Origin: Actinopolymorpha alba DSM 45243
GTDB lineage: Bacteria > Actinomycetota > Actinomycetes > Propionibacteriales > Actinopolymorphaceae
Direction: 5' to 3'
Assembly: GCF_000373925.1 (NCBI RefSeq)
Contig: NZ_KB892748.1
Span: 1-64,000 of the forward strand
DNA length: 64,000 bases
Shown: one piece after another, positions 1 through 64,000 of the stretch
Position numbering within the stretch: the stretch's first letter is position 1
Layout: each line of letters begins with the position of its first letter
Made by a program: the position numbers and the translations under genes
Notes under the pieces: generated by a model
Database searches by the model: none
What the model was told of the DNA's origin: nothing
The model's input: only the letters and a program-made list of their open reading frames with translations

Positions 1-593
1 TTCTACAGTTTGCGACCCCTCGACGATTGCCGCGCCTCGGCCGGCACTCACGAACCGCTACGGCTGGCGACCTGTTCAAAGCACCGACGGCTTGCGGCAT
101 CGTGACGAGAGTGGGTGTCGGCCTGGTGGCGGTGCTTCGGCGAAGAAGGCGCCGCGCCTTCGCCACATCGGGGTGCGCCGCAGGTGGCGTCTCACATTGT
201 GTACACCTTCTGCGGTACGAGGCGGGGCATGTTCCCACCAGGCAAGGCAAATTTGCCTAGTGAGGTGGGGACTTGGCGCGTGAGGTTCGCCAAAGGGTGT
301 ACACAATGTGAGACAGAACCCTGGCTTCTCACTCCGATACGTTCGGGTGTACGCCATTTGAGATGGCTGCTGTACTTCAGTAAGACCGTTCCCGGAATCT
401 CCACGATCTGAGATGGCCCGCCCATCCGAGAGAGGCTCATTCAAAACCCGTCGCGGCATCCTCGGGGAGCGATCTCGCATCGCGGGCGACCCTTGATCCG
501 GGCCCGGATGGCGTACCACCCGGCCGTTCCGGGTGCCGAGAAGGCGGGGGGAGTCCTCCCGGCTCCGCCCGGCCGGGGTGCAGCGCAGCGCCG
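1..593. other. gene-free, repeat-rich left edge
   Basis: No reading frame here looks like a real protein: all open frames are short, overlapping and arginine-rich in the manner of high-G+C chance frames. The stretch holds a 126-bp imperfect palindrome (189-314) and further partial copies of its end motif at 346-364 and about 404-416. It lies directly upstream of the HTH-ImmA/PIN pair and may be the scar of a mobile element, but no transposase is visible. Confidence 0.5.
189..314. repeat. 126-bp imperfect palindrome
   Basis: The outer arms GTCTCACATTGTGTACACC (189-207) and GGTGTACACAATGTGAGAC (296-314) are perfect 19-bp inverted copies. The centre is a perfect 14-bp palindrome AGGCAAATTTGCCT (245-258) with the same midpoint (251/252). 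The intervening arm sequence also partly matches, for example a CCCACC block at 234-239 facing GGTGGG at 264-269. One common centre means this is a single long palindrome, as in a MITE or a strong cruciform/RNA hairpin, and not two unrelated repeats. Confidence 0.75.
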
Positions 594-629
594 TTGCGAT
601 TTTCGCAATGCGGGCGTAGCCTTCGTTCC
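594..629 (+). promoter_or_regulatory. leaderless promoter with operator over the -35 box
   Basis: TTGCGA (594-599), TTT, TCGCAA (603-608) is a perfect 6-bp-arm inverted repeat. Its left arm is also a good -35 box, followed by a 17-bp spacer and the -10 hexamer TAGCCT (617-622). The ATG at 630 is seven bases after the -10, so the transcript would start at or next to the start codon. The geometry suggests autorepression by the HTH protein encoded immediately downstream. That is inferred from position, not shown. Confidence 0.65.
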
Positions 630-1760
630 ATGGCTGGAGATCTCACTGCGCAGCGGGTCCGCGCGCTGATCGACGCGAGCGGCCTCAGCCAGGCTGGCTT
701 CGCCGCCAAGGCGGGCCTGGACGCGTCCAAGATGTCGAAGTCGCTGTCGGGCGTACGCCGGTTCAGCTCCCTCGACCTCGCCCACATCGCGGAGCTCGGC
801 GGGGTGAGCGTCGACTGGCTCCTCGGCGCGAAGCCCGCGAAGCCAGCCCTTGCCGCCCGCGCCTCCAACACCCACGACGGTGCGGTGGAGGCGGCCGTGC
901 GCGAGGCGACCCGCTTCGCCCAGGCACGCGAAGACCTGGCGTTCCTCGGCTACCACCAACCCGAAGGCCCCACGATTACCGCCGGCCGGAAGGTCGACGG
1001 CGAGGAGTTGGCCGCCAGCGCCGTGGAGGAGGTACGCACGGCCGGCGGCGATCCGCTGGCGCGGGATCTCTCCGACGTCATCGAAACCTGTTTCGGGGTG
1101 GACCTGGCCGTGACCGCCATCCCGGCCGGATGCGACGGCCTCGCCTGGCGGGACGACCACGCCCGGCTGATCCTCGTCGCCACGACCGAATACCCGACCA
1201 GGCAGCGGTTCACCATCGTGCACGAGTTGGGTCACCTGCTGGCAGGTGACGACCAGGGGCTCCATGTGGACGAGGACGTGATGGATCCGGAGCGGCGGCG
1301 CCAGCCTTCCGAACGCCGGGCCAATGCGTTCGCCGCCGCGTTCCTCCTTCCGGAGCACGAGTTGCGCGCGGCGGTTCCAGATGGTTCACGCCTGTCTCTC
1401 GACACGTTCGCCGCATTGGTGATGCGGTTCTCGGTGTCGCCCAGCACCCTCGCCTACCGCCTGGGCAACCTCCGCCTGATCACCGCGGGCCAGCGGAAGG
1501 AGTTCAGGAAGCTCACCACCGCGGCCTGCGCCCTGCGCACCGGCAAGGCGGGCGAGTTCGCCGCGTGGATCGAGGCCAGCCGACAACCCCGGCTCCCCGG
1601 CGTTCTCGTCAGGGACTCCTTCAGTGCCTACGTCGACGGCAAGGCCACCTTGCGGCCGTTCGCCAACCTGGTGGGCATGGACGTCGAGATGCTCCGGCGG
1701 GCGCTCGAAACTCCCGCCGGTCCGGGCGCCGCGGGTGACGAACCCGAGTTCGCGCCGTGA
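630..1760 (+). CDS. XRE-family HTH / ImmA-IrrE metallopeptidase regulator
   Basis: The 376-residue product has an N-terminal XRE-type helix-turn-helix (about residues 5-65, with the segment GLSQAGFAAKAGLDASKMSK). A long linker leads to an ImmA/IrrE (DUF955) peptidase domain. The zinc site HELGH is at about 198-202, and the later RRANAFAAAFLLP segment is typical of the family. Such proteins sense a signal and either cleave a partner repressor or act as the antitoxin/regulator themselves. The start at 630 is chosen because the HTH begins there and a -10 box lies seven bases upstream; an earlier ATG at 609 would fall inside the operator. The stop overlaps the next start by four bases (GTGA), so the two genes are translationally coupled. 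Confidence 0.85.
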   Translation: MAGDLTAQRVRALIDASGLSQAGFAAKAGLDASKMSKSLSGVRRFSSLDLAHIAELGGVSVDWLLGAKPAKPALAARASNTHDGAVEAAVREATRFAQAREDLAFLGYHQPEGPTITAGRKVDGEELAASAVEEVRTAGGDPLARDLSDVIETCFGVDLAVTAIPAGCDGLAWRDDHARLILVATTEYPTRQRFTIVHELGHLLAGDDQGLHVDEDVMDPERRRQPSERRANAFAAAFLLPEHELRAAVPDGSRLSLDTFAALVMRFSVSPSTLAYRLGNLRLITAGQRKEFRKLTTAACALRTGKAGEFAAWIEASRQPRLPGVLVRDSFSAYVDGKATLRPFANLVGMDVEMLRRALETPAGPGAAGDEPEFAP

Positions 1761-2290
1761 CCGCCTTCTGCTTTCCTGACAATACGGTTCTCTGCAACTT
1801 CGCCTGCGTCGACAGTCTGCCGCTGCTCGCGAAGATCCTCGATGGACGTGGTCGATGGGTCGAGGCCATCGCGTTCGAGGCGAAGCGGTCCGCCAACATC
1901 CACCCGAGCCTTGCCAGCATTTCTGTCGAGGGCTGGCTCGGTGACCCGGTCGAGATCACTGACCGGCACGACATCGCGCGGATCGAACGCCTCCGCCGGG
2001 CGGTCTTCGGTGGCCGGGCCGGCGAACCCCTCCGCCATCTGGGTGAGGCCCAGACCTGTCACGTGATCCAACACTGGTCGGAGTTCGCCGGGTCGTCATG
2101 GGTGAGCGACGACCGCGAGTCGCTGCGCTACGCGCGGCTGGTCGGCATCCCGGCCCTCGACACCGCCGACCTCATCGGGGTCGCGATCGCTGACGACTAC
2201 CTCAGCCGGTCAGAGGGCTTCCTTCTCCTCCAGCGGATGGTCATCGCCGGCCGGCATCCCCGCGTACCCACCCATCCAGCACATCTGTGA
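1757..2290 (+). CDS. PIN-like domain protein, probable toxin nuclease
   Basis: The 177-residue protein reads like a PIN-fold ribonuclease. The N-terminal FPDNTVLCNFA supplies the first acidic residue and the conserved Asn, HLGEAQTCHVI supplies the central Glu, and WVSDDRESLRYARLVGIP followed by LDTADLIGVA matches the C-terminal Asp and the D/T-L motif. The GTG start overlaps the stop of the HTH-ImmA gene (GTGA). In toxin-antitoxin modules PIN proteins cleave RNA and are held in check by the partner. Here the partner is a HTH-metallopeptidase and not a short antitoxin, so the mode of control is open. The stop abuts the convergent MBL gene. Confidence 0.7.
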   Translation: MTAFCFPDNTVLCNFACVDSLPLLAKILDGRGRWVEAIAFEAKRSANIHPSLASISVEGWLGDPVEITDRHDIARIERLRRAVFGGRAGEPLRHLGEAQTCHVIQHWSEFAGSSWVSDDRESLRYARLVGIPALDTADLIGVAIADDYLSRSEGFLLLQRMVIAGRHPRVPTHPAHL

Positions 2291-2947
2291 TTACCAACCG
2301 CGGGCTCGCCATTCGGGCAGGTGCGGGCGTTCGGTGCCGAGGGTGGTGTCGTTGCCGTGGCCGGGATACACCCAGGTCGGGTCGGGAAGCCGGTCGAACA
2401 GCTTGTGCTCGACGTCGTTGATCAGGCTCTCGAAGTCCTGCTTCGATCCGTGGGTGTTGCCGACACCGCCCGGGAAGAGGCTGTCGCCGGTGAAGATGTG
2501 CGGACGTCCCGCGGGTTCGTCGTACAGCAGCGTGATCGACCCCGGCGTGTGCCCGACGAGATGGATCACCTCCAGTGTGCACGTCCCGACCGTGATCAGG
2601 TCGCCATCACGCAGCGGCTCGTCCGTCGGCACCGGGATGCCCGGCGCGTCGTCGATGTGGGCGGCGGTGGCCGCACCCCTCTGAGCCACGACGGCGGCCA
2701 GGGCCTGCCAGTGGTCGCCGTGCCGGTGCGTCGTCACCACGCGTACCAACGGGCCGTCGTCGAGCAGGCCGAGCAGTGTCTCGGCGTCGTTGGCCGCGTC
2801 GATGAGCAACTGCTCGCCGGTCTCGCGGCAGCGCAGCAGGTAGGCGTCGTTGTCCATCGGCCCGACCGCGACCTTGGTGAGGACGAGCCCAGCCAACTCA
2901 CGCACCGCTGGGGGACCGCCAACCGTCACTTTTCCGTCGTACGCCAC
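2291..2947 (-). CDS. MBL-fold metallo-hydrolase
   Basis: The 218-residue enzyme has the metallo-beta-lactamase signature THRHGDH at residues 73-79 (metal ligands H74, H76, D78, H79). Further ligands are at H133 (VGHTPGS), D155 (FTGDSLF) and H197 (YPGHG). The compact size and the GHTPGS and TGDSLF motifs resemble glyoxalase II-like or persulfide-dioxygenase-like hydrolases, but the substrate cannot be told from sequence. It is convergent with the PIN gene and divergent from argS, whose start lies 76 bp away. Confidence 0.85.
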   Translation of the reverse strand: MAYDGKVTVGGPPAVRELAGLVLTKVAVGPMDNDAYLLRCRETGEQLLIDAANDAETLLGLLDDGPLVRVVTTHRHGDHWQALAAVVAQRGAATAAHIDDAPGIPVPTDEPLRDGDLITVGTCTLEVIHLVGHTPGSITLLYDEPAGRPHIFTGDSLFPGGVGNTHGSKQDFESLINDVEHKLFDRLPDPTWVYPGHGNDTTLGTERPHLPEWRARGW

Positions 2948-3023
2948 AACTCGTCACGCTAGCGCACCGCGCACCAGCCCGGCCGCGTCAATCCGCCGAA
3001 CCGGCGTGAGATCCTTGCTTACT

Positions 3024-4754
3024 GTGACCGATCTTCCGCAGCTCCTCTCCGAACGGCTGGCCCGCGCCTTCGCCGACGTCGCTGGCGAACCAGCTGACCC
3101 GGCGGTGCGGCGTTCTGACCGCGCCGACTACCAGGCCGACGGTGCCCTGTCGCTCGCGAAGAAGCTCCGCCGACCGCCGCGGGAGGTGGCCGCGGAGGTT
3201 CTGGAGCGCGCGGACCTCGACGATCTGGTCGCGAACGCCGAGGTCGCCGGCCCTGGCTTCCTCAACCTCACGCTCTCTGACACCGCGCTGTCCACGCTGG
3301 TGGGGGAGATGGCGGCCGACGAGCGGCTCGCCGTCGCCCAGGCGAGCGCCCCCGAGCGGGTGCTGGTCGACTACTCCGGCCCGAACGTCGCCAAGGAGAT
3401 GCACGTCGGGCACCTACGGTCGTCGATCATTGGCGACGCGTTGGTCCGGGTCCTCGAACACCTCGGGCACGACGTCGTACGCCAGAACCACATCGGCGAC
3501 TGGGGCACGCCGTTCGGCATGCTCATCGAGCACATGATCGACCTCGGAGCCGGTGAGACGGCGCACGAGCTGTCGGTCGGTGATCTCGGTGCGTTCTATC
3601 AGGACGCCCGGAAGGCGTTCGACTCCGACGAGGGGTTCGCCGAACGCGCGCGGCGGCGGGTCGTCCTGCTCCAGAGCGGCGATCCCGAGACGCTCGCGCT
3701 GTGGCGGCTGCTCGTCGACGAGTCGGCGCGCTACTTCGAGACCGTCTACGAACGCCTCGGCGTCCGGCTGCGGCCCGAGGACCTCGCCGGCGAGTCCACC
3801 TACAACGACCAGCTCGCGCCCGTGATCGACGAGCTGGTCGAGCTCGGCCTGGCGACCGAGAGCGAGGGGGCGCTGTGTGCGTTCCCCAAGGGTTTCACCG
3901 GGCGTGACGGTGGGCCGCTTCCGCTGATCCTGCGCAAGAGCGACGGGGGATTCGGCTACGACACCACCGACCTGGCGGCGCTGCGCTACCGCGTGGGCGA
4001 CCTCAAGGCCCGCCGGCTCGTCTACATCACCGACCTGGGCCAGCGGCTCCACTTCGAGATGGTGTTCGAGGTCGGCCGGGAGGCGGGCTGGCTCGGTCCG
4101 CGCGCGCACGCGGAGTTCCAGGGCTTCGGCGTGGTGCTCGGCACTGACCGGCGGCGGCTCAGGACACGGGCCGGCGACTCGATCAAGCTGATCGATCTGC
4201 TCGACGAGGCCGTCCGGCGGGCGGCGTTGATCGTGGCCGAGAAGGCGTCGCACCTCTCGGCGGAGGAGCAGGCCGACGTCGCGGCGGCGGTAGGCATCGG
4301 CGCCCTGAAGTACGCCGACCTGTCCAACGACCGGATCAAGGACTACGTCTTCGACTGGGACCGCATGCTGTCCTTCGACGGCAACACCGCGCCGTACCTT
4401 CAGTACGCCCACGCCCGGATCCAGTCGGTGTTCCGCCGCGGAGCCGTCGACCGGGCGTCCCTGAAGGGCGCCGCGGTCCGGCTCACCGACCCGGCCGAGC
4501 ACGCTCTGGCGCTGCGGCTCGGTGAGTTCGAGGGAATCCTCCACAAGGCTGCCGGCGTGGTGGAGATGCACCGGATCTGCGGCTACCTCTACGATCTTGC
4601 GACGGCGTTCACGGCGTTCTACGAACGCTGCCCGGTCCTGCGCGCCGACGATGATGCGACCAGATCCAGCCGGCTGGCGCTCTGCGACGTCACGGCCCGG
4701 GTCCTTGCCACCGGATTGTCGATGTTGGGGATTGCCGCGCCGACCCGCATGTAG
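3024..4754 (+). CDS. argS: arginyl-tRNA synthetase
   Basis: The 576-residue class I synthetase charges tRNA-Arg with arginine. An N-terminal Add-1 domain (about 1-90) precedes the catalytic core with SGPNVAKEMHVGHLRSS, where HVGH (127-130) is the HIGH motif. RRRLRTRAG stands where the KMSK loop would be, as in many bacterial ArgS proteins. The C-terminal DALR anticodon domain contains the YLQYAHARIQSVFR segment. The GTG at 3024 gives the usual family length (about 577); the open frame runs farther upstream, but that part has no ArgS character. Confidence 0.95.
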   Translation: MTDLPQLLSERLARAFADVAGEPADPAVRRSDRADYQADGALSLAKKLRRPPREVAAEVLERADLDDLVANAEVAGPGFLNLTLSDTALSTLVGEMAADERLAVAQASAPERVLVDYSGPNVAKEMHVGHLRSSIIGDALVRVLEHLGHDVVRQNHIGDWGTPFGMLIEHMIDLGAGETAHELSVGDLGAFYQDARKAFDSDEGFAERARRRVVLLQSGDPETLALWRLLVDESARYFETVYERLGVRLRPEDLAGESTYNDQLAPVIDELVELGLATESEGALCAFPKGFTGRDGGPLPLILRKSDGGFGYDTTDLAALRYRVGDLKARRLVYITDLGQRLHFEMVFEVGREAGWLGPRAHAEFQGFGVVLGTDRRRLRTRAGDSIKLIDLLDEAVRRAALIVAEKASHLSAEEQADVAAAVGIGALKYADLSNDRIKDYVFDWDRMLSFDGNTAPYLQYAHARIQSVFRRGAVDRASLKGAAVRLTDPAEHALALRLGEFEGILHKAAGVVEMHRICGYLYDLATAFTAFYERCPVLRADDDATRSSRLALCDVTARVLATGLSMLGIAAPTRM

Positions 4755-4831
4755 GACGCTTCGCGAGAAGGCCTACCGCGCCGTCGCGGCTGGTGCCGGA
4801 TGTAGTGGCCGGCCATGGAAGGATGACTGCC

Positions 4832-5422
4832 ATGAGTGAGTCCGCGAGTGCGACGCACGAACTCCGCGCTGCGATCGACCGCAGTGGCTACTACCCCGAC
4901 GTGGTTGCTGACGCGTTGGAGACCTGTCTCGCGGGCGAGCGGGTGGTCTCGTACTTCGTCCATCACGAGCCGACCTTCTCCGCCGATGAGGTACGCCGCC
5001 ACATCACCGTCCTGGTGCTGACTCCGAGCCGGCTCATCCTGGGCCACACCGACGAGCACCCGGCCGACGAGACGCTTCCGACGCCGTATGCCACCGCGTC
5101 CACGGAGGCCGTCCCGATCGGCGAGGTGCGTTCCGTGGTCGTGAGCCGGGTGGTCGCCAACCCGGCGGCGTACGAGCCCGGCGGCGCCGTCCACCAGGTG
5201 ATCCTCACCATCGGTTGGGGCGGAGTCGGGCGGCTCGACCTCGAACCCGCCTCATGCGCCGATCCCAACTGCGAGGCCGACCACGGCTACACCGGCACGT
5301 TCTCCTCTGACGACCTGACGCTGCAGGTGAGCGCGGCCGCCGAAGGCAGCGACGCGGTCGGTCAGCTCCTCGGCTTCGCGCAGGAGTTGTCGGTGGCGAC
5401 GAGGCGGTCACCAGGGCGATGA
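4832..5422 (+). CDS. DUF5998 family protein
   Basis: The product is 196 residues, soluble, and of unknown function. It matches the actinobacterial DUF5998 type, which characteristically sits in front of an alkaline-phosphatase-superfamily protein as here. The central part is a beta-rich segment (ITVLVLTPSRLILGHTDEH) resembling a PH-like fold, and there are two cysteines at CADPNC. The ATG at 4832 is preferred because GGAAGG lies nine bases upstream. The stop overlaps the next gene by four bases (ATGA), so the two are probably made together. Confidence 0.75.
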   Translation: MSESASATHELRAAIDRSGYYPDVVADALETCLAGERVVSYFVHHEPTFSADEVRRHITVLVLTPSRLILGHTDEHPADETLPTPYATASTEAVPIGEVRSVVVSRVVANPAAYEPGGAVHQVILTIGWGGVGRLDLEPASCADPNCEADHGYTGTFSSDDLTLQVSAAAEGSDAVGQLLGFAQELSVATRRSPGR

Positions 5423-6585
5423 ACACGCCCACGCCGCCGCGGACATCGCCTGGTTCGGCGCCGACCCGCGACGGGCTGGTCCTTCCGAGGTACGCCGAGT
5501 CGGCGCTGACCGACCTCATCCCGTCGGCGTTGGGCGGGATGGGTGTCACGGGGTCGACCAACCTGCTCGGCATCCCGGTGGCGAAGCGGTATGTCGTGCT
5601 GCTCGTCGACGGACTGGGCTGGAACCTCCTCAACACCTACGCGGCCGAAGCGCCCTACCTCGCCTCGCTGCTGGCCGGCGGCCGCCCGATCACCTCCCCG
5701 GCTCCGTCGACCACGTCGACAAGCCTGGTGAGCCTCGGCACCGGCCTGCCACCCGGCCGGCACGGTGTCGTCGGCTACACGATGGCGGTGCCGGGCACCG
5801 AACAGCTGCTCAACACCCTGCGGTGGGACACCACGGTCGAGCCGCTGGTGTGGCAGCCCTACCCCACCCTCTTCGAGCGCGCCGAACAGGACGGTGTGGC
5901 GGTGACGCTGGTGTCCCGGAAGGCCTTCCGGGGTTCGGGTGTCACGGTGGCCGGACTCCGCGGCGGCCAGTACGTCCCCGCTGACAGTGCGGGCCAGCGC
6001 ATCGCCGGCGCGGCCGACGCGTGCGCCCGGGCCCAACGAACCCTCGTCTATGTCTATGAAGGCGACCTGGACTGGACCGGCCATCGCGATGGCTGCCACT
6101 CCTCGGCCTGGCGGCACCAACTGGCGGCGATCGACGCGTTCATCGCCCGGCTGCGCAAGGCGCTTCCCTCTGACGCCGTCCTCCTGATCACCGGCGACCA
6201 CGGCATGGTCGACGTACCGTTCGGCAACCGGATCGACGTGGACGGCGATCCCGCCCTCCGGTCAGGTGTCTACCTGGTCGGGGGCGACCCACGGATGCGG
6301 TACCTCTACACGCGGCCCGGTGCTGCTCCTGAGGTGGTCGCCGCCTGGCGCGACCGGCTCAGCGAGGAGGACGCGCTCGTGCTGACCCGGGAGGAAGCTG
6401 TCGCCTCCGGATGGTTCGGTCCGGTCGAAGACCGGGTGCGGGCACGCCTGGGTGATGTGGTGATCGCCTCGCTCGGTGAGGTCGCCGTCGAGTGCGCCAA
6501 CGTGTTCCCCACCGAGTCGACATTGCTGGGCTGGCACGGCTCCCTCACCGCGGACGAAATGCTGGTGCCGCTACTGGTCGCGTGA
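5419..6585 (+). CDS. alkaline phosphatase superfamily phosphodiesterase/pyrophosphatase
   Basis: The 388-residue hydrolase of the type I phosphodiesterase / nucleotide pyrophosphatase family has two-metal-site residues in VVLLVDGLGWN (D64) and the nucleophile Thr in PSTTSTSLVSLGTG (about 98-101). Further ligands are in YEGDLDWTGH and in the ITGDHGMVD motif. No signal peptide is visible, so it is probably cytoplasmic. It is coupled to the DUF5998 gene by an ATGA overlap, which implies a shared function. The natural substrate (nucleotide or phospholipid diester) is unknown. Confidence 0.85.
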   Translation: MNTPTPPRTSPGSAPTRDGLVLPRYAESALTDLIPSALGGMGVTGSTNLLGIPVAKRYVVLLVDGLGWNLLNTYAAEAPYLASLLAGGRPITSPAPSTTSTSLVSLGTGLPPGRHGVVGYTMAVPGTEQLLNTLRWDTTVEPLVWQPYPTLFERAEQDGVAVTLVSRKAFRGSGVTVAGLRGGQYVPADSAGQRIAGAADACARAQRTLVYVYEGDLDWTGHRDGCHSSAWRHQLAAIDAFIARLRKALPSDAVLLITGDHGMVDVPFGNRIDVDGDPALRSGVYLVGGDPRMRYLYTRPGAAPEVVAAWRDRLSEEDALVLTREEAVASGWFGPVEDRVRARLGDVVIASLGEVAVECANVFPTESTLLGWHGSLTADEMLVPLLVA

Positions 6586-6675
6586 CCCCTGATTTCGTGT
6601 GAGCTAGCCCACTTGTGATCGCTGTGCCACCCGCACGGCGTGTCTGTCACTGCCGATGCGCAAGGATGGGGCGCC

Positions 6676-7332
6676 GTGGCCGAACTCGTCTTCTTCACCG
6701 GGACCATGGACTGCGGCAAGTCGACGCTCGCGCTTCAGATGGATCACAACGCGCGTCAACGCGGACTTGCTGGGCGACTCTTCACCTGCCATGACCGGGC
6801 CGGTGACGCGACCCTGTCCAGTCGCCTCGGCCTGGCTGTGTCCGCGATCGAGGTGAAGCCCGATCTCAACCTGCAGCGGCACGTGGTGTCGGAGATGACC
6901 TCCGGCGCGCGGATCGACTACCTCATCTGCGACGAGGCGCAGTTCTACTCGGCGGAGCAGGTGGAGCAGCTCGGCCGGATCGTCGACGACCTCGGCGTGG
7001 AGGTGTACGCGTTCGGCATCCTCACCGACTTCCGGACCCGGTTGTTCGAGGGAAGCCAGCGGCTGGTGGAGATGGCGGACCGGGTCGAAATCCTCCAGGT
7101 GCAGGCGCTGTGCTGGTGCGGGCGGCGCGGCACCCACAACGCCCGCACAGTCGGCGGTGCGATGGTGACCGAAGGCGAGCAGGTGGTCGTGGGGGACACC
7201 AAGGACGGAACGGCACTCGACCTGGGCTACGAGGTGCTGTGCCGGCGCCACCACCGTCGCGGCATGACCGCGCAGGTCGCGAACGCCGGCGCGCTCTCGC
7301 CCGACGTACTCCCGTTTGGCGCCCAGTCCTGA
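6676..7332 (+). CDS. tdk: thymidine kinase
   Basis: The 218-residue type II thymidine kinase phosphorylates thymidine for the salvage pathway. The P-loop is GTMDCGKST at residues 9-17 and the Walker B-like ICDEAQF follows. A C-terminal zinc site is supplied by CWCGRRGTHN and CRRHH, and the lasso-loop region is present. The GTG at 6676 is chosen because the kinase fold begins there; the frame can open at an ATG 36 bases earlier, but with no conserved residues. The gene ends convergently with the M20 peptidase. Confidence 0.92.
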   Translation: MAELVFFTGTMDCGKSTLALQMDHNARQRGLAGRLFTCHDRAGDATLSSRLGLAVSAIEVKPDLNLQRHVVSEMTSGARIDYLICDEAQFYSAEQVEQLGRIVDDLGVEVYAFGILTDFRTRLFEGSQRLVEMADRVEILQVQALCWCGRRGTHNARTVGGAMVTEGEQVVVGDTKDGTALDLGYEVLCRRHHRRGMTAQVANAGALSPDVLPFGAQS

Positions 7333-7354
7333 CCGGCGCTGAAGCCAGGATCCC

Positions 7355-8677
7355 TCAGTGCTCTAGCAGGAAGCGGTCCAGCACCCGCGCACCGAACTTC
7401 AGCCCGTCCACGGGGACCCGCTCATCGACACCGTGCGCCATGCCGCGCTGCGGATAGTCAGTCGGCAGCCGCAGGGGCGAGAAGCCGTAGCCCGCGATGC
7501 CGAGCCGGGCGAACGCCTTGGCGTCCGTTCCGCCGCCCATGCAGTACGGCACGACCACAGCATCCGGATCCTCTGACCGCAGCGCGTCCGCCATCGCCTC
7601 GAACCACGGCGAGTCGAACGGCGCCGAGACCGCGCGGGTGTAGTCGAGGATCTCCCGCTCTACCCCGTCCCCGAGCAGGGAGTCGATGGTGTCGAGGAAC
7701 TCCTGCTCGCTTCCCGGCAGCGCACGCCCGTCGATCTGGGCGTGCGCGACCCCCGGGATGACGTTGACCTTGTAGCCCGCGTCGAGCATGGTGGGCGTCG
7801 CGGTGTTGCGGACCGTACCCGCCGCGAGATCGCCCGCGCGTCCCATCCGAGCGATCGTGGCGTCGACGTCGGCCAGGTCGATGGGTATGCCGAGTGCCGC
7901 GCCGGCGCGTTCGAGGTACGCGCGGACCGTCGGCGTGAGGCGCACCGGCCACTGGTGTGCGGCGATCCGGCTGACCGCGTTGACCAGCATGACGACGGCA
8001 TTGTCGGCGTTCGGCCTGGACCCGTGGCCGGCCCGGCCGTGCGCGGTGATTCGCAGCTGGATGGTGCCGCGTTCGGCGGTCGCCACCGGATACAGGCGTA
8101 CGCCGTCGACGTCGAAGGTGTGCCCACCGGACTCGCTGATCCCGATGGCGCAGCCGGTGAAGAGCTCGGGGTGCTGGTCGACGAGCCAGCTGGCGCCGTA
8201 GTCGCCGTGCACCTCCTCGTCGGCGACGAACGCCACCACGACGTCGCGGCGCGGTCGGACGCCGCGCGCAGCCCACGACCTCAGCACCGCGAGGACCGTC
8301 GCGCACATGTCCTTCATGTCGGTGGCGCCCCGGCCCCACACGTAGCCGTCCCGGATCTCGCCGGAGAACGGCGGGACCGACCACTCGCTGGGATCAGCGG
8401 GTACGACGTCGAGATGGGCGTGGACGAGCACCGCCTCGGCGTTCGGCTCGGTGCCAGGAATCCGGACGACGACGTTGGTCCGGCGCGGCGCCGACTCCAG
8501 AACCATGGGGGAGTAGCCCGCCGTGGTCAGGATGCTCGCGACATACTCGGCGGCCTCGCGTTCGCCCTCGGAGTCGCCGGGTCCGCGGTTGGTGGTGTCG
8601 AACCTGATCAGCTCGGCACAGAGTTCTTCGACGCTGTCGTCGGGACGGCTGCCGGCTTCGGCGTTCACGAGTGTCAA
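7355..8677 (-). CDS. M20-family metallopeptidase (ArgE/DapE/CPG2 type)
   Basis: The 440-residue zinc hydrolase has a metal-binding HAHLDVVPAD at about residue 86 and WGRGATDMKDM with the bridging Asp. DEEVHGDYGA, with the catalytic Glu pair, is at about residue 152. The dimerisation (lid) domain follows, with GRAGHGSRPNADNAV. Proteins of this form hydrolyse acylated amino acids or dipeptides; the exact substrate is unknown. The next gene on this strand (S66 carboxypeptidase) lies 37 bases upstream and is also a peptide/cell-wall hydrolase, so an operon is likely. Confidence 0.88.
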   Translation of the reverse strand: MTLVNAEAGSRPDDSVEELCAELIRFDTTNRGPGDSEGEREAAEYVASILTTAGYSPMVLESAPRRTNVVVRIPGTEPNAEAVLVHAHLDVVPADPSEWSVPPFSGEIRDGYVWGRGATDMKDMCATVLAVLRSWAARGVRPRRDVVVAFVADEEVHGDYGASWLVDQHPELFTGCAIGISESGGHTFDVDGVRLYPVATAERGTIQLRITAHGRAGHGSRPNADNAVVMLVNAVSRIAAHQWPVRLTPTVRAYLERAGAALGIPIDLADVDATIARMGRAGDLAAGTVRNTATPTMLDAGYKVNVIPGVAHAQIDGRALPGSEQEFLDTIDSLLGDGVEREILDYTRAVSAPFDSPWFEAMADALRSEDPDAVVVPYCMGGGTDAKAFARLGIAGYGFSPLRLPTDYPQRGMAHGVDERVPVDGLKFGARVLDRFLLEH

Positions 8678-8714
8678 CCTTTCCTTGCCGGGTTACCCAG
8701 GGTGGGATCTGGCG

Positions 8715-9680
8715 TCAGCCGAGCACAGGCTCGACCAACGTCAGGCTTGCGGTGCCGCTGTGCGGATCGGACACCAACTCGACGGTGGTCCCCAACGGCA
8801 CGGCGAGCTGTCCCTCGCAGTGCCCGAACCCCAACTCCCAGATGATCGGGATTCCGAGGTCGCCGAGCCGGTCGGTGAGGACACTGCGTACGACGTCGGG
8901 ATCGCCACAGTCGACCCACGAGCCGAGCGCGATCCCCGCGACCCCCGCGAACCATCCCGTCCTGCGAAGGTGGGTGACGAAGTGGTCGATGCGGTACGGC
9001 TGCTCGCCGACGTCCTCGAGCAGGGCGATCGAGCCCGGCGGCGGTGACGCCACATCGGGGACTCCGCGAGCCGACACCACCAGGCTGAGGTTGCCGCCGA
9101 CCGTCGTGCCGCGGGCGAGGCCGGCCCGCAGCGGCTCGGCTCGCGGCCCGCTGAGCACCAGACCGGGCGTGGGTTCGAAGAGCATCCGCCGCAGGTGTTC
9201 CTGGGCGACCGGGTCGTCGACGAACGAGCTGGTGACCACCATCGCGCCGAACACCGTCGGGATGCCGAAGCGAGTCCCGATGACCTGGTGGAGGGCCGTG
9301 ATGTCACTGGAGCCGGTGAAGACCTTCGGCGGCACCGCCGCGAGCGCGTCCCAGTCGATCAGGTCGATCAGCCGGAGCGAGCCGTACCCGCCGCGAGCGC
9401 AGAAGACAGCGGCGACGTCGGGATCGAGCCAGGCGTCGGTGAAGTCGCGCGCCCGGTCGGCGTCCGCGCCCGCCAGGTAGTCGAGGGTCGGGTGCCGGTC
9501 GCCGACATGCGGACCGAGGCGTACCTCCAGACCCCAGGCGGAAAGGATCGCGACCGCCTTCTCCAACAGGTCGGCAGGGATCGGTCCGGCCGGGGCCACC
9601 ACGGCCACCTGGTCACCGGCCCGGAGGCGGCGTGGGCGCTTCGGCGCATCGTGCGGGGTAGGCGGAGCTGATGCTGGCAT
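8715..9680 (-). CDS. S66 family LD-carboxypeptidase
   Basis: The 321-residue serine peptidase of the LdcA/MccF family trims the terminal D-alanine of murein tetrapeptides, or related amide bonds. CARGGYGSLRL is at about residue 96, the nucleophile Ser is in FTGSSDITAL at about 122, and the Glu/His pair is expected in the C-terminal half (RTGWFAGVAGIALG and later). The start at 9680 is supported by a GAGGAGG ribosome-binding site ten bases upstream; the frame stays open farther upstream without conserved sequence. It heads a two-gene operon with the M20 peptidase and diverges from sseA. Confidence 0.88.
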   Translation of the reverse strand: MPASAPPTPHDAPKRPRRLRAGDQVAVVAPAGPIPADLLEKAVAILSAWGLEVRLGPHVGDRHPTLDYLAGADADRARDFTDAWLDPDVAAVFCARGGYGSLRLIDLIDWDALAAVPPKVFTGSSDITALHQVIGTRFGIPTVFGAMVVTSSFVDDPVAQEHLRRMLFEPTPGLVLSGPRAEPLRAGLARGTTVGGNLSLVVSARGVPDVASPPPGSIALLEDVGEQPYRIDHFVTHLRRTGWFAGVAGIALGSWVDCGDPDVVRSVLTDRLGDLGIPIIWELGFGHCEGQLAVPLGTTVELVSDPHSGTASLTLVEPVLG

Positions 9681-9844
9681 CGCTGCGATCCCTCCTCGTC
9701 CGGCCGCCACCACGTCGGCTTGGGGTCTGAGGTGCAGCCTTTCAGATCTGCCTCGTGGGCGTGCCGGGCCGCGGCTGTTCTGATGGTCCATTCCCGGCCG
9801 GCCACCGTCCTGGTCCGGCGAGGTCACCTGCGAGACTTCCGGTC

Positions 9845-10696
9845 ATGAGCGCGCTCATCTCCGCCAGCGACCTGGCCAAGGCACTCTCGTCTGACCAGCC
9901 GCCCGTGGTTCTCGACGTTCGGTGGTCCCTGACCGGGCCGTCGAAGGCCGACACGTACGCCGACGGTCACGTTCCCGGTGCGCGCTTCGTCGAGCTTGAC
10001 GCGGCGCTCTCGGCCCCACCGGTAGGCGCCGGGCCACGCCACCCGGGCGGCCGGCATCCGCTGCCCGACCCGCAGGTGTTCGAGAACGCCATGGGGACGG
10101 CGGGCGTGTCACGGACCTCGACCGTCGTGGTGTACGGCGATCCGGACGGCTTCGGACCGGCCCGGGCGTGGTGGTGCCTGCGCTACTTCGGGCACGAGGC
10201 GGTGCGGGTCCTCGATGGTGGCTACGCCGCCTGGACCGAGGCCGGCCTGCCGATCGAGACGGGCCTATCCGACGTCGCGCCCGGAGATTTCGAGGCGCGG
10301 GCCGGGGGGATGGCGATGCTCGATGCCGGCGAGGCCGCCAAGGTCGCCCGGGCGGGCGTACTGCTCGACGCACGGGCCGGCGAACGCTACCGGGGTGAGG
10401 TGGAGCCGATTGACCCCGCTGGCGGGCACATCCCTGGCGCGCTCAACGCACCCACGGCCGAGAACCTCGACGCCGCCGGCCGGTTTCGATCGGTTGATGC
10501 GCTTCGGGAGCGATTCGCGTCGCTCGGGCTCGGGGGGTCTGGACCCGTCGGCGTCTACTGCGGCTCCGGCGTGAGCGCCGCCCAGGAAGTCCTCGCCCTG
10601 GAGTTGGCGGGAATCCACGCGGCGTTGTACGTCGGTTCCTGGTCGGACTGGGTGTCTGACCCCGACCGTCCCGTCGCGACCGGCGCCACGCCCTAG
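9845..10696 (+). CDS. sseA: thiosulfate/3-mercaptopyruvate sulfurtransferase
   Basis: The 283-residue protein has two tandem rhodanese domains. The N-terminal one lacks a catalytic cysteine. The C-terminal one carries the loop VYCGSGVSA with the persulfide-forming Cys at about residue 239. It transfers sulfane sulfur from thiosulfate or 3-mercaptopyruvate to thiol acceptors. The CGSGVSA loop is closer to the mercaptopyruvate type (CGSGVTA). The start at 9845 matches the beginning of the first domain. It faces the unknown 138-aa gene, whose leader peptide is cysteine-rich, so both may touch sulfur metabolism. Confidence 0.88.
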   Translation: MSALISASDLAKALSSDQPPVVLDVRWSLTGPSKADTYADGHVPGARFVELDAALSAPPVGAGPRHPGGRHPLPDPQVFENAMGTAGVSRTSTVVVYGDPDGFGPARAWWCLRYFGHEAVRVLDGGYAAWTEAGLPIETGLSDVAPGDFEARAGGMAMLDAGEAAKVARAGVLLDARAGERYRGEVEPIDPAGGHIPGALNAPTAENLDAAGRFRSVDALRERFASLGLGGSGPVGVYCGSGVSAAQEVLALELAGIHAALYVGSWSDWVSDPDRPVATGATP

Positions 10697-10709
10697 GTCG
10701 GGCTGGACG

Positions 10710-11126
10710 TCAGCGTCGGGCCGCCTCGACGGGCGCGAAGAGCTCGGCCAGGAGGTCGTCGAAGAGCGGTGCGGCCTCGGCGACCGACAACAATCCCGCT
10801 TCATGCCCCCGCCAGCCGCGAACCGTGGCGCCGTCGTACCTCGCCGCGTCGATCGGTCGGGCGCTCGTACGAATTACCAGGCGGGCGCGGGCGCTGGGAG
10901 CTGGAAGGTGCTCACCGCACCCGCAGTCGCAGCGGCCGGCGGGTACGACGAAGAAGAGGTCCGCCTCGGCGTACCGCTCCAGGCTGACGTTCGTCCCCTG
11001 GCACCGGAACTGCAGCAGATCGCCGCCGGGCAGCAGCGCCCAGAGGCGTACCGGCACGGGATGACTTGGCGGGAGGACCCGGAATCCTCGGTCGGACAGC
11101 TGGCGGGCCCAGGTGGCGAAATCCAT
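10710..11126 (-). CDS. hypothetical protein with CxCxC motif
   Basis: I do not recognise this 138-residue soluble protein. It has a compact mixed alpha/beta look, with a clustered RCDCGCGEH motif (three Cys and a His within nine residues) that could bind a metal. The rest is rich in acidic and hydrophobic helices, ending in FDDLLAELFAPVEAARR. The ATG at 11126 has AAGGACG a few bases upstream. A 12-codon cysteine-rich reading frame ends 61 bases before the start codon (11188-11226), which suggests control by cysteine supply. It converges on sseA. Confidence 0.6.
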   Translation of the reverse strand: MDFATWARQLSDRGFRVLPPSHPVPVRLWALLPGGDLLQFRCQGTNVSLERYAEADLFFVVPAGRCDCGCGEHLPAPSARARLVIRTSARPIDAARYDGATVRGWRGHEAGLLSVAEAAPLFDDLLAELFAPVEAARR

Positions 11127-11187
11127 GAAGGACGTCCTTGCGGCTGGTTGTCGCGGGTGCGGCCAGCGGGCCGCGAGACCTGAGAGG

Positions 11188-11226
11188 TCAGCGACAACAA
11201 CAGCGGCAGAGGACGTCAAAACGCAT
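11188..11226 (-). CDS. polycysteine leader peptide (12 aa)
   Basis: The frame encodes MRFDVLCRCCCR and then stops. Four of the last six residues are cysteine, three of them consecutive. It lies on the same strand as, and just 5' of, the unknown CxCxC protein. Short Cys-rich upstream frames are an established cysteine-responsive attenuator class in mycobacteria and other actinobacteria, usually leaderless. Here CACAAT lies six bases upstream of the ATG, compatible with a leaderless transcript, although no clear -35 box is seen. Function is inferred from composition and position. Confidence 0.6.
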   Translation of the reverse strand: MRFDVLCRCCCR

Positions 11227-11320
11227 GGCTGGATTGTGCCAGGCGGGTCCGGAGACCGGACTACCGGGGCCCACAGACTCCGCCGCCGGCTCCTTACGAG
11301 CCGGATCATCCTGTCCGGCG

Positions 11321-13411
11321 TCATGTGCCGGAGGGCGGATAGACCTCCAGTTCGTAGACGCGCGTGGTCTTCTCGTCGACGGAATCGGCGACCGGTTTGG
11401 TGATGAGGAGGCGTACGTAGCGCGCCGTGAATGTGGGAACCGTCCGGTCCGTGACCGCTGACCCGTTGTCCAGCACGCTGTCTCGGTTGGTCCATTGCTT
11501 GTTGTTGTCACTGGATTGGAGTACGAAGTCGCGCGTGTTGAGGGTGGCGTCCAGACCGCCTGCCTGGGCGTGCTTGACCACGTAGCGGCCGATCGAGTGG
11601 CTGGATCCGAGGTCGACGGCGAGCCATGTGGCGCCGTGGCCGGAGGGGTTCACCCAGGCGTCTAGTTCGGGATCGGAGAGCTGGGCGTCCGTCACGTGGT
11701 TGGCGCTGGAGTTGGCGGAGTCGGCAGTCACCGGCTTGTACAACGCCAGGTTCGGGGGACTGGCCCCGGCGTCACTGAGAACCTCGAACTCCAGAACGCG
11801 AGTGGTGCTGTCCGCGGTCTGGGTGGGCTTGGTGACGCGTAGTCGGACGTAGCGGGCGCTGACCGGGTTCGGTAACAGTCGATCAGTGAGATTCTCGGTG
11901 TTGCCGGTGACGGCGTCGACCGTGCGCCATGGTCCTCCGGGCCGGTCCGACAGCTCGACGGAGAAGTCACGGGTGTTGAGGGCGGTTCCGAAGGGGCTCC
12001 CGCCGTAGCCGGCGTGCTTGACGCGGTAGCCGGATATCTTCCGGGTGGCGCCAAGGTCGACGGACAGCCAAGCGTTCCGTGCCGCGTCGGCGCTCCAGCC
12101 GTCCTCGAACTCGTCCCAGGTGCCGTCGGTCGCCTTGGCCGCCGTGGCCTGTCCGCGGCTCGAGGAGGTCGGTCGCCCCGCCGCGAGGTTGGTCGTCGCC
12201 CTCGGTGCAGGGGGAGTTGTCGCTGGTTTGTTCAGGTCCAGCCAGACGAACCGGGGCCGGTAGATTTCGGTGGTGAGCGGGTCGCCGCCAATCCTGTTGA
12301 CGTTGTAGCTGACCAGGAGCCTGCCCTTCTCAGACAGGCTCGGATGCGCCTTGGCGTTGTAGCAGTACGTCATTCCCTCCGTTTGCGAGCCAAAAATGTA
12401 GGGCTCCGGGCAGTTGTAGAAGCGAACGCCCGCGGAGAACGGCCCATTCGGGGTGTCGCCCACGGCGTATTCCAAAGCGGTCGACATGACGTTGCGGGTG
12501 TAGACCAGGAGGTACTTTCCGGCGTACCTGCCGGTCGTGATCGGGGTGACGCTCAGCTCCGTCGACACGTCGGAGTGCAGAACCGCGGCGTCGTGTTCGG
12601 CCACGGAGATGTCGGGGCTCCACTCGCTGCCGCTCCAGAAACGCCAAGGTGAGCTTGCACTGCCATCCGGCCGCGGCATGTCGGCGAAGTCCGCCCTTGG
12701 AACTCGGGCGACGACGAGGTCCTTGTGTGCGTCGAGGAGTGTGTTGCGGTAGCCGTACACATAGACGTATCCGTCCACCGCGGAGTTGTCCATGATTCCC
12801 ACGCCGAACATCACGATGTACCTGCTGTTGCGGATAAGCAGGCCGACATCCTCAGTCCTGCGGACCGAGCTGTAGTCGGGTACGCCACCGACGATCGGCA
12901 TCGAGAACAGGTCCACCCGGGACGCGTTCCAGTTGGAGTCGAATGCGAAGCCGGTCGCGTAGACGGTGTCCCCGATGGCGATTCCGTCGTTCATCCAGTC
13001 ATGGCTGCGAAAGGCGCCGCCCGCCGGGGTGACGAAGCTCGCCCGCTTGGGGTTGGGCTGGTTGCCGTTCAGCACGGCCGAGGAGTTGTTGAGGAAACCG
13101 GTCTGCTCGTAGGTCAGGTCGAACGGGTCGGCTGTGCCCACGCGGGTGTCGCTGAAGATGAACATGGTCCGCGACGAAGGTGTCGCCTCGCTCACGCCGT
13201 CCCGTCCGTCGAGGGGGACCGAGAAGATGCCGTCGGCACCAAGCCATCCGGAGGTGCGGTTGAACAGCTGGGTCCACTCGTCGGCCCTGGTGGCGGCCAG
13301 CGGGGCATCGTGGGAACTGGATGTCTCGGCAAGCGAGGGTGTGGCTCCGATCCCGACGGAACACGTGAGCAGCGCCGCCGCGGCCGTGGTACCCCAAGCT
13401 CTCATGCGCAT
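11321..13411 (-). CDS. secreted DUF4185 protein with two F5/8-type C (discoidin) domains
   Basis: The 696-residue exported protein begins with a signal peptide (residues 1-28, cleavage after PSLA). A DUF4185 beta-propeller-like domain (about 40-390) contains MFIFSDTRVG and GKYLLVYTRN-type strands. Two F5/8 type C / CBM32-like domains follow at about 405-550 and 555-695, each with a LAxxxPxxASS-like entry and a terminal TRVxEFEV/TRVYELEV strand. CBM32-like domains bind sugars on polysaccharides or glycans, so this is probably an extracellular carbohydrate-acting or carbohydrate-binding protein. The divergent GntR-LacI regulator probably controls it. Confidence 0.8.
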   Translation of the reverse strand: MRMRAWGTTAAAALLTCSVGIGATPSLAETSSSHDAPLAATRADEWTQLFNRTSGWLGADGIFSVPLDGRDGVSEATPSSRTMFIFSDTRVGTADPFDLTYEQTGFLNNSSAVLNGNQPNPKRASFVTPAGGAFRSHDWMNDGIAIGDTVYATGFAFDSNWNASRVDLFSMPIVGGVPDYSSVRRTEDVGLLIRNSRYIVMFGVGIMDNSAVDGYVYVYGYRNTLLDAHKDLVVARVPRADFADMPRPDGSASSPWRFWSGSEWSPDISVAEHDAAVLHSDVSTELSVTPITTGRYAGKYLLVYTRNVMSTALEYAVGDTPNGPFSAGVRFYNCPEPYIFGSQTEGMTYCYNAKAHPSLSEKGRLLVSYNVNRIGGDPLTTEIYRPRFVWLDLNKPATTPPAPRATTNLAAGRPTSSSRGQATAAKATDGTWDEFEDGWSADAARNAWLSVDLGATRKISGYRVKHAGYGGSPFGTALNTRDFSVELSDRPGGPWRTVDAVTGNTENLTDRLLPNPVSARYVRLRVTKPTQTADSTTRVLEFEVLSDAGASPPNLALYKPVTADSANSSANHVTDAQLSDPELDAWVNPSGHGATWLAVDLGSSHSIGRYVVKHAQAGGLDATLNTRDFVLQSSDNNKQWTNRDSVLDNGSAVTDRTVPTFTARYVRLLITKPVADSVDEKTTRVYELEVYPPSGT

Positions 13412-13679
13412 CTCGCCATCTCCTTGTGCCGTCCGGTCGCCTGTGTCGTTTCAAGTGATGAGGTCATGCGCTGACATAGGCCCGATGCGGGCACCCGGAT
13501 CGGGCCGTCCGACGCAGTGTTTACCTGGCCGCTATACTTGTCAACACTTCATTACAAGGTTTCATGCTGCTCCATCCCGGTGACATCTCGGCGAACCGTG
13601 CGCCCGACCGTGCGCCCGGCGCCGACCGGAGGGTGAGAACCTAAGGCGGAGGCGAACGACCGGAGAGGAGGGCACTTCC
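13412..13679. promoter_or_regulatory. divergent promoter region, DUF4185 protein / GntR-LacI regulator
   Basis: The 268-bp gap contains TATACT (13533-13538) as a -10 candidate for the + strand regulator. On the minus strand TTGACA (13544-13539) is a consensus -35 candidate for the secreted protein. Both overlap an interrupted palindrome, CTTGT-N12-ACAAG (13537-13558), which is a candidate operator for the neighbouring regulator. A hairpin (GGCCCGAT 13479-13486 with ATCGGGCC 13499-13506) lies in the presumed 5' leader of the secreted gene. A strong AGGAGGG site precedes the GTG at 13680. Confidence 0.4.
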
Positions 13680-14861
13680 GTGCCGGCAAGTCCTTCGCCT
13701 GCGGGCAGGCTGGGCGACCTGGACCGCAACAGCCCGGTCCCCCTTTATCACCAGCTCGAACGCGCGTTCCTCCGGTTGATCGCTGACGACAACCTCGTGC
13801 CGGGATCGCGTTTCCCCTCCGAAACCGAGCTCTGTGCGAGGTTCGAGGTCACCCGACCGACCGTCCGGCAGGCTCTGGAACGCCTCGTCCGGGTCGGCGT
13901 GCTGCGCAAGGAACGCGGCCGTGGCACCTACGTCGCCAACGTGCCGGAGCCCGATCCCGGCCCTACGGCCGTGCTCACCGTCAAGGTCGTGATGCCGAGC
14001 CTGAACGAGCTGATCCACCTGCAGGTGCTCTCCGGCATCGTCGACCAGGCACACGACGACGGCCTGCAGGTCGTGCTCGCCCACTCCGACGGCCGTCGCG
14101 CCGCACAGGAACGCGAGCTCGACCGCGCCGACGGCCTGGCCGGTGTCCTGCTCTGGCCAATCAGTGCGAGCCCGCGTCGCAGCAAGGCCCTGCAACACCT
14201 GCGTGACAGGGGGATTCCCGTGGTCTTCGTCGACCGCTACCTCGACGAGCGTTCGGACCACGTGGTCGTCGATGACGAGTCGGGTGGCCGCCAGGTCACC
14301 GAGCACCTGACCGGTCTCGGCCACCGGCGGATCGCGTTCGTCCATGCCGAGAGCGCGACGTTGAGCAGCGTCCGGCTCCGGAGGAACGGCTATCGGCAGG
14401 CCCTCCAGTCGGCCGGGCTGCTCATCGATGATGCCCTCGTCCTGCGACTACCCGAGTCCGGGTCGTACGACGTGCTCGTCGCGCACCTGCTCGGGCTGCC
14501 GGATCCGCCCACGGCCGCGTTCTGCGTGAACGACGTCGTCGCTGTTGGGCTGGCCGCTGCCTTCGCCCGTCGCGGGATCGACGTGCCGTCCGGCTTCTCG
14601 GTCGCGGGGTTCGACGCACTGGAAAGGCTTCCGAGCGGCGGGACCATCACCTCGGTCCGGCGCGCGACCGACGAGCTGGGGCGCGAGGCGATCCGGCTCC
14701 TCGCAGGACGGCTACGGAGCCAAGGCGTGGACGACCAACCGCGACACGTCACACTCCCCACCACGCTGGTGACCGGAGACACCACCGGCACCCCGCCAAT
14801 CGCACCGCAAGCGCCGACTGGACGCCGCGATCCAGCCCGATCTAGGGGACACGCCGGCTAG
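13680..14861 (+). CDS. GntR-LacI chimeric transcriptional regulator (AraR-like)
   Basis: The 393-residue regulator combines a GntR winged helix (about residues 15-80: PLYHQLERAFLRLI, PSETELCARFEVTRPTVRQAL, KERGRGTYVA) with a LacI/periplasmic-binding-type sensor domain (about 100-370). The latter contains GLGHRRIAFV and the FCVNDVVAVGLAAAF segment. This architecture is that of AraR, a sugar-responsive repressor. The GTG start is preceded by AGGAGGG. It is transcribed away from the secreted DUF4185/discoidin gene, the natural candidate target; the ligand is probably a sugar released outside the cell. Confidence 0.88.
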   Translation: MPASPSPAGRLGDLDRNSPVPLYHQLERAFLRLIADDNLVPGSRFPSETELCARFEVTRPTVRQALERLVRVGVLRKERGRGTYVANVPEPDPGPTAVLTVKVVMPSLNELIHLQVLSGIVDQAHDDGLQVVLAHSDGRRAAQERELDRADGLAGVLLWPISASPRRSKALQHLRDRGIPVVFVDRYLDERSDHVVVDDESGGRQVTEHLTGLGHRRIAFVHAESATLSSVRLRRNGYRQALQSAGLLIDDALVLRLPESGSYDVLVAHLLGLPDPPTAAFCVNDVVAVGLAAAFARRGIDVPSGFSVAGFDALERLPSGGTITSVRRATDELGREAIRLLAGRLRSQGVDDQPRHVTLPTTLVTGDTTGTPPIAPQAPTGRRDPARSRGHAG

Positions 14862-14882
14862 GGCGCGTCCCATCGGCACGCC

Positions 14883-16283
14883 CTAGTCCTGGCCGCCCCG
14901 ACCTCCGCCGAAGAGAATGTCGTCCCAGCTGGGCACACTGCCCTTGCGTCCACCCGACCGGGCGCGCCGGCGACGCGCATCCGCGGAGCTTCCGGTGCGG
15001 GGGCGGCGGGGTGCCGGAGCGGGCTCCGACTCGACCGGCTCTGACTGGTCAGCGGCCTCGTCGTCAGGGCGGGACTCGGGTTCGGTGGCTTCGGGCTCGG
15101 GCTCGTGTTCCTGGCTCCGGTCGGGCTCGACTCGCGACTGGAGCGGCGGGTCGTCGAGGTCGGGCACCTCGTCGGGAGCGAGGTCACGGGCCGCTGGAGT
15201 CGCGGGGGCGGCGTGTGTCGTGGGTGCGGCGGGAGCCGGGGGGGCCGCGGGTCGATCAGGCTCGACGGTGCGGATCGGCCGCGGGGCACCGGCGTCGGGA
15301 CCGGCCGAGCGCAGTGACCGGCCGACCGCGTGGGACAGGTCGATGGTGTCTTCGGCGTCGGGGCCGGTGTCGTGACCAGGAACGGGTGGCGCCGGCGCGG
15401 GTGTGGGCTCGCTCGCCGGCACCTCGCGGCGCTGCCAGTTCTCCACGGCAGGGGCGATGTAGCCGCCGGTCCCGACGTCAGGCGCCGGCGGGGGAGCGAG
15501 CCGGAGCCGGTGGCCGTCCCGCCCCGCTGCCACGGAGGGCTCGGAGTACGCCGTGCCATGCTGCTCGGCGTACGGCATGCCATTGCCTTCGGTGTAAGGC
15601 GTTCCGTGACTCTCGGCGTACGGGTATCCGTTGCTGTCGACCGGGGGCGTTCCGACGGCCCTTGGGGGTTCGACAGGAGCAAGGCCCGGAGCGGAGCCAG
15701 GCACGCGGAGTGCCTCACCGACGAGCGCACGCGCCTTGTCGTCGGCGGTGGTGACCACGCGTCCCAGCGGATCGTAGGTGAAGACGGCGCGGTGCGGTGC
15801 GTCGTCGAGGCTGAACGACACCGAGACCGCCCAGCGTCCCTCGGGGGAGCGCCAAGCGTCCCAGTTCGCCAGCTCGCGGCTGATTCCGAGGTCCTCCAGA
15901 CGGTTGCCGACGGCTTCCTCGAGGGTCTGGCCGGGACCTTCGCGACCGTTGCGGCGCAGCGCGCACCGGCGGGCCTGCTCGGCGATGTACTCGCGTTCGG
16001 CGAGCACAGGTCCGGCGTAGCGCAGGATGCGCTCGAGGGGTACGTCGGCGGCTGCTGCGATGGCCTCTGATGACTCACCCGCACGCAGCCGGGCCTGGAT
16101 CTCCTTTGGACGTAGCCGGCTCTGCTTTTCGAGCGGAAGCGACCCCAGCCGGGCCCGATCACTCACCACTGCCCCCCGTAGTCGGTCGTCCACGCGTAGC
16201 GCGAACTCCTCACCAGTGCCCTCGTGCGTGAGAACTAGATGGGTGCCGTCATCGCTGAGTCGAACCAGCTTGACGTCGCGCAT
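14883..16283 (-). CDS. sepH: septation protein SepH (DUF3071)
   Basis: The 466-residue protein begins MRDVKLVRLSDDGTHLVLT and has the conserved N-terminal DUF3071 domain (about 1-170) with a helix-turn-helix-like segment (LRAGESSEAIAAAADVPLERILRYAGPV). A long Pro/Ala/acidic disordered tail ends in the conserved PSWDDILFG. SepH stimulates FtsZ assembly in actinobacterial division. The ATG at 16283 has GGGGAGGCGGAAG upstream. An octapeptide repeat G-x-P/A-Y-x-E-x-x occurs four times in the linker (nucleotides 15534-15629), which looks like a recent local expansion. Confidence 0.92.
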   Translation of the reverse strand: MRDVKLVRLSDDGTHLVLTHEGTGEEFALRVDDRLRGAVVSDRARLGSLPLEKQSRLRPKEIQARLRAGESSEAIAAAADVPLERILRYAGPVLAEREYIAEQARRCALRRNGREGPGQTLEEAVGNRLEDLGISRELANWDAWRSPEGRWAVSVSFSLDDAPHRAVFTYDPLGRVVTTADDKARALVGEALRVPGSAPGLAPVEPPRAVGTPPVDSNGYPYAESHGTPYTEGNGMPYAEQHGTAYSEPSVAAGRDGHRLRLAPPPAPDVGTGGYIAPAVENWQRREVPASEPTPAPAPPVPGHDTGPDAEDTIDLSHAVGRSLRSAGPDAGAPRPIRTVEPDRPAAPPAPAAPTTHAAPATPAARDLAPDEVPDLDDPPLQSRVEPDRSQEHEPEPEATEPESRPDDEAADQSEPVESEPAPAPRRPRTGSSADARRRRARSGGRKGSVPSWDDILFGGGRGGQD

Positions 16284-16474
16284 CGTCTTCCGCCTCCCCA
16301 AACCTCTCGGGCTCGCCTAGTCTCTCCCGGGCCGGGACGACGATGCCAGGCAGCGCGCCGAGGACACCCGAGTCGTTCTCAAACTCGTCGCGGCGTGATC
16401 CCGGGCGGCAAACTCCGCAAGGCTAGCGTCTCGACACGCTGCGCGACCGTGACGAGGGAGCGCACCGGGTGTCG

Positions 16475-17773
16475 TCAGTGATGCGTACCGGATGCGGAGC
16501 TCTGCGCGGACGGGTCCGTCTCCAAGGGGCTTTCCGGCACGACCTGCACGGCGGGTCCGGAGGCTTCTGACTCCGCTGGCGCAGGTGTGGAGTGGGCATC
16601 ACGCGGCGCGGGGCCGGCGAACGCGACGAGCGCGGTGACCACTCCGGCCGCCAGCGGAACGAAGAAACCGGTGCGGCCGTTGAAGGCGTCGATCACCTGT
16701 CCGGCGACCGCAGCCCCGAGGGCGACACCGGCCGCCATCCCGGTCGTCGTCCACGCCATGCCTTCGGTCATGCGTGACGGCGGGACCGTGCGCTCCACCA
16801 CTGCCATCGTGGCGACCAGCGTCGGTGAGATCGCGAAGCCGGCGAGGAAGAGTACGACGCTCAGAACGCCGAGGTTGGTGATGAAGGGCAGCGGCACCAT
16901 CGTGCCGGCCATCAGCAACGCACCGACTCGGAACCTCGTCATCGCTGGCGTTCGCAACCGCAGCGTGCCGACGATGAGGGCCGACAGCATGCTCCCGGTC
17001 GCCCAGCCGGCGAGCAGAAGCCCAGCGACGGAACGTTGACCAGCCTCGGTGGCGACCGCGACCACGACGACCTCGGCACTTCCGAAGAGCACACCCAGCC
17101 CGGCGCAGGCGACCACCAGCGGACCCAGGATCGGCCAGCCGAGTTTGGGCTTGATCCGCTGTCCGGCGTGTGCGCGCTGGACGGGCGGCTCGGTGCGACG
17201 CTGGACCGAGAGGACGAGCGCTCCGACCAACCCCGTGACCCCGGCGGTGATCAGGCCGGCCACCGGACTGATCGAGGTCGCGAGGATGGTGACCAGCGGC
17301 GGACCGACCATGAAGACGACTTCGTCGAGCAGGGCTTCGAGGGCGAACGCGGTGTGGAGCTCCGATCGGCCTTCGAGCAGGTGTGTCCAGCGGGCCCGGA
17401 CGAACGACCCGACGAGTGGACCAGCGGCACCGGCGACCGCGGCGAGGGCCTGTGGCATGGGAGCGGCGGCGCCGGCCTCGATCGCGACGATGAGAGTGCC
17501 GAGCGCGGCGGCGTTGAGCGCCGCGATGACCGGGAGCACTCGGTGCTGGCCGTGCCGGTCGACCAACCGCGCCTGCACCGGCGCCAGGACCGCGGCGGCG
17601 ATGACGTAAGAAGCGGAGACCGTGCCGGCCAGGCCGTAGGAGCCAGTGGCGGAGGAGACGAGGAGCACCAGGCCGAGACCCACCATGGAGATGGGCAGGC
17701 GGGCGAACCACCCGGTAAGGGAGAACGCCAGGGTCCCGGGCAGGCTCAGAATGGTGCGGTAAGGCGTGAACAT
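16475..17773 (-). CDS. MFS transporter
   Basis: The 432-residue membrane protein has about 12 hydrophobic segments, beginning [20 protein letters not shown] and resembling the YfcJ/arabinose-efflux-like MFS group common in actinobacteria. The cytoplasmic tail (after [10 protein letters not shown]) is acidic and disordered. The start at 17773 places the first helix correctly; the frame upstream is open but hydrophilic and overlaps the hemH promoter. It diverges from the ferrochelatase gene across 163 bp. The substrate is unknown. Confidence 0.85.
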
Positions 17774-17936
17774 ATGGCGGCGGCTCGCGGCTGTCTCGTG
17801 TTGGACGGGTTCGGTTGTGTGCTGCTCGAAAGGACGGGTCGTCCCCCCGAGCCTGCTGGCGTGGGACGGCGCGAAGGTCCGACCCGGCTTCACCCTAACG
17901 ACGCGGACCGACAAGCCACCTGGGAATATCGGGACC

Positions 17937-19028
17937 ATGGCTCGCGAAGCGTTCGACGCCCTGCTCCTCGTGTCCTTCGGCGGTCCGGAGAAACCCGCGG
18001 ATGTCGTGCCGTTTCTCGAAAACGTCACTCGTGGCCGCGGCATTCCAAGGGAACGCCTGGCTGAGGTCGGCCAGCACTACTACCTCTTCGGCGGACGCAG
18101 CCCGATCAACGACCAGTGCCGTGCCCTCAAGCAGGCGATCGAGGCCGACTTTGCCGCGCATGAGGTGGACCTCCCGGTCTACTGGGGCAACCGCAACTGG
18201 GACCCCTACCTCGCCGACACCCTGCGGGAGATGCGGGCTGCCGGGGTACGCCGGGCGGCCTGCCTGCTGACGAGCGCGTACGCGTCGTACTCCGGATGCC
18301 GGCAGTACCGCGAGAACCTCGCCGCCGCCCTCACCGAGGTGGGCGGCGGAACCACCCAGGTAGGTGAGGGCGCGCCGGAGCTGATCCGGTTGCCGCACTA
18401 CTTCAACCGGCGCGGGTTCGTCGAGCCGTTCGTCGACGGGACCGAAGGCGCGCTCGCGACCCTGCCCGAGGGCGCGCGGGTCGCGTTCGTGACCCACTCG
18501 ATTCCGGAGGCGATGAACGCCGCGAGCGGTCCGGACGGCGACCGCTACGTGGCCGAACACCGTGACGTGGCGGCCGTGGTCGCCGACGAGGTGGCGCGCC
18601 GCCGGGGTGCGCCTGTGGAGTGGGACCTGGTCTACTGCAGCCGGTCCGGGCCCCCGAGCCAGCCGTGGCTGGAGCCTGACATCAACGACCACCTCGAGGC
18701 CCTCGCGGACAAGGGTGTCTCAGGGGTCGCGGTGGTCCCGCTCGGGTTCATCTCCGACCACATGGAAGTGATCTACGACCTCGACACCGAGGCGAAGGCG
18801 ACCGCCGAGCGGCGCGGCCTTCCGTTCGTACGTGTGCCAACGCCGGGCGTGGATCCGCGGTTCGTCACGATGGTGCGAGAACTCGTCACCGAACGCGCGG
18901 CCGCGGAGCTTGGCCAGCCGGTGACACCTGAGGTGTTCGGCTCCCTCGGCCCGGTGTGGGCGAACTGCCCGGCCGGCTGTTGCCGCAATCTGCGCGGCCC
19001 GGTCCCGGCCGTCTGCGGCGCGGACTGA
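17937..19028 (+). CDS. hemH: ferrochelatase (coproporphyrin III type)
   Basis: The 363-residue enzyme inserts Fe2+ into a porphyrin; in actinobacteria the substrate is normally coproporphyrin III (the cpfC role). [12 protein letters not shown] opens the chain, [11 protein letters not shown] carries the metal-site His at about 187, and [18 protein letters not shown] carries the Glu at about 277. The last 21 residues contain four cysteines (344, 348, 349, 360), fitting the [2Fe-2S] cluster of actinobacterial ferrochelatases. A degenerate copy of the gene's last 34 bases lies 650 bases downstream (19678-19711). Confidence 0.94.
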
Positions 19029-19058
19029 CGACGTACGCCGACGGAACTCGTGGTGGGT

Positions 19059-19607
19059 TCAGTGGTTCTGCTGGCGTTCGGCCAACTCCCGCAGGGTGTT
19101 CAGCTGGCGGCGCATCATGAACAGATCGCCCCAGGCCAGGAGGTGGCGGCGCGACCTTCCCAGGATCCCGTCACGGTCGCCGATCATCAGCTTGGCAAGT
19201 AGCCGCGTCCCGCGCGGGGCAATGTCCGTGACGGTGTAGGTGACCGCGAAGTCGCCGAACAGTCGTCGGCCGTGAGCGTTCCTCATGAGGAGCGTGAGGT
19301 GCTGGTCTGGCTCGAAGGCGACGAGTTCGAAGATGGTCATGACCTGCTGCCCGACCGCCAGGTCTTCGGCCCCCGGAGTCAGTAGGCGAGGGCTCCTCCT
19401 GCCGAGGTTGTCCAGCAGGTCGTAGCTGTAGGGCGCGACCTTCAGCTGGCACAGCCAACGGAAGACGGTGGCGCGTTCGGCACGCACCGTCACTGCCCGG
19501 AACCAGCTCTCCCGGGGATTCGACAGCAGGTCATCGCACGGATAGCCGGCGCGGACCTCGTCGGCGGTGGCGCCCCATACCCGTGGGATCCGCATCGTCT
19601 CTGTCAT
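19059..19607 (-). CDS. SRPBCC (START-like / polyketide-cyclase fold) protein
   Basis: The 182-residue soluble protein has an opening RAERATVFRWLCQLKVAPYSYDLLDNLGRRSP and a middle GQQVMTIFELVAFEPDQHLTLLM. A strand set DFAVTYTVTDIAPRGTRLLAKLMIGD and a long C-terminal helix follow, as in SRPBCC ligand-binding proteins. The ligand is unknown. It is inserted, on the opposite strand, between hemH and the S9 peptidase, and is bracketed by the hemH 3' end and a decayed copy of that end. This hints that the gene arrived by a recombination or insertion event. Confidence 0.7.
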   Translation of the reverse strand: MTETMRIPRVWGATADEVRAGYPCDDLLSNPRESWFRAVTVRAERATVFRWLCQLKVAPYSYDLLDNLGRRSPRLLTPGAEDLAVGQQVMTIFELVAFEPDQHLTLLMRNAHGRRLFGDFAVTYTVTDIAPRGTRLLAKLMIGDRDGILGRSRRHLLAWGDLFMMRRQLNTLRELAERQQNH

Positions 19608-19677
19608 CGGGTCCCTTCGTCCGTCGACACGTCGCGAGCATAGGGCGCCGCCCAGAAACGGGGTCGATCGCTGAGCG

Positions 19678-19711
19678 GCGCGGCCCGGTCCCGACCGTTT
19701 GTGGCGCGGAC
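19678..19711 (+). repeat. degenerate duplicate of the hemH 3' end
   Basis: This 34-bp stretch matches the last coding bases of hemH (18992-19025) at 31 of 34 positions. It would still encode RGPVPTVCGAD in the same sense, against [11 protein letters not shown] at the hemH terminus. It lies just beyond the oppositely oriented SRPBCC gene, so the pair of copies brackets that gene. Confidence 0.7.
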
Positions 19712-19802
19712 GACCGCCAGGCGTTCCAGCCTTTCCAGAACGCCCCGGCAGGCCCCAGGGTTGGGTTCTCGCGGATGCACTGTGAACAGGGGAGGCCGAC
19801 CG

Positions 19803-19991
19803 TTGGATGGCTATGACGGCTATGTGGCGGGCTGGGGGACTCTGAGCATCATCAACGCGGGACTCGCGCAGGCGAAGGGCAGGAGTGGTTTGGCGTGGTG
19901 GGTCGTGTCGCTCCTGATCGGCCCCGTCGCGACGCTCCTGATCGTCGTCCTGCCCAGACCTGAGCCCGAGTCCTCGACGACGAGCACCTGA
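19803..19991 (+). CDS. small membrane protein (62 aa)
   Basis: With a TTG start at 19803 and AGGGGAGG six bases upstream, the product is 62 residues. It has a short amphipathic segment (WGTLSIINAGLAQAKGRSG) and one strong transmembrane helix (LAWWVVSLLIGPVATLLIVVLP), followed by a polar tail. The W-W-x-x-S-L-x-x-G-P-x-A-T-L pattern is common in small actinobacterial membrane proteins of unknown role. It precedes the S9 peptidase by 80 bases. The start codon is the uncertain part. Confidence 0.5.
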   Translation: MDGYDGYVAGWGTLSIINAGLAQAKGRSGLAWWVVSLLIGPVATLLIVVLPRPEPESSTTST

Positions 19992-20071
19992 ACGACCGAG
20001 GCGTCCGCAGTCGGCTCGCTGACCACCCGTGGTGACCGCTCGGGCGGCAGCCGATCCCTAGGCTGAGCTTC

Positions 20072-22147
20072 ATGACTGCGGAGACGACTCCCGAGCGTGC
20101 GGCTGACGAGGACTCCTCGGCTCCGCCGGCGACGCCGTTCCACGACCTGGACAGCTTCATCGCGCTGCGGCGGCTGACTGGTCTGTGGCTGGCCCCCGAC
20201 GGCAGCCGCCTGGTGGTGGCCGCCCAACACCTCGCTCCTGACAAGAAGCGATACCTCACGGCCTTGTGGGAGCTCGATCCGGCGGGAGAGGCGCCCGCGC
20301 GCCGCCTGACCCGCGGAGCGAGCGGCGAGGCGGGCCCGGCATTCCTACCGGACGGATCCCTGCTGTTCGTCTCGAAGCGACCCGATGCGGAGGCGGAGGA
20401 CAAGAACGACGAGAAGCCGGCGCTCTGGCTCCTACCCGCCAAGGGCGGTGAGGCCCGCCAGGTCGCCGCCCGGCCTGGTGGCGTCGCCGGTGTGGTGACG
20501 GCCCGGGAGGCCGGCACGCTCGTCGTGTCGTCCCCCACGATGCCGGGCGCCAAGTCGGCGGAGGACGACACCGAACGCCGTAAGGAACGCAAGGACCGTG
20601 CGGTATCGGCGATCCTGCACGAGGCCTACCCGGTGAGGTACTGGGACCACGATCTCGGACCCGACGAGGTGCGGGTGTTCGTGGCCGACCCGCCCGCACT
20701 CGACGACGGACGCGTGGAGGAACTCCGCGACCTCACGCCAGAACCCGGTCGTGCGCTCGAGGAGGCTGGCCTCGACATCAGCCCTGACGGCCGCACCATC
20801 GTGACGACGTGGGTCGAGCGCGAGCCGCGCGGCGACCTCCGTGTCGACCTGGTGGCCATCGACACCGCCACGGGCGACCGCCGCGTCCTCGCCTCTGATC
20901 CGGCGTACGACCATGGCGGGCCCAGGATCTCACCGGACGGCCGCTGGGTGGTCTGCGCCCGCGAACTCCGCAGCACCACTGACAGCCCCGTCGACCTGAC
21001 GCTGTGGTTGGTTCCGCTCGACGGCGGGGACGGCCGGGACCTGACGCCTGACCTCGACCTGTGGCCGCACGGCCCGCAGTGGGCGCCGAACAGTGGCACG
21101 GTCTACTTCACCGCGGACGAGCGCGGCAGGTGCCCGGCGTTCGCGGTCGGCGTGGAGACCGGTGAGGTACGCCGGCTCGCCTCAGACGGCGTGTACGCCG
21201 CTCTCGCGCCGGCGCCCGACGGGCGCACGGTCTACGCACTGCGGGCCGCCGTCGACGCACCAGGGGCGGTCGTACGCCTCTCCGTCGACCAGGTGGACCA
21301 GACGCCGGTCTTCCTCCGCGGTCCCGATCCGGCGCCGCGGGTGCCCGGCCGGGTCACCGAGGTCGAGGCGACGGCCGCCGACGGTACGCCGCTTCGTGCC
21401 TGGCTGGTGCTGCCCGAGGACGCGTCCGCCGAGGCCCCGGCGCCGCTGATGCTCTGGATTCACGGCGGTCCGCTGGCGTCCTGGAACGGCTGGCACTGGC
21501 GATGGAACCCCTGGCTCCTGGCCGCCAAGGGGTACGCCGTCCTGCTTCCCGATCCGGCCCTCTCGACCGGCTACGGGCAGGCGTTCGTCAAGCGGGGTTG
21601 GGGTCGTTGGGGTGCCGAGCCGTTCACCGACCTGATGAGCCTCACCGACGCGGCCTGCGGCCGCGACGACATCGACGCGGCGCACACCGCGGCGATGGGG
21701 GGCTCGTTCGGTGGCTACATGGCGAACTGGGTGGCCGGACACACAGACCGGTTCAAGGCGATCGTCACGCACGCCAGTCTGTGGGCGCTCGACCAGTTCG
21801 GACCCACCACCGACCTGGCCGCCTACTGGTTCCGCGAGCTCACTCCCGAACGCGCGCTCGCCAACTCCCCACACCTGTTCGCCGACCGGATCAGTACGCC
21901 GATGCTGGTGATCCACGGCGACCGCGACTACCGCGTCCCGATCGGTGAAGGGCTCCGGCTGTGGTGGGAGCTCAACCACCAGTACGCCGGCGACCCGGCA
22001 GACCTGCCGCACCGGTTCCTGTACTTCCCTGACGAGAACCACTGGGTACTCGCGCCCCACCACGCGAAGGTCTGGTACGACACCGTGCTCGCCTTCCTCG
22101 CCTGGCACGTGCGCGGCGAGGCCTGGGAGAGGCCAGGGCTCCTGTGA
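20072..22147 (+). CDS. S9-family prolyl oligopeptidase-type peptidase
   Basis: The 691-residue enzyme has an N-terminal beta-propeller (about 25-400, with repeated PDG / SPDGR blades) and a C-terminal alpha/beta-hydrolase domain. The catalytic triad is Ser545 in GGSFGGYMANW, Asp619 in HGDRDYRVP and His657 in DENHWV. It resembles acylaminoacyl-peptidase or dipeptidyl-peptidase. No signal peptide is evident, so cytoplasmic peptide breakdown is likely. Its stop overlaps the following GTG start by four bases (GTGA). Confidence 0.92.
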   Translation: MTAETTPERAADEDSSAPPATPFHDLDSFIALRRLTGLWLAPDGSRLVVAAQHLAPDKKRYLTALWELDPAGEAPARRLTRGASGEAGPAFLPDGSLLFVSKRPDAEAEDKNDEKPALWLLPAKGGEARQVAARPGGVAGVVTAREAGTLVVSSPTMPGAKSAEDDTERRKERKDRAVSAILHEAYPVRYWDHDLGPDEVRVFVADPPALDDGRVEELRDLTPEPGRALEEAGLDISPDGRTIVTTWVEREPRGDLRVDLVAIDTATGDRRVLASDPAYDHGGPRISPDGRWVVCARELRSTTDSPVDLTLWLVPLDGGDGRDLTPDLDLWPHGPQWAPNSGTVYFTADERGRCPAFAVGVETGEVRRLASDGVYAALAPAPDGRTVYALRAAVDAPGAVVRLSVDQVDQTPVFLRGPDPAPRVPGRVTEVEATAADGTPLRAWLVLPEDASAEAPAPLMLWIHGGPLASWNGWHWRWNPWLLAAKGYAVLLPDPALSTGYGQAFVKRGWGRWGAEPFTDLMSLTDAACGRDDIDAAHTAAMGGSFGGYMANWVAGHTDRFKAIVTHASLWALDQFGPTTDLAAYWFRELTPERALANSPHLFADRISTPMLVIHGDRDYRVPIGEGLRLWWELNHQYAGDPADLPHRFLYFPDENHWVLAPHHAKVWYDTVLAFLAWHVRGEAWERPGLL

Positions 22148-23004
22148 CCGAGCCCAGGAAGCCGCTGGAGAACGCCGGGAACCCCGCGGCCGCCCCCGAT
22201 CCGGCAGCCCTGCTGGTGCTGGCGGAGGAGGTCGCGCGGGAGGCGGGCGAGCTCCTGCTGTCCCGCCGGCGTACTGACGTCGTGACCGTCGCCCACACCA
22301 AGTCGAGCCCGACCGACGTGGTGACCGCCATGGACACCGCGGCCGAACGCCTCATCCGCGAACGCCTGCTGGCAGCCCGGCCCGACGACGCGATCCTCGG
22401 CGAGGAGGGCGGCAGCGCGGCGGGAGATTCGGGCGTGCGCTGGATCGTCGACCCGCTCGACGGGACGGTCAACTACCTCTACGGCCTGCCGGTGTGGGGT
22501 GTCAGTATCGCGGCCGAGGTCGACGGCACGGTGGTGGCCGGCGCGGTCGCCTGCCCGCCGACCGGCGAGATGTGGACCGCTCGGCGCGGGGGAGGCGCGT
22601 TTCTTGACGGCACACCGATCCGCGCCAACCCCGTGACCGATCTTGGCCAGGCCTTGGTGGGCACGGGTTTCTGGTACGCCGCGGATCTGCGGGCCCGGCA
22701 AGCCGAACTGCTTCGCGAGATCCTGCCCCGGGTCCGCGACATCCGCCGGATCGGGTCGGCGGCGGTCGACCTGTGCGGCGTGGCGTGCGGGCGGCTCGAC
22801 GGGTTCTACGAAACCGGCCTGCACCCGTGGGACCTGGCCGCCGGAGTCCTGGTCGCGGAGGAGGCCGGCGCGCGGTCAGGCGGCATTGATGCCGCACCCG
22901 CGGACCGGCGCCTGGCGGTGGCGGCGGCTCCGGGGGTTTTCGAGGACTTGCATTCGCTCATCATGGCGTACGCCGGCGACGTTCTCGCCTGGGTCGACGG
23001 GTAG
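22144..23004 (+). CDS. inositol monophosphatase family protein
   Basis: The 286-residue Mg2+-dependent phosphatase has the metal ligands in ILGEEGGS and WIVDPLDGTVNYLYGLP, and in WDLAAGVLVAEEAGA near the end. Family members dephosphorylate inositol-phosphate, histidinol-phosphate, fructose-1,6-bisphosphate or PAP. The sequence cannot choose, but linkage to hemH, sepH and dut is a conserved actinobacterial arrangement. It is translationally coupled to the S9 peptidase and followed by a strong hairpin terminator. Confidence 0.88.
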   Translation: MTEPRKPLENAGNPAAAPDPAALLVLAEEVAREAGELLLSRRRTDVVTVAHTKSSPTDVVTAMDTAAERLIRERLLAARPDDAILGEEGGSAAGDSGVRWIVDPLDGTVNYLYGLPVWGVSIAAEVDGTVVAGAVACPPTGEMWTARRGGGAFLDGTPIRANPVTDLGQALVGTGFWYAADLRARQAELLREILPRVRDIRRIGSAAVDLCGVACGRLDGFYETGLHPWDLAAGVLVAEEAGARSGGIDAAPADRRLAVAAAPGVFEDLHSLIMAYAGDVLAWVDG

Positions 23005-23025
23005 CGAGCGGCCCACGTTGGTGGC

Positions 23026-23065
23026 GGCCACGGCGTCGACATCCCCTGGTGTCGACGCCGTGGCC
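23026..23065 (+). terminator. hairpin terminator after inositol phosphatase gene
   Basis: GGCCACGGCGTCGACA (23026-23041) and TGTCGACGCCGTGGCC (23050-23065) form a perfect 16-bp stem with an 8-base loop, 21 bases after the stop codon. There is no T-run, as is usual for high-G+C actinobacterial terminators. Confidence 0.75.
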
Positions 23066-23423
23066 GGTACTGCCCAGAAAGATCGATCTGAGGCCGTCCG
23101 TCGCTCCGTGTAGTGGTTGCACTTCGCTGCGCGTGATCAGTCCGCTAGAATCGGGGCAATATTGGACATATGAGCATGGTAAATGCTCGAAAGAGGCTGC
23201 ATCACCGCAGGAGCGCGCAGCTTTCAGCAACAAATTCGGGTTACAAGTTGCCCGACGTGGTTCCGTTCGGCCGGGTCGAAGGTATACGTTCCGGGGCAGT
23301 CAAGTTCCCTGCGGCTGTGCGGGGTCCTTCGAAGGAGCATTCCCCCGGGGTGCCCGAGCCCACTGCGCTGCGCAGCAAGCGAGGAACTCCCGGTCCGGGT
23401 GCTCACAGGCCGGGAGGTGAAGG
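23066..23423 (+). promoter_or_regulatory. upstream region of the peptide ABC operon
   Basis: The 358 bp carry no convincing gene and are more A+T-rich than the flanks around 23146-23260. TAGAAT (23146-23151) is a reasonable -10 hexamer, without a clear -35. If used, the operon would have a long 5' leader of about 270 bases. No known riboswitch pattern was recognised. GGGAGGTGAAGG precedes the TTG start at 23424. Confidence 0.3.
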
Positions 23424-24509
23424 TTGGCTGCGACAGAACGCCTGGACAAGCCGATCGAGCAGGAGGCAAGCTCCAAACCGCCCGCTCGAAGATCCACGGC
23501 GAGGTACATCGTCGGTCGGATCGTCAAGGCGCTCTTTACGATCTACGTCGTCGCCACCGCGATCTTCTTCCTCGTCCGGTTGCTTCCGGGTAACCCCGTC
23601 GACGTCTACATCAACCAGCAGATCGCGCAGTACGGCCTGAGCTACCAGGAGGCCGCCAACCAGGCCGCGGGACTCTTCGCGTTCGATCCGACCGAGTCGA
23701 AGCTCCAGCAGTACCTCGACTACCTTCTCGGGCTGCTGAAGGGAGACCTCGGCACCTCGCTGCTCTCACCCGGATCCTCGGTGTCGGAGCAGGTCGCGGC
23801 GTACCTGCCGTGGACGCTGTTCAGCGTCGGGATCGCGCTCATCGTCAGCTTCCTGCTCGGTATCGGCGTCGGCATGATGATGGCGTACCGCCGCGGCGGC
23901 CTCTTCGACCACGCGATGACGCTCTTCGCGTCGGTCACGCACTCCGTCCCCAACTTCCTGCTCGCGATGATGATCATCGTCTTCTTCGGCGTGCAGCTGG
24001 AGTGGCTTCCGATCGCGGAGATGCGGGGCGCGTACTCGCCCGGCGTGACACCGGCGTTCAGCCTCACCTTCATCGCCGACGCGTTCTACCACGCGGCGCT
24101 GCCGATGTTCGTCTACGTCCTCACCTCACTCGGTGGCTGGATGCTCGTCATGAAGTCGTCGACCGTCGAGACGCTGGGGGAGGACTACGTGACGGTCGCC
24201 CGGGCGCGTGGTCTCACCGACCAGCGGATTCAGTTCCAGTACGTCGGTCGCAACGCGATGCTGCCGCTCTTCACCAGCTTCGTGCTGTCGCTCGGTTTCG
24301 TCGTCGGCGGCTCGATCCTCGTCGAGCAGGTCACGCAGTACCAAGGGATCGGCTTCCTGTTGTACGAAGCGGTGCAACGCCGCGACTACCCCGTCCTGCA
24401 GGGAATCCTGCTGATCGTCACGATCTCGGTGGTGCTCGCCAACCTGGTCGCCGACCTGCTCTACAGCCGGGTCGACCCGCGGATCCGTATCACGAGCGAG
24501 GAGGGCTAG
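23424..24509 (+). CDS. peptide-type ABC transporter permease 1 (DppB/OppB-like)
   Basis: The 361-residue inner-membrane permease has an N-terminal cytoplasmic stretch, a first helix (VKALFTIYVVATAIFFLVRLLPGNP, with the family's LPGNP), a periplasmic loop and five further helices. The EAA-like loop reads YVTVARARGLTDQRIQFQYVGRNAMLPL. It pairs with the next gene to form the channel of a dipeptide/oligopeptide/nickel-class importer. The TTG start is taken because a strong ribosome-binding site lies just before it. The next gene follows after three bases. Confidence 0.92.
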   Translation: MAATERLDKPIEQEASSKPPARRSTARYIVGRIVKALFTIYVVATAIFFLVRLLPGNPVDVYINQQIAQYGLSYQEAANQAAGLFAFDPTESKLQQYLDYLLGLLKGDLGTSLLSPGSSVSEQVAAYLPWTLFSVGIALIVSFLLGIGVGMMMAYRRGGLFDHAMTLFASVTHSVPNFLLAMMIIVFFGVQLEWLPIAEMRGAYSPGVTPAFSLTFIADAFYHAALPMFVYVLTSLGGWMLVMKSSTVETLGEDYVTVARARGLTDQRIQFQYVGRNAMLPLFTSFVLSLGFVVGGSILVEQVTQYQGIGFLLYEAVQRRDYPVLQGILLIVTISVVLANLVADLLYSRVDPRIRITSEEG

Positions 24510-24512
24510 GTC

Positions 24513-25430
24513 GTGACCCAGATCGTTGATGCTGGCTCGGCGGATCTGAAGGCACCCCCGCCGCCGGAGGGCAAGGACGCCGGCGCGTTCAAGACGTTCG
24601 TCCGCGCCATGATGCGGAGCCGCACCGGCTTCATCGGATTCCTCGTCTTCGCGGGGATGGTTCTGCTCTGCCTGATCGGGCCGCTCTTCATGCCGGACAC
24701 GCTGCCGACGGACACCAGCAAGATCTACGGACCCGCGAGCCTCGGGCACCCGTTCGGCTTCGACTCTGAGGGCCGTGACGTTTTCGTCCAGCTCATCAAC
24801 GGTGGCCGGGCGGTCATCCTGGTCGGCTTCCTCGCCGCCGTGATCTCGACGGTGATCGCGGTGGTCTTCGGGGCGCTCGCGGCCTATCTCGGTGGCCGCG
24901 TCGACTCGATCATCGTCGCCGCCACCGACATCGTGTTGACGGTGCCGAGCATCATCCTGCTGGCGGTGCTCGCGGCGTTCTACCGAGTGGGCAGCGCGTG
25001 GTCGCTCGCGGTGATTCTCGGGGTCCTTGGCTGGCCGGGGCTCCTACGTGCCGTACGCGCCCAGGTGTTCTCACTGAAGCAACGCGAATACATCGAGGCG
25101 GCCCGGTTGCTCGACCTCGGCACCGGTCGCATCGTGATTCGCGAAATCCTGCCCAACATGGCGAGCTTCATCCTGATGAACTTCGTCATCGGCATGACGA
25201 ACGCCATCTACGCGATGGCCGGTCTCTATCTGCTCGGGCTCGCGCCGATGCAGGGCGACAACTGGGGAATTATGATCAACTTCGCCTGGACGAGAGGAGC
25301 GATCTTCTTCCAGGGAAGCCTTGGTTATATTCTCGCGCCGGTCCTCGCGATCTGCATTGTCCAGCTTTCTCTGGTCACCATGGCCAGGTCGTTCGAGGAA
25401 ATCCTCAACCCGCGGCTGCGGCACAACTAG
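24513..25430 (+). CDS. peptide-type ABC transporter permease 2 (DppC/OppC-like)
   Basis: The 305-residue permease has six predicted helices. The first, FIGFLVFAGMVLLCLIGPLFM, is in the N-terminal OppC_N region. The EAA loop YIEAARLLDLGTGRIVIREILPN couples to the ATPases. The GTG start lies three bases after the preceding stop. The N-terminal 25 residues are proline-rich. It forms the heterodimeric channel with the upstream permease. Confidence 0.92.
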   Translation: MTQIVDAGSADLKAPPPPEGKDAGAFKTFVRAMMRSRTGFIGFLVFAGMVLLCLIGPLFMPDTLPTDTSKIYGPASLGHPFGFDSEGRDVFVQLINGGRAVILVGFLAAVISTVIAVVFGALAAYLGGRVDSIIVAATDIVLTVPSIILLAVLAAFYRVGSAWSLAVILGVLGWPGLLRAVRAQVFSLKQREYIEAARLLDLGTGRIVIREILPNMASFILMNFVIGMTNAIYAMAGLYLLGLAPMQGDNWGIMINFAWTRGAIFFQGSLGYILAPVLAICIVQLSLVTMARSFEEILNPRLRHN

Positions 25431-25439
25431 GAGGACGCT

Positions 25440-26375
25440 GTGGTAGATCGCGCGGACGAGGTTTCCTCGGACCCAACCAGCACCGACGCAACCACCACGG
25501 ACACCACCGCGGGCAGCGTGTCGCCGCCCGGAGAGCCGGTCCTTTCGGTACGCGACCTGGTGGTCGAATACCGCACCGGCCTCGGGGCCAACGATCCCGT
25601 TCACCAGGCGGTCAAGGGCGTCAGCTTCGACCTCTATCCCGGCGAGAGCATCGCTCTGATCGGCGAGAGTGGTTGCGGCAAGACCACGCTCGGCCTGGGC
25701 CTGCTGCGATTGCTGCCCAAGCTGGGATCGATCCCATCGGGGACGGTCACCTATCGCAACCGCGACGGATCGCTTGTCGACGTCTTGGGGCTCAACCAGC
25801 AGCAGCTGCGGCGTTTCCGGTGGTCAGAGTGCGCCATGGTCTTCCAGGGTGCGATGAACTCCTTCAATCCGGTCCTGCGGATCTGGGACCAGATGCTCGA
25901 CACCATCCGGGCGCACGACAAGTCGATGTCCAAGAGCGAGGCGCACGACCGCTGTGCCGAGGTGTTGCGGGACGTCGACCTTGACCCTGACCGGGTGCTG
26001 AAGTCCTACGCACACGAGCTTTCCGGTGGGATGCGCCAGCGGGTGCTCATCGCGATGAGCATGCTGCTGCGACCGCAGATGCTGATCCTCGACGAACCCA
26101 CCACCGCACTCGACATCCTCACCCAGCGGGCGATCGTCGACCTCATCCATGAGCTGCACGAGCGCATGGACTTCGCGATGATCTTCGTGTCACACGACCT
26201 CGCGGTCGCGGCCGAGCTGGCCACCCGTGTCGCGACGATGTATGACGGCAAGATTGTCGAGATGGGGGATGTCCGCGACATCTTCTACCGACCGCAGCAC
26301 AAATACACGCAGAGCCTCATCAACGCCGTTCCCACCGTGGCTGAAGACCTCCGGGAGGTGCCGTCGCATGGCTGA
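25440..26375 (+). CDS. peptide-type ABC transporter ATPase 1 (DppD/OppD-like)
   Basis: The 311-residue nucleotide-binding subunit has Walker A GESGCGKTTLG, signature LSGGMRQRVLIAMSM, Walker B MLILDEPTTALD and the switch His in FVSHDLAV. The N-terminal 35 residues are a low-complexity Thr/Ser/Asp extension. The GTG start follows AGGAGG closely. The coding region overlaps the second ATPase by eight bases. The usual C-terminal oligopeptide-transporter extension is short. Confidence 0.92.
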   Translation: MVDRADEVSSDPTSTDATTTDTTAGSVSPPGEPVLSVRDLVVEYRTGLGANDPVHQAVKGVSFDLYPGESIALIGESGCGKTTLGLGLLRLLPKLGSIPSGTVTYRNRDGSLVDVLGLNQQQLRRFRWSECAMVFQGAMNSFNPVLRIWDQMLDTIRAHDKSMSKSEAHDRCAEVLRDVDLDPDRVLKSYAHELSGGMRQRVLIAMSMLLRPQMLILDEPTTALDILTQRAIVDLIHELHERMDFAMIFVSHDLAVAAELATRVATMYDGKIVEMGDVRDIFYRPQHKYTQSLINAVPTVAEDLREVPSHG

Positions 26376-27246
26376 CGAGACGACGCCGCTGCTCCAACTC
26401 GATGGCATCACGCAGGTCTTCCGGACCAGGCGGGGCGATGTGCGTGCGGTCGACAACGTGTCGCTGAACCTCGGCGTCGGCGAGGTGCTGTGCCTGGTGG
26501 GCCAGAGCGGCTCGGGCAAGAGCACCAGCGCCAAGATCGCGTCCGGTCTGCTCAAACCGACCGACGGCGAGGTGAGGTTCGAAGGTGCCAGCATCTTCGG
26601 GCGGGGCCGCTCGCACAGCGCGACCTTCAAGGGATTCCGGCGGGCTGTGCAGTACGTCCACCAGGACCCCTACGCCTCGCTCAATCCCATCCAGGACGTC
26701 TTCACGACCCTGTCGGCGCCGTTGCGGCGGCACCGGCTGGTCAAGTCCCGCGCGGAGGCGCGGGAGCGGGTGTCCGAACTCCTCGCCCAGGTCGGACTCA
26801 CCCCCGCCGAGACGTTCCTGCCGAAGTTCCCCCACCAGATGTCCGGCGGACAGCGCCAGCGGGTGGCGGTAGCACGGGCTCTGACGCTCGAGCCGCGGTT
26901 GATCATCGCGGACGAAGCGACATCGATGCTCGACGTGTCGATCCGGATCGGTTTGCTCAGCATGCTGACCAAGCTGCGCAAGGATCTCGGAGTCGGCTTT
27001 CTCTTCATCACCCACGACCTGGCGATGGCGAAGTACTTCGGCCGCGAAGGCGACATCGCCGTAATGCACCAGGGACGGATCGTGGAGTATGGCCCCACCC
27101 TGGAGGTCATCTCCAACCCCCAGGACGCCTACACCCAGGCGCTCCTGGAGGCGGTTCCCGAACCCGATCCCGACCTGGCGAAGAGGAAGCGAGAAATCCG
27201 GCTCGGCGTTCGAAGCAGCTCTCACAGGGGAACGCCGGCGGCATGA
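26368..27246 (+). CDS. peptide-type ABC transporter ATPase 2 (DppF/OppF-like)
   Basis: The 292-residue partner ATPase has Walker A GQSGSGKSTSA, signature MSGGQRQRVAVARALT, Walker B LIIADEATSMLD (Ala replaces the more usual Pro after Glu) and switch FITHDLAMA. The ATG at 26368 overlaps the upstream gene by eight bases. The stop overlaps the 61-aa membrane protein by four bases (ATGA). It drives import together with the preceding ATPase. Confidence 0.92.
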   Translation: MADETTPLLQLDGITQVFRTRRGDVRAVDNVSLNLGVGEVLCLVGQSGSGKSTSAKIASGLLKPTDGEVRFEGASIFGRGRSHSATFKGFRRAVQYVHQDPYASLNPIQDVFTTLSAPLRRHRLVKSRAEARERVSELLAQVGLTPAETFLPKFPHQMSGGQRQRVAVARALTLEPRLIIADEATSMLDVSIRIGLLSMLTKLRKDLGVGFLFITHDLAMAKYFGREGDIAVMHQGRIVEYGPTLEVISNPQDAYTQALLEAVPEPDPDLAKRKREIRLGVRSSSHRGTPAA

Positions 27247-27428
27247 TCAGTCCGGGTGTTGGGCAGGCGGCATTCCGGTGGGCGGCGTTCATCGTCGTCT
27301 TCTCCGGCATCTTGCTGCTCATGGTCAAGCCCGGGACTCCCGCGTTCGTGATTACCGTCTTCATGATGGTCGCGGGTGTCCTTTTCGCCGCGCTGATCTC
27401 TGTCTTGGTACGCATCAAGAATCGCTAG
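27243..27428 (+). CDS. small operon membrane protein (61 aa)
   Basis: This small frame starts at an ATG that overlaps the stop of the second ATPase (ATGA). It encodes two transmembrane helices: FRWAAFIVVFSGILLLMV and the segment AFVITVFMMVAGVLFAALISVLV, ending RIKNR. Translational coupling and the clean hydrophobic pattern make it a likely real gene, inside the transporter operon and 49 bases before the binding-protein gene. It could be an accessory subunit of the transporter. I know no named family for it. Confidence 0.65.
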   Translation: MISPGVGQAAFRWAAFIVVFSGILLLMVKPGTPAFVITVFMMVAGVLFAALISVLVRIKNR

Positions 27429-27477
27429 GGACGGGATTCCCTAGCGCGGCACTGACCCTTGAATGGGGAGGAACGAA

Positions 27478-29343
27478 ATGAATGCAACACCCGGCCCGAT
27501 CGATCGGGAGCTTTCCCGTCGACGGGTGCTCGAGATCTTCGGACTCGGTGCCGCCAGCGCAGCCGTGCTCGCTGCCTGTGGCGGCGGGGATGGCAGCGGC
27601 AACAACAACAACAACGGCGGTGGCGGCGGAGGTAAGGGCAACGGCGAGTTCCGCGGCGCGTACCCATATCAGGTTCCTCCCAAGGGCCACTTCAATGTGA
27701 TGAGCGGTGTGACCGACTCGATTCTGGGTGGCACGCCCTATCAGGACCTGATTCTTGTCCCCGGAGGTATGTACCTCTGGAAGGAGAAGAAGTGGGTCCC
27801 GATGCTCGCGGAGAAGTGGGAGTTCGACGAGGCGGCAAAGACCTTCACCTACACCGTCCGGCAGGGCATCAACTGGAGCGATGGCAAGCCGGTGACGAGC
27901 AAGGACGTCGTGAGCACCTTCTGGTGCCGACGGGTGATGCGTCAGGTGGAGTGGGAATTCCTTGACGACGTCAAGGCAACTGACGACCAGACCGTGGTCT
28001 TCACGATGAAGAAGCCGTCCACCGTCATCGAGCGGTACGCCATCCGGCAGGGCATCTTCAGTGACGCGATGTACGGCGAGTTCGCCAAGCGCGCACAGGC
28101 CCTCTTCGGCGCCGGCAAGGACCTCGACAGCCCCGAGGGCAAGAAGCTCAACGAGGAGCTCCAGGCGTACCGCCCGAAGAACCCCGAGACCGACGTCATC
28201 ACCAACGGGCCGTTCCGGTGGGACTTCAACGGCATCACCAACGCCCAGCTCACCCTGGTCAAGAACGACAAGGGCTACCAGGCCGACAAGGTGCTGTTCG
28301 ACAAGGTTGTCCTCTACAACGGCGAGGTCCCCACGATCACGCCGCTCGTCGTGGGCAAGCAGATCGACTACGCGACCCACGGCTTCCCGGTCGCGACCGA
28401 GAAGGAAGCGATCAACAAGGGGCTCCGGATCATCCGGCCGCCCGTCTACTCCGGCCCCGCGTTGTTCTTCAACCTCGACAAGGTGCCCGAGTTCAAGGAC
28501 GTTCGCGTCCGGCAGGCGCTCGCTCACGCCATCAACCGGGACGACAACGGCACGTTCGCGCTGGCCGACTCGGGCAAGGGCGTTAAGTACATGGCCGGGT
28601 TCTCCGACAACCTGGTGCCCGACTGGCTCTCCCAGGAGGAGCAGGACAAGCTCAACAAGTACGAGCTTGACCCGCAGAAGGCGACCGCGCTGCTGACCGA
28701 GGCTGGTTGGAAGAAGCAGGGCAGTTCGTGGGTGAAGCCCGACGGTAAGCCGGCCGAGTACGAAATCATCTTCCCGGCCGAGTTCGCCGATTGGTCGTCG
28801 GCCGGCGATAACCTCGCCAAGCAACTCACGGCGTTCGGTATCAAGGTGACCGGCCGCGGTGTGACCCACACCCAGCAGCCGATCGATGTCGACAAGGGCA
28901 ACTTCCAGCTCGCCATCCAGGGCTGGGGCGCGTCGAGCTCTCCGCATCCGCACTTCGCGTTCGTCGCCGACCTGTTCACCCACAACATCCCGATCGCGGC
29001 CAACCAGGGCGGCAAGGGAATGGCGTTCGACCTGAAGCAGACCACCAAGGCGTTGGGCCCGGTCGACCTCGAACAGGTCGTCACCGCGGCCGGCGAAGGC
29101 CTCGACGAGGTGGAGCAGAAGAAGAACGTCGCCACCGCGGCGACGGCGTTCAACGAACTACTGCCGATCGTCCCGCTGTTCGAGCGCTACGGCAACAACC
29201 CCGCGCTCGAAGGCGTCCGCGTCGACAAGTGGCCTGGCGACGAGGACCCGATCCTGCAGAACTCCCCGTACGCCGACAACTTCACCATCATGCTGATGCT
29301 CGACGGGCGGCTCAAGCCGGCCGGCAAGACGGCCAGCAAGTAG
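27478..29343 (+). CDS. extracellular solute-binding lipoprotein, family 5
   Basis: The 621-residue substrate-binding protein has twin arginines (SRRRVLEIFG) and a lipobox ending LAAC. It would be exported, possibly by Tat, and lipid-anchored. A Ser/Gly/Asn low-complexity tether (GSGNNNNNGGGGGG) follows the cysteine. The SBP_bac_5 fold runs from about residue 65 to the end, with the family motif FTYTVRQGINWSDGKPVTSKD. The ATG at 27478 has GGGGAGGA upstream. It captures peptides or similar ligands for the permeases encoded just upstream. Confidence 0.92.
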   Translation: MNATPGPIDRELSRRRVLEIFGLGAASAAVLAACGGGDGSGNNNNNGGGGGGKGNGEFRGAYPYQVPPKGHFNVMSGVTDSILGGTPYQDLILVPGGMYLWKEKKWVPMLAEKWEFDEAAKTFTYTVRQGINWSDGKPVTSKDVVSTFWCRRVMRQVEWEFLDDVKATDDQTVVFTMKKPSTVIERYAIRQGIFSDAMYGEFAKRAQALFGAGKDLDSPEGKKLNEELQAYRPKNPETDVITNGPFRWDFNGITNAQLTLVKNDKGYQADKVLFDKVVLYNGEVPTITPLVVGKQIDYATHGFPVATEKEAINKGLRIIRPPVYSGPALFFNLDKVPEFKDVRVRQALAHAINRDDNGTFALADSGKGVKYMAGFSDNLVPDWLSQEEQDKLNKYELDPQKATALLTEAGWKKQGSSWVKPDGKPAEYEIIFPAEFADWSSAGDNLAKQLTAFGIKVTGRGVTHTQQPIDVDKGNFQLAIQGWGASSSPHPHFAFVADLFTHNIPIAANQGGKGMAFDLKQTTKALGPVDLEQVVTAAGEGLDEVEQKKNVATAATAFNELLPIVPLFERYGNNPALEGVRVDKWPGDEDPILQNSPYADNFTIMLMLDGRLKPAGKTASK

Positions 29344-29382
29344 GCACAGCCTCGTGGCACCCGGCGACGGGTGACCGAGATT

Positions 29383-29422
29383 GTGAAGACCGCGGGGTGC
29401 TCCAAGCTCCCGCGGTCTTCAC
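29383..29422 (+). terminator. hairpin terminator of the peptide ABC operon
   Basis: GTGAAGACCGCGGG (29383-29396) and CCCGCGGTCTTCAC (29409-29422) form a perfect 14-bp stem with a 12-base loop, 39 bases after the stop, followed by GTTCTTCC. Confidence 0.75.
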
Positions 29423-29750
29423 GTTCTTCCAGAAACAAAAGTGTGGCGCGGGCGCGCTGAGCTTGCCGAGTTGCCGGAGGTTTCTTCAGCTAAGAACCGG
29501 AGATACCTATGACAATTCGGGGTCAGCGGTTGTTTCTCAACATCCGAAACGGCCGGTATATGCGATGAAGGTTAGTCAAAGCTAGGCCGGTAGCGACGAC
29601 CATCCTTCATGATCATGGTCCGCCGCTGGCGCCGAGTTGATCAACGGTCTCGGTTCTGGTGGCTCGCCGCTGCCAGTGGCCGGATCGCCCGCCGACGTCG
29701 CGTCTTCTTGACGCAGGTGGTTCCTGGCGGCCCGAGTCCGGGTTGGGAAA
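29423..29750. other. gene-free stretch downstream of the peptide ABC operon
   Basis: There is no convincing coding sequence on either strand. Base composition is locally richer in A and T around 29500-29580 than in the neighbouring genes, which may mark decayed inserted DNA. It ends at the palindrome cluster that begins at 29751. Confidence 0.5.
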
Positions 29751-29834
29751 GGCAATGACCACGTAAACGTGGTCATTGCCTGCCTCACATGGTGTCCATG
29801 CCATGTGAGGCAGGCAGGTGCCACGTATACGTGG
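29751..29834. repeat. cluster of three palindromes
   Basis: First, GGCAATGACCACGT (29751-29764), AA, ACGTGGTCATTGCC (29767-29780) is a perfect palindrome. Second, GCCTGCCTCACATGG (29778-29792) pairs with CCATGTGAGGCAGGC (29801-29815) around an 8-base loop. Third, CCACGTATACGTGG (29821-29834), followed by TCATT, repeats the right half of the first. The cluster separates two convergent operons, so it can act as a bidirectional terminator. The first and third share a core with the palindrome at 43360-43391. Confidence 0.8.
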
Positions 29835-29846
29835 TCATTTGGACCT

Positions 29847-31055
29847 TCAGGCGGCGGCGTCGACTGCTCGGCGCCGGCCGCCGAACCACGCGTCCTTCAG
29901 GGAGATCTTCGCGCCCATCCGGAGGATCGCGCCCTCGTAGATCCGCGCTCCCGCGACGACGAGGAATCCGATCGCCGCCAACATCAGCCCGAGCGCGAGC
30001 CCGGTCTCCCACCACGGCGCCGTGCCCCTGGCCATCCGGACCGGTGCGCACAATGCCGAGAACGGCGGGATCATGCCGAGCAGGCGGGAGATCGGACTGT
30101 CGGGGTTGAAGTTGACGTAGAACGACGCGAAGAACGACACCATGATCAGCATGTTGGCCGGGCCGATGACGTTCTGGAGTTCCTCCTGGCGGGACACTCG
30201 GGCGGCGCTGGCGGCGAACACCGCGCTGTAGAAGGCGTACCCGAGGAGGAACCACAGGAGCACGAACCCGACTGGCACGAGCAGGTCGGAACTGACCTGG
30301 AGCATGCCGGTGGCGTTTCCGAGGAACAGGCCGAACGTCGCGATCAGGGTGAGCTGGAGGAACCCCAGCAACCCGATCCCGAGGATCTTGCCCGCCAGCA
30401 GGGCCTTGGTGGAGATGGCCGACAGGATCAGCTCGACCACCCGGCTGGCCTTCTCCTCGACGATCCCGAATGCCACCCACATGCAGTAGCCGATGATCTG
30501 GCCGTAGAGCACGATGCTGCCGATGAACGCCACCTGGCCACGCTGCTCGGCCTTGGGATCGGTTGGTTCGAGCGCGTCGACAGTGAGCGGGGTGACGGTC
30601 TGTGCGGCCTGGACGGCGCCCGGGTCGAGGCCCTGCTGGTGCAGCTGCTCCGTGGAGACCACCTGGCGGTGGGCGTTCTGGAGCACGATGCCAAGCTGGT
30701 CGTCGAGTTCGTTCTTCACGATGACCTTGTTGGCGCCGACGTACGCGTCCAGCTTTCCGTCGGCGACAGCCTTCCTGGCGGCGGCCTCGTCGGGGTGTTC
30801 AGCCCGCTTCAACGTCATGCCAAGCGGCTTCGCCTGCGCATCCGCCGCATCGGCGACGGCATCGGCTCCCGAGCCGGCGTACGCCACCGTGAAGGTGTTG
30901 TCGTCGCCGAACAGCTTCGGCATGAACAACACCGCTCCGAGGATGACGAGCGTGATGACCGTCGACATCCAGAACGACTTGTCCCGGAGCCGTTCGGTCA
31001 GCTCACGGGTGGCCACCGTGCGGGTCGCCGCGGTGAACGAGAGAGGTGCGCTCAT
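29847..31055 (-). CDS. ABC-2 type exporter permease (NatB/YhaP-like)
   Basis: The 402-residue membrane protein has an N-terminal helix (FWMSTVITLVILGAVLFMPKLF), a large extracytoplasmic domain (about 50-175) and five or six helices in the C-terminal half (IGSIVLYGQIIGYCMWVAFG onward). It includes the VEEKASRVVELILSAIS motif typical of Na+-exporter-like ABC-2 permeases. Its ATG overlaps the stop of the ATPase gene by four bases. The export substrate is unknown. Confidence 0.88.
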   Translation of the reverse strand: MSAPLSFTAATRTVATRELTERLRDKSFWMSTVITLVILGAVLFMPKLFGDDNTFTVAYAGSGADAVADAADAQAKPLGMTLKRAEHPDEAAARKAVADGKLDAYVGANKVIVKNELDDQLGIVLQNAHRQVVSTEQLHQQGLDPGAVQAAQTVTPLTVDALEPTDPKAEQRGQVAFIGSIVLYGQIIGYCMWVAFGIVEEKASRVVELILSAISTKALLAGKILGIGLLGFLQLTLIATFGLFLGNATGMLQVSSDLLVPVGFVLLWFLLGYAFYSAVFAASAARVSRQEELQNVIGPANMLIMVSFFASFYVNFNPDSPISRLLGMIPPFSALCAPVRMARGTAPWWETGLALGLMLAAIGFLVVAGARIYEGAILRMGAKISLKDAWFGGRRRAVDAAA

Positions 31056-32011
31056 GCGACCACCTGCTCGGCGTCCAGGTCGCTCGCGGCGTCAGCCTGC
31101 CCGTTGCTCGGGGATTCGGAGACCGCCTCCCGGAACAACTCCGTGAGGGAGGGGGAGAGCGGACGGAACTCGTGCACCGACCCGGCGGCCCGAGCGGTGT
31201 CCAGGAGAGCCTGGGGATCCACCCCATCGGCGAGCTCGAGGGTCGATGCCGTGCCCTCGGGGGTACGGTCGTCGGCCACGACCGAAACCCCTGGCAGCCC
31301 CTGGCTCCACCCCGGAGACGCGGAGACGAGGAGGCGGTAGCGCCGCAGGCGCCCCTTGGTGCGGAGTCCCTCGACCGTGCCCGACGCGACAAGCCGGCCG
31401 GCCCCGATGATCCCCACGGCGTCACAGAGCCGCTCGACCAGGTCGAGCTGGTGGCTGGAGAAGAGGACACCGACGCCGCGGCGTACGCGTTGGTCGAGGA
31501 TGTGAGCGAGCGCGTCCACGCCCACCGGATCCAGACCGGAGAAGGGTTCGTCCAGGACGAGGAAGGTGGGCTCGTGGACCAGGGCGGCGGCCAGCTGGAC
31601 CCGCTGCTGGTTACCGAGGGAGAGCTGTTCGACGCGATCCTGGGCACGCTCGGACAAACCGAACTCCGCCAGAAGTTCGTCAACCGCGCTCGCGGCCTTC
31701 TCGGGGGAGGTTCCCCGAAGCCGGGCGAGATAGATCAACTGATCCCGGATCCGCATCTTGGGATAAAGCCCGCGTTCTTCGGGCATGTAGCCGAAGCCCC
31801 GCCGGGCGTCGGCATCGGCCGGGCGACCATTCCAGCACACAGAGCCCGCATCCGGCTCGAGGACGCCCATCAGGATGCGCATCGTGGTGGTCTTGCCGGC
31901 GCCGTTCGTCCCGACAAAGCCGAACATCTTACCCGGCTCAACAGATAGGGAGAGATTGTCGACGGCGAGTCGGTCGCCGTACCGCTTGGTAACCGCGCGT
32001 AGTTCAAGCAC
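31052..32011 (-). CDS. ABC exporter ATP-binding protein (NatA-like)
   Basis: The 319-residue ATPase has Walker A GTNGAGKTTTM, signature LSLGNQQRVQLA (LSLGN replaces LSGGQ), Walker B FLVLDEPFSGLD and switch FSSHQLDL. A C-terminal DUF4162-type extension (about 230-305) is found in drug/sodium exporter ATPases. The GTG start is at 32011. It is coupled to the permease by an ATGA overlap and diverges from the DUF4193 gene. Confidence 0.9.
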   Translation of the reverse strand: MLELRAVTKRYGDRLAVDNLSLSVEPGKMFGFVGTNGAGKTTTMRILMGVLEPDAGSVCWNGRPADADARRGFGYMPEERGLYPKMRIRDQLIYLARLRGTSPEKAASAVDELLAEFGLSERAQDRVEQLSLGNQQRVQLAAALVHEPTFLVLDEPFSGLDPVGVDALAHILDQRVRRGVGVLFSSHQLDLVERLCDAVGIIGAGRLVASGTVEGLRTKGRLRRYRLLVSASPGWSQGLPGVSVVADDRTPEGTASTLELADGVDPQALLDTARAAGSVHEFRPLSPSLTELFREAVSESPSNGQADAASDLDAEQVVA

Positions 32012-32350
32012 GAGTCAAGGGTCTCAGGCGTCCGATGCCGGCGAGGTCATCCTCGGGAACGGTTTCCTATCGGTCCGGGGTAGGATCCGGGCGCCGCGCC
32101 GGGCGGAGGAACACGAAAGGCGTCTGATGATCACACTGCGACACGCGGGATCCGGTGCGAGCGTGGCGCAGCTCAATCAGGCAGAATCTGCGCCCCGGAT
32201 CGGGCACAAGTTCAGCCCGTCGAGCGTTACAGGCTCGACAAGCAGTGGTTCACCTGCTGCAGGGCGGGCTACCCGAGGGGGTCCAGCTACACGTTTACGC
32301 ACAACGAGGTGCGTACCGCAACACCCGCTGAGCCAGGGGGAAGAGGGACG
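32012..32350 (+). promoter_or_regulatory. divergent upstream region with leader hairpins
   Basis: The 339 bp carry no gene that I can support. The right half, 5' of the DUF4193 gene, holds small inverted repeats: GGCGCAG/CTGCGCC around a 16-base loop near 32165-32195, GTCGAGC/GCTCGAC near 32218-32240, and AGCAG/CTGCT just after. They may form a structured leader or include a start-site region. No known riboswitch was matched. Confidence 0.3.
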
Positions 32351-32650
32351 ATGGCCACCGACTACGACGCGCCACGCAAGACCGATGACGAGCTCTCCGA
32401 AGACAGCATCGAGGAGCTCAAGGCGCGGCGCATGGACAAAAACTCCGGCAAGGTAGACGTCGACGAGGCCGAGGTGGCCGAGACGTTCGAGTTGCCCGGA
32501 GCCGATCTGTCCAACGAGGAACTCTCCGTGCGGGTGCTGCCCCGCCAAGCCGATGAGTTCACCTGCTCGAACTGCTTCCTGGTGCACCACCGCAGCCAGC
32601 TCGCGTTCGAGAAGAACGGCCAACCGGTCTGCCGCGACTGCGCCGCCTGA
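32351..32650 (+). CDS. DUF4193 zinc-ribbon protein
   Basis: The 99-residue actinobacterial protein has an acidic, helical N-terminal half (DDELSEDSIEELKARRMDKNSGKVDVDEAE) and a C-terminal zinc ribbon with two CxxC pairs (CSNC and CRDC) around HHRSQLAFEKNGQPV. The fold suggests a transcription-related zinc finger; a precise role is not established. The ATG at 32351 follows GGGGGAAGAGGG. It sits at the head of the conserved dut-DUF3159 region. Confidence 0.9.
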   Translation: MATDYDAPRKTDDELSEDSIEELKARRMDKNSGKVDVDEAEVAETFELPGADLSNEELSVRVLPRQADEFTCSNCFLVHHRSQLAFEKNGQPVCRDCAA

Positions 32651-32827
32651 GCCGGCGTGACCGTCGGGGCGAATGGGACGGTCGTCGCAGGCCTGACAGG
32701 ACAGAGTACGCGTGGAGGTGTCGGCACCGCTCGAAGCGGTGACGGCACCTCGACCATGTCAGGGGCCAGCGAGACGGGCCTTCTATCGGACTCGGCGAGG
32801 GTGTTTCTGGTTCCCCCGCCGCGTCGA

Positions 32828-33121
32828 CTATTCGGCCGGACGCACTCCGGGCGGCAGCTCACCGGTCCATTTGCGCCACATCTGTGCGGCCTTGCGGGTC
32901 GCCAGGAGGCGGGCAACCGTGATGCCGATGCCGCTCGCCAGGGCCCAGGTGACCGCTTCCTGCCAGGTGACGTCGGGGTCTTCGGGGTCGTGCGGCGGCT
33001 CGTTGCCGGTGACCCAGCGCCATCCGGTGTCGACCACCTTCTTGGTCACCACGACCGCGGCGAAGGTACTCAGACCGCGCACCATGGTCCACCCGAGCTT
33101 CGACCCTGCCACGGTGAACAT
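32828..33121 (-). CDS. DUF4235 family protein
   Basis: The 97-residue protein has two hydrophobic segments, GLSTFAAVVVTKKVVDTGW and AVTWALASGIGITVARLLA, and an amphipathic C-terminus ending WTGELPPGVRPAE. It matches the DUF4235 membrane-associated family seen next to dut and DUF3093 in actinobacteria. The function is unknown. Confidence 0.85.
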   Translation of the reverse strand: MFTVAGSKLGWTMVRGLSTFAAVVVTKKVVDTGWRWVTGNEPPHDPEDPDVTWQEAVTWALASGIGITVARLLATRKAAQMWRKWTGELPPGVRPAE

Positions 33122-33186
33122 CCCCTTCCCGTCTTACGAGGTGTCGCCGAGTCTTCCATGCCGGAGCCGCGGGTAACCCCCGGACG

Positions 33187-33726
33187 TCACGCTGACTCAC
33201 CGGTCCGCCCACTCGCGTCGCCGAGGACGGTCGAGAGTTGCTCCGGTCGCCGGGTGGCGACGTACCAGTACGGCGTCGGGTCGTCAGGATCGGTCACCTC
33301 GATCCGTACGCCCCGGGAGAGGTACGGACGGAGGAACAGCCGGGCGGTCGCATCAGCAGCCGGTCCCCGGAGCGCCCGCGCCTGGGCGGCGGTCAGCGGG
33401 AGCACCGACCCGACCGACGAGGTGGGGATAGTCGTGCCGCCCACCCGCAGGCCCTGACCGTCGACCACGATCCGCAGCCGGCCGTACGCCAGCAGGCCCA
33501 CGCCGCACGCGACGGCGACGAGGAGACCGATCAGGTGGCCGCCAAGGTGCGGCATCGCATGGTAGGTCGCGTACCAGAAGGACCCTGCCATCGCGGCGGC
33601 AAAGAGCCACCACGACGCTGGGACCCGCAGACGCTCGGCGTACCGCAGCCGACCACCGGCAGGGCTGGCCGCGGCGTCGGGGGAGTTCACGGCGCGGGAT
33701 GGGCCGTTTCCAGCGGGCGCAGTCAC
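33187..33726 (-). CDS. DUF3093 family membrane protein
   Basis: The 179-residue protein has two adjacent helices (WWLFAAAMAGSFWYATYH and HLIGLLVAVACGVGLLAYG) followed by a soluble PH-like domain. The conserved RxYLSRGVRIEVTDPDDPTPYWYVATRRPEQL motif characterises DUF3093. The GTG start at 33726 is 54 bases from the divergent dut start. In related genomes it is also dut's divergent neighbour. Confidence 0.88.
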   Translation of the reverse strand: MTAPAGNGPSRAVNSPDAAASPAGGRLRYAERLRVPASWWLFAAAMAGSFWYATYHAMPHLGGHLIGLLVAVACGVGLLAYGRLRIVVDGQGLRVGGTTIPTSSVGSVLPLTAAQARALRGPAADATARLFLRPYLSRGVRIEVTDPDDPTPYWYVATRRPEQLSTVLGDASGRTGESA

Positions 33727-33779
33727 GCGGTCAAGCCTCCCACTTGGCGCGTTTCCGGGTACGGGTAGGGTCTGGCACC

Positions 33780-34265
33780 GTGACCAGTGCGGATGACGTT
33801 CCGGTGTTAATCCGGCGACTCGACCCTGACGTCATGATTCCCGCATATGCTCATCCAGGTGACGCAGGCGCCGATCTGGTCACCACGGTGGATGTCACGG
33901 TCCAGCCGGGAGAGCGGGCGGTCGTCCCTACCGGCGTCGCGCTGGCGTTGCCGGATGGCTATGCGGCGTTCGTACACCCGCGATCCGGCCTCGCCGCACG
34001 GCTCGGAGTGTCGATCGTCAACGCGCCCGGCACGGTCGATGCCGGCTTTCGGGGCGAGATCCTCGTCGTGCTGGTGAACCTCGATCCACGCAACGCGGTC
34101 GAGTTCCGCCGTGGTGACCGGATCGCCCAGCTGATCATCCAGAAGGTCGAGCGGGCGCGGTTCATCGAGGTCGAGTCCCTGCCCGGGTCCATGCGCGGCG
34201 ATGGCGGCCACGGCTCGACCGGAGGCTTCACCGAGGCGGGACACCCCCGCGGGGAAGGGATCTGA
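33780..34265 (+). CDS. dut: dUTP diphosphatase
   Basis: The 161-residue trimeric dUTPase keeps uracil out of DNA by converting dUTP to dUMP. All five motifs are visible: AGADL (I), HPRSGLAAR (II), NAPGTVDAGFRGEI (III), RRGDRIAQL (IV) and GDGGHGSTGGF (V). The GTG at 33780 is adopted, since upstream residues are not conserved. It is followed one base later by the DUF3710 start, so the two are cotranscribed. Confidence 0.95.
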   Translation: MTSADDVPVLIRRLDPDVMIPAYAHPGDAGADLVTTVDVTVQPGERAVVPTGVALALPDGYAAFVHPRSGLAARLGVSIVNAPGTVDAGFRGEILVVLVNLDPRNAVEFRRGDRIAQLIIQKVERARFIEVESLPGSMRGDGGHGSTGGFTEAGHPRGEGI

Positions 34266-34266
34266 C

Positions 34267-35019
34267 GTGATCTTCCGTAAGGCGAACGTCCCCACCAGCA
34301 CCACCGGCGACCTCGACGGTCGCGACCGAGGGCGGCGCGGCCGCCGGATCAAGGACGACGTTCCGACCTGGCCGGAGGAGGAGTCGGCCGGCGAGCTCAC
34401 GGACGTGCCTTCGGCCGACGGTGCTCGTGCCCGTTCCTCCAAGGACCACGGACCGTACGACGCATCCGAGGTCGACTCCGTCCACGACCCCCTCGCGGCC
34501 GGCCGGGTCGACCTCGGCGGTCTGCAGGTACGCGCGATCGAAGGTATCGAGCTTCGGCTCCAGGTCGACGAGGCCTCCCAGGCCGTGGTCGCCGCATTGT
34601 TCGTGCGCGGAGACGCGGCCCTGGAGTTGCGCGCTTTCGCCGCGCCCCGGAGTTCTGGGCTGTGGGACGAGATCCGCCGCGAGATCGCCGTGGAGACGAC
34701 CCGGCGCGGCGGGGTGGTCACCGAGACGACTGGCCCCTTCGGTACGGAGCTCAAGGTGGTGGTGCCGACCCGCACGCCGGACGGACAGCAGGTCACCCAG
34801 GCCTCGCGCATCGTCGGCGTGGACGGGCCGCGCTGGTTCCTGCGCGGCACGCTGATCGGCCGGGCCGCTGCCGACCCGGAGGCGGCCGGACCGTTGCTGG
34901 CCGCGATGTCCGAGATTGTCGTCATCCGCGGGAAGGCTCCGATGGCGCCGCGCGACATGATCCCGTTGCAGATTCCCGAGGCGGCCAGGATGGTGGCGCC
35001 CGGCGCCGGGCAGCAGTGA
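34267..35019 (+). CDS. DUF3710 family protein
   Basis: The 250-residue actinobacterial protein begins VIFRKANVPTST. A charged linker is followed by a beta-rich domain with GGLQVRAIEGIELRLQVDE and DGPRWFLRGTLIGRAA. Its function is unknown, but adjacency to dut is conserved in the phylum. The GTG at 34267 lies one base after the dut stop. Confidence 0.88.
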   Translation: MIFRKANVPTSTTGDLDGRDRGRRGRRIKDDVPTWPEEESAGELTDVPSADGARARSSKDHGPYDASEVDSVHDPLAAGRVDLGGLQVRAIEGIELRLQVDEASQAVVAALFVRGDAALELRAFAAPRSSGLWDEIRREIAVETTRRGGVVTETTGPFGTELKVVVPTRTPDGQQVTQASRIVGVDGPRWFLRGTLIGRAAADPEAAGPLLAAMSEIVVIRGKAPMAPRDMIPLQIPEAARMVAPGAGQQ

Positions 35020-35098
35020 CGAGGCGGCCTCGACCACCACAGATCCTCGGTCTGGCGGGCGATCGACCGTGTCCTGGCTCGGCGGTACGCTGCCTCGC

Positions 35099-35491
35099 AT
35101 GAGCGGGGACGCAAAGCCGGGGCGCGCCGGCATCTGGCGACGTGCGCTGTCTCGTCTGACCAGCAGCCAGGACGCCCTGGAAGACGCCGAACTCCAGGAA
35201 GACGTCCTGCAGTCTGGTTATGACCCGGTCCGTACCTGCGCTGACCGGGAGGTGGTACGCCTCCGGGGCACCTTGCGGACGGTCACCCTCCGGCCGCGGG
35301 CCGGGACGCCTTCGCTCGAGGCGGATCTGTACGACGGTTCGGGCACGGTGACTCTGGTCTGGCTGGGGCGCCGGCGGATCGCCGGGATCGAGCCCGACCG
35401 GGCGATCGTTGTGGAGGGCCGGATCGCGGTCCAGGATGATCGGCGGATCATGTACAACCCGCGCTATGAGCTTCAGCCCATAGGGGAGTAG
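35099..35491 (+). CDS. OB-fold nucleic acid-binding domain protein
   Basis: The 130-residue protein has a helical N-terminus (RALSRLTSSQDALEDAELQEDV) and an OB fold (VVRLRGTLRTVTLRPRAGTPSLEADLYDGSGTVTLVWLGRR), closing with RIMYNPRYELQP. The same fold occurs in RecG-like and aaRS-like anticodon-binding proteins. Its position between DUF3710 and DUF3159 is conserved; the role is unknown. The stop precedes the DUF3159 GTG by three bases. Confidence 0.88.
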   Translation: MSGDAKPGRAGIWRRALSRLTSSQDALEDAELQEDVLQSGYDPVRTCADREVVRLRGTLRTVTLRPRAGTPSLEADLYDGSGTVTLVWLGRRRIAGIEPDRAIVVEGRIAVQDDRRIMYNPRYELQPIGE

Positions 35492-35494
35492 TCA

Positions 35495-36283
35495 GTGACT
35501 GACGAACAACCACCGGACCAGCAGCAACCGGCCACACCGTCGGGATGGGTGCCGTCGGGTCCGGCCGGGTCCCATCGTTTCGCCGGCCCGCCGACGCCAC
35601 CCGCCGACGACGCCGACGGGGCGCAGGCTGACGAGGGTTTCTCGCTCATCAAGGCGTTCGGTGGCTGGGGCGGCATGCTCGACGCGGGTCTGCCCGGTCT
35701 GGCGTTCGTCGTCACCTATACGGCGTTCGGTAACAACCTCCGGTACTCGCTCATCGTCGCGCTCTCCCTCGGCGCGGTGTTCACGGTCGTACGCCTGGTC
35801 AGGCGCGACCCGCTCCAGAACGTCATCGGCGGCTTCGTGGGTGTCGCGATCGCCGCGGTGATCGCGAACGCGACCGGAAAGGCCGGAGACTTCTATCTCC
35901 CCGGCCTGTTCATCAACGCGGCCTACGCGCTGGGGTACCTCATCGCGAACATCCTCAAGTGGCCGCTGATCGGCGTGGTCGTGGGTCTCGCCGCCGGCTG
36001 GGGCACGGCCTGGCGCCAGGACCCCCTGCTGCTGCGTGCCTTCCAGCGCGCCGGTTGGCTCTGGGTGGGCTTCTTCGTCCTGAAGCTGGCCGTCCAGCTG
36101 CCGCTCTATCTCACCGACCAGCTGGTCGCGTTGGGCGTCGCCCGGGTGGCCATGGGCTGGCCGTTGTGGCTGCTCGTCATGTGGTTGACGTACGTCGTGG
36201 TCAGGGGATCGGTGCCCACCGAACGCTGGGCGCAGGTCAAGCAGGCCGCCGACCAGCTCGCCCAGCGCCAGGCTGCGAAGTAG
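35495..36283 (+). CDS. DUF3159 family membrane protein
   Basis: The 262-residue protein has a Pro/Gln/Asp-rich N-terminal tail of about 50 residues and then six or so transmembrane helices (for example LAFVVTYTAFGNN and YSLIVALSLGAVFTVVRLV). The middle contains QNVIGGFVGVAIAAVIANATGKAGDFYLPG, and a last hydrophobic block (WPLWLLVMWLTYVVV) is near the end. It belongs to the DUF3159 family. The function is unknown, possibly transport. Confidence 0.88.
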   Translation: MTDEQPPDQQQPATPSGWVPSGPAGSHRFAGPPTPPADDADGAQADEGFSLIKAFGGWGGMLDAGLPGLAFVVTYTAFGNNLRYSLIVALSLGAVFTVVRLVRRDPLQNVIGGFVGVAIAAVIANATGKAGDFYLPGLFINAAYALGYLIANILKWPLIGVVVGLAAGWGTAWRQDPLLLRAFQRAGWLWVGFFVLKLAVQLPLYLTDQLVALGVARVAMGWPLWLLVMWLTYVVVRGSVPTERWAQVKQAADQLAQRQAAK

Positions 36284-36287
36284 TCGG

Positions 36288-36905
36288 TCAGCCCAGCATC
36301 GAGGGGTTGGAAGCAGGCGTAGCGGCCGCGGGAGTCTCATCCTGCGAGGGCTGTGGTGCGACGATCTTCGCGACCGCGTCGCGCGTGAGTTCGCGGTCGG
36401 CGGGCTCGGGGTCCAGCGCACGGTGGATCGCCACGCCCTCGATGAGGGCGTCAAGCTGGCGGGCCGTGCGGGGGTCGAAGTGCCGTTCGAGTTCGTGGCG
36501 GCTGCGTTGCATCCAGGTGCTGGTGATCTGGCGGAACCTCGGGTCGCGCGCCGCCAGCGTGTACAGCTCGTAGGTGATCACCTGGTCGCGGTTGCTCTGC
36601 TGGTCTGACAGGTGGTGGATCAGGTCGACGACCATGGCCTGGGCCTGCGTGGTGTCGGCCGCGGCACCCAGACGTGCCGCGAAGGTATCTGCGATCGAGT
36701 TCGCGAAGCGGGTGAACGCCTCGTACAGCAGGTCGTCCAGCCCGTTGAAGTGGTAGGAGAGTGACCCGAGGGGCACGTCCGCGCGTGCGGTGATCTTGCG
36801 ATGAGAAATGCCCGCGACACCGATCTCGGCGATGAGGTCGATCGTGATGTCGATCAGGCGGTCTCGTCGGCCGGGATCGGTGCGGCGGGCTCTCACGGTG
36901 CTCAT
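36288..36905 (-). CDS. TetR-family transcriptional regulator
   Basis: The 205-residue repressor has an N-terminal HTH (about residues 12-58: RLIDITIDLIAEIGVAGISHRKITARADVPLGSLSYHF) and a helical ligand-binding domain of the TetR_C type. The start at 36905 lies eight bases after the acetyltransferase stop, so the two form an operon. It is the obvious ligand-responsive binder for the 44-bp palindrome in the divergent promoter (37523-37566) and would then regulate its own operon and the MFS gene. Confidence 0.88.
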   Translation of the reverse strand: MSTVRARRTDPGRRDRLIDITIDLIAEIGVAGISHRKITARADVPLGSLSYHFNGLDDLLYEAFTRFANSIADTFAARLGAAADTTQAQAMVVDLIHHLSDQQSNRDQVITYELYTLAARDPRFRQITSTWMQRSRHELERHFDPRTARQLDALIEGVAIHRALDPEPADRELTRDAVAKIVAPQPSQDETPAAATPASNPSMLG

Positions 36906-36913
36906 CGGGACGG

Positions 36914-37525
36914 CTAGATGGATCGGATGACACGCGCCGGGTTGCCCACAGCGAGGGAGTTCGCGGGGATGTCCCGGGTGACGACAGAGCCGGCGCCCAC
37001 GACGCTGTTGTCGCCGATGCTCACCCCGGGACACACGATGACGCCGCCACCCAGCCACACATTGTCGCCGATCGTGATCGGCTTGGCCGCCTCGAGCTTG
37101 TCGCGCCGCGGCTGTGGCGCGACCGGGTGCGTGGGAGTCAGCAACTGCACGTGTGGACCGATCTGGCAGTCCGCCCCGATGGTGATCGGCGCGACGTCCA
37201 GCGCAGTCAGGCCCATGTTGATGAAGGTGCGCGGGCCGACGGTGATGTGGCTGCCGTAGTCCACGTAGATCGGCGCGCGCACGAAGGCCGTCTCGTCCAG
37301 GGACCCGAGCAGTTCGCGGGCGAGGTGCTGGGTGTTCCAGGGGTGCTCGTTGTAGGCGGCGAGGAACTGTGCCGACAGCCGCACGGCCTTCTTCTGCTCC
37401 TCGAAGATCGCCGGGTCGTCGGAGATGTACAGATCACCAGCCAGCATGCGCTCGTGGTTGGTGCGCGGGTCGCCGGCGAAGTAGTCGGGGGGCGGTGCCG
37501 GAGCGGCCGAAGTCACGTCGTTCAT
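36914..37525 (-). CDS. sugar O-acetyltransferase (Maa/LacA-like)
   Basis: The 203-residue hexapeptide-repeat enzyme acetylates sugars such as maltose or galactosides with acetyl-CoA. The N-terminal Mac domain (about 20-75, ERMLAGDLYISDDPAIFEEQKKA) is followed by a left-handed beta-helix with repeated [LIV]G-x-x-x-x motifs, the catalytic His in LLTPTHPV, and GVSIGDNSVVGAGSVV. Its ATG is the left end of the operator palindrome, so the mRNA is probably leaderless. Together with the MFS gene this suggests detoxification by acetylation and efflux. Confidence 0.88.
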   Translation of the reverse strand: MNDVTSAAPAPPPDYFAGDPRTNHERMLAGDLYISDDPAIFEEQKKAVRLSAQFLAAYNEHPWNTQHLARELLGSLDETAFVRAPIYVDYGSHITVGPRTFINMGLTALDVAPITIGADCQIGPHVQLLTPTHPVAPQPRRDKLEAAKPITIGDNVWLGGGVIVCPGVSIGDNSVVGAGSVVTRDIPANSLAVGNPARVIRSI

Positions 37526-37566
37526 GTGAACGATCGTACATTACGTTATGTACGATCGTTCACATG
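37523..37566. promoter_or_regulatory. symmetric divergent operator-promoter
   Basis: CATGTGAACGATCGTACAT (37523-37541) and its exact inverse (37548-37566) flank the centre TACGTT, a 44-bp palindrome with one central mismatch. The outermost three bases of each arm are the two start codons (CAT = acetyltransferase ATG; ATG = MFS start). The inner -10-like TACGAT (37551-37556, and its mirror at 37538-37533) lies seven bases before each ATG. Both transcripts would be leaderless, and one bound TetR dimer pair would shut both. Confidence 0.75.
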
Positions 37567-38820
37567 ACGAGTCAGGCCTCCCTGTCACCCCTCGGCCCGC
37601 CACCGCTTCCGCCCCAGGTACGTCGCGCACGCGGCGCGGCTTTCATCTTCATGCTCTCCGCCGGCGTTACCGCCGCCTCGCTGTTCGTACGCACACCGGC
37701 GCTCCGCGATCTCATCCAGGCGTCAATCGCCGAGATGGGTCTTGTGCTCTTCGGCCTGTCCGTCGGATCCATGGCGGGCATCCTGTCCTCGTCGGCCATC
37801 GTCCGTGCCATCGGTGCGCGGCGCGTGGTCGCCCTCGGCAGCGCCTTCTTCGTCCTGGGGCTCGCCACCGTCGGCGTCCTCGCGGTGTCCGGCAGCGCCG
37901 GTGTTTTCGCCGGCCTCGTCATGGTCGGGCTGGGCTTCGGCCTCTCGGAGATCGCGATCAACCTCGAGGGCGCCGCGATGGAAGCCGCGTCAGGCCGCAC
38001 CATGCTGACCACCATCCACGGCTTCTTCAGCCTCGGCAGCGTCCTCGGCGCGGGGACCGGGATCGCAATGACCCAGCTGGGAGTCCCGATCACCGCGCAC
38101 CTGTGCACCGTCGCGGTCCTCTGCGCGATCGCACTGGCCCTCGCCCTGCCCCGGCTTCCCCGAGCCACCGGCCGTACGCCGGCCGACGCCCCCAACCGGG
38201 CAGACCGCTCGGGCTGGCGTGCCCAGCTTGCCGTGTGGAAGCAGCCGCGCATCGTCCTGCTCGGCATCGTGGTGCTCTGTCTCGCCCTGGCGGAGGGATC
38301 GGCCAGCGACTGGTTGCCACTCCTGATGGTCGACGGACACGGAACCTCGCCCACCGCGGGGTCGATCGTCTTCACCGCTTTCGCCGTCGCCGGCACCATC
38401 GGTCGCTTTCTCGGCGCGCCGCTCCTGGCCCGCTTCGGCCGCGTGACTGTGCTCCGCGCCAGCGCACTGGTCCTCGCCACGGGGATCGCGTTCGTCATCT
38501 TCTCCGACAACATCCTCATCGCCGGTGGCGCCGTCCTCCTGTGGGGACTGGGAGCCGCCCTCGGTTTCCCCGTGACGCTGTCCGCAGCTGGTGACAGCGA
38601 AGACCCCACAACCACCGTCAGCGCTGTCGCGACCGCCGGCTACACAGCCTTCCTCGTGGGCCCGCCTCTGCTCGGATTCCTCGGCGAACACCTCGGTCTC
38701 CGCCCCGCCATGACCGTTGTCCTGGCCGCGGTCCTCATCGCCGCAACCCTCGCCACGGCAGCCCGTGTCCGCTCACCTCGTCGCAGCTCACGGCTCGCTT
38801 TCAGTCGCCGTGCGGGCTGA
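37564..38820 (+). CDS. MFS transporter
   Basis: The 418-residue major facilitator protein has about 12 helices. The first is FIFMLSAGVTAASLFVRTP, and the middle reads GFGLSEIAINLEGAAMEAASGRTMLTTIHGFFSLGSVLG. Its ATG is the right end of the palindromic operator and no ribosome-binding site is available upstream. Regulation by the divergent TetR is likely, and it is probably an exporter for the same compound that the acetyltransferase modifies. Confidence 0.85.
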   Translation: MTSQASLSPLGPPPLPPQVRRARGAAFIFMLSAGVTAASLFVRTPALRDLIQASIAEMGLVLFGLSVGSMAGILSSSAIVRAIGARRVVALGSAFFVLGLATVGVLAVSGSAGVFAGLVMVGLGFGLSEIAINLEGAAMEAASGRTMLTTIHGFFSLGSVLGAGTGIAMTQLGVPITAHLCTVAVLCAIALALALPRLPRATGRTPADAPNRADRSGWRAQLAVWKQPRIVLLGIVVLCLALAEGSASDWLPLLMVDGHGTSPTAGSIVFTAFAVAGTIGRFLGAPLLARFGRVTVLRASALVLATGIAFVIFSDNILIAGGAVLLWGLGAALGFPVTLSAAGDSEDPTTTVSAVATAGYTAFLVGPPLLGFLGEHLGLRPAMTVVLAAVLIAATLATAARVRSPRRSSRLAFSRRAG

Positions 38821-39469
38821 GAAGGTCCTGCAGCTCCTTCTCCCGCTCGGGTACGGCGACGAAGAGCAGCTCGTCATGGGCCTCGAGCGGGGTGTCGCCA
38901 CTCGGCACCAGCACCCTGTCCTCCCGGACGATCGCCACGAGGGTGGTGTCGGGTGGCCACGAAACGTCCTGCACCCGGCTGCCGATGGTGCGCGAATCCT
39001 CGGGAAGGGTGAGCTCGACGAGGTTGGCCTGGCCCTGCCGGAACGTGAAGAGCCGCACCAGGTCGCCGACCGTTACCGCCTCCTCGACCAGCGCGGCCAT
39101 GATGCGCGGCGTCGAGACCGCGACGTCAACGCCCCAGGACTCGTTGAACAGCCATTCGTTCTTGGGGTGATTGACCCGCGCCACGACCCGGGGTACGCCG
39201 AACTCGGTCTTGGCGAGCAGCGAGACCACCAGGTTGACCTTGTCGTCGCCGGTCGCCGCGATCACCACCTGGCAGCGGTGGAGAGCCGCCTCGTCGAGGG
39301 TCGAGAGCTCGCAGGCGTCGGCGAGGAGCCACTCGGCGTTGGGTACGGCCTCCGCCTTGGTCGCCGAGGGGTCCCGGTCGATCAGGAGGACGTCGTGGCG
39401 GTTTTCCAGCAGCTCGCTCGCGATGGAGCGGCCGACGTTGCCGGCTCCGGCGATCACGACGCGCATCAC
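38801..39469 (-). CDS. ceoC: TrkA-type potassium uptake protein (CeoC-like)
   Basis: The 222-residue cytoplasmic gating subunit has a Rossmann RCK-N domain (MMRVVIAGAGNVGRS, then HRCQVVIAATGDD) and an RCK-C domain after about residue 145, which binds nucleotide ligands. Its end overlaps the MFS gene 3' end (38801-38820). The start overlaps the CeoB stop by four bases, so the two are a translationally coupled pair. Confidence 0.9.
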   Translation of the reverse strand: MMRVVIAGAGNVGRSIASELLENRHDVLLIDRDPSATKAEAVPNAEWLLADACELSTLDEAALHRCQVVIAATGDDKVNLVVSLLAKTEFGVPRVVARVNHPKNEWLFNESWGVDVAVSTPRIMAALVEEAVTVGDLVRLFTFRQGQANLVELTLPEDSRTIGSRVQDVSWPPDTTLVAIVREDRVLVPSGDTPLEAHDELLFVAVPEREKELQDLLSPHGD

Positions 39470-40128
39470 GCCTCCTCCGGGCCATGGGCGAAGGCCGCCT
39501 CGACCTTGTCGACGGTGCCTTCCCGGATGATGACGTGGACGAGGTCGCCGTCCTGGATCACGGTGCCGCGATCGGGGAGGATGCCTTCACCAAGCCGGGT
39601 GAGGAAGGCGATCCGGGCCGCACTCGCCTCTTCGAGGTCGCTGATCCGATGTCCGATCCAGGCTGGGTTCACGTGGATCTCGGCGAGGCGGACTGTGCCG
39701 GTCGGGTCGCGCCACTCCGGCTCCGAGCCCTCCGGCAGGAGGCGGCGGATGATCTGATGGCTGGTCCACGGGATGGTCGCCACGGTGGGGATCCCGAGCC
39801 GCTGGTAGACCTCAGCTCGACCCGGGTCGTAGATACGGGCGACGACGTTCTCCACCCGGAAGACCTCGCGCGCGATCCGCGCTGACAGGACATTGGAGTT
39901 GTCTCCGCTGGAGACGGCGGCGAACGCACCGGCCTCCTCGATGCCCGCCTCGATGAGGACGTCCCGGTCGAAGCCGATTCCGGTGACGGTCCGCCCGGCG
40001 AAGCTTGGGCCGAGCCGCCGGAACGCTTCCGTGGCACGGTCGATGACGGCAACGCTGTGGCCGCGGTCTTCGAGGCTGTGCGCGAGGGTGGAACCCACTC
40101 GCCCGCACCCCATGATCACGATGTGCAC
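39466..40128 (-). CDS. ceoB: TrkA-type potassium uptake protein (CeoB-like)
   Basis: The 220-residue TrkA-like subunit has a clear dinucleotide site GCGRVGS (7-13) and an RCK-C domain in the last 80 residues. It is paired with the preceding gene by a four-base overlap and diverges from a KimA-like permease across 203 bp, a conserved actinobacterial K+ arrangement. It presumably gates or senses for K+ uptake. Confidence 0.9.
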   Translation of the reverse strand: MHIVIMGCGRVGSTLAHSLEDRGHSVAVIDRATEAFRRLGPSFAGRTVTGIGFDRDVLIEAGIEEAGAFAAVSSGDNSNVLSARIAREVFRVENVVARIYDPGRAEVYQRLGIPTVATIPWTSHQIIRRLLPEGSEPEWRDPTGTVRLAEIHVNPAWIGHRISDLEEASAARIAFLTRLGEGILPDRGTVIQDGDLVHVIIREGTVDKVEAAFAHGPEEA

Positions 40129-40331
40129 AGTGTCCTTCTTCGTGCGGTGGGTTTATGCACGGTTTGTGTCGGCATGGTCATCGTCTGCACGGTGTCACCA
40201 GCCCCGACGGTTTGTCCGTCCGGGCAATCCAGAACGCTACACCGGGTGACCCTGCACCATCCCGCGGCGGGCGGCCTTGACGGCAGACTGCGAACAAGGA
40301 ACTTCTGACGCAGGGCACTAGCATCCTTGCC

Positions 40332-42374
40332 GTGGGAATAGGTGACCTAGGAAAGCGTCTCCTCATCGGCCGGAAGCTGCGGAGCGCCCAGCTGCACGAG
40401 ACGCTGCTTTCCAAGCGCATCGCGCTTCCCGTCTTCGCCAGCGACGCGCTCTCGTCGGTCGCCTACGCTCCCGACGAGATCTTCATCATGCTGTCGTTCG
40501 CCGGACTCGCGGCGTACGCCTTCTCGTGGAAGATCGGCATCCTTGTCGCGTTCGTCATGCTCGTCGTGGTCGCGTCGTACCGCCAGAACGTCCAGGCGTA
40601 CCAATCCGGGGGCGGCGACTACGAGGTCGCGACGGTCAACCTCGGACGGTCGGCCGGACTCACGGTGGCGAGCGCGCTGATGGTCGACTACGTGCTGACC
40701 GTCGCGGTGTCCATCTCCTCGGCCGCGCAGTACGCCGCTACCGCGATCGGGTCGCTCCAGGGTCACCAGACCACCGTCGCGGTGGTCGCCACGTTGTTCC
40801 TCATGACGATGAACCTCCGCGGGATCCGCGAGTCGGGTACGGCGTTCGCGATCCCGACGTACCTCTTCATGGCCGCGATCCTCGCGATGGCGGCCTGGGG
40901 TTTCGTGCGGTATCTCTTCGGTGACCTGCCGCAGGCCTCGACCGCCGATCTTCGGGTCGCGCCGGAGGCGGGGTTCGAGCAGGGGTTCACCGGGCTGGCC
41001 GCGGCGTTCCTGCTTCTGCGGGCGTTCGCGTCCGGCTGCGCCGCGCTCACGGGCGTGGAGGCGATCAGCAACGGCGTGCCGGCGTTCCGCAAACCGAAGG
41101 GACGCAACGCCGCCACGACCCTGCTCATGCTGGGCGTCGTGGCGATCACCATGGGGCTCAGCATCATCGTGCTCGGCAACCTCATGAACGTCCGCATGGC
41201 TGAGAGCCCGGCCACCCAGCTGATCCGACCCGACGGCACTCCGGTCGGGCCGGGCTACCACCAGGAGCCGGTGATCAGTCAGCTGGCGGCCGGAATCTTC
41301 AACCACTTCCCGCCCGGGTTCTTCATCGTGGCGGGAGTCACCGGTGTGATCCTCGTGCTCGCGGCGAACACCGCGTTCAACGGCTTCCCGGTGCTGGGAT
41401 CGATCCTGGCGCGGGACGGTTACCTGCCCCGGCAGCTTCACACCCGCGGTGACCGGCTCGCCTACTCCAACGGCATCATCCTGCTCGCCGGCTTCGCGAT
41501 CGTCCTGATCGTCGCCTTCCAGGCGGACGTCACCCGGCTGATCCAGCTCTACATCGTCGGCGTCTTCGTGTCCTTCACGGTGAGCCAGACCGGCATGATC
41601 CGGCACTGGACGCGGCTGCTGCGCACCGAGCGGGACCCGGCGGCCCGCAGCCGGATGTTGCGCAGCCGGGTCATCAACGCCGTCGGCCTGGCCGTGACCG
41701 CACTGGTCCTTGTGATCGTGCTCATCACGAAGTTCACCCACGGCGCCTGGATCGCGATCGCGGCGATGGCCGTGCTCTTCGTGCTGATGCGGGGGATCCG
41801 GCACCACTACGAGCAGGTCGCGGAGGAGATCGCGGTCGAGCCTGACGAGGAGCTCGTCCTCCCGTCGAAGGTGCACGCGGTGGTGCTCGTCTCCAGGCTG
41901 CACAAGGCAGCGCTGCGGGCCCTCGCCTTCTCCCGCGCGTCGCGACCCGACGTGCTCGAGGCGGTGACCGTCAACGTCGACTCGGAGGAGACGGAGCGCC
42001 TGGTCGACGAATGGGATCGTCGCGGGCTACCCGTTCCCCTGAAGGTGCTCTCCTCGCCGTACCGCGAGATCACCAAACCCGTGGTCGACTACGTACGCTC
42101 CATCCGGCGCGCGAGCCCGCGCGACATCGTCACGGTGTACATCCCGGAGTACGTCGTGGGGCGGTGGTGGGAGCACCTCCTGCACAACCAGAGCGCCCTC
42201 AGGCTCAAGGGCCGACTGCTGTTCACGCCGGGCGTGATGGTGACGAGCGTGCCGTACCAACTCCACTCGGCGGAGATCGCCAAGCGCCGCGCCGAGCGTC
42301 CGGTCGTCACACCCGGCGAGGTACGCCGTGGCGGGCCGGCCCAGCCGGAGAAGCGCTCGCCCGCACGCCGGTGA
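40332..42374 (+). CDS. APC-superfamily K+/amino-acid permease (KimA-like)
   Basis: The 680-residue transporter has about 12 helices (ILVAFVMLVVVASYRQN, TVASALMVDYVLTVAVSISSA and others) and a cytoplasmic C-terminal domain (after about 500) like that of KimA/YdaO, which imports K+. The segment RIALPVFASDALSSVAYAPDE is typical. The GTG at 40332 is seven bases after a TAGCAT -10-like box, consistent with a leaderless mRNA. Linkage to two TrkA/Ceo proteins favours K+ over an amino acid as substrate, though this is inferred. Confidence 0.82.
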   Translation: MGIGDLGKRLLIGRKLRSAQLHETLLSKRIALPVFASDALSSVAYAPDEIFIMLSFAGLAAYAFSWKIGILVAFVMLVVVASYRQNVQAYQSGGGDYEVATVNLGRSAGLTVASALMVDYVLTVAVSISSAAQYAATAIGSLQGHQTTVAVVATLFLMTMNLRGIRESGTAFAIPTYLFMAAILAMAAWGFVRYLFGDLPQASTADLRVAPEAGFEQGFTGLAAAFLLLRAFASGCAALTGVEAISNGVPAFRKPKGRNAATTLLMLGVVAITMGLSIIVLGNLMNVRMAESPATQLIRPDGTPVGPGYHQEPVISQLAAGIFNHFPPGFFIVAGVTGVILVLAANTAFNGFPVLGSILARDGYLPRQLHTRGDRLAYSNGIILLAGFAIVLIVAFQADVTRLIQLYIVGVFVSFTVSQTGMIRHWTRLLRTERDPAARSRMLRSRVINAVGLAVTALVLVIVLITKFTHGAWIAIAAMAVLFVLMRGIRHHYEQVAEEIAVEPDEELVLPSKVHAVVLVSRLHKAALRALAFSRASRPDVLEAVTVNVDSEETERLVDEWDRRGLPVPLKVLSSPYREITKPVVDYVRSIRRASPRDIVTVYIPEYVVGRWWEHLLHNQSALRLKGRLLFTPGVMVTSVPYQLHSAEIAKRRAERPVVTPGEVRRGGPAQPEKRSPARR

Positions 42375-42425
42375 TCCCGTAGACCGGTGCTGCAGCCGGA
42401 GGGGACGTTGGGCAGGATGCCGGGC

Positions 42426-43382
42426 ATGGACCTGCGGATATTCACCGAACCCCAGCAGGGTGCGTCCTACGACGCACTGCTGCGGCTTGCCCAGACATCT
42501 GAGGAATGTGCGTACGACGCGTTCTTCCGCTCCGACCACTATCTCGTCATGGGCGACGGCGACGGCCTGCCCGGGCCGACCGACGCGTGGACCCACCTGG
42601 CCGGCCTTGCCCGGGAGACCTCCCGGATCCGGCTCGGGACCCTGGTGAGCCCGGTCACCTTCCGGTTCCCCGGAATCCTGGCGATCCAGGTGGCCCAGGT
42701 CGACCAGATGTCCGGTGGACGCGTCGAGCTGGGGCTGGGCGCCGGGTGGTTCGAAGCCGAGCACCGGGCCTACGGCATTCCGTTCCCGCCGAAGCGGTTC
42801 GACCTCTTCGAGGAGCAGCTCGCGATCATCACCGGGTTGTGGAAGACGCCGGTGGGGGAGCGGTTCGGGTTCGCGGGCCAGCACTACACGTTGGAGGACT
42901 CGCCTGCGCTTCCCAAGCCGGTCCAGTCGCCGCACCCGCCGATCATCATCGGCGGTGGCGGCCCGCGGCGTACCCCCGCGCTGGCGGCGAGGTACGCCGC
43001 GGAGTTCAACCTCGGCTTCGCCGGGCCCGAGGCGATGCGTCCGGGCTTCGAGCGGGTCCGCGCGGCGTGCGTGGCGGCGGGGCGCGATCCTGACTCGCTG
43101 GTCCTGTCCGCGGCGCTGGCGTTGTGCTGCGGCAAGGACGACGCGCAGGTACGGCAGCGGGCCGACGCGATCCGGCGCGACGCCGACGAACTCCGCCGGG
43201 ACGGCCTGGCGGGTACGCCGGACGAGCTCGTGGAGCGGATCGGGCAGTACGCCGAGCTCGGGGTGTCGCGGTTGTACCTGCAGGTGCTCGACATCGAGGA
43301 CCTCGACCAGGTGGAGCTGGTCGCCTCCGACGTCGTTCCCCAGCTCGAGCCGCTGAGACGGGGAATGATCACGTTTACGTGA
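42426..43382 (+). CDS. LLM-class F420-dependent oxidoreductase
   Basis: The 318-residue luciferase-like TIM-barrel enzyme opens with MDLRIFTEPQQGASYDALLRLAQTSEE. It has ETSRIRLGTLVSPVTFRFPGILA, QMSGGRVELGLGAGW and the ligand-side ALPKPVQSPHPPIIIGGGG, as in F420-dependent members. The ATG at 42426 has AGGA a few bases upstream. The stop TGA (43380-43382) lies inside a 32-bp palindrome (43360-43391), which therefore supplies the last codons and also the terminator. Confidence 0.88.
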   Translation: MDLRIFTEPQQGASYDALLRLAQTSEECAYDAFFRSDHYLVMGDGDGLPGPTDAWTHLAGLARETSRIRLGTLVSPVTFRFPGILAIQVAQVDQMSGGRVELGLGAGWFEAEHRAYGIPFPPKRFDLFEEQLAIITGLWKTPVGERFGFAGQHYTLEDSPALPKPVQSPHPPIIIGGGGPRRTPALAARYAAEFNLGFAGPEAMRPGFERVRAACVAAGRDPDSLVLSAALALCCGKDDAQVRQRADAIRRDADELRRDGLAGTPDELVERIGQYAELGVSRLYLQVLDIEDLDQVELVASDVVPQLEPLRRGMITFT

Positions 43383-43391
43383 TCATTCCCC
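43360..43391. repeat. palindromic terminator-like repeat across a stop codon
   Basis: GGGGAATGATCACGT (43360-43374), TT, ACGTGATCATTCCCC (43377-43391) is a perfect palindrome. It contains the last codons and stop of the LLM gene and sits between convergent genes. Its inner half-site AATGATCACGT differs by one base from AATGACCACGT at 29754-29764, so both belong to one repeat family. Confidence 0.8.
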
Positions 43392-43430
43392 ACGACGCGC
43401 GGTGAATGTGGCGCGTGTGGTGGGGAGTTG

Positions 43431-43973
43431 TCACGTGAGGTGGGTACGCCGGCGGTGGTCGGCGACCCGCACCCGGTTGGCGCAGCGGAGGGAGCAGAAC
43501 CTCCGCTGCCCGTTCCGCGAGGTGTCGAGGAAGACCATGGCGCACCCGTCACGAGCACAGCGCCCAAGTCGGGTGCCGCCGGCATCGCAGAGTGTGTGCG
43601 CGAGCCCGGCGGCGGTCTGCGCGCGTACGCGGACCACCACGTCCGGCTCCTCCCGGAAGTAGTGCAGGTGCGGGGCTCTGCCCCCGTGCTGGCTGATGAA
43701 GGGCCGGCTGGCTCCGCGTTCGAGCAGATGGTTGATGACCGCGACCTGGCGGTCGAGATCGGGTTCGCCGTACGCCTGGCTGAGTTCCCCTGCCCACGCG
43801 ACGAGCTCGGCCGCCTGGGATGCGGTGGGCGTGTCGGTCTGGATGTCATGGTCGGTCAGGAGACTCCACAGCCTGTCGGGATCGGCCGCCCGCGGCGGGG
43901 AGACGCCAACGGAGAAGTTGACCAGCGCGGTCGCGAGCCGGGCAGCCGACCCGCCGTAATGGTTGAAATGCAC
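43431..43973 (-). CDS. CGNR zinc-finger transcriptional regulator
   Basis: The 180-residue protein has an ABATE-type N-terminal domain (about 1-120; opening MHFNHYGGSAARLATALVNF). The C-terminal CGNR zinc finger has GRCARDGCAMVF and RRFCSLRCANRVRVADHRRR, so four Cys coordinate zinc and the CANR variant replaces CGNR. Such proteins act as DNA-binding stress regulators. It is convergent with the LLM gene. Confidence 0.88.
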   Translation of the reverse strand: MHFNHYGGSAARLATALVNFSVGVSPPRAADPDRLWSLLTDHDIQTDTPTASQAAELVAWAGELSQAYGEPDLDRQVAVINHLLERGASRPFISQHGGRAPHLHYFREEPDVVVRVRAQTAAGLAHTLCDAGGTRLGRCARDGCAMVFLDTSRNGQRRFCSLRCANRVRVADHRRRTHLT

Positions 43974-44032
43974 AAGGCCATGACAGCACGCTGGTCAATG
44001 TGCGCGACAGAGCCGGATCTTCGAGGGTTCCA

Positions 44033-44242
44033 GTGCCGACCGAGCCGTCCGAGGGCCGGGCGGGAGCGGCGTGCCCGTCCTGCGGATGGCCCACGAACGA
44101 GGCTGGGGGAGTGCGGCTGTCCCGCCATCCGACCACGGCCGGTCAGGTCGAGTACCACCGCTGCGTGTGCGGTCAGCTTCTGGTGATGGTCGCCGGAGTG
44201 GTGGCGACGAGCGCGGGTCCCGGGTGGCGCCGACCAGCCTGA
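44033..44242 (+). CDS. small zinc-ribbon protein
   Basis: The GTG start at 44033 gives a 69-residue protein with two CxxC pairs, CPSC and CVCG, spaced by about 30 residues (HRCVCGQLLVMVAGVVAT follows). This zinc-ribbon shape is common in small actinobacterial proteins. An alternative GTG at 44000 would add 11 residues. It lies just upstream of the copper-related gene group; a functional link is possible but unproven. Confidence 0.5.
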   Translation: MPTEPSEGRAGAACPSCGWPTNEAGGVRLSRHPTTAGQVEYHRCVCGQLLVMVAGVVATSAGPGWRRPA

Positions 44243-44300
44243 CGAACGCTGGGCCCTAGACTTCGAGCGGCATCTTGTGCGAGCGAAGAGGATCAGGTAC

Positions 44301-44885
44301 GTGAGTAACCCCGGCGGCGGCCTGCTGCGCGTCATGCGCGGCGCCGTCCTCGCGGTGTGCTGCACCACCCTCGCACTGCTGGGCCACCTCGGTGGTGGCG
44401 GCGGCATGGCACCCCTGCCAGCGCTGCTCGCGGTCACCCTGCTGCTCGGCGCCGGATTCACGATCCTCGCCCAGCATCGCCGGAGCTTCGGCCAGATCGC
44501 GGTCGCCGCGATAGCCGCCCAGGCGATTTACCACCTGGCGTTCTCGCTCTCGCCCGGCGACCACGGACAGCCTGCGACCGCGTTCCCGCCCAGCGGCTCC
44601 GCCTACCTTCCGGCCGGCCTGCCCGTGTACGTCAACCTGCCGATGCTGGCCGGCCACCTGGTAGCCGCGCTTGTGATGGCCGGTCTGCTCGCTCACGGCG
44701 AGAGCCTCCTGTGGGCGTTGTTCCACCTGCTCGGACTCGTACGCCTCCCGGCCCTGGCTCGGCCGGTCTCGCTCGGCCTGCCCGGACGCGTGCGCGCGTT
44801 CCGTGTGGACGTCCCCGCGATCAGCGAACTCCTGCTCGGCCGGGTCCACCGCAGGCGCGGACCACCGCTGCCCGCCGTGGGCTGA
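44301..44885 (+). CDS. hypothetical multi-pass membrane protein
   Basis: The 194-residue protein has four hydrophobic segments: AVLAVCCTTLALLGHLG, LLAVTLLLGAGFTILA, QIAVAAIAAQAIYHLAFSL and HLVAALVMAGLLAHGESLLWALFHLLGLV. It is followed by a basic tail. It precedes the YcnI/CopC/CopD genes by 154 bases and resembles the membrane proteins that accompany copper-handling operons. A GTG at 44277 would add eight residues; 44301 is chosen for the nearby AGG. The function is unknown. Confidence 0.6.
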   Translation: MSNPGGGLLRVMRGAVLAVCCTTLALLGHLGGGGGMAPLPALLAVTLLLGAGFTILAQHRRSFGQIAVAAIAAQAIYHLAFSLSPGDHGQPATAFPPSGSAYLPAGLPVYVNLPMLAGHLVAALVMAGLLAHGESLLWALFHLLGLVRLPALARPVSLGLPGRVRAFRVDVPAISELLLGRVHRRRGPPLPAVG

Positions 44886-45039
44886 CCTCGCACCCGAGCC
44901 AGGCGTACGCCGTGGCGTCCCGGAGGAGGTCGTCCCGCATCCAAGGCACACGATCTTCCTCCCGCGTACCGCGGTCCCCGGGCGCTGACCAGGACCCGGC
45001 GGCCGCGACGCGTACCCAGCCACGAAGGGTCAACACACA

Positions 45040-45792
45040 GTGCGTACGTCAGTTCAACGGTGTCTCTCGCTCGCCGGCGCGGCGGGCGCCGCGGTAGTTC
45101 TGCTCGCGGGCACCGCGAGCGCCCACGTGTCCGTCAATCCGGGTGAAGCCGCCCAGGGTGACTACACCAAGCTCGCTTTCCGGGTACCAAACGAGTCAGA
45201 CAAGGCGTCGACGGTGAAGGTGCGGGTGTCGTTCCCGACCGACACGCCGCTGGCGTCCGTACGGGTGAAGCCGCATGCCGGCTGGACCGCGGACATCAGC
45301 AGGTCCACGTTGCCCAAGCCGGTCGACGTGGGTGACCTCACGCTCGAGGAGGCGGTCACCTCGATCACCTGGACGGCCGACAAGGGCGCCCGGATCGGGC
45401 CGGGGCAGTTCGACGAGTTCGAGGTCTCGGTCGGCCCGCTGCCCAAGACGCGGTCGTTGGCGTTCCCCACCGCCCAGACCTACGACAACGGGGATGTCGT
45501 CACGTGGAGCCAGCCGGTCCGCGAGGGGGCCGCTGAGCCCGAGCACCCGGCGCCCACACTGACGCTGACGGCGAGCGCGGGCGACGGGTCGCACGGGAGT
45601 ACGTCAGGCACCGCCGCGCCCGCCGGCGACACCACGGCGACCGGCGCCGATGGGATGTCAGAGGCGGCGACGCAGCGGCCGGTCGACCAGACGGCGCGGA
45701 CGCTGGGCATCGCCGGGCTCGGTACGGGCGTCGCCGGCGTGGCCGTCGCGGCGTTCGCCATCGTGGCGGCCCGCCGCAAGGGTGCCGCATGA
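45040..45792 (+). CDS. YcnI-type copper-binding protein (DUF1775)
   Basis: The 250-residue secreted protein has a signal peptide cleaving after residue 28 (GTASA), which leaves His29 as the mature N-terminus, a conserved Cu(II)-binding residue of the YcnI/CopC-like group. A DUF1775 beta domain follows (HVSVNPGEAAQGDYTKLAFRVPN, then KPHAGWTADI). A Ser/Thr-rich linker and a C-terminal helix (IAGLGTGVAGVAVAAFAIVAARR) anchor it. The GTG start is used. It overlaps copC by four bases. Confidence 0.88.
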   Translation: MRTSVQRCLSLAGAAGAAVVLLAGTASAHVSVNPGEAAQGDYTKLAFRVPNESDKASTVKVRVSFPTDTPLASVRVKPHAGWTADISRSTLPKPVDVGDLTLEEAVTSITWTADKGARIGPGQFDEFEVSVGPLPKTRSLAFPTAQTYDNGDVVTWSQPVREGAAEPEHPAPTLTLTASAGDGSHGSTSGTAAPAGDTTATGADGMSEAATQRPVDQTARTLGIAGLGTGVAGVAVAAFAIVAARRKGAA

Positions 45793-46520
45793 CCGCCTGG
45801 TCCACGCCAGCGACGGGTGGTCCGGGTCCACACCGGACCCGGGCCACCCGGGCCACCCGGCACCCGTTCGCGGCCGCGTTCGCTGGTGTGGTCATCCTGG
45901 TCGGGTGTGTGTTCGCCTCGTTCGTGCTGCCCGCCCCCGCGTGGGCACACGACTCGCTCACCTCGAGCAGCCCCGCCGACGGTGCGGAGGTGCGCCAGGC
46001 GCCGTCGGTGGTGACCCTGAAGTTCACCGAGGCGGTGGGCAGGAAGTTCAGCTTTGTGGCGGTATCCGGCCCGGACAGCAAGCAGGTCCAGGTCGGTTCG
46101 CCCGAGGTGTCCGGCACCACGGTGACGCAGCGCCTGCGGCCCCTGGCGGCGGCCGGGGTCTACCGCGTCGCATGGCGGGTCGTGTCGGCCGACGGCCATC
46201 CGGTGTCGGGTACGTTCCAGTTCCGGGTGCTCTCCGCCGGTACCTCACCGGACGCCGGCACCGCCACGCCCACCCCCAGCGGCACACCGCGGGTCAGTGG
46301 TACGCCGACCGCCACCGGCTCCCCGTCGCCGTCCCAGCCCCGCGACCAGACGCCGGATCCAGCGGCGACGTCCGGATCCGACCAGGCCGCCGTAGGAGGG
46401 AACGCCTCCGCTTGGCCGGTCGCCGGTGCGGTGCTGGGCGTGGTGGCGTTGGCCGGACTTGGCGCGGTGGTCCTGCGACGGCGTACACAATCTCGGCAAG
46501 GATCTTCTGATGGTGACTGA
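45789..46520 (+). CDS. copC: CopC-type copper resistance protein
   Basis: The 243-residue secreted protein has a long basic N-terminus with a hydrophobic core (FAGVVILVGCVFASFVLPAP) and cleavage after Ala53, leaving His54. The CopC domain (HDSLTSSSPADGAEVRQAPSVVTLKFTEAV onward to VSADGHPVSGTFQFRV) is followed by a Thr/Pro/Ser-rich linker and a C-terminal transmembrane helix. It starts inside the YcnI stop (ATGA). It probably binds extracytoplasmic copper with YcnI and CopD. Confidence 0.88.
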   Translation: MTAWSTPATGGPGPHRTRATRATRHPFAAAFAGVVILVGCVFASFVLPAPAWAHDSLTSSSPADGAEVRQAPSVVTLKFTEAVGRKFSFVAVSGPDSKQVQVGSPEVSGTTVTQRLRPLAAAGVYRVAWRVVSADGHPVSGTFQFRVLSAGTSPDAGTATPTPSGTPRVSGTPTATGSPSPSQPRDQTPDPAATSGSDQAAVGGNASAWPVAGAVLGVVALAGLGAVVLRRRTQSRQGSSDGD

Positions 46521-46595
46521 GTGACGGTGACTGAGTGACGGTGACTGAGTGATGGCGACGACGTGATGGCGACGACGTGATGGTGACTGAGACTG
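46512..46595 (+). repeat. six 14-bp tandem repeats between copC and copD-ctaG
   Basis: Consecutive 14-mers start at 46512, 46526, 46540, 46554, 46568 and 46582. The first three read GGTGACTGAGTGA(C/C/T), the next two GGCGACGACGTGAT, and the last GGTGACTGAGACTG. The first contains the end of copC including its stop (46518-46520), and the last two contain the start region of the next gene. The array is thus the entire junction. Confidence 0.85.
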
Positions 46596-48652
46596 AGGGC
46601 AGCGCTCGGCGGGCGGGGTTCGGCACGGGATGGCTGGTCCCGGTCGGCATCGTGGCCGGGGCGATCGGCATGCTCGTGGTGGCGCTCGTCGTGGGTGGCG
46701 GCCGGCCGCGACCTGCTCCCGACGGCCTCCCCGACCCGGGCATGCTCACGGGTTGGGGACTTCCGGCGGCCAAGCTGGCGATGGACCTGTCCGCCGTAGG
46801 CACCGTCGGCTCGCTGCTCTTCGGCGTTCTCGCTCCTTCCCGCGGCGGCACCCTCGACACGGCCGCCGCTCGGGCGGTTCGGGGCGCGTCGGGCTGGGCC
46901 TGGGCGTGGGCGGTGAGCACGGTTCTCACGCTGGTGTTCACGCTGTCGGACTTCCTCGGCGCGCCCGTCACTCGGCTGGACTACCAGAACACGCTGGCCG
47001 GCTTCATCTCCCAGGTGTCGCAGGGCCGCGCCCTCGCCGTGGTCATCCTGCTCACGGTGATCCTGGCGGCCACGGCCCGCAACGTCGGCACGCTCAACGG
47101 CGCCGCCCTGCTGGTCGTGCTCGCGCTCGCCGCGGCGCTCCCGCCGGCCCTGACTGGGCACTCCGCACAGGCTGCCGACCATGATCTCGCCACGTCGAGC
47201 CTCCTCGTCCATATTGTCGCGGTCACGGTCTGGGTGGGCGGGCTCGCGGCGCTCGCGGTGTACGGCAGGTTGTCGAAGCCGGCGATGCGGGGAGCGGCGC
47301 GCAGATTCAGCACGGTCGCCCTGTGGTGCTTCGTCGCCGCCGCCGCGTCCGGACTCGTGAACGCCTGGGTCGGGCTCGCCGGCATCGACAACCTGGTCAC
47401 GACCCGGTACGGCTGGCTCGTCATCGGCAAGGTCGTGGCCGTCGGCGTCCTCGGATGGTTCGGCTGGCGGCAGCGGCAGGTACTCCTGCCCAAGCTCGAG
47501 CGCGGCGAGGCTGGGGCGTTCCGGCGGTTCGCGTTGTGCGAGGCGGCTGTCATGGCGGCGACCGTCGGCCTGGCCGTCGCGCTGGCCCGGACGCCGACTC
47601 CGTCGCCGGAGGAGGTCACCCGCACGTCGACGGCGGAGGCGCTGATCGGCTACGCCGTCCCGCCAGTCTCAGGGATGCGGCTCCTGACGTCGTGGCGGCT
47701 CGACCTGCTGGTCGTGCTCGTCGCCGTCGTGGCGGTGGTGATGTACGTGCGGGGCGTGCTCAAGCTGCGAGCCCGGGGAGTCCACTGGCCGGTCGGTCGC
47801 ACGATCGCCTGGGTGGGTGGCGTCGGCGTGGCCGTGGTGGTCCTGTGCGGCGGCATCGGCACGTACGCCCCGGCGATGTTCAGCGCTCACATGGTGCAGC
47901 ACATGACTCTGACGATGCTGTCACCCATCCTGCTCGCAATGGCCGCCCCCGTGACGCTGGCGTTGCGCGCGTTGCCGGCGGCCCGGCGTACGACCTCGCG
48001 AGGCGGTGCGGAGAACGCGTCTCCGGAGGACGACGACCGCGGCGACCGTGGCCTGCGCGAATGGATCCTGGTGGTCCTGCACAGCCGGGTGGTCAAGCTG
48101 GTGACTCACCCCGTGGTGGCCCTGGCGTTCTACATCGTGAGCCTTTACGCGTTCTACTTCTCACCGCTGTTCGTGGCGGCGATGCGTTCCCACAGCGCGC
48201 ACCTGCTGATGTCGGTGCACTTCCTCGCGGTCGGCGCTTTGTACTTCTGGCCGATCATCGGGCTCGACCCGATGCCGCGGTTGCTGCCGCCGCTTGGCCG
48301 GATGCTGATGTTGTTCGCGTCCTTGCCGTTCCACGCGTTCTTCGGCGTGATCGTGATGACGAGCACCACGGTGATCGGCGCTGAGTGGTACGCCACGCTC
48401 AAGCTGCCGTGGCTCGACCCGCTGAACGACCAGAACCTCGGCGGCGGGATCGCCTGGGCGACAGCGGAGATTCCGGCGCTGGTGGTGTTGGGCGTGGTGT
48501 TCGCCCAGTGGGTGCGCGCCGACACCCGCGAGGCGCGCCGGCTTGACCGGCGGGCCGATGCCGGCCAGGACGACCAGCTGGCGGAGTACAACGCGATGCT
48601 TGCGAAGTTGGCCGCGAAAGATCGCCGCCGTCCGCACTCGTCCTCCGGCTGA
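46580..48652 (+). CDS. CopD-like copper permease fused to CtaG/caa3-type cytochrome oxidase assembly protein
   Basis: The 690-residue membrane protein has two modules. Residues about 20-345 are CopD-like, with SSLLVHIVAVTVWVGGLAALAVYG and the ALWCFVAAAASGLVNAW segment. The C-terminal half (about 370-640) is of the CtaG/caa3 assembly type, with MVQHMTLTMLSPILLAMAAPVTL and SVHFLAVGALYFWPIIG. It probably imports copper and delivers it to cytochrome oxidase. The exact ATG is uncertain because the tandem repeat supplies several (46566, 46580); 46580 is adopted. Confidence 0.85.
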   Translation: MVTETEGSARRAGFGTGWLVPVGIVAGAIGMLVVALVVGGGRPRPAPDGLPDPGMLTGWGLPAAKLAMDLSAVGTVGSLLFGVLAPSRGGTLDTAAARAVRGASGWAWAWAVSTVLTLVFTLSDFLGAPVTRLDYQNTLAGFISQVSQGRALAVVILLTVILAATARNVGTLNGAALLVVLALAAALPPALTGHSAQAADHDLATSSLLVHIVAVTVWVGGLAALAVYGRLSKPAMRGAARRFSTVALWCFVAAAASGLVNAWVGLAGIDNLVTTRYGWLVIGKVVAVGVLGWFGWRQRQVLLPKLERGEAGAFRRFALCEAAVMAATVGLAVALARTPTPSPEEVTRTSTAEALIGYAVPPVSGMRLLTSWRLDLLVVLVAVVAVVMYVRGVLKLRARGVHWPVGRTIAWVGGVGVAVVVLCGGIGTYAPAMFSAHMVQHMTLTMLSPILLAMAAPVTLALRALPAARRTTSRGGAENASPEDDDRGDRGLREWILVVLHSRVVKLVTHPVVALAFYIVSLYAFYFSPLFVAAMRSHSAHLLMSVHFLAVGALYFWPIIGLDPMPRLLPPLGRMLMLFASLPFHAFFGVIVMTSTTVIGAEWYATLKLPWLDPLNDQNLGGGIAWATAEIPALVVLGVVFAQWVRADTREARRLDRRADAGQDDQLAEYNAMLAKLAAKDRRRPHSSSG

Positions 48653-48666
48653 GCGGGTCCGCGGCC

Positions 48667-49081
48667 TCAGGTGTCTGGATCACTGACAGCCTGGACGAGT
48701 TCGGGCAGGCGGTCGAGCAGATCGAAACCGGCCAGCGGATTCCAGTAGTCACGCCAGGAGGCGATGCGACCGCCTCGGACCTGGATCACCTGGATAGCTC
48801 AGCCGATACGGCCGCCCGCTGGTGATGACTTCGCCGACCGCGTCGTACTCCACGATGATGACTTCGGGGTCGGCGGTCTCGTGGATCGCCACGTCCTCGA
48901 ACCGCTGATGCTTCAATGGCGTCTCGCTCGCCGCGGCGAGATGGGCGCGGATGTTGTCGCGTCCCTGGAGGCGGCGGGGAATCCCCGGGGGTGCGAAGGG
49001 GAGTTCGTGTACGCCGTCCTCGGCGAACAGCTCGGCAAAGGCGGCGAGATCCCTGCGGAGATCGACGACAGTGGGGCGCAC
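48667..49081 (-). pseudogene. SnoaL-like/NTF2-fold gene, frameshifted
   Basis: The frame that opens at 49081 reads DLRRDLAAFAELFAEDGVHELPFAP and later EYDAVGEVITSGRPYRLSY, as in SnoaL-like proteins, but then ends in nonsense at 48749. From about 48795 another frame on the same strand continues IQVIQVRGGRIASWRDYWNP to a stop at 48667, exactly the expected family C-terminus. A loss of two bases (or gain of one) near 48795 would explain this. The N-terminal helix also looks truncated. Confidence 0.75.
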
Positions 49082-49168
49082 CGATAAGCCCTACTGATCG
49101 CCCTGGCGAACACATCGCCGTTGGCTTCCGCCCTCCGTAGCCGACTGGCGGACCCGCTCGACGACGTG

Positions 49169-49186
49169 TATCTTGACGTCGAGATA
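49169..49186. promoter_or_regulatory. palindromic site upstream of acnA
   Basis: TATCTTGAC then GTCGAGATA is an 18-bp near-perfect palindrome (one mismatch pair) 106 bases before the acnA start. It contains TTGACG (49173-49178), a plausible -35 box, so a bound protein would compete with polymerase. No convincing -10 is seen at the standard distance. Confidence 0.45.
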
Positions 49187-49297
49187 GATCCGGCTTTGGA
49201 GCGTGCCGGTTAGGGCACCCTGGCCAGTTGCGTGGAGCCCTGCGTGGGCAGGATGAAACCGGATCACCTGGACGTCTGACAGACGAGGGAGATGGCG

Positions 49298-52099
<2,802 letters not shown>

Positions 52100-52147
52100 C
52101 GCCAGGCCGGCCAAGGACCTGACGGGTCCTTCCGCGCAAGCGACAGA

Positions 52148-52195
52148 GCCGTGGGGCTTTCGCCGGGACGCACATCCTGGCGAAAGCCCCACGGC
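52148..52195 (+). terminator. intrinsic terminator of acnA
   Basis: GCCGTGGGGCTTTCGCC (52148-52164) pairs perfectly with GGCGAAAGCCCCACGGC (52179-52195), a 17-bp stem with a 14-base loop, followed by CTTTT. Confidence 0.85.
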
Positions 52196-52236
52196 CTTTT
52201 CGTACCCGGACGACCTGTCACCAGCCCGGCGTTCCT

Positions 52237-52647
52237 CTACTCGTTGAGGTTCAGCTGCCAGGACACGCCGAAGCGGTCGTTCACCCAGCCGAACTTCGCG
52301 CTGAAGCCGTACGACCCCAACGGCATGAGCGGCTGGCCCGTGTCGACGAGTGCGGCGTACAGGCGGTCGATCTCACCCTCCGACTCGCACTGGACGTAGA
52401 GGGAAATCGACGGGGTGAAGGTGAACTGATGCGCCATCGAACTGTCGATGCACATGAGCTGCAGGCCGGCGATCGAGAACGTCGCGTGCTGGATCGTTCC
52501 CTCGGCGCCGGGTTCGTTGGCGCCGTACCGCGTGACAGACAGGACCTCCGCGTCGTCGAAGAGCGATGTGTAGAACGTCATCGCTTCCTCGGCCTTGCCT
52601 TCGAACATGAGGAACGTGGTGATCTTCTGGTGCGCTGTGACGGACAT
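52237..52647 (-). CDS. VOC-family protein (PhnB-like)
   Basis: The 136-residue protein of the glyoxalase/vicinal-oxygen-chelate fold opens with KITTFLMFEGKAEEAMTFYTSLF. It has GTIQHATFSIAGLQLMCIDSS and ends DRFGVSWQLNLNE, as in PhnB/3-demethylubiquinone-methyltransferase-like VOC proteins. The function is unknown. The ATG at 52647 has GAGGAG upstream; the frame continues to a GTG at 52755 that sits near a possible promoter, so a longer form is possible. Confidence 0.82.
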   Translation of the reverse strand: MSVTAHQKITTFLMFEGKAEEAMTFYTSLFDDAEVLSVTRYGANEPGAEGTIQHATFSIAGLQLMCIDSSMAHQFTFTPSISLYVQCESEGEIDRLYAALVDTGQPLMPLGSYGFSAKFGWVNDRFGVSWQLNLNE

Positions 52648-52775
52648 AGGGCGAGGACTCCTCTTCGGCGACTCAGACTCTGCTGTTGCTGGTGCGGGTC
52701 TGCCGCGTCCGAACCAGGCGAAGACGTCACCGCCGACCCGGCCACGCGCGAGCACGGCGCCAATCTGTCAGTTGC

Positions 52776-52789
52776 GACTTATATAAGTC
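52776..52789. promoter_or_regulatory. 14-bp palindrome upstream of the VOC gene
   Basis: GACTTATATAAGTC is a perfect palindrome, strikingly A+T-rich for this DNA. On the minus strand the adjoining TTGACT (52791-52786) is a -35-like hexamer. The element lies between the sigma-factor stop and the VOC gene, and looks like an ArsR/MarR-type operator. Confidence 0.5.
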
Positions 52790-52794
52790 AAGGC

Positions 52795-53679
52795 TTAGTC
52801 GAGGAGTGTCGGCTCCACCAGCCCGCGAAGGCGCTCCGGGTCGGCCAGCACGTCGATGGCCACGATCCTGCCCTGAGCGACGGTGAAGCCCATGATCGAC
52901 AGCGGCCGCCCGTCGGCGGCGACGACGATGCCGGCCGCACCGTTGATCAGCGCCGGACGGGCGAATGGCGACAGCCGGCCGAAGGTGATCGCCTGCTGGG
53001 CCACCGTCCGTGCGCCATGGTGGGCGACGTTGAGGCGTCGTCGCGCGCGGCCGCCATCGGAGCGCAGGACCACGTCGGGGTCCAGCACGGCGACGAGCGC
53101 GTCGAAGTCGCCGGCGCGAGAGGCGGCGAAGAACGCGTCGACGACCTCGCGCTGCCGCACGAGGTCGGGGTCGGGGGCAGGGGCCTGCTCGTGGACCCGG
53201 CGGCGGGCGCGGCTGGCGAGTTGCCTGGCCGCTGCCGGCGTTCGCTCGATCAGCGGAGCGATCTCGTCGAACGGCACGGCGAACATGTCGTGCAGCACGA
53301 ACGCGAGGCGTTCGGCCGGTGTCAGAGTCTCGAGCACCACCATGAGCGCCAGCCCCACGGAATCGGCCAGTAACGACTCCTGCTCTGGATCGATGGCGTC
53401 CCCGGGGCTGACGAGCGGGTCGGGAACGTAGAGGTCCAAGGGTTCCTCGCGCCGTGACTGGCGCGAGCGCAGGATGTTCAGGCACACCCGTGCAACGACA
53501 GTGGTGAGCCATGCACTGAGGTTCTCCACCTCGCTGGTGTCGCTGCGGTGAAGCCGTAGCCAGGTCTCCTGTACGGCGTCCTCGGCCTCACTGAGGGAGC
53601 CGAGCATGCGATAGGCCACCGCGCGCAGTCGCGAGCGGTCCTCCTCGAACTGCTGGGTCGACGCCGCGAGGTCACTCAC
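52795..53679 (-). CDS. sigJ: ECF sigma factor, SigJ/ECF41 type
   Basis: The 294-residue sigma factor has region 2 (RLRAVAYRMLGSLSEAEDAVQETWLRLHR) and region 4 (LTPAERLAFVLHDMFAVPFDEIAPLIERTPAAARQLASRARRRV). A C-terminal SnoaL-like domain (about 180-294, with the RSDGGRARRRL segment) is the hallmark of ECF41 sigma factors; there it acts as a built-in regulator in place of an anti-sigma. The GTG start is used. The usual redox partner gene of this class is not adjacent; the nearest gene is a VOC protein. Confidence 0.88.
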   Translation of the reverse strand: MSDLAASTQQFEEDRSRLRAVAYRMLGSLSEAEDAVQETWLRLHRSDTSEVENLSAWLTTVVARVCLNILRSRQSRREEPLDLYVPDPLVSPGDAIDPEQESLLADSVGLALMVVLETLTPAERLAFVLHDMFAVPFDEIAPLIERTPAAARQLASRARRRVHEQAPAPDPDLVRQREVVDAFFAASRAGDFDALVAVLDPDVVLRSDGGRARRRLNVAHHGARTVAQQAITFGRLSPFARPALINGAAGIVVAADGRPLSIMGFTVAQGRIVAIDVLADPERLRGLVEPTLLD

Positions 53680-53744
53680 CTCAGGTCACGATACTCCTCG
53701 GTGGGTGACCTCGCGGGAAGGCCGCGACGTCAGGCGCCCCGGGC

Positions 53745-54245
53745 TCAGAAGCCCCTGTCGGCGGGCGCGGGGTCCTTCAGTGGCGGCGTCCGGAAGAAGT
53801 TGTCGTCTTCGGCTTCCTCCTCGTCCTCGGTGCTCCGAGGCCGCAACGCGATTGCTCCGATGAGCAGGAGAACGAGCCCACCGGCGCTGATCCACGCACC
53901 GGGCTGGAGATCGCCGATGCTGAGCTGCCCCGGTGCGGCATCAAACGCCACTGTGGTCACCCACAGCGCCAAGGTGGCAAGTTCGACGAGGAACGCCAAC
54001 CACAACACGACCCTGGACAGCACGAGCGCGCCGAGCACTCCTATCGCGCCGGCCACCGCGAGGGGCGCGGCCATCGACAGCCAGTACGACGACGCGGTGT
54101 CGACCGAGTCGGGTTGCATGAGAAGTCGTTCCAGCTGAACACCGCGGGGAGAGCGGTTGGACAGCCAGTCGAAGTATGCGCTGCCGGCAACCGCGAGCGC
54201 TCCGATGGTGGCGAGAACGGCCGCACGAGGACGGACGCCTGTCAT
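53745..54245 (-). CDS. hypothetical four-helix membrane protein
   Basis: The 166-residue protein has a first hydrophobic segment (VLATIGALAVAGSAYF), a soluble loop, three further helices (MAAPLAVAGAIGVLGALVL, VVLWLAFLVELATLALWVTTV, GLVLLLIGAIAL) and an acidic cytoplasmic tail (STEDEEEAEDDNFF). I do not recognise a family. It lies 111 bases downstream of lysX on the same strand. Confidence 0.7.
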   Translation of the reverse strand: MTGVRPRAAVLATIGALAVAGSAYFDWLSNRSPRGVQLERLLMQPDSVDTASSYWLSMAAPLAVAGAIGVLGALVLSRVVLWLAFLVELATLALWVTTVAFDAAPGQLSIGDLQPGAWISAGGLVLLLIGAIALRPRSTEDEEEAEDDNFFRTPPLKDPAPADRGF

Positions 54246-54356
54246 GACAGGACCTCCTGAGTCGGTGACGACTGGATCCCCGTGGGTGCTCAGACGCGCG
54301 TCAGACCGGAACGGCTCCCTACGATGCGGGAAAGGTTTCCTCCCCCAACGGGCGGC

Positions 54357-57300
54357 TCAGCTGTCTTTCGTGTCGTTGCCAGTATGGCCGCTCGACCGTA
54401 CCAGCGGGAACAGCAACGTGTCGCGAATCGACAGGCCCGTGAGCAGCATGACCAACCGGTCGATGCCGAGGCCGAGCCCGCCGGCGGGCGGCATGCCGTA
54501 CTCCAGCGTCCGGAGGAAGTCCTCGTCCAGTTGCATCGCTTCGGCGTCCCCGCCGGCCGCCAGCAACGACTGCTCGGTGAGTCGGCGGCGCTGCTCGACG
54601 GGGTCGACGAGTTCGGAGTACGCCGTACCAAGCTCGACGCCGAAGGCGACCAGATCCCAGCGCTCGGCGAGGCGCGGGTCCACCCGGTGGGGACGGGTGA
54701 GCGGTGAGACGTCGGTGGGAAAGTCGCAGTAGAAGATCGGTCCGGCCGTCTGGCGTTCGACCAGTTCCTGGTACAACTGGGCGACCGCCACGCCCGCGGA
54801 CCCAGACTGAGGGAGCTGAACCCCGGCGCGGTTCGCGAGTTTGGTCAGCTGGGCGAGCTCGGTGTCGGGCGTCACCTCCTCACCGAGTGCGGCGCTGACC
54901 GCCTCGTGAACCCCGACGACGTTCCAGGGTTCGGCCAGGTCGACCTCCGTGGTCGTCCCGTCGGTGTTGCGGTGGGCGACGACCGTGCCCCCGAGGGCGG
55001 CCCGGCAGGCGGCAAGGATCAGCTCGCGGGCGAGGGAGCGCATCGAGCCGTAGTCGGCGTACGCCTCGTACGCCTCCAGCATCGTGAACTCCGGGTTGTG
55101 CGTGGCGTCGGCGCCCTCGTTGCGGAAGTTCCGGTTGAGCTCGAAGACCCGCTCCATGCCACCGACGAGCAGCCGCTTGAGGTAGAGCTCGGGCGCGATC
55201 CGCAAATAGAGCGGCAGGTCGTAGGCATGGATGTGGGTGGTGAACGGACGCGCGTTCGCCCCGCCGTGCACGGCCTGCAGCATGGGTGTCTCGACCTCGT
55301 CAAAGGCGCGGGACCGTAGCGTGTCACGGATCGCCGCGATCACCGCCCGCCGCTGCGCGAACACCGCCCGCGCCTCGGGCCGGACCGCCAGGTCGATCGC
55401 GCGCTCCCGGACGCGTGCCTCGGGGTTGGCCAGGCCGTGCCACTTGTCCGGCAGGGGGCGCAGGCACTTGGAGGTGAGCGCCCAGGACCCTCCGTGCACT
55501 GTCAGCTCACCCGTCCGGGTCGTTCCCACCACGCCGGTGACGCCCACGTGGTCGCCCAGGTCGACGTACCTCTTCCACCGCTCGAACGCCGTCCGGTCGG
55601 ACTCCTTGGCCAGGTCGAGCATCACCTGGATGTCGCCCGTGCCGTCCCGCACAGTCGCGAAGGCCAGGCGGCCGAGGGTACGCATCCGGAGGACCCGGCC
55701 GGCGACACCCACGCGGTCGGTCGTCCAGGTGTCAGGGCCGAGGTCGGCGTACCGTTCGTGCAGCTCGGCGGCGGTCGCGGTCCGGGGGTAGCCGACCGGA
55801 TAGGGGTCGAGGCCGTCCGCGCGGAGCCGGCGGAGCTTGTCGCGGCGTACCCGCTCCTGCTCGGGGAGGGCCGCCTCGCGCTCGGTGGCCAGGCGGTCGA
55901 TGTCAGCTTGCTCCTCCCACACGTCCCACTCGTCGTGATCGGCAGGCTGCGGCGTCACCGGCTGGAGGGTCGACGCCACGAGGGGCATGGCTGGCGGCTC
56001 GGTGACCGGTCGGCGAGGGGTCGGGCGTGCGCGGCGGCCCGACCAGGCCGGGAGGAAGCCCTCGGCGACACCCGACGCCAGCACGATCCGGGGAAGGTCG
56101 CGCGAGCTCGGGTAGCAGATATAGCGCGGGATCCACTCCGGCTCGAACTTCGCGTTGGCCCGGTAGAGCGCCTCGATCTGCCACCAGCGCGAGGCGAGCA
56201 GGAGGGTACGACGCCAGATCCGGGCGATCGGCCCGGCGCCGATCTGTGCGCCTTCGACCAGCCCGCCACGGAACACCGCGAAGTTCAGCGAGATGCGGTC
56301 GACCCCGAGCCCGCCGGCCGACTCGACAAGCCGGGTCACCATGAGTTCGACCACGCCGTTGGCCGCCGTCGGCGACCGTCGCATGACGTCGAGCGAGAGG
56401 CCGCGCCGCCCCCATGGGACGAACGACAGGAGGGCGCGGCGTACCCCATGGACGTCGAAGCACTCGACCAGCACGCAGTGCCGGTCCCGCTGGTCGTCGA
56501 GCCGGCCCAGTGCCATGGAGAAGCCGCGTTCCTTCTCGGTGTCGCGCCAGCGTTCGGCGTCGGCCGCCACCTCGGCCAGCTCCGAGGCGCTGAGCTCGGA
56601 GTGGCGCCGGATCCGGCAGGTGTAGCCGGCGCGTCCGAGCCGCTGGACTGCCTGGCGTACGCCACGCATGTGCCGACCGGACAACCGGAAGTCGGCGACA
56701 TACAGCACGGCCTCGTCGCCGAGTTCGAGAACGTGCAGGCCCTCGTCGGCATAGGCGCGGGCACCACGCTCGGTGACCCCCATGACAGCCGGCGTCCACG
56801 CGAACTCGCGGGCCTCCGCCAGCCAGGAACGCACGGCACCCGACCAGCGCGCCGGGTCACCCACCGGATCGCCGCTGGCGAGGCTCACCCCCGCGACGAC
56901 GCGGTGGGCGATCGCGCTCTGACCGTCGGGGGAGAAGATCGCGGACTTGTCGCGGCGGGTCGCGAAGTAGCCGAGCGAGTCGTCGCCACCGTGGCTCGCG
57001 AGGAGTTGGCGGATGCGGCGTTCGTCCTCAGGTGTCTGGTACAGCGTCTTTCGGCCGGGCCGGAAGAGCACCCACGCGCCGGCCAGCTGTACGGCGGCCC
57101 CGAGGACCCCGAGGAAGACCGCGACGCCATGGAGCGGAGGCGGCGAGCTGATCTCGCGGAAGAGGTCGAGCCGGTTGTTGTAGACGTCGGTCCCGCCGGT
57201 GAGGAACACCAGGACGGTCACGACGCGATCGCCCAGTGTGACCAACCGGCCGGGGAAGGCGGTGATGGCCGCCATGCCGAGGACGAAGCCGGCGACGATC

Positions 57301-57731
57301 GCGACGGCGACCGTCGCGAGGGCCCGCCAACCCGCCCGTGGCGCGACCTTCGCGTCGAAGGCGGGGCGGGCCAGCAGGAGGATCACGAGCACACCGGTGA
57401 GGACCAGAAGGCTGAGCAGGCCATGGTGCTTCAGTACGACCTCGCCCACGTCGTAGGCCATGTTGGGGACGATGAGCAGGAGCACCAGGAACCACCAGGC
57501 GATCCGCTTCCGCCGGCCGACCGCAGCGGCGAGGATGCCCAGATATGCGGCGTAGGCGAGGTTTGGCTGGGCACTGATCGTGGTGAGCTCGATCGCCGCG
57601 CGCAGCGGCTCGAGCGGGGGACGCAGGGGTGGGAAGAGCGCTGTGATCACACAGAAGACCGCCACGGCCCGCAGATACCGCGCGATCCAGGTGGCCAGGA
57701 CGGCTGCCCTGGCGCCCTCGTGCGACGCCAC
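54357..57731 (-). CDS. lysX: bifunctional lysylphosphatidylglycerol synthase / lysyl-tRNA synthetase LysX
   Basis: The 1124-residue fusion has N-terminal membrane helices (about 10-230) and an MprF-like DUF2156 transferase domain (about 240-580). A class II lysyl-tRNA synthetase follows, with an OB anticodon domain near 680, motif 2 RNFRNEGADATHN at about 865 and motif 3 GLGLGIDRLVML at about 1085. The enzyme charges tRNA-Lys and transfers lysine to phosphatidylglycerol, lowering envelope charge. Mycobacterial LysX has the same fusion. The GTG start at 57731 begins the membrane domain. A very long + strand open frame here is only its shadow. Confidence 0.95.
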   Translation of the reverse strand: MASHEGARAAVLATWIARYLRAVAVFCVITALFPPLRPPLEPLRAAIELTTISAQPNLAYAAYLGILAAAVGRRKRIAWWFLVLLLIVPNMAYDVGEVVLKHHGLLSLLVLTGVLVILLLARPAFDAKVAPRAGWRALATVAVAIVAGFVLGMAAITAFPGRLVTLGDRVVTVLVFLTGGTDVYNNRLDLFREISSPPPLHGVAVFLGVLGAAVQLAGAWVLFRPGRKTLYQTPEDERRIRQLLASHGGDDSLGYFATRRDKSAIFSPDGQSAIAHRVVAGVSLASGDPVGDPARWSGAVRSWLAEAREFAWTPAVMGVTERGARAYADEGLHVLELGDEAVLYVADFRLSGRHMRGVRQAVQRLGRAGYTCRIRRHSELSASELAEVAADAERWRDTEKERGFSMALGRLDDQRDRHCVLVECFDVHGVRRALLSFVPWGRRGLSLDVMRRSPTAANGVVELMVTRLVESAGGLGVDRISLNFAVFRGGLVEGAQIGAGPIARIWRRTLLLASRWWQIEALYRANAKFEPEWIPRYICYPSSRDLPRIVLASGVAEGFLPAWSGRRARPTPRRPVTEPPAMPLVASTLQPVTPQPADHDEWDVWEEQADIDRLATEREAALPEQERVRRDKLRRLRADGLDPYPVGYPRTATAAELHERYADLGPDTWTTDRVGVAGRVLRMRTLGRLAFATVRDGTGDIQVMLDLAKESDRTAFERWKRYVDLGDHVGVTGVVGTTRTGELTVHGGSWALTSKCLRPLPDKWHGLANPEARVRERAIDLAVRPEARAVFAQRRAVIAAIRDTLRSRAFDEVETPMLQAVHGGANARPFTTHIHAYDLPLYLRIAPELYLKRLLVGGMERVFELNRNFRNEGADATHNPEFTMLEAYEAYADYGSMRSLARELILAACRAALGGTVVAHRNTDGTTTEVDLAEPWNVVGVHEAVSAALGEEVTPDTELAQLTKLANRAGVQLPQSGSAGVAVAQLYQELVERQTAGPIFYCDFPTDVSPLTRPHRVDPRLAERWDLVAFGVELGTAYSELVDPVEQRRRLTEQSLLAAGGDAEAMQLDEDFLRTLEYGMPPAGGLGLGIDRLVMLLTGLSIRDTLLFPLVRSSGHTGNDTKDS

Positions 57732-57795
57732 GCGTTAACTCCCGGAGTGTCGGTTACGCGCCGGACGTTGTGCCGGTGCGGAACTCATCGGCATT

Positions 57796-57840
57796 CCTAG
57801 TGTCCTGCGTCGGAAGTTCGTTGCCGCACAGGACACTAGG
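57796..57840. repeat. 45-bp inverted repeat with CTAG ends
   Basis: CCTAGTGTCCTG (57796-57807) and CAGGACACTAGG (57829-57840) are perfect 12-bp inverted copies around a 21-base centre. Each end contains CTAG. It lies in the divergent gap between lysX and a hydrolase gene, where a terminator is not expected. It resembles the closely spaced ends of an excised or internally deleted insertion element. Confidence 0.6.
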
Positions 57841-57853
57841 TCAGAGTAGGGGA

Positions 57854-58648
57854 GTGTCGGTCGTCTCACGTGGCGCGTACCGCGTCGTCATCCTGCCTGG
57901 GCTCGCCGGCTGCGAGGCCGAGTGGATCGCGGTGACCACGGAGTTGGACGTACCGGCGGAGGTGGTGGCCAGCGCCGTGCCGGGGTTCCTGCCGGCGCCG
58001 TCGCTCGAGCACGTGGTCGACGCTGCCGAGGCCGTCCTCGACGCCTCGCCCGAACCCGTCGTGGTGGTCGCGCAGTCGATGGGAGCGATGCCCGCCGAGG
58101 CGCTCGCCATGAGGCGGCCCGACCGGCTGGCCGGGATGGTTCTGGCGGACCCGTCCGTGGAGCCCTCGCCGGCCCGGTGGACTGCGGCCCTCGCGCCAGG
58201 TGCGGAGTCGTTGGGATCCGTCGCCGGCCGCCTGCCAGAGGCGGTCACGGCTCGGCTGGGGCTCGCGTTCCGCCGCGCGACGATCCGCTTCGGCGCCCAG
58301 ACGGCCGATCCGCTGGACCGGGACGCCATCCTCCGCGCGTTCGGTACTCCCGCGGCGCTCGCCGCGCAGGTACGCGGGTTCGGCCGCTACTACCGCTGGG
58401 CTGTCGAGCTCGCGGACCTCCGGTATGACGTCCTGCTGCGCAAAGACGCGGCGCTGACGCTGCCCACCCGGCTCCTTGTCGCCGCGGACTCGCGCGCGGA
58501 GTCGGTACGCCACCAGCACTGGCTGGCCGCGAGGTTCCGGCCGCACGCCGAGATCTTCCTCGTGGAAGGGAGCCGGCATCTCATGCACCTGGATCGGCCA
58601 GATGTCGTGCGGGACGCCGTACGTGCCGTGCTCGCCGCCAGGTCCTGA
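57854..58648 (+). CDS. alpha/beta-hydrolase
   Basis: The 264-residue hydrolase opens with VVILPGLAGCEAEW. The nucleophile elbow is VVAQSMGAMPAEALA and the acid-base His is in EGSRHLMHLDRPD. The GTG at 57854 is adjacent to AGGGGA, so spacing is unusually tight. The substrate is unknown. A short 45-bp inverted repeat lies just upstream. Confidence 0.82.
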   Translation: MSVVSRGAYRVVILPGLAGCEAEWIAVTTELDVPAEVVASAVPGFLPAPSLEHVVDAAEAVLDASPEPVVVVAQSMGAMPAEALAMRRPDRLAGMVLADPSVEPSPARWTAALAPGAESLGSVAGRLPEAVTARLGLAFRRATIRFGAQTADPLDRDAILRAFGTPAALAAQVRGFGRYYRWAVELADLRYDVLLRKDAALTLPTRLLVAADSRAESVRHQHWLAARFRPHAEIFLVEGSRHLMHLDRPDVVRDAVRAVLAARS

Positions 58649-58668
58649 GCCGGCTCACCGGCGACTTT

Positions 58669-59076
58669 TCAAAGGGCGGCGCGGAGGCGGCCGGCGTACT
58701 CCTCGGCCTCGGCGTCATCGGCGTACTTCCGGCGCGGCCACAGGAAGCCGCGAAGCCCGTCTCCGCGGGTTCGCGGTATGACGTGGGTGTGCAGGTGCGG
58801 GACGCTCTGGCTGACCCGGTTGTTGATCGCGACGAAGGAGCCCTGCGCGCCCAGGCCGTCTTCCATCGCGCGGGCGAGCCGCTGGACGGCCTGGAGGTAC
58901 GGGTCGCGCAGGTTGTCAGGCAGGTCGACCAGCGTGCCGATGTGGCTGCGCGGGATGAGGAGGACGTGGCCCTTGAAGACCGGGCGCCGGTCGAGGAACG
59001 CGAGGAACCTCGGCTCGTCGAGAACGACGTACGCGGGAGCGCCGGCGGCGACCTCGCAGAAGGCGCAGCTGTCCAT
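58669..59076 (-). CDS. HIT-family nucleotide hydrolase/transferase
   Basis: The 135-residue HIT protein has CAFCEVAAG near the start and the catalytic HLHTHVIP (His94, 96, 98). Such proteins hydrolyse AMP-linked or dinucleotide substrates. It is convergent with the hydrolase and divergent from ROK. Confidence 0.92.
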   Translation of the reverse strand: MDSCAFCEVAAGAPAYVVLDEPRFLAFLDRRPVFKGHVLLIPRSHIGTLVDLPDNLRDPYLQAVQRLARAMEDGLGAQGSFVAINNRVSQSVPHLHTHVIPRTRGDGLRGFLWPRRKYADDAEAEEYAGRLRAAL

Positions 59077-59183
59077 GCGCCCGAGCGTACGATCCGGCCG
59101 CCGGAGCTGGCGGATCCTGACCGGCCAACCGCACCGCGAGCCGGGACGACCGGTTACGGCAGTGCCGATCTTCGCGCATCCCC

Positions 59184-59219
59184 TTGACGATCACGTTACG
59201 TGCGAGTTTCCTTTGGCGC
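59184..59219 (+). promoter_or_regulatory. candidate leaderless promoter of the ROK gene
   Basis: TTGACG (59184-59189), a 17-bp spacer and TTTCCT (59207-59212) stand seven bases before the GTG at 59220. CACGT-T-ACGTG lies in the spacer as an operator-like palindrome. The -10 matches the consensus only loosely. Confidence 0.35.
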
Positions 59220-60428
59220 GTGACGCACCGGCCTGGGTCTCAGGCGTCGCTGCGGGCGGCGAATATCCACCGGGTGCTGGCAACGGTTCGAGCACACGGC
59301 GTACTCAGTCAGGCCGAGATCGCGCGGCTGACCGGTCTTTCACCCGCGTCAGTTTCCAACATCGTTCACCAGCTGGGTGACCGCGGTGCGGTCGAGCTGT
59401 CGCCGGGCATCAGAGGCGGCCGCCGGGCGCAGGAAGTGCGGATCTGTTCGGCGGACGGGCTGGTGGCAGGCGTCGACTTCGGCCACCGGCACATCAGGGT
59501 CGCGGTGGCAGACCTGCGCTTCGACGTCCTCGCCGAGCGCCGGCACGCCTGTGACGTCGGCGCCTCGTCGGCGACCGCGTTCGCCGTCGCCGAGAAGCTC
59601 GTGGCGGAGGTCCTCGACGAACTCGGCGTGGGACGAGGCGAACTCAAGGCGGCCGGGGTTGGTCTGCCCGCCCCGTTGCCGCCGACGGGAAGCTCGCTCG
59701 CCTCCTGGCCGATCCTGCCCGGCTGGGAGGACATCGACCCGGCTCGGGACCTCGCCCAGCGACTGGAGGTCCCGGTGGTCGCCGACAACGACGCCAATCT
59801 GGGCGCCCGGGGAGAGCTGCACTTCGGTGCGGGACGCGGCGTGGCGAACCTCGCGTACGTCAAGGCCGCGACGGGTCTGGGCGCCGGGCTGGTGGTGGAC
59901 GGCTACGTCTATCGCGGCTTCGCCGGCTCCGCTGGCGAGATCGGCCACCTCACGATCGACGAGACCGGGCCGGTGTGTTCGTGCGGCAACCGCGGCTGTC
60001 TCGAGACGCTCGTCGGAGCGCCGTACCTCCTCGAACTCATCCGGCGCAGCCATCCCGACCTGCGTACCGTCGAGGACCTCGTGGCCCGGGCGCTCGCCGG
60101 TGATGGCGGCTGCCGGCGGGTGATCGCGGACGCCGCCCGGCACATCGGCTTCGTCGCGGCGAACCTGTGCAACGTGGTCAACCCCGAGCGGGTGGTCGTC
60201 GGTGGCGACCTCGCGGCGGCAGGCGACGTTCTGCTCGATCCGCTGCGGGCGTCTATACCGCGGTACGCCGTCCTCTCGGTGGCGGGGACGCCGGTGGTGG
60301 CGGCTGAGACAGGGGAGCGGGCGGAGGTACTCGGCGCGCTCGTCCTCGCCGCCGAACACCTCGAGCACCGGCACGAACACGCCGCGTCTCCCACGCCAGC
60401 GCGTCATCACCGTGTGCAGTCGCCCTAG
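59220..60428 (+). CDS. ROK-family transcriptional regulator
   Basis: The 402-residue protein has an N-terminal winged HTH (VLATVRAHGVLSQAEIARLTGLSPASVSNIVHQL, about 12-65). The ROK sugar-kinase-fold domain has VADNDANLGARGE and the zinc site CSCGNRGCLETLVG at about 255. It is a sugar-responsive repressor type (NagC/XylR). No sugar-uptake operon is adjacent in the window, so the target may be elsewhere or its own promoter. Confidence 0.88.
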   Translation: MTHRPGSQASLRAANIHRVLATVRAHGVLSQAEIARLTGLSPASVSNIVHQLGDRGAVELSPGIRGGRRAQEVRICSADGLVAGVDFGHRHIRVAVADLRFDVLAERRHACDVGASSATAFAVAEKLVAEVLDELGVGRGELKAAGVGLPAPLPPTGSSLASWPILPGWEDIDPARDLAQRLEVPVVADNDANLGARGELHFGAGRGVANLAYVKAATGLGAGLVVDGYVYRGFAGSAGEIGHLTIDETGPVCSCGNRGCLETLVGAPYLLELIRRSHPDLRTVEDLVARALAGDGGCRRVIADAARHIGFVAANLCNVVNPERVVVGGDLAAAGDVLLDPLRASIPRYAVLSVAGTPVVAAETGERAEVLGALVLAAEHLEHRHEHAASPTPARHHRVQSP

Positions 60429-60469
60429 TTATCCGCGGTGATCGAAGCACACTACGCCACTCCGGAGCG

Positions 60470-60501
60470 TCGCCACGCGCGTGCGGGGAGCGGCGTGGCG
60501 A
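60470..60501 (+). terminator. hairpin terminator after the ROK gene
   Basis: TCGCCACGC (60470-60478) and GCGTGGCGA (60493-60501) form a perfect 9-bp stem, 42 bases after the ROK stop. Confidence 0.6.
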
Positions 60502-60672
60502 ACCTTACGACCGATTTTGGCGTCTGAGGTGCCGTAGGCAGTGCACTCTAGACTCGAGCGGACAGCGTGGCCCGGCTCCCGACCCCGTCGTGGGGATCCC
60601 GCCGGCCGGCCGCGCCTGAGGAGGGAGCAAGCGGTGAGCGAGCGGATCGTTCAACACTGTGCCTGGAACGCT

Positions 60673-60791
60673 TCATGCGCGCCCGGAGCGAAGCGAGGAC
60701 GTGCATGAGCGAGCGCAGCGAGCGAATCATGCAGCGCAGCGCCTTGTGTGCCTCATGCGCGCCCGGAGCGAAGCGAGGACGTGCATGAGCG
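60673..60791 (+). repeat. 39-bp direct repeat ending in the dxs start
   Basis: An identical 39-bp unit occurs at 60673-60711 and 60753-60791, starting TCATGCGCGCCCGGAGCG and ending GACGTGCATGAGCG. The second copy supplies the dxs ATG (60785). The first copy is followed by GAGCGCAGCGAGCGAATCA, a GAGCG-rich repeat seen widely in actinobacterial intergenic DNA. The region 60429-60784 carries no other supported gene. Confidence 0.85.
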
Positions 60792-62671
60792 TGTTGGAGA
60801 CGGTGAAGGGCCCGTCCGACCTCGCTGGCCTGTCTGAGCAGCAGCTCGCCACCCTCGCGCTGGAGATCCGCGACTTCCTGGTCACGAAGGTGTCCCTCAC
60901 GGGCGGCCACCTTGGTCCCAACCTCGGCATCGTCGAGCTGACGCTCGCCCTGCACCGGGTGTTCGACTCCCCGCATGACCGGATCCTCTTCGACGTGGGC
61001 CACCAGGCCTACGTCCACAAGATGCTCACTGGCCGCCTGGATGGGTTCGACAAGCTTCGGCAGAAGGGCGGCCTGTCCGGCTATCCGAGCCAGGCTGAGT
61101 CCGAGCACGACATCATCGAGAACTCCCACGCGTCCACCGCGCTGTCGTACGCCGATGGGCTCGCCAAGGCCTACCAACTTCGGGGTGAGGACCGGCACGT
61201 GGTGGCCGTCGTCGGCGACGGCGCCCTGACCGGCGGTATGGCCTGGGAAGCGCTCAACAACATCGCCGCTGCCAAGGACAGGCCGCTTGTCATCGTCGTC
61301 AACGACAACGGCCGCTCCTACAACCCGACCGTGGGCGGGCTCGCCGAACACCTCAACGCCCTGCGCACCAATCCTCGGTATGAGCAGGTGCTCGAGCTCG
61401 TCAAGCGCTCGCTCAGTCGTACCCCCCTCGTCGGCGCACCGGTCTACGACGTGCTGCACGGCGTGAAGCGTGGGCTCAAGGACGTGCTGGCGCCGCAGGG
61501 GCTCTTCGAGGACCTCGGTCTGAAGTACGTCGGGCCGATCGACGGGCACGATCTGTCCGCCGTCGAGCATGCCCTGGAGCAGGCGAAGGCGTTCGGTGGT
61601 CCGGTGCTGGTGCACTGCGTCACCCGGAAGGGCTTCGGCTACGACGTCGCCGAGCGGGACGAACAGGACTGTCTGCACCAGACCCGGACCGACCAGACCG
61701 GGACCTGGACGAAGGTCTTCAGTGAGGAGCTCCTCGCCGTTGGTCGGGAACGCCGCGACATCGTGGCGATCACGGCGGCGATGACGTACCCCACCGGTCT
61801 GGACGCCTTCGCCGACGAGTTCCCCGAGCGGTTCTTCGATGTCGGGATCGCGGAGCAGCACGCCGTCACCTCCGCGGCCGGGCTCGCGATGGGTGGGCTG
61901 CACCCCGTCGTCGCGATCTACTCGACGTTCCTCAACCGCGCGTTCGACCAACTCCTCCTGGACGTCGCGCTCCACCGTTGCGCGGCGACGTTCGTCCTCG
62001 ACCGGGCCGGCATCACCGGCGAGGACGGTCCGAGCCACAACGGCATGTGGGACCTCTCCATCCTTCAGGTCGTTCCGGGTCTCCGGATCGCCGCGCCGCG
62101 AGACGGCGCCCGGCTGCGTGAGCTGTTTCGGGAAGCGGTGGCGATCGATGACGGCCCCACCGTCGTGCGGTTCTCCAAGGGCGCGGTCGCCGACGACATT
62201 CCCGCGATCGACCGGGTGGGCGAGACCGACGTGCTTGTCCGCGCCGGGGAGCGTGACGTCCTCGTCGTCTCGATCGGCGGCATGGCGTCGACCTGTGTCG
62301 ACGTGGCGGCCCGGCTCAGCGAGCAGGGGATCGGCGTGACTGTCGTGGACCCGCGTTGGGTGAAGCCGATCGATCCCGCCCTTCTCGACCTGGCCCGCGA
62401 GCATCGGGTGGTCGTGTCGGTGGAGGACAACGGCCGGGTCGGAGGGTGCGGGGCCGCGCTCGCCCTCGCGCTCGCTGACGCGGGGATCACGACGCCGCTG
62501 CATATCGCTGGCATCCCACAGCGGTTCCTCGATCACGACAAGCGGCCGAGCCTGCTGGTCGAGATCGGGCTCGGCGCCCAGGACCTCGCCCGGGACATCG
62601 TCGAGCGGGTGGCCCGCCTCGACGGAGCGACCCTGGTTGAGGGCGACCACCACCCGCTGCCGCGTACCTAG
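60785..62671 (+). CDS. dxs: 1-deoxy-D-xylulose-5-phosphate synthase
   Basis: The 628-residue TPP enzyme condenses pyruvate with glyceraldehyde-3-phosphate in the first step of the MEP isoprenoid pathway. The TPP-pyrophosphate site is [18 protein letters not shown], the catalytic-Glu region is [18 protein letters not shown], and [13 protein letters not shown] is near the N-terminus. The ATG at 60785 matches the family start; it lies within the second copy of the 39-bp repeat and has only a weak ribosome-binding site (GCGAGGAC). Confidence 0.95.
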
Positions 62672-62672
62672 C

Positions 62673-62702
62673 TAAGAGGTCGCGCGACCTCTTAAGAGGT
62701 CG
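62673..62702. terminator. overlapping palindromes between dxs and the PaaK-like gene
   Basis: TAAGAGGTCGC (62673-62683) and GCGACCTCTTA (62684-62694) make a perfect 22-bp palindrome. CGACCTCTTAAGAGGTCG (62685-62702) is a second one that overlaps it by ten bases. Three half-sites of AAGAGGTCG thus alternate. The stretch separates convergent genes and can terminate both. Confidence 0.7.
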
Positions 62703-62706
62703 GCAT

Positions 62707-64000
62707 TCAGGTCAGCGGGATGATCCTGCGGTATTTGCCGCCGGGTGACTGCTGCGGTGGCTCCTCGGCGCGCTCGAGCGTGACGTGGTCGGCCTTGTGC
62801 TCGGTGAGCAGGTGGGTGATCTCGTCGCGCACCGCCTGCCACACCCGGTCGGCATCGGCACCCGCCGAGGGCTGCAGGCGTACGCGCAGCGTGGTGGGCG
62901 CGGTCTGGACGACCTGGAACCGCTCGACGCCGGTAACGCGGTCCAGCGCGGTGCCGAACAGCATCGGTGAGATGCTGACGTGCTCCCCGCGGCCGGTGGG
63001 GAAGGTGAGCATGTCGGCGGCGCGGCCCTGCACCCGGATGGCGGGAAACGGGCTGCCGCATGGGCAGGGGTTGGGGCGGAGCAGCACACTGTCGCCGAGG
63101 TCGTAGCGCAGGATCGGCTGGACCCGGTTGGCGAGGTTGCTGAGCAGGACCGTGTGTGACGGCTGACCCGGTGGGACGGGCCGGTAGTCGGTGTCGACCG
63201 GCTCGACCGCGGCCCAGTCGCTGGCGACGTGGTACCAGTCGTGCGCGCATCCCAAGCCGAGGAAGCCACACTCGGTGGCGGCGTAGGCGGCGCGGACCGT
63301 GGCCTGGAAGGTCGTGGCGATCCGCTTCCGGACGTCCTCGGTCAACGTCTCACCGCCAGGGATGACGATCGCCGGATGGATGCGCAGGCGGCCGGCCTCC
63401 TGCTCCCCGGCCAGCATCGTGATCATGCTCAGGAAGCCGGCGAGGTTGGCGGGGTTGTACCGGTTGAGCTCGGCGACCAGCTCCGGCAGCGGCTGGTGGA
63501 TCGAGAAGACCCGCGTCAGCCGGCCGAGCCGCGGGTGGTCCAGGCGGAACCTGGCCGCCCCGGCGACGGTGAAGAAGTGGCCGCCGGGTGCGGAGACGAT
63601 GGCGGTACGCCCGGCGCGGGTGATCATGCGGATGAGGTCGCGGGCTCCCATCACCCCGCCAACGCGCGAGCCGAGGGCGGTGTGCACCGCCTGATACCGA
63701 TCGTCGATCACGAAGAGGCCACGCAGGCCGCTGGTGCCGGACGTGGTGGCCACCAGGTAGCGGCCCAGGAAGCGGTGCCCCGCGAGGTCGGGGTCCGCCA
63801 CGAACGCCTCGACCTTCTCCCGGGTCACCTCCCGGTCGGTGGCCCAGTCGTCGAACCGGCTCATCAGCTTCTTCTTGTTGGTGACCGGGAGCAGTGCGAG
63901 GTCGTCGACCCCGTCGGGCAAGTCCTGGTACAGCTCCCGGTAGTACGGCGAGTGGGCGCGGGCATAGGCCACCAGTTCGGCCAGGTGGACACGCTGCTGC
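62707..64000 (-). CDS. PaaK-like adenylate-forming ligase, 5' end beyond the window
   Basis: At least 430 residues lie within the window, and the reading frame continues past its right edge (QQRVHLAELVAYARAHSPYYREL). The Ser/Thr/Gly-rich AMP motif ATTSGTSG, AYAATECG and the RYDLGDSVLLR segment fit the phenylacetate-CoA-ligase-like group. The cysteines in NPCPCGSPFPAIRVQGRAADM are also present. It is convergent with dxs. The substrate is unknown; the C-terminal acyl-carrier or CoA-binding lid is complete. Confidence 0.8.
   Translation of the reverse strand, partial: QQRVHLAELVAYARAHSPYYRELYQDLPDGVDDLALLPVTNKKKLMSRFDDWATDREVTREKVEAFVADPDLAGHRFLGRYLVATTSGTSGLRGLFVIDDRYQAVHTALGSRVGGVMGARDLIRMITRAGRTAIVSAPGGHFFTVAGAARFRLDHPRLGRLTRVFSIHQPLPELVAELNRYNPANLAGFLSMITMLAGEQEAGRLRIHPAIVIPGGETLTEDVRKRIATTFQATVRAAYAATECGFLGLGCAHDWYHVASDWAAVEPVDTDYRPVPPGQPSHTVLLSNLANRVQPILRYDLGDSVLLRPNPCPCGSPFPAIRVQGRAADMLTFPTGRGEHVSISPMLFGTALDRVTGVERFQVVQTAPTTLRVRLQPSAGADADRVWQAVRDEITHLLTEHKADHVTLERAEEPPQQSPGGKYRRIIPLT

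Follow-up and report, generated by a model that had tools for sequence, protein, structure and literature searches.

A putative cysteine-responsive attenuator upstream of an uncharacterised protein family in Actinopolymorpha alba and related actinobacteria

Introduction

The polycysteine leaderless short open reading frames (sORFs) of mycobacteria, the subject of Canestrari et al. in 2020, reportedly act as cysteine-responsive attenuators. Conserved leaderless Cys-rich uORFs before cysA2, Rv0485 and nirA were detected by ribosome profiling, according to the available excerpts of Shell et al. (2015; PMC4633059), and a survey of 2005, in the part of its text available, names candidate Cys leader peptides for the cys operons of Mycobacterium and Propionibacterium acnes and for cbs of Bifidobacterium longum (PMC1262725). 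The same part of that survey reports no conserved terminator hairpin, proposes Rho for the mycobacterial cys leaders and leaves the mode of regulation open (PMC1262725). Leader peptides are also annotated in the NCBIfam entries NF042933 (Ms5788A), NF042934 (cis_reg_atten) and NF042936 (Ms4527A), two of which are named Cys-rich.

The locus considered here lies in a window of 64,000 nucleotides (the whole stretch of DNA analysed; contig NZ_KB892748.1, positions 1 to 64,000) of Actinopolymorpha alba DSM 45243. It resembles the mycobacterial polycysteine attenuators, as the available excerpts portray them (PMC9031893, PMC13236596, PMC9094748), in its leaderless-type sORF, which has contiguous Cys codons and precedes the putatively controlled gene, and in the translational attenuation proposed here, by which stalling would unmask the Shine-Dalgarno (SD) sequence; it differs from them in occurring in other genera, in having an uncharacterised target family and in that the open frame ending in the leader matches no NCBIfam leader family. 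With the uORFs of cysA2, Rv0485 and nirA, in so far as the excerpts of PMC4633059 extend, it has in common conservation, a leaderless-type start, richness in Cys and a place before sulfur or hypothetical genes, whereas the target is different and the evidence is ribosome profiling there and comparison alone here. The candidate leaders of 2005 share with it the runs of Cys codons near the stop and the lack of a terminator, and what distinguishes the present case from them, to the extent covered by the excerpt, is the complementarity between SD region and leader that is kept in one family (PMC1262725). Queried with the 107-aa frame that ends in the window's leader (the 12-aa leader falls below the minimum length of the tool), the NCBIfam leader families, including the three entries named above, gave no match at E up to 10. 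Among the matches listed in the open-access literature, no paper deals with this leader or gene. The kind of attenuator is already known; the interest of this candidate lies in its orphan target.

Results

Leader frame and genomic surroundings

The preliminary description had placed a 12-codon Cys-rich frame at 11188-11226, before a gene for a 138-aa protein, and both its sequence and its coordinates proved exact: the minus-strand codons from 11226 to 11188 read ATG CGT TTT GAC GTC CTC TGC CGC TGT TGT TGT CGC TGA (Table 1). A gap of 61 nt separates the leader from the gene, which has AAGGA 8 nt upstream of its ATG. The leader is at the same time the 3' end of a longer open frame, of 107 aa from a GTG at 11511; the ATG at 11226 is favoured over this upstream GTG because the promoter-like site and the relatives both point to it. 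When sORFs were defined by an ATG or GTG start, 8-25 codons and at least four Cys in the last six, exactly one was counted over both strands of the window, and the same definition gave none in 40 dinucleotide-shuffled windows.

Table 1. Features of the leader locus and its neighbours (window coordinates; MFE, the minimum-energy structure)
Feature	Position	Strand	Basis or remark
Extended -10-like element, TGG-CACAAT	11233..11241	-	sequence; 6 nt before leader ATG
Leader sORF, MRFDVLCRCCCR followed by the stop	11188..11226	-	sequence; counterpart in 47/47 same-order homologues
Anti-Shine-Dalgarno segment in leader, GACGTCCT	11210..11217	-	8-bp perfect pairing with 11131-11138 in MFE
Putative regulatory Cys codons	11194..11208	-	TGC, one Arg codon, then TGT TGT TGT
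Small internal hairpin directly 3' of leader	11177..11189	-	MFE structure
Second internal hairpin, GCGGCC/GGCCGC	11159..11174	-	MFE structure
GCGACAACCAGC, arm complementary to Cys-codon tract	11143..11154	-	MFE structure; just before SD
Shine-Dalgarno arm, AAGGACGTC	11131..11139	-	SD P(unpaired) 0.01 in free RNA
138-aa target gene, uncharacterised family	10710..11126	-	11126..10713 plus stop to 10710
Rhodanese-domain sulfurtransferase gene, tail-to-tail neighbour	9842..10696	+	PF00581, E 1.5e-27, two stretches

Upstream of the leader, an F5/8 type C gene and a GntR-type regulator gene intervene between it and sepH (DUF3071) in the window, whereas sepH is directly upstream in four of five congeners; leader, promoter-like site and gene remain together in spite of this difference upstream. 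Of the two intervening genes, which occupy 11321-14861, one codes for a protein whose F5/8 type C domains form two stretches and the other for a GntR-type regulator whose sensor domain is LacI-like; the loci of the five congeners showed neither gene, which suggests that this spot takes insertions.

Conservation within the order

When 196 genomes of the order were searched with a profile, 17 candidates being scored per genome, the 138-aa gene was detected in 47 of them, the own genome (7.98 Mb) included: eight in the window's family (f1), 38 in family f3, which we take to be Kribbella, and one (G502) in family f4. The nearest named relative found was Actinopolymorpha pittospori (70% identity), whose single place was encountered as L002, L016 and L055 and counted once. 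The class search gave the gene in 16 of 197 genomes (15 genomes of family f93 besides the own genome; 17 candidates scored per genome) and the phylum search in 2 of 396 (eight candidates scored per genome); because so few candidates were scored in each genome, absences in the phylum, class and order searches are weak evidence. G035 (E 4.4e-5 at first, absent from the order profile search), G248 (E 2e-4) and two partial extra matches in G459 were left out before leaders were counted.

A short ATG or GTG frame with 3-7 Cys precedes the gene in all 47 same-order homologues, its stop lying about 58-100 nt upstream of the gene; examples of the peptides are MSFRVLCRCCCC, MRSGVLHRCCCCC, VHSRMSCCCCR, MQMLCCCCCR and MHHLCCRCR. 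As a control, 21 whole neighbourhoods (519,978 bases, counting both strands) were scanned for sORFs with four or more Cys among their final eight residues. The scan returned 20 sORFs, each of them the leader itself, and the sole neighbourhood without a match was that of G502 (L144), whose leader has three Cys and falls under the cut-off. Conservation of the peptide upstream of homologues, which the preliminary description had put forward as a check, was borne out: all 47 same-order homologues, and 25 of the 26 testable ones from the Frankia group, have a Cys-rich leader.

Promoter-like site and leaderless-type start

The motif TGN[CT]ANNNT, defined after the sequences had been seen, occurs before the leader start in 25 of 26 loci, the exception (L022) having TATAGT without TG. 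This -10-like element stands 6-7 nt from the start in every one of the 26 loci except L036, with the leader start of six f3 loci set at the upstream in-frame ATG that fits the -10. No two-hexamer sigma-70 promoter was found by a scan of the window locus. Because the extended -10 sits 6-7 nt before the start, the mRNA would begin at the leader ATG, and the spacing fits transcription starting on the start codon, as in leaderless mRNAs.

Predicted leader RNA fold and masking of the Shine-Dalgarno sequence

The arrangement probably represents a cysteine-responsive translational attenuator before the 138-aa gene, a reading drawn from sequence and computation. Transcription would start at or next to the leader ATG and yield a leaderless mRNA that begins with the 12-codon sORF. 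With ample cysteinyl-tRNA, the ribosome would pass the Cys codons and exit at the UGA, after which a long imperfect helix would form, joining the 5' half of the leader (GACGUCCU) to the SD (AGGACGUC) and the Cys tract to GCGACAACCAGC, and the 138-aa gene would be translated poorly. When cysteine is short, the ribosome would stall on the Cys codons and cover leader segments of the helix, so that the SD would be freed.

The RNA from 11226 to 11120 has a predicted folding energy of -53.6 kcal/mol and a z of -5.97 (about -6.0), with none of 200 shuffles as good; the script applied to 160 window tiles gives z = -5.49 for the same leader. Mean z is -3.37 in f1 (8 loci) and -1.96 in f3 (18 loci), versus -0.45 (sd 1.17) for the 160 tiles, two of which reach -5 or lower, probably as both strands of 36801. 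Of the 107-nt tiles sampled from the window, 36801-36907 has the most unusual fold, on both strands. Leader nucleotides 10-17 (GACGUCCU) pair with the SD-containing AGGACGUC, and anti-SD pairing recurs in relatives, for example between GGCGTCCT and AGGACGCC. All but one of the 47 loci have, at a distance of 14-27 nt from the start of the gene, an arm of the AACCAGC, GAC-AC-CAGC or AACACAG type, a pattern written after the sequences had been seen. In the leaders of these 47 loci TGT accounts for 203 of 249 Cys codons, versus 4 of 35 Cys codons in nine window genes (Fisher p 3e-16, uncorrected for kinship and with the limits of the nine genes set by hand), and pairing with GACAAC or GACACC requires TGT as the Cys codon. 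RNAalifold on MAFFT alignments gave no structure common to all 47 loci. Rfam covariance models had no match at E up to 1 in 10000-12000, and in one Frankia locus there were two chance-level matches, far under the gathering scores.

With a modelled ribosome in place, P(unpaired) of the window's SD changes from 0.01 in the free RNA to 0.44 at the first Cys codon, 0.53 at the last and 0.19 at the stop. Mean values, free and stalled, are 0.23 and 0.40 in f1, and 0.40 and 0.43 in f3, where no clear effect is visible and the automatic choice of SD was poor for some loci. The gain in SD access on a modelled stall exceeds 0.1 in 11 of 26 loci (five of the eight f1 loci, six of the 18 f3 loci). Masking of the SD unless a ribosome occupies the Cys codons is predicted computationally for the window and for f1, and is unsupported in f3.

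Pairing of the leader with its own SD region predicts that own leader/TIR pairs outdo swapped ones. Such was the result in f1: over its eight loci, of which four are closely similar, three ways of choosing the segments gave permutation p of 0.0013, 0.0020 and 0.0007. When every distinct type had a single representative (five loci), the true pairing came first, first and second of 120, and the addition of G502 left it first, first and second of 720. The own pairs of f3 were no better than swapped ones (p 0.28-0.54; 0.16-0.39 for 28 distinct loci). For 37 distinct loci of all families p ranged from 0 to 0.0017, values that differences between families alone can yield; an eight-locus permutation set, in which two f3 loci had been picked after their pairing was seen, is not relied on. 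Compared with shuffled TIR sequences, the leader reached p of at most 0.05 in 35 of 47 loci and in all eight of f1. In f1, complementarity to the SD region is maintained through sequence change.

Frankia-group leaders and the alternative of transcriptional control

Frankia and its relatives contributed 12 loci by protein search and 15 of family f93 by class search, several of which coincide (L004 and L152, for instance, have the same leader at the same distance). A Cys-rich leader was found in all 12 and in 13 of 14 others, L160, which is cut at a contig end, having been dropped from the count; the single miss among testable loci is L159, with no Cys-rich leader. A scan of 350 nt had found none, and the resulting view that Frankia homologues have no leader was overturned by wider scans. 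The Frankia-group leader is a GTG frame shortly after GCATAAT that reads VT[LMIH]R or VTMC and has a Cys-rich end such as CPRCCPCPRAH; 22 of 25 are distinct by the segments compared. Its stop lies 331-489 nt upstream of the start of protein similarity, and the true distance may be somewhat shorter in L007 and L009-L012, because there the open frame extends upstream of that point.

In this group the codons that surround and follow the Cys run are paired with an element starting about 38-65 nt past the stop. This GGGCGCGAGGG-like element, which pairs with the end of the leader ORF, was seen in L003-L014 and L146-L158. For 22 distinct loci the leader-end helix averages -32.3 kcal/mol in own pairs versus -29.5 kcal/mol in swapped pairs, which are strong too, and none of 20,000 permutations was as good. 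The output step of the Frankia group must differ, because this helix excludes the SD of the gene, 330-490 nt away.

The same Cys sensor might act on transcription elongation, by Rho-dependent or other termination, and not on access to the SD. Such an output would agree with the distance of 330-490 nt and the conserved SD-free helix of the Frankia group, with the little masking seen in f3, and with the proposal of Rho for mycobacterial cys leaders in the available part of the 2005 survey (PMC1262725). At the window, however, the SD lies inside the predicted helix, complementarity to it is kept in f1, and no intrinsic terminator (GC stem and T run) was found in 10650-11400, which makes control of elongation an unlikely output. 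A classical attenuator with an intrinsic terminator was rejected for the locus. Translational attenuation through the SD remains the preferred reading for the window and f1.

Target protein and its neighbours

The description of the 138-aa protein as one of unknown function holds, in that no significant Pfam or NCBIfam family and no significant PDB sequence match was found (one match, E 1.4). Its model (pLDDT 88.7) consists of a helix, an antiparallel sheet and a helix. Foldseek returned a best E of 0.49, and VIA gave the actin-capping protein 4akr_B as its best match (Z 6.6, 4.7 Å over 91), besides Rv3902c 4o6g (Z 4.4, 4.1 Å over 76), SycT 2bsh_A (Z 4.3, 4.6 Å over 86) and the YbjN-family AmyR 5frk_B (Z 3.3, 5.9 Å over 91); these two methods showed no convincing fold relative, though one may exist, a Type III chaperone or YbjN-like fold being a candidate. 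The tail-to-tail rhodanese-type gene is convergent with the target in all eight f1 loci and in L144 of G502 (by tblastn for the relatives), and 13 f3 loci that were inspected have no such gene up to 6 kb away. The protein has no assigned sulfur function; a cysteine-related role, as the preliminary description proposed, is a reasonable supposition.

A rival reading takes the polycysteine nascent chain, or the peptide, to be a sensor of metals or thiol stress (Zn, Cu, Cd, oxidants); a stall would then have a cause other than a lack of Cys-tRNA. Runs of Cys could bind metal, and the CxCGCG or CGCG motif present in most f1 and f3 target proteins would suit such a sensor. It is, however, absent from nine aligned Frankia-group proteins whose loci nevertheless keep the leader, the peptide outside the Cys run varies while RNA complementarity in f1 is kept, and described polycysteine leaders are reported, in the available excerpt, to depend on cysteine availability (PMC9031893); sensing of metals or thiols is accordingly quite improbable, and a response to the supply of cysteine is retained as the preferred reading.

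Other leaders in the own genome

The NF042934 profile has three places above its cut-off in the genome of A. alba. The leader-like peptides noted in it include L079 and L085, over that cut-off, as well as L097 and L106, which fall short of it. One of the three places, L085, stands before a sodium:dicarboxylate symporter gene, and L097, with 25.2 bits in the genome search, precedes DUF4395 and rhodanese genes; with its first residue typed as M, the L097 peptide scores 40.1 bits (E 2e-10; cut-off 45) against NF042933 (Ms5788A) and 28.4 bits (cut-off 27) against NF042934. MTAPVTPLLVGRRHLDFGRMRSMLCLQAR, a weak match to Ms4527A (E 0.0034, below cut-off), precedes a sulfite/nitrite reductase gene (PF01077). 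Because of these peptides, similar to NF042934, NF042933 and Ms4527A, the organism seems to use cysteine leaders of known type at sulfur-related genes, and the window's candidate would be a further leader, of another sequence type, in the same genome.

The pattern TGYTGYTGYNNNTGA, which misses other leader types, gave 11 matches in the genome versus 23 for the reversed control, and only the window's own match resembles the leader described here. The scan also met short frames in L047, L048 and L051 that have three or four Cys at their ends and are not regulator-like in appearance. The leader ahead of the sulfite/nitrite reductase gene (locus L076 in G000:C2, read on the reverse strand, about 6688-6777 after reversal) is of another type, 29 aa long, with one Cys and the motif RRHLDF. 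Both observations weigh against the attenuator reading of the window's leader.

Discussion

The idea of a cysteine-sensing attenuator, raised when the frame was first described, gains support at the level of sequence from the conservation of the leader in many related soil bacteria, its leaderless-type start, the predicted pairing of the Cys tract just before the SD and the complementarity kept in f1. From this combination we infer transcription and translation of the leader, ribosome stalling within it, a response to cysteine, and a target that aids the cell in sulfur limitation. GC-rich intergenic DNA commonly holds short frames, yet a chance origin of this one is refuted by conservation and scarcely merits credence, as 40 shuffled windows gave none, every one of the 47 homologues has a counterpart and the 21 neighbourhoods hold no further sORF of the kind.

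More tentatively, and with rather less confidence than the attenuator itself, the 138-aa family may be a dedicated actinobacterial cysteine-shortage protein, perhaps a partner or adaptor in sulfur transfer, that nearly always comes with a Cys-rich leader; two RNA architectures, masking of the SD in f1 and a distant leader-end helix in the Frankia group, might then serve one sensor ahead of one and the same orphan gene.

The locus offers a comparative case for tracing SD masking through sequence change, and would carry ribosome-sensed cysteine control beyond the mycobacteria. An attenuator names the amino acid to which its gene answers, here cysteine, and for this reason the function of the 138-aa family becomes directly testable. 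Cysteine would in this way be attached to an unannotated protein family whose genes occur together with the leader in 47 genomes of a single order as well as in the Frankia group.
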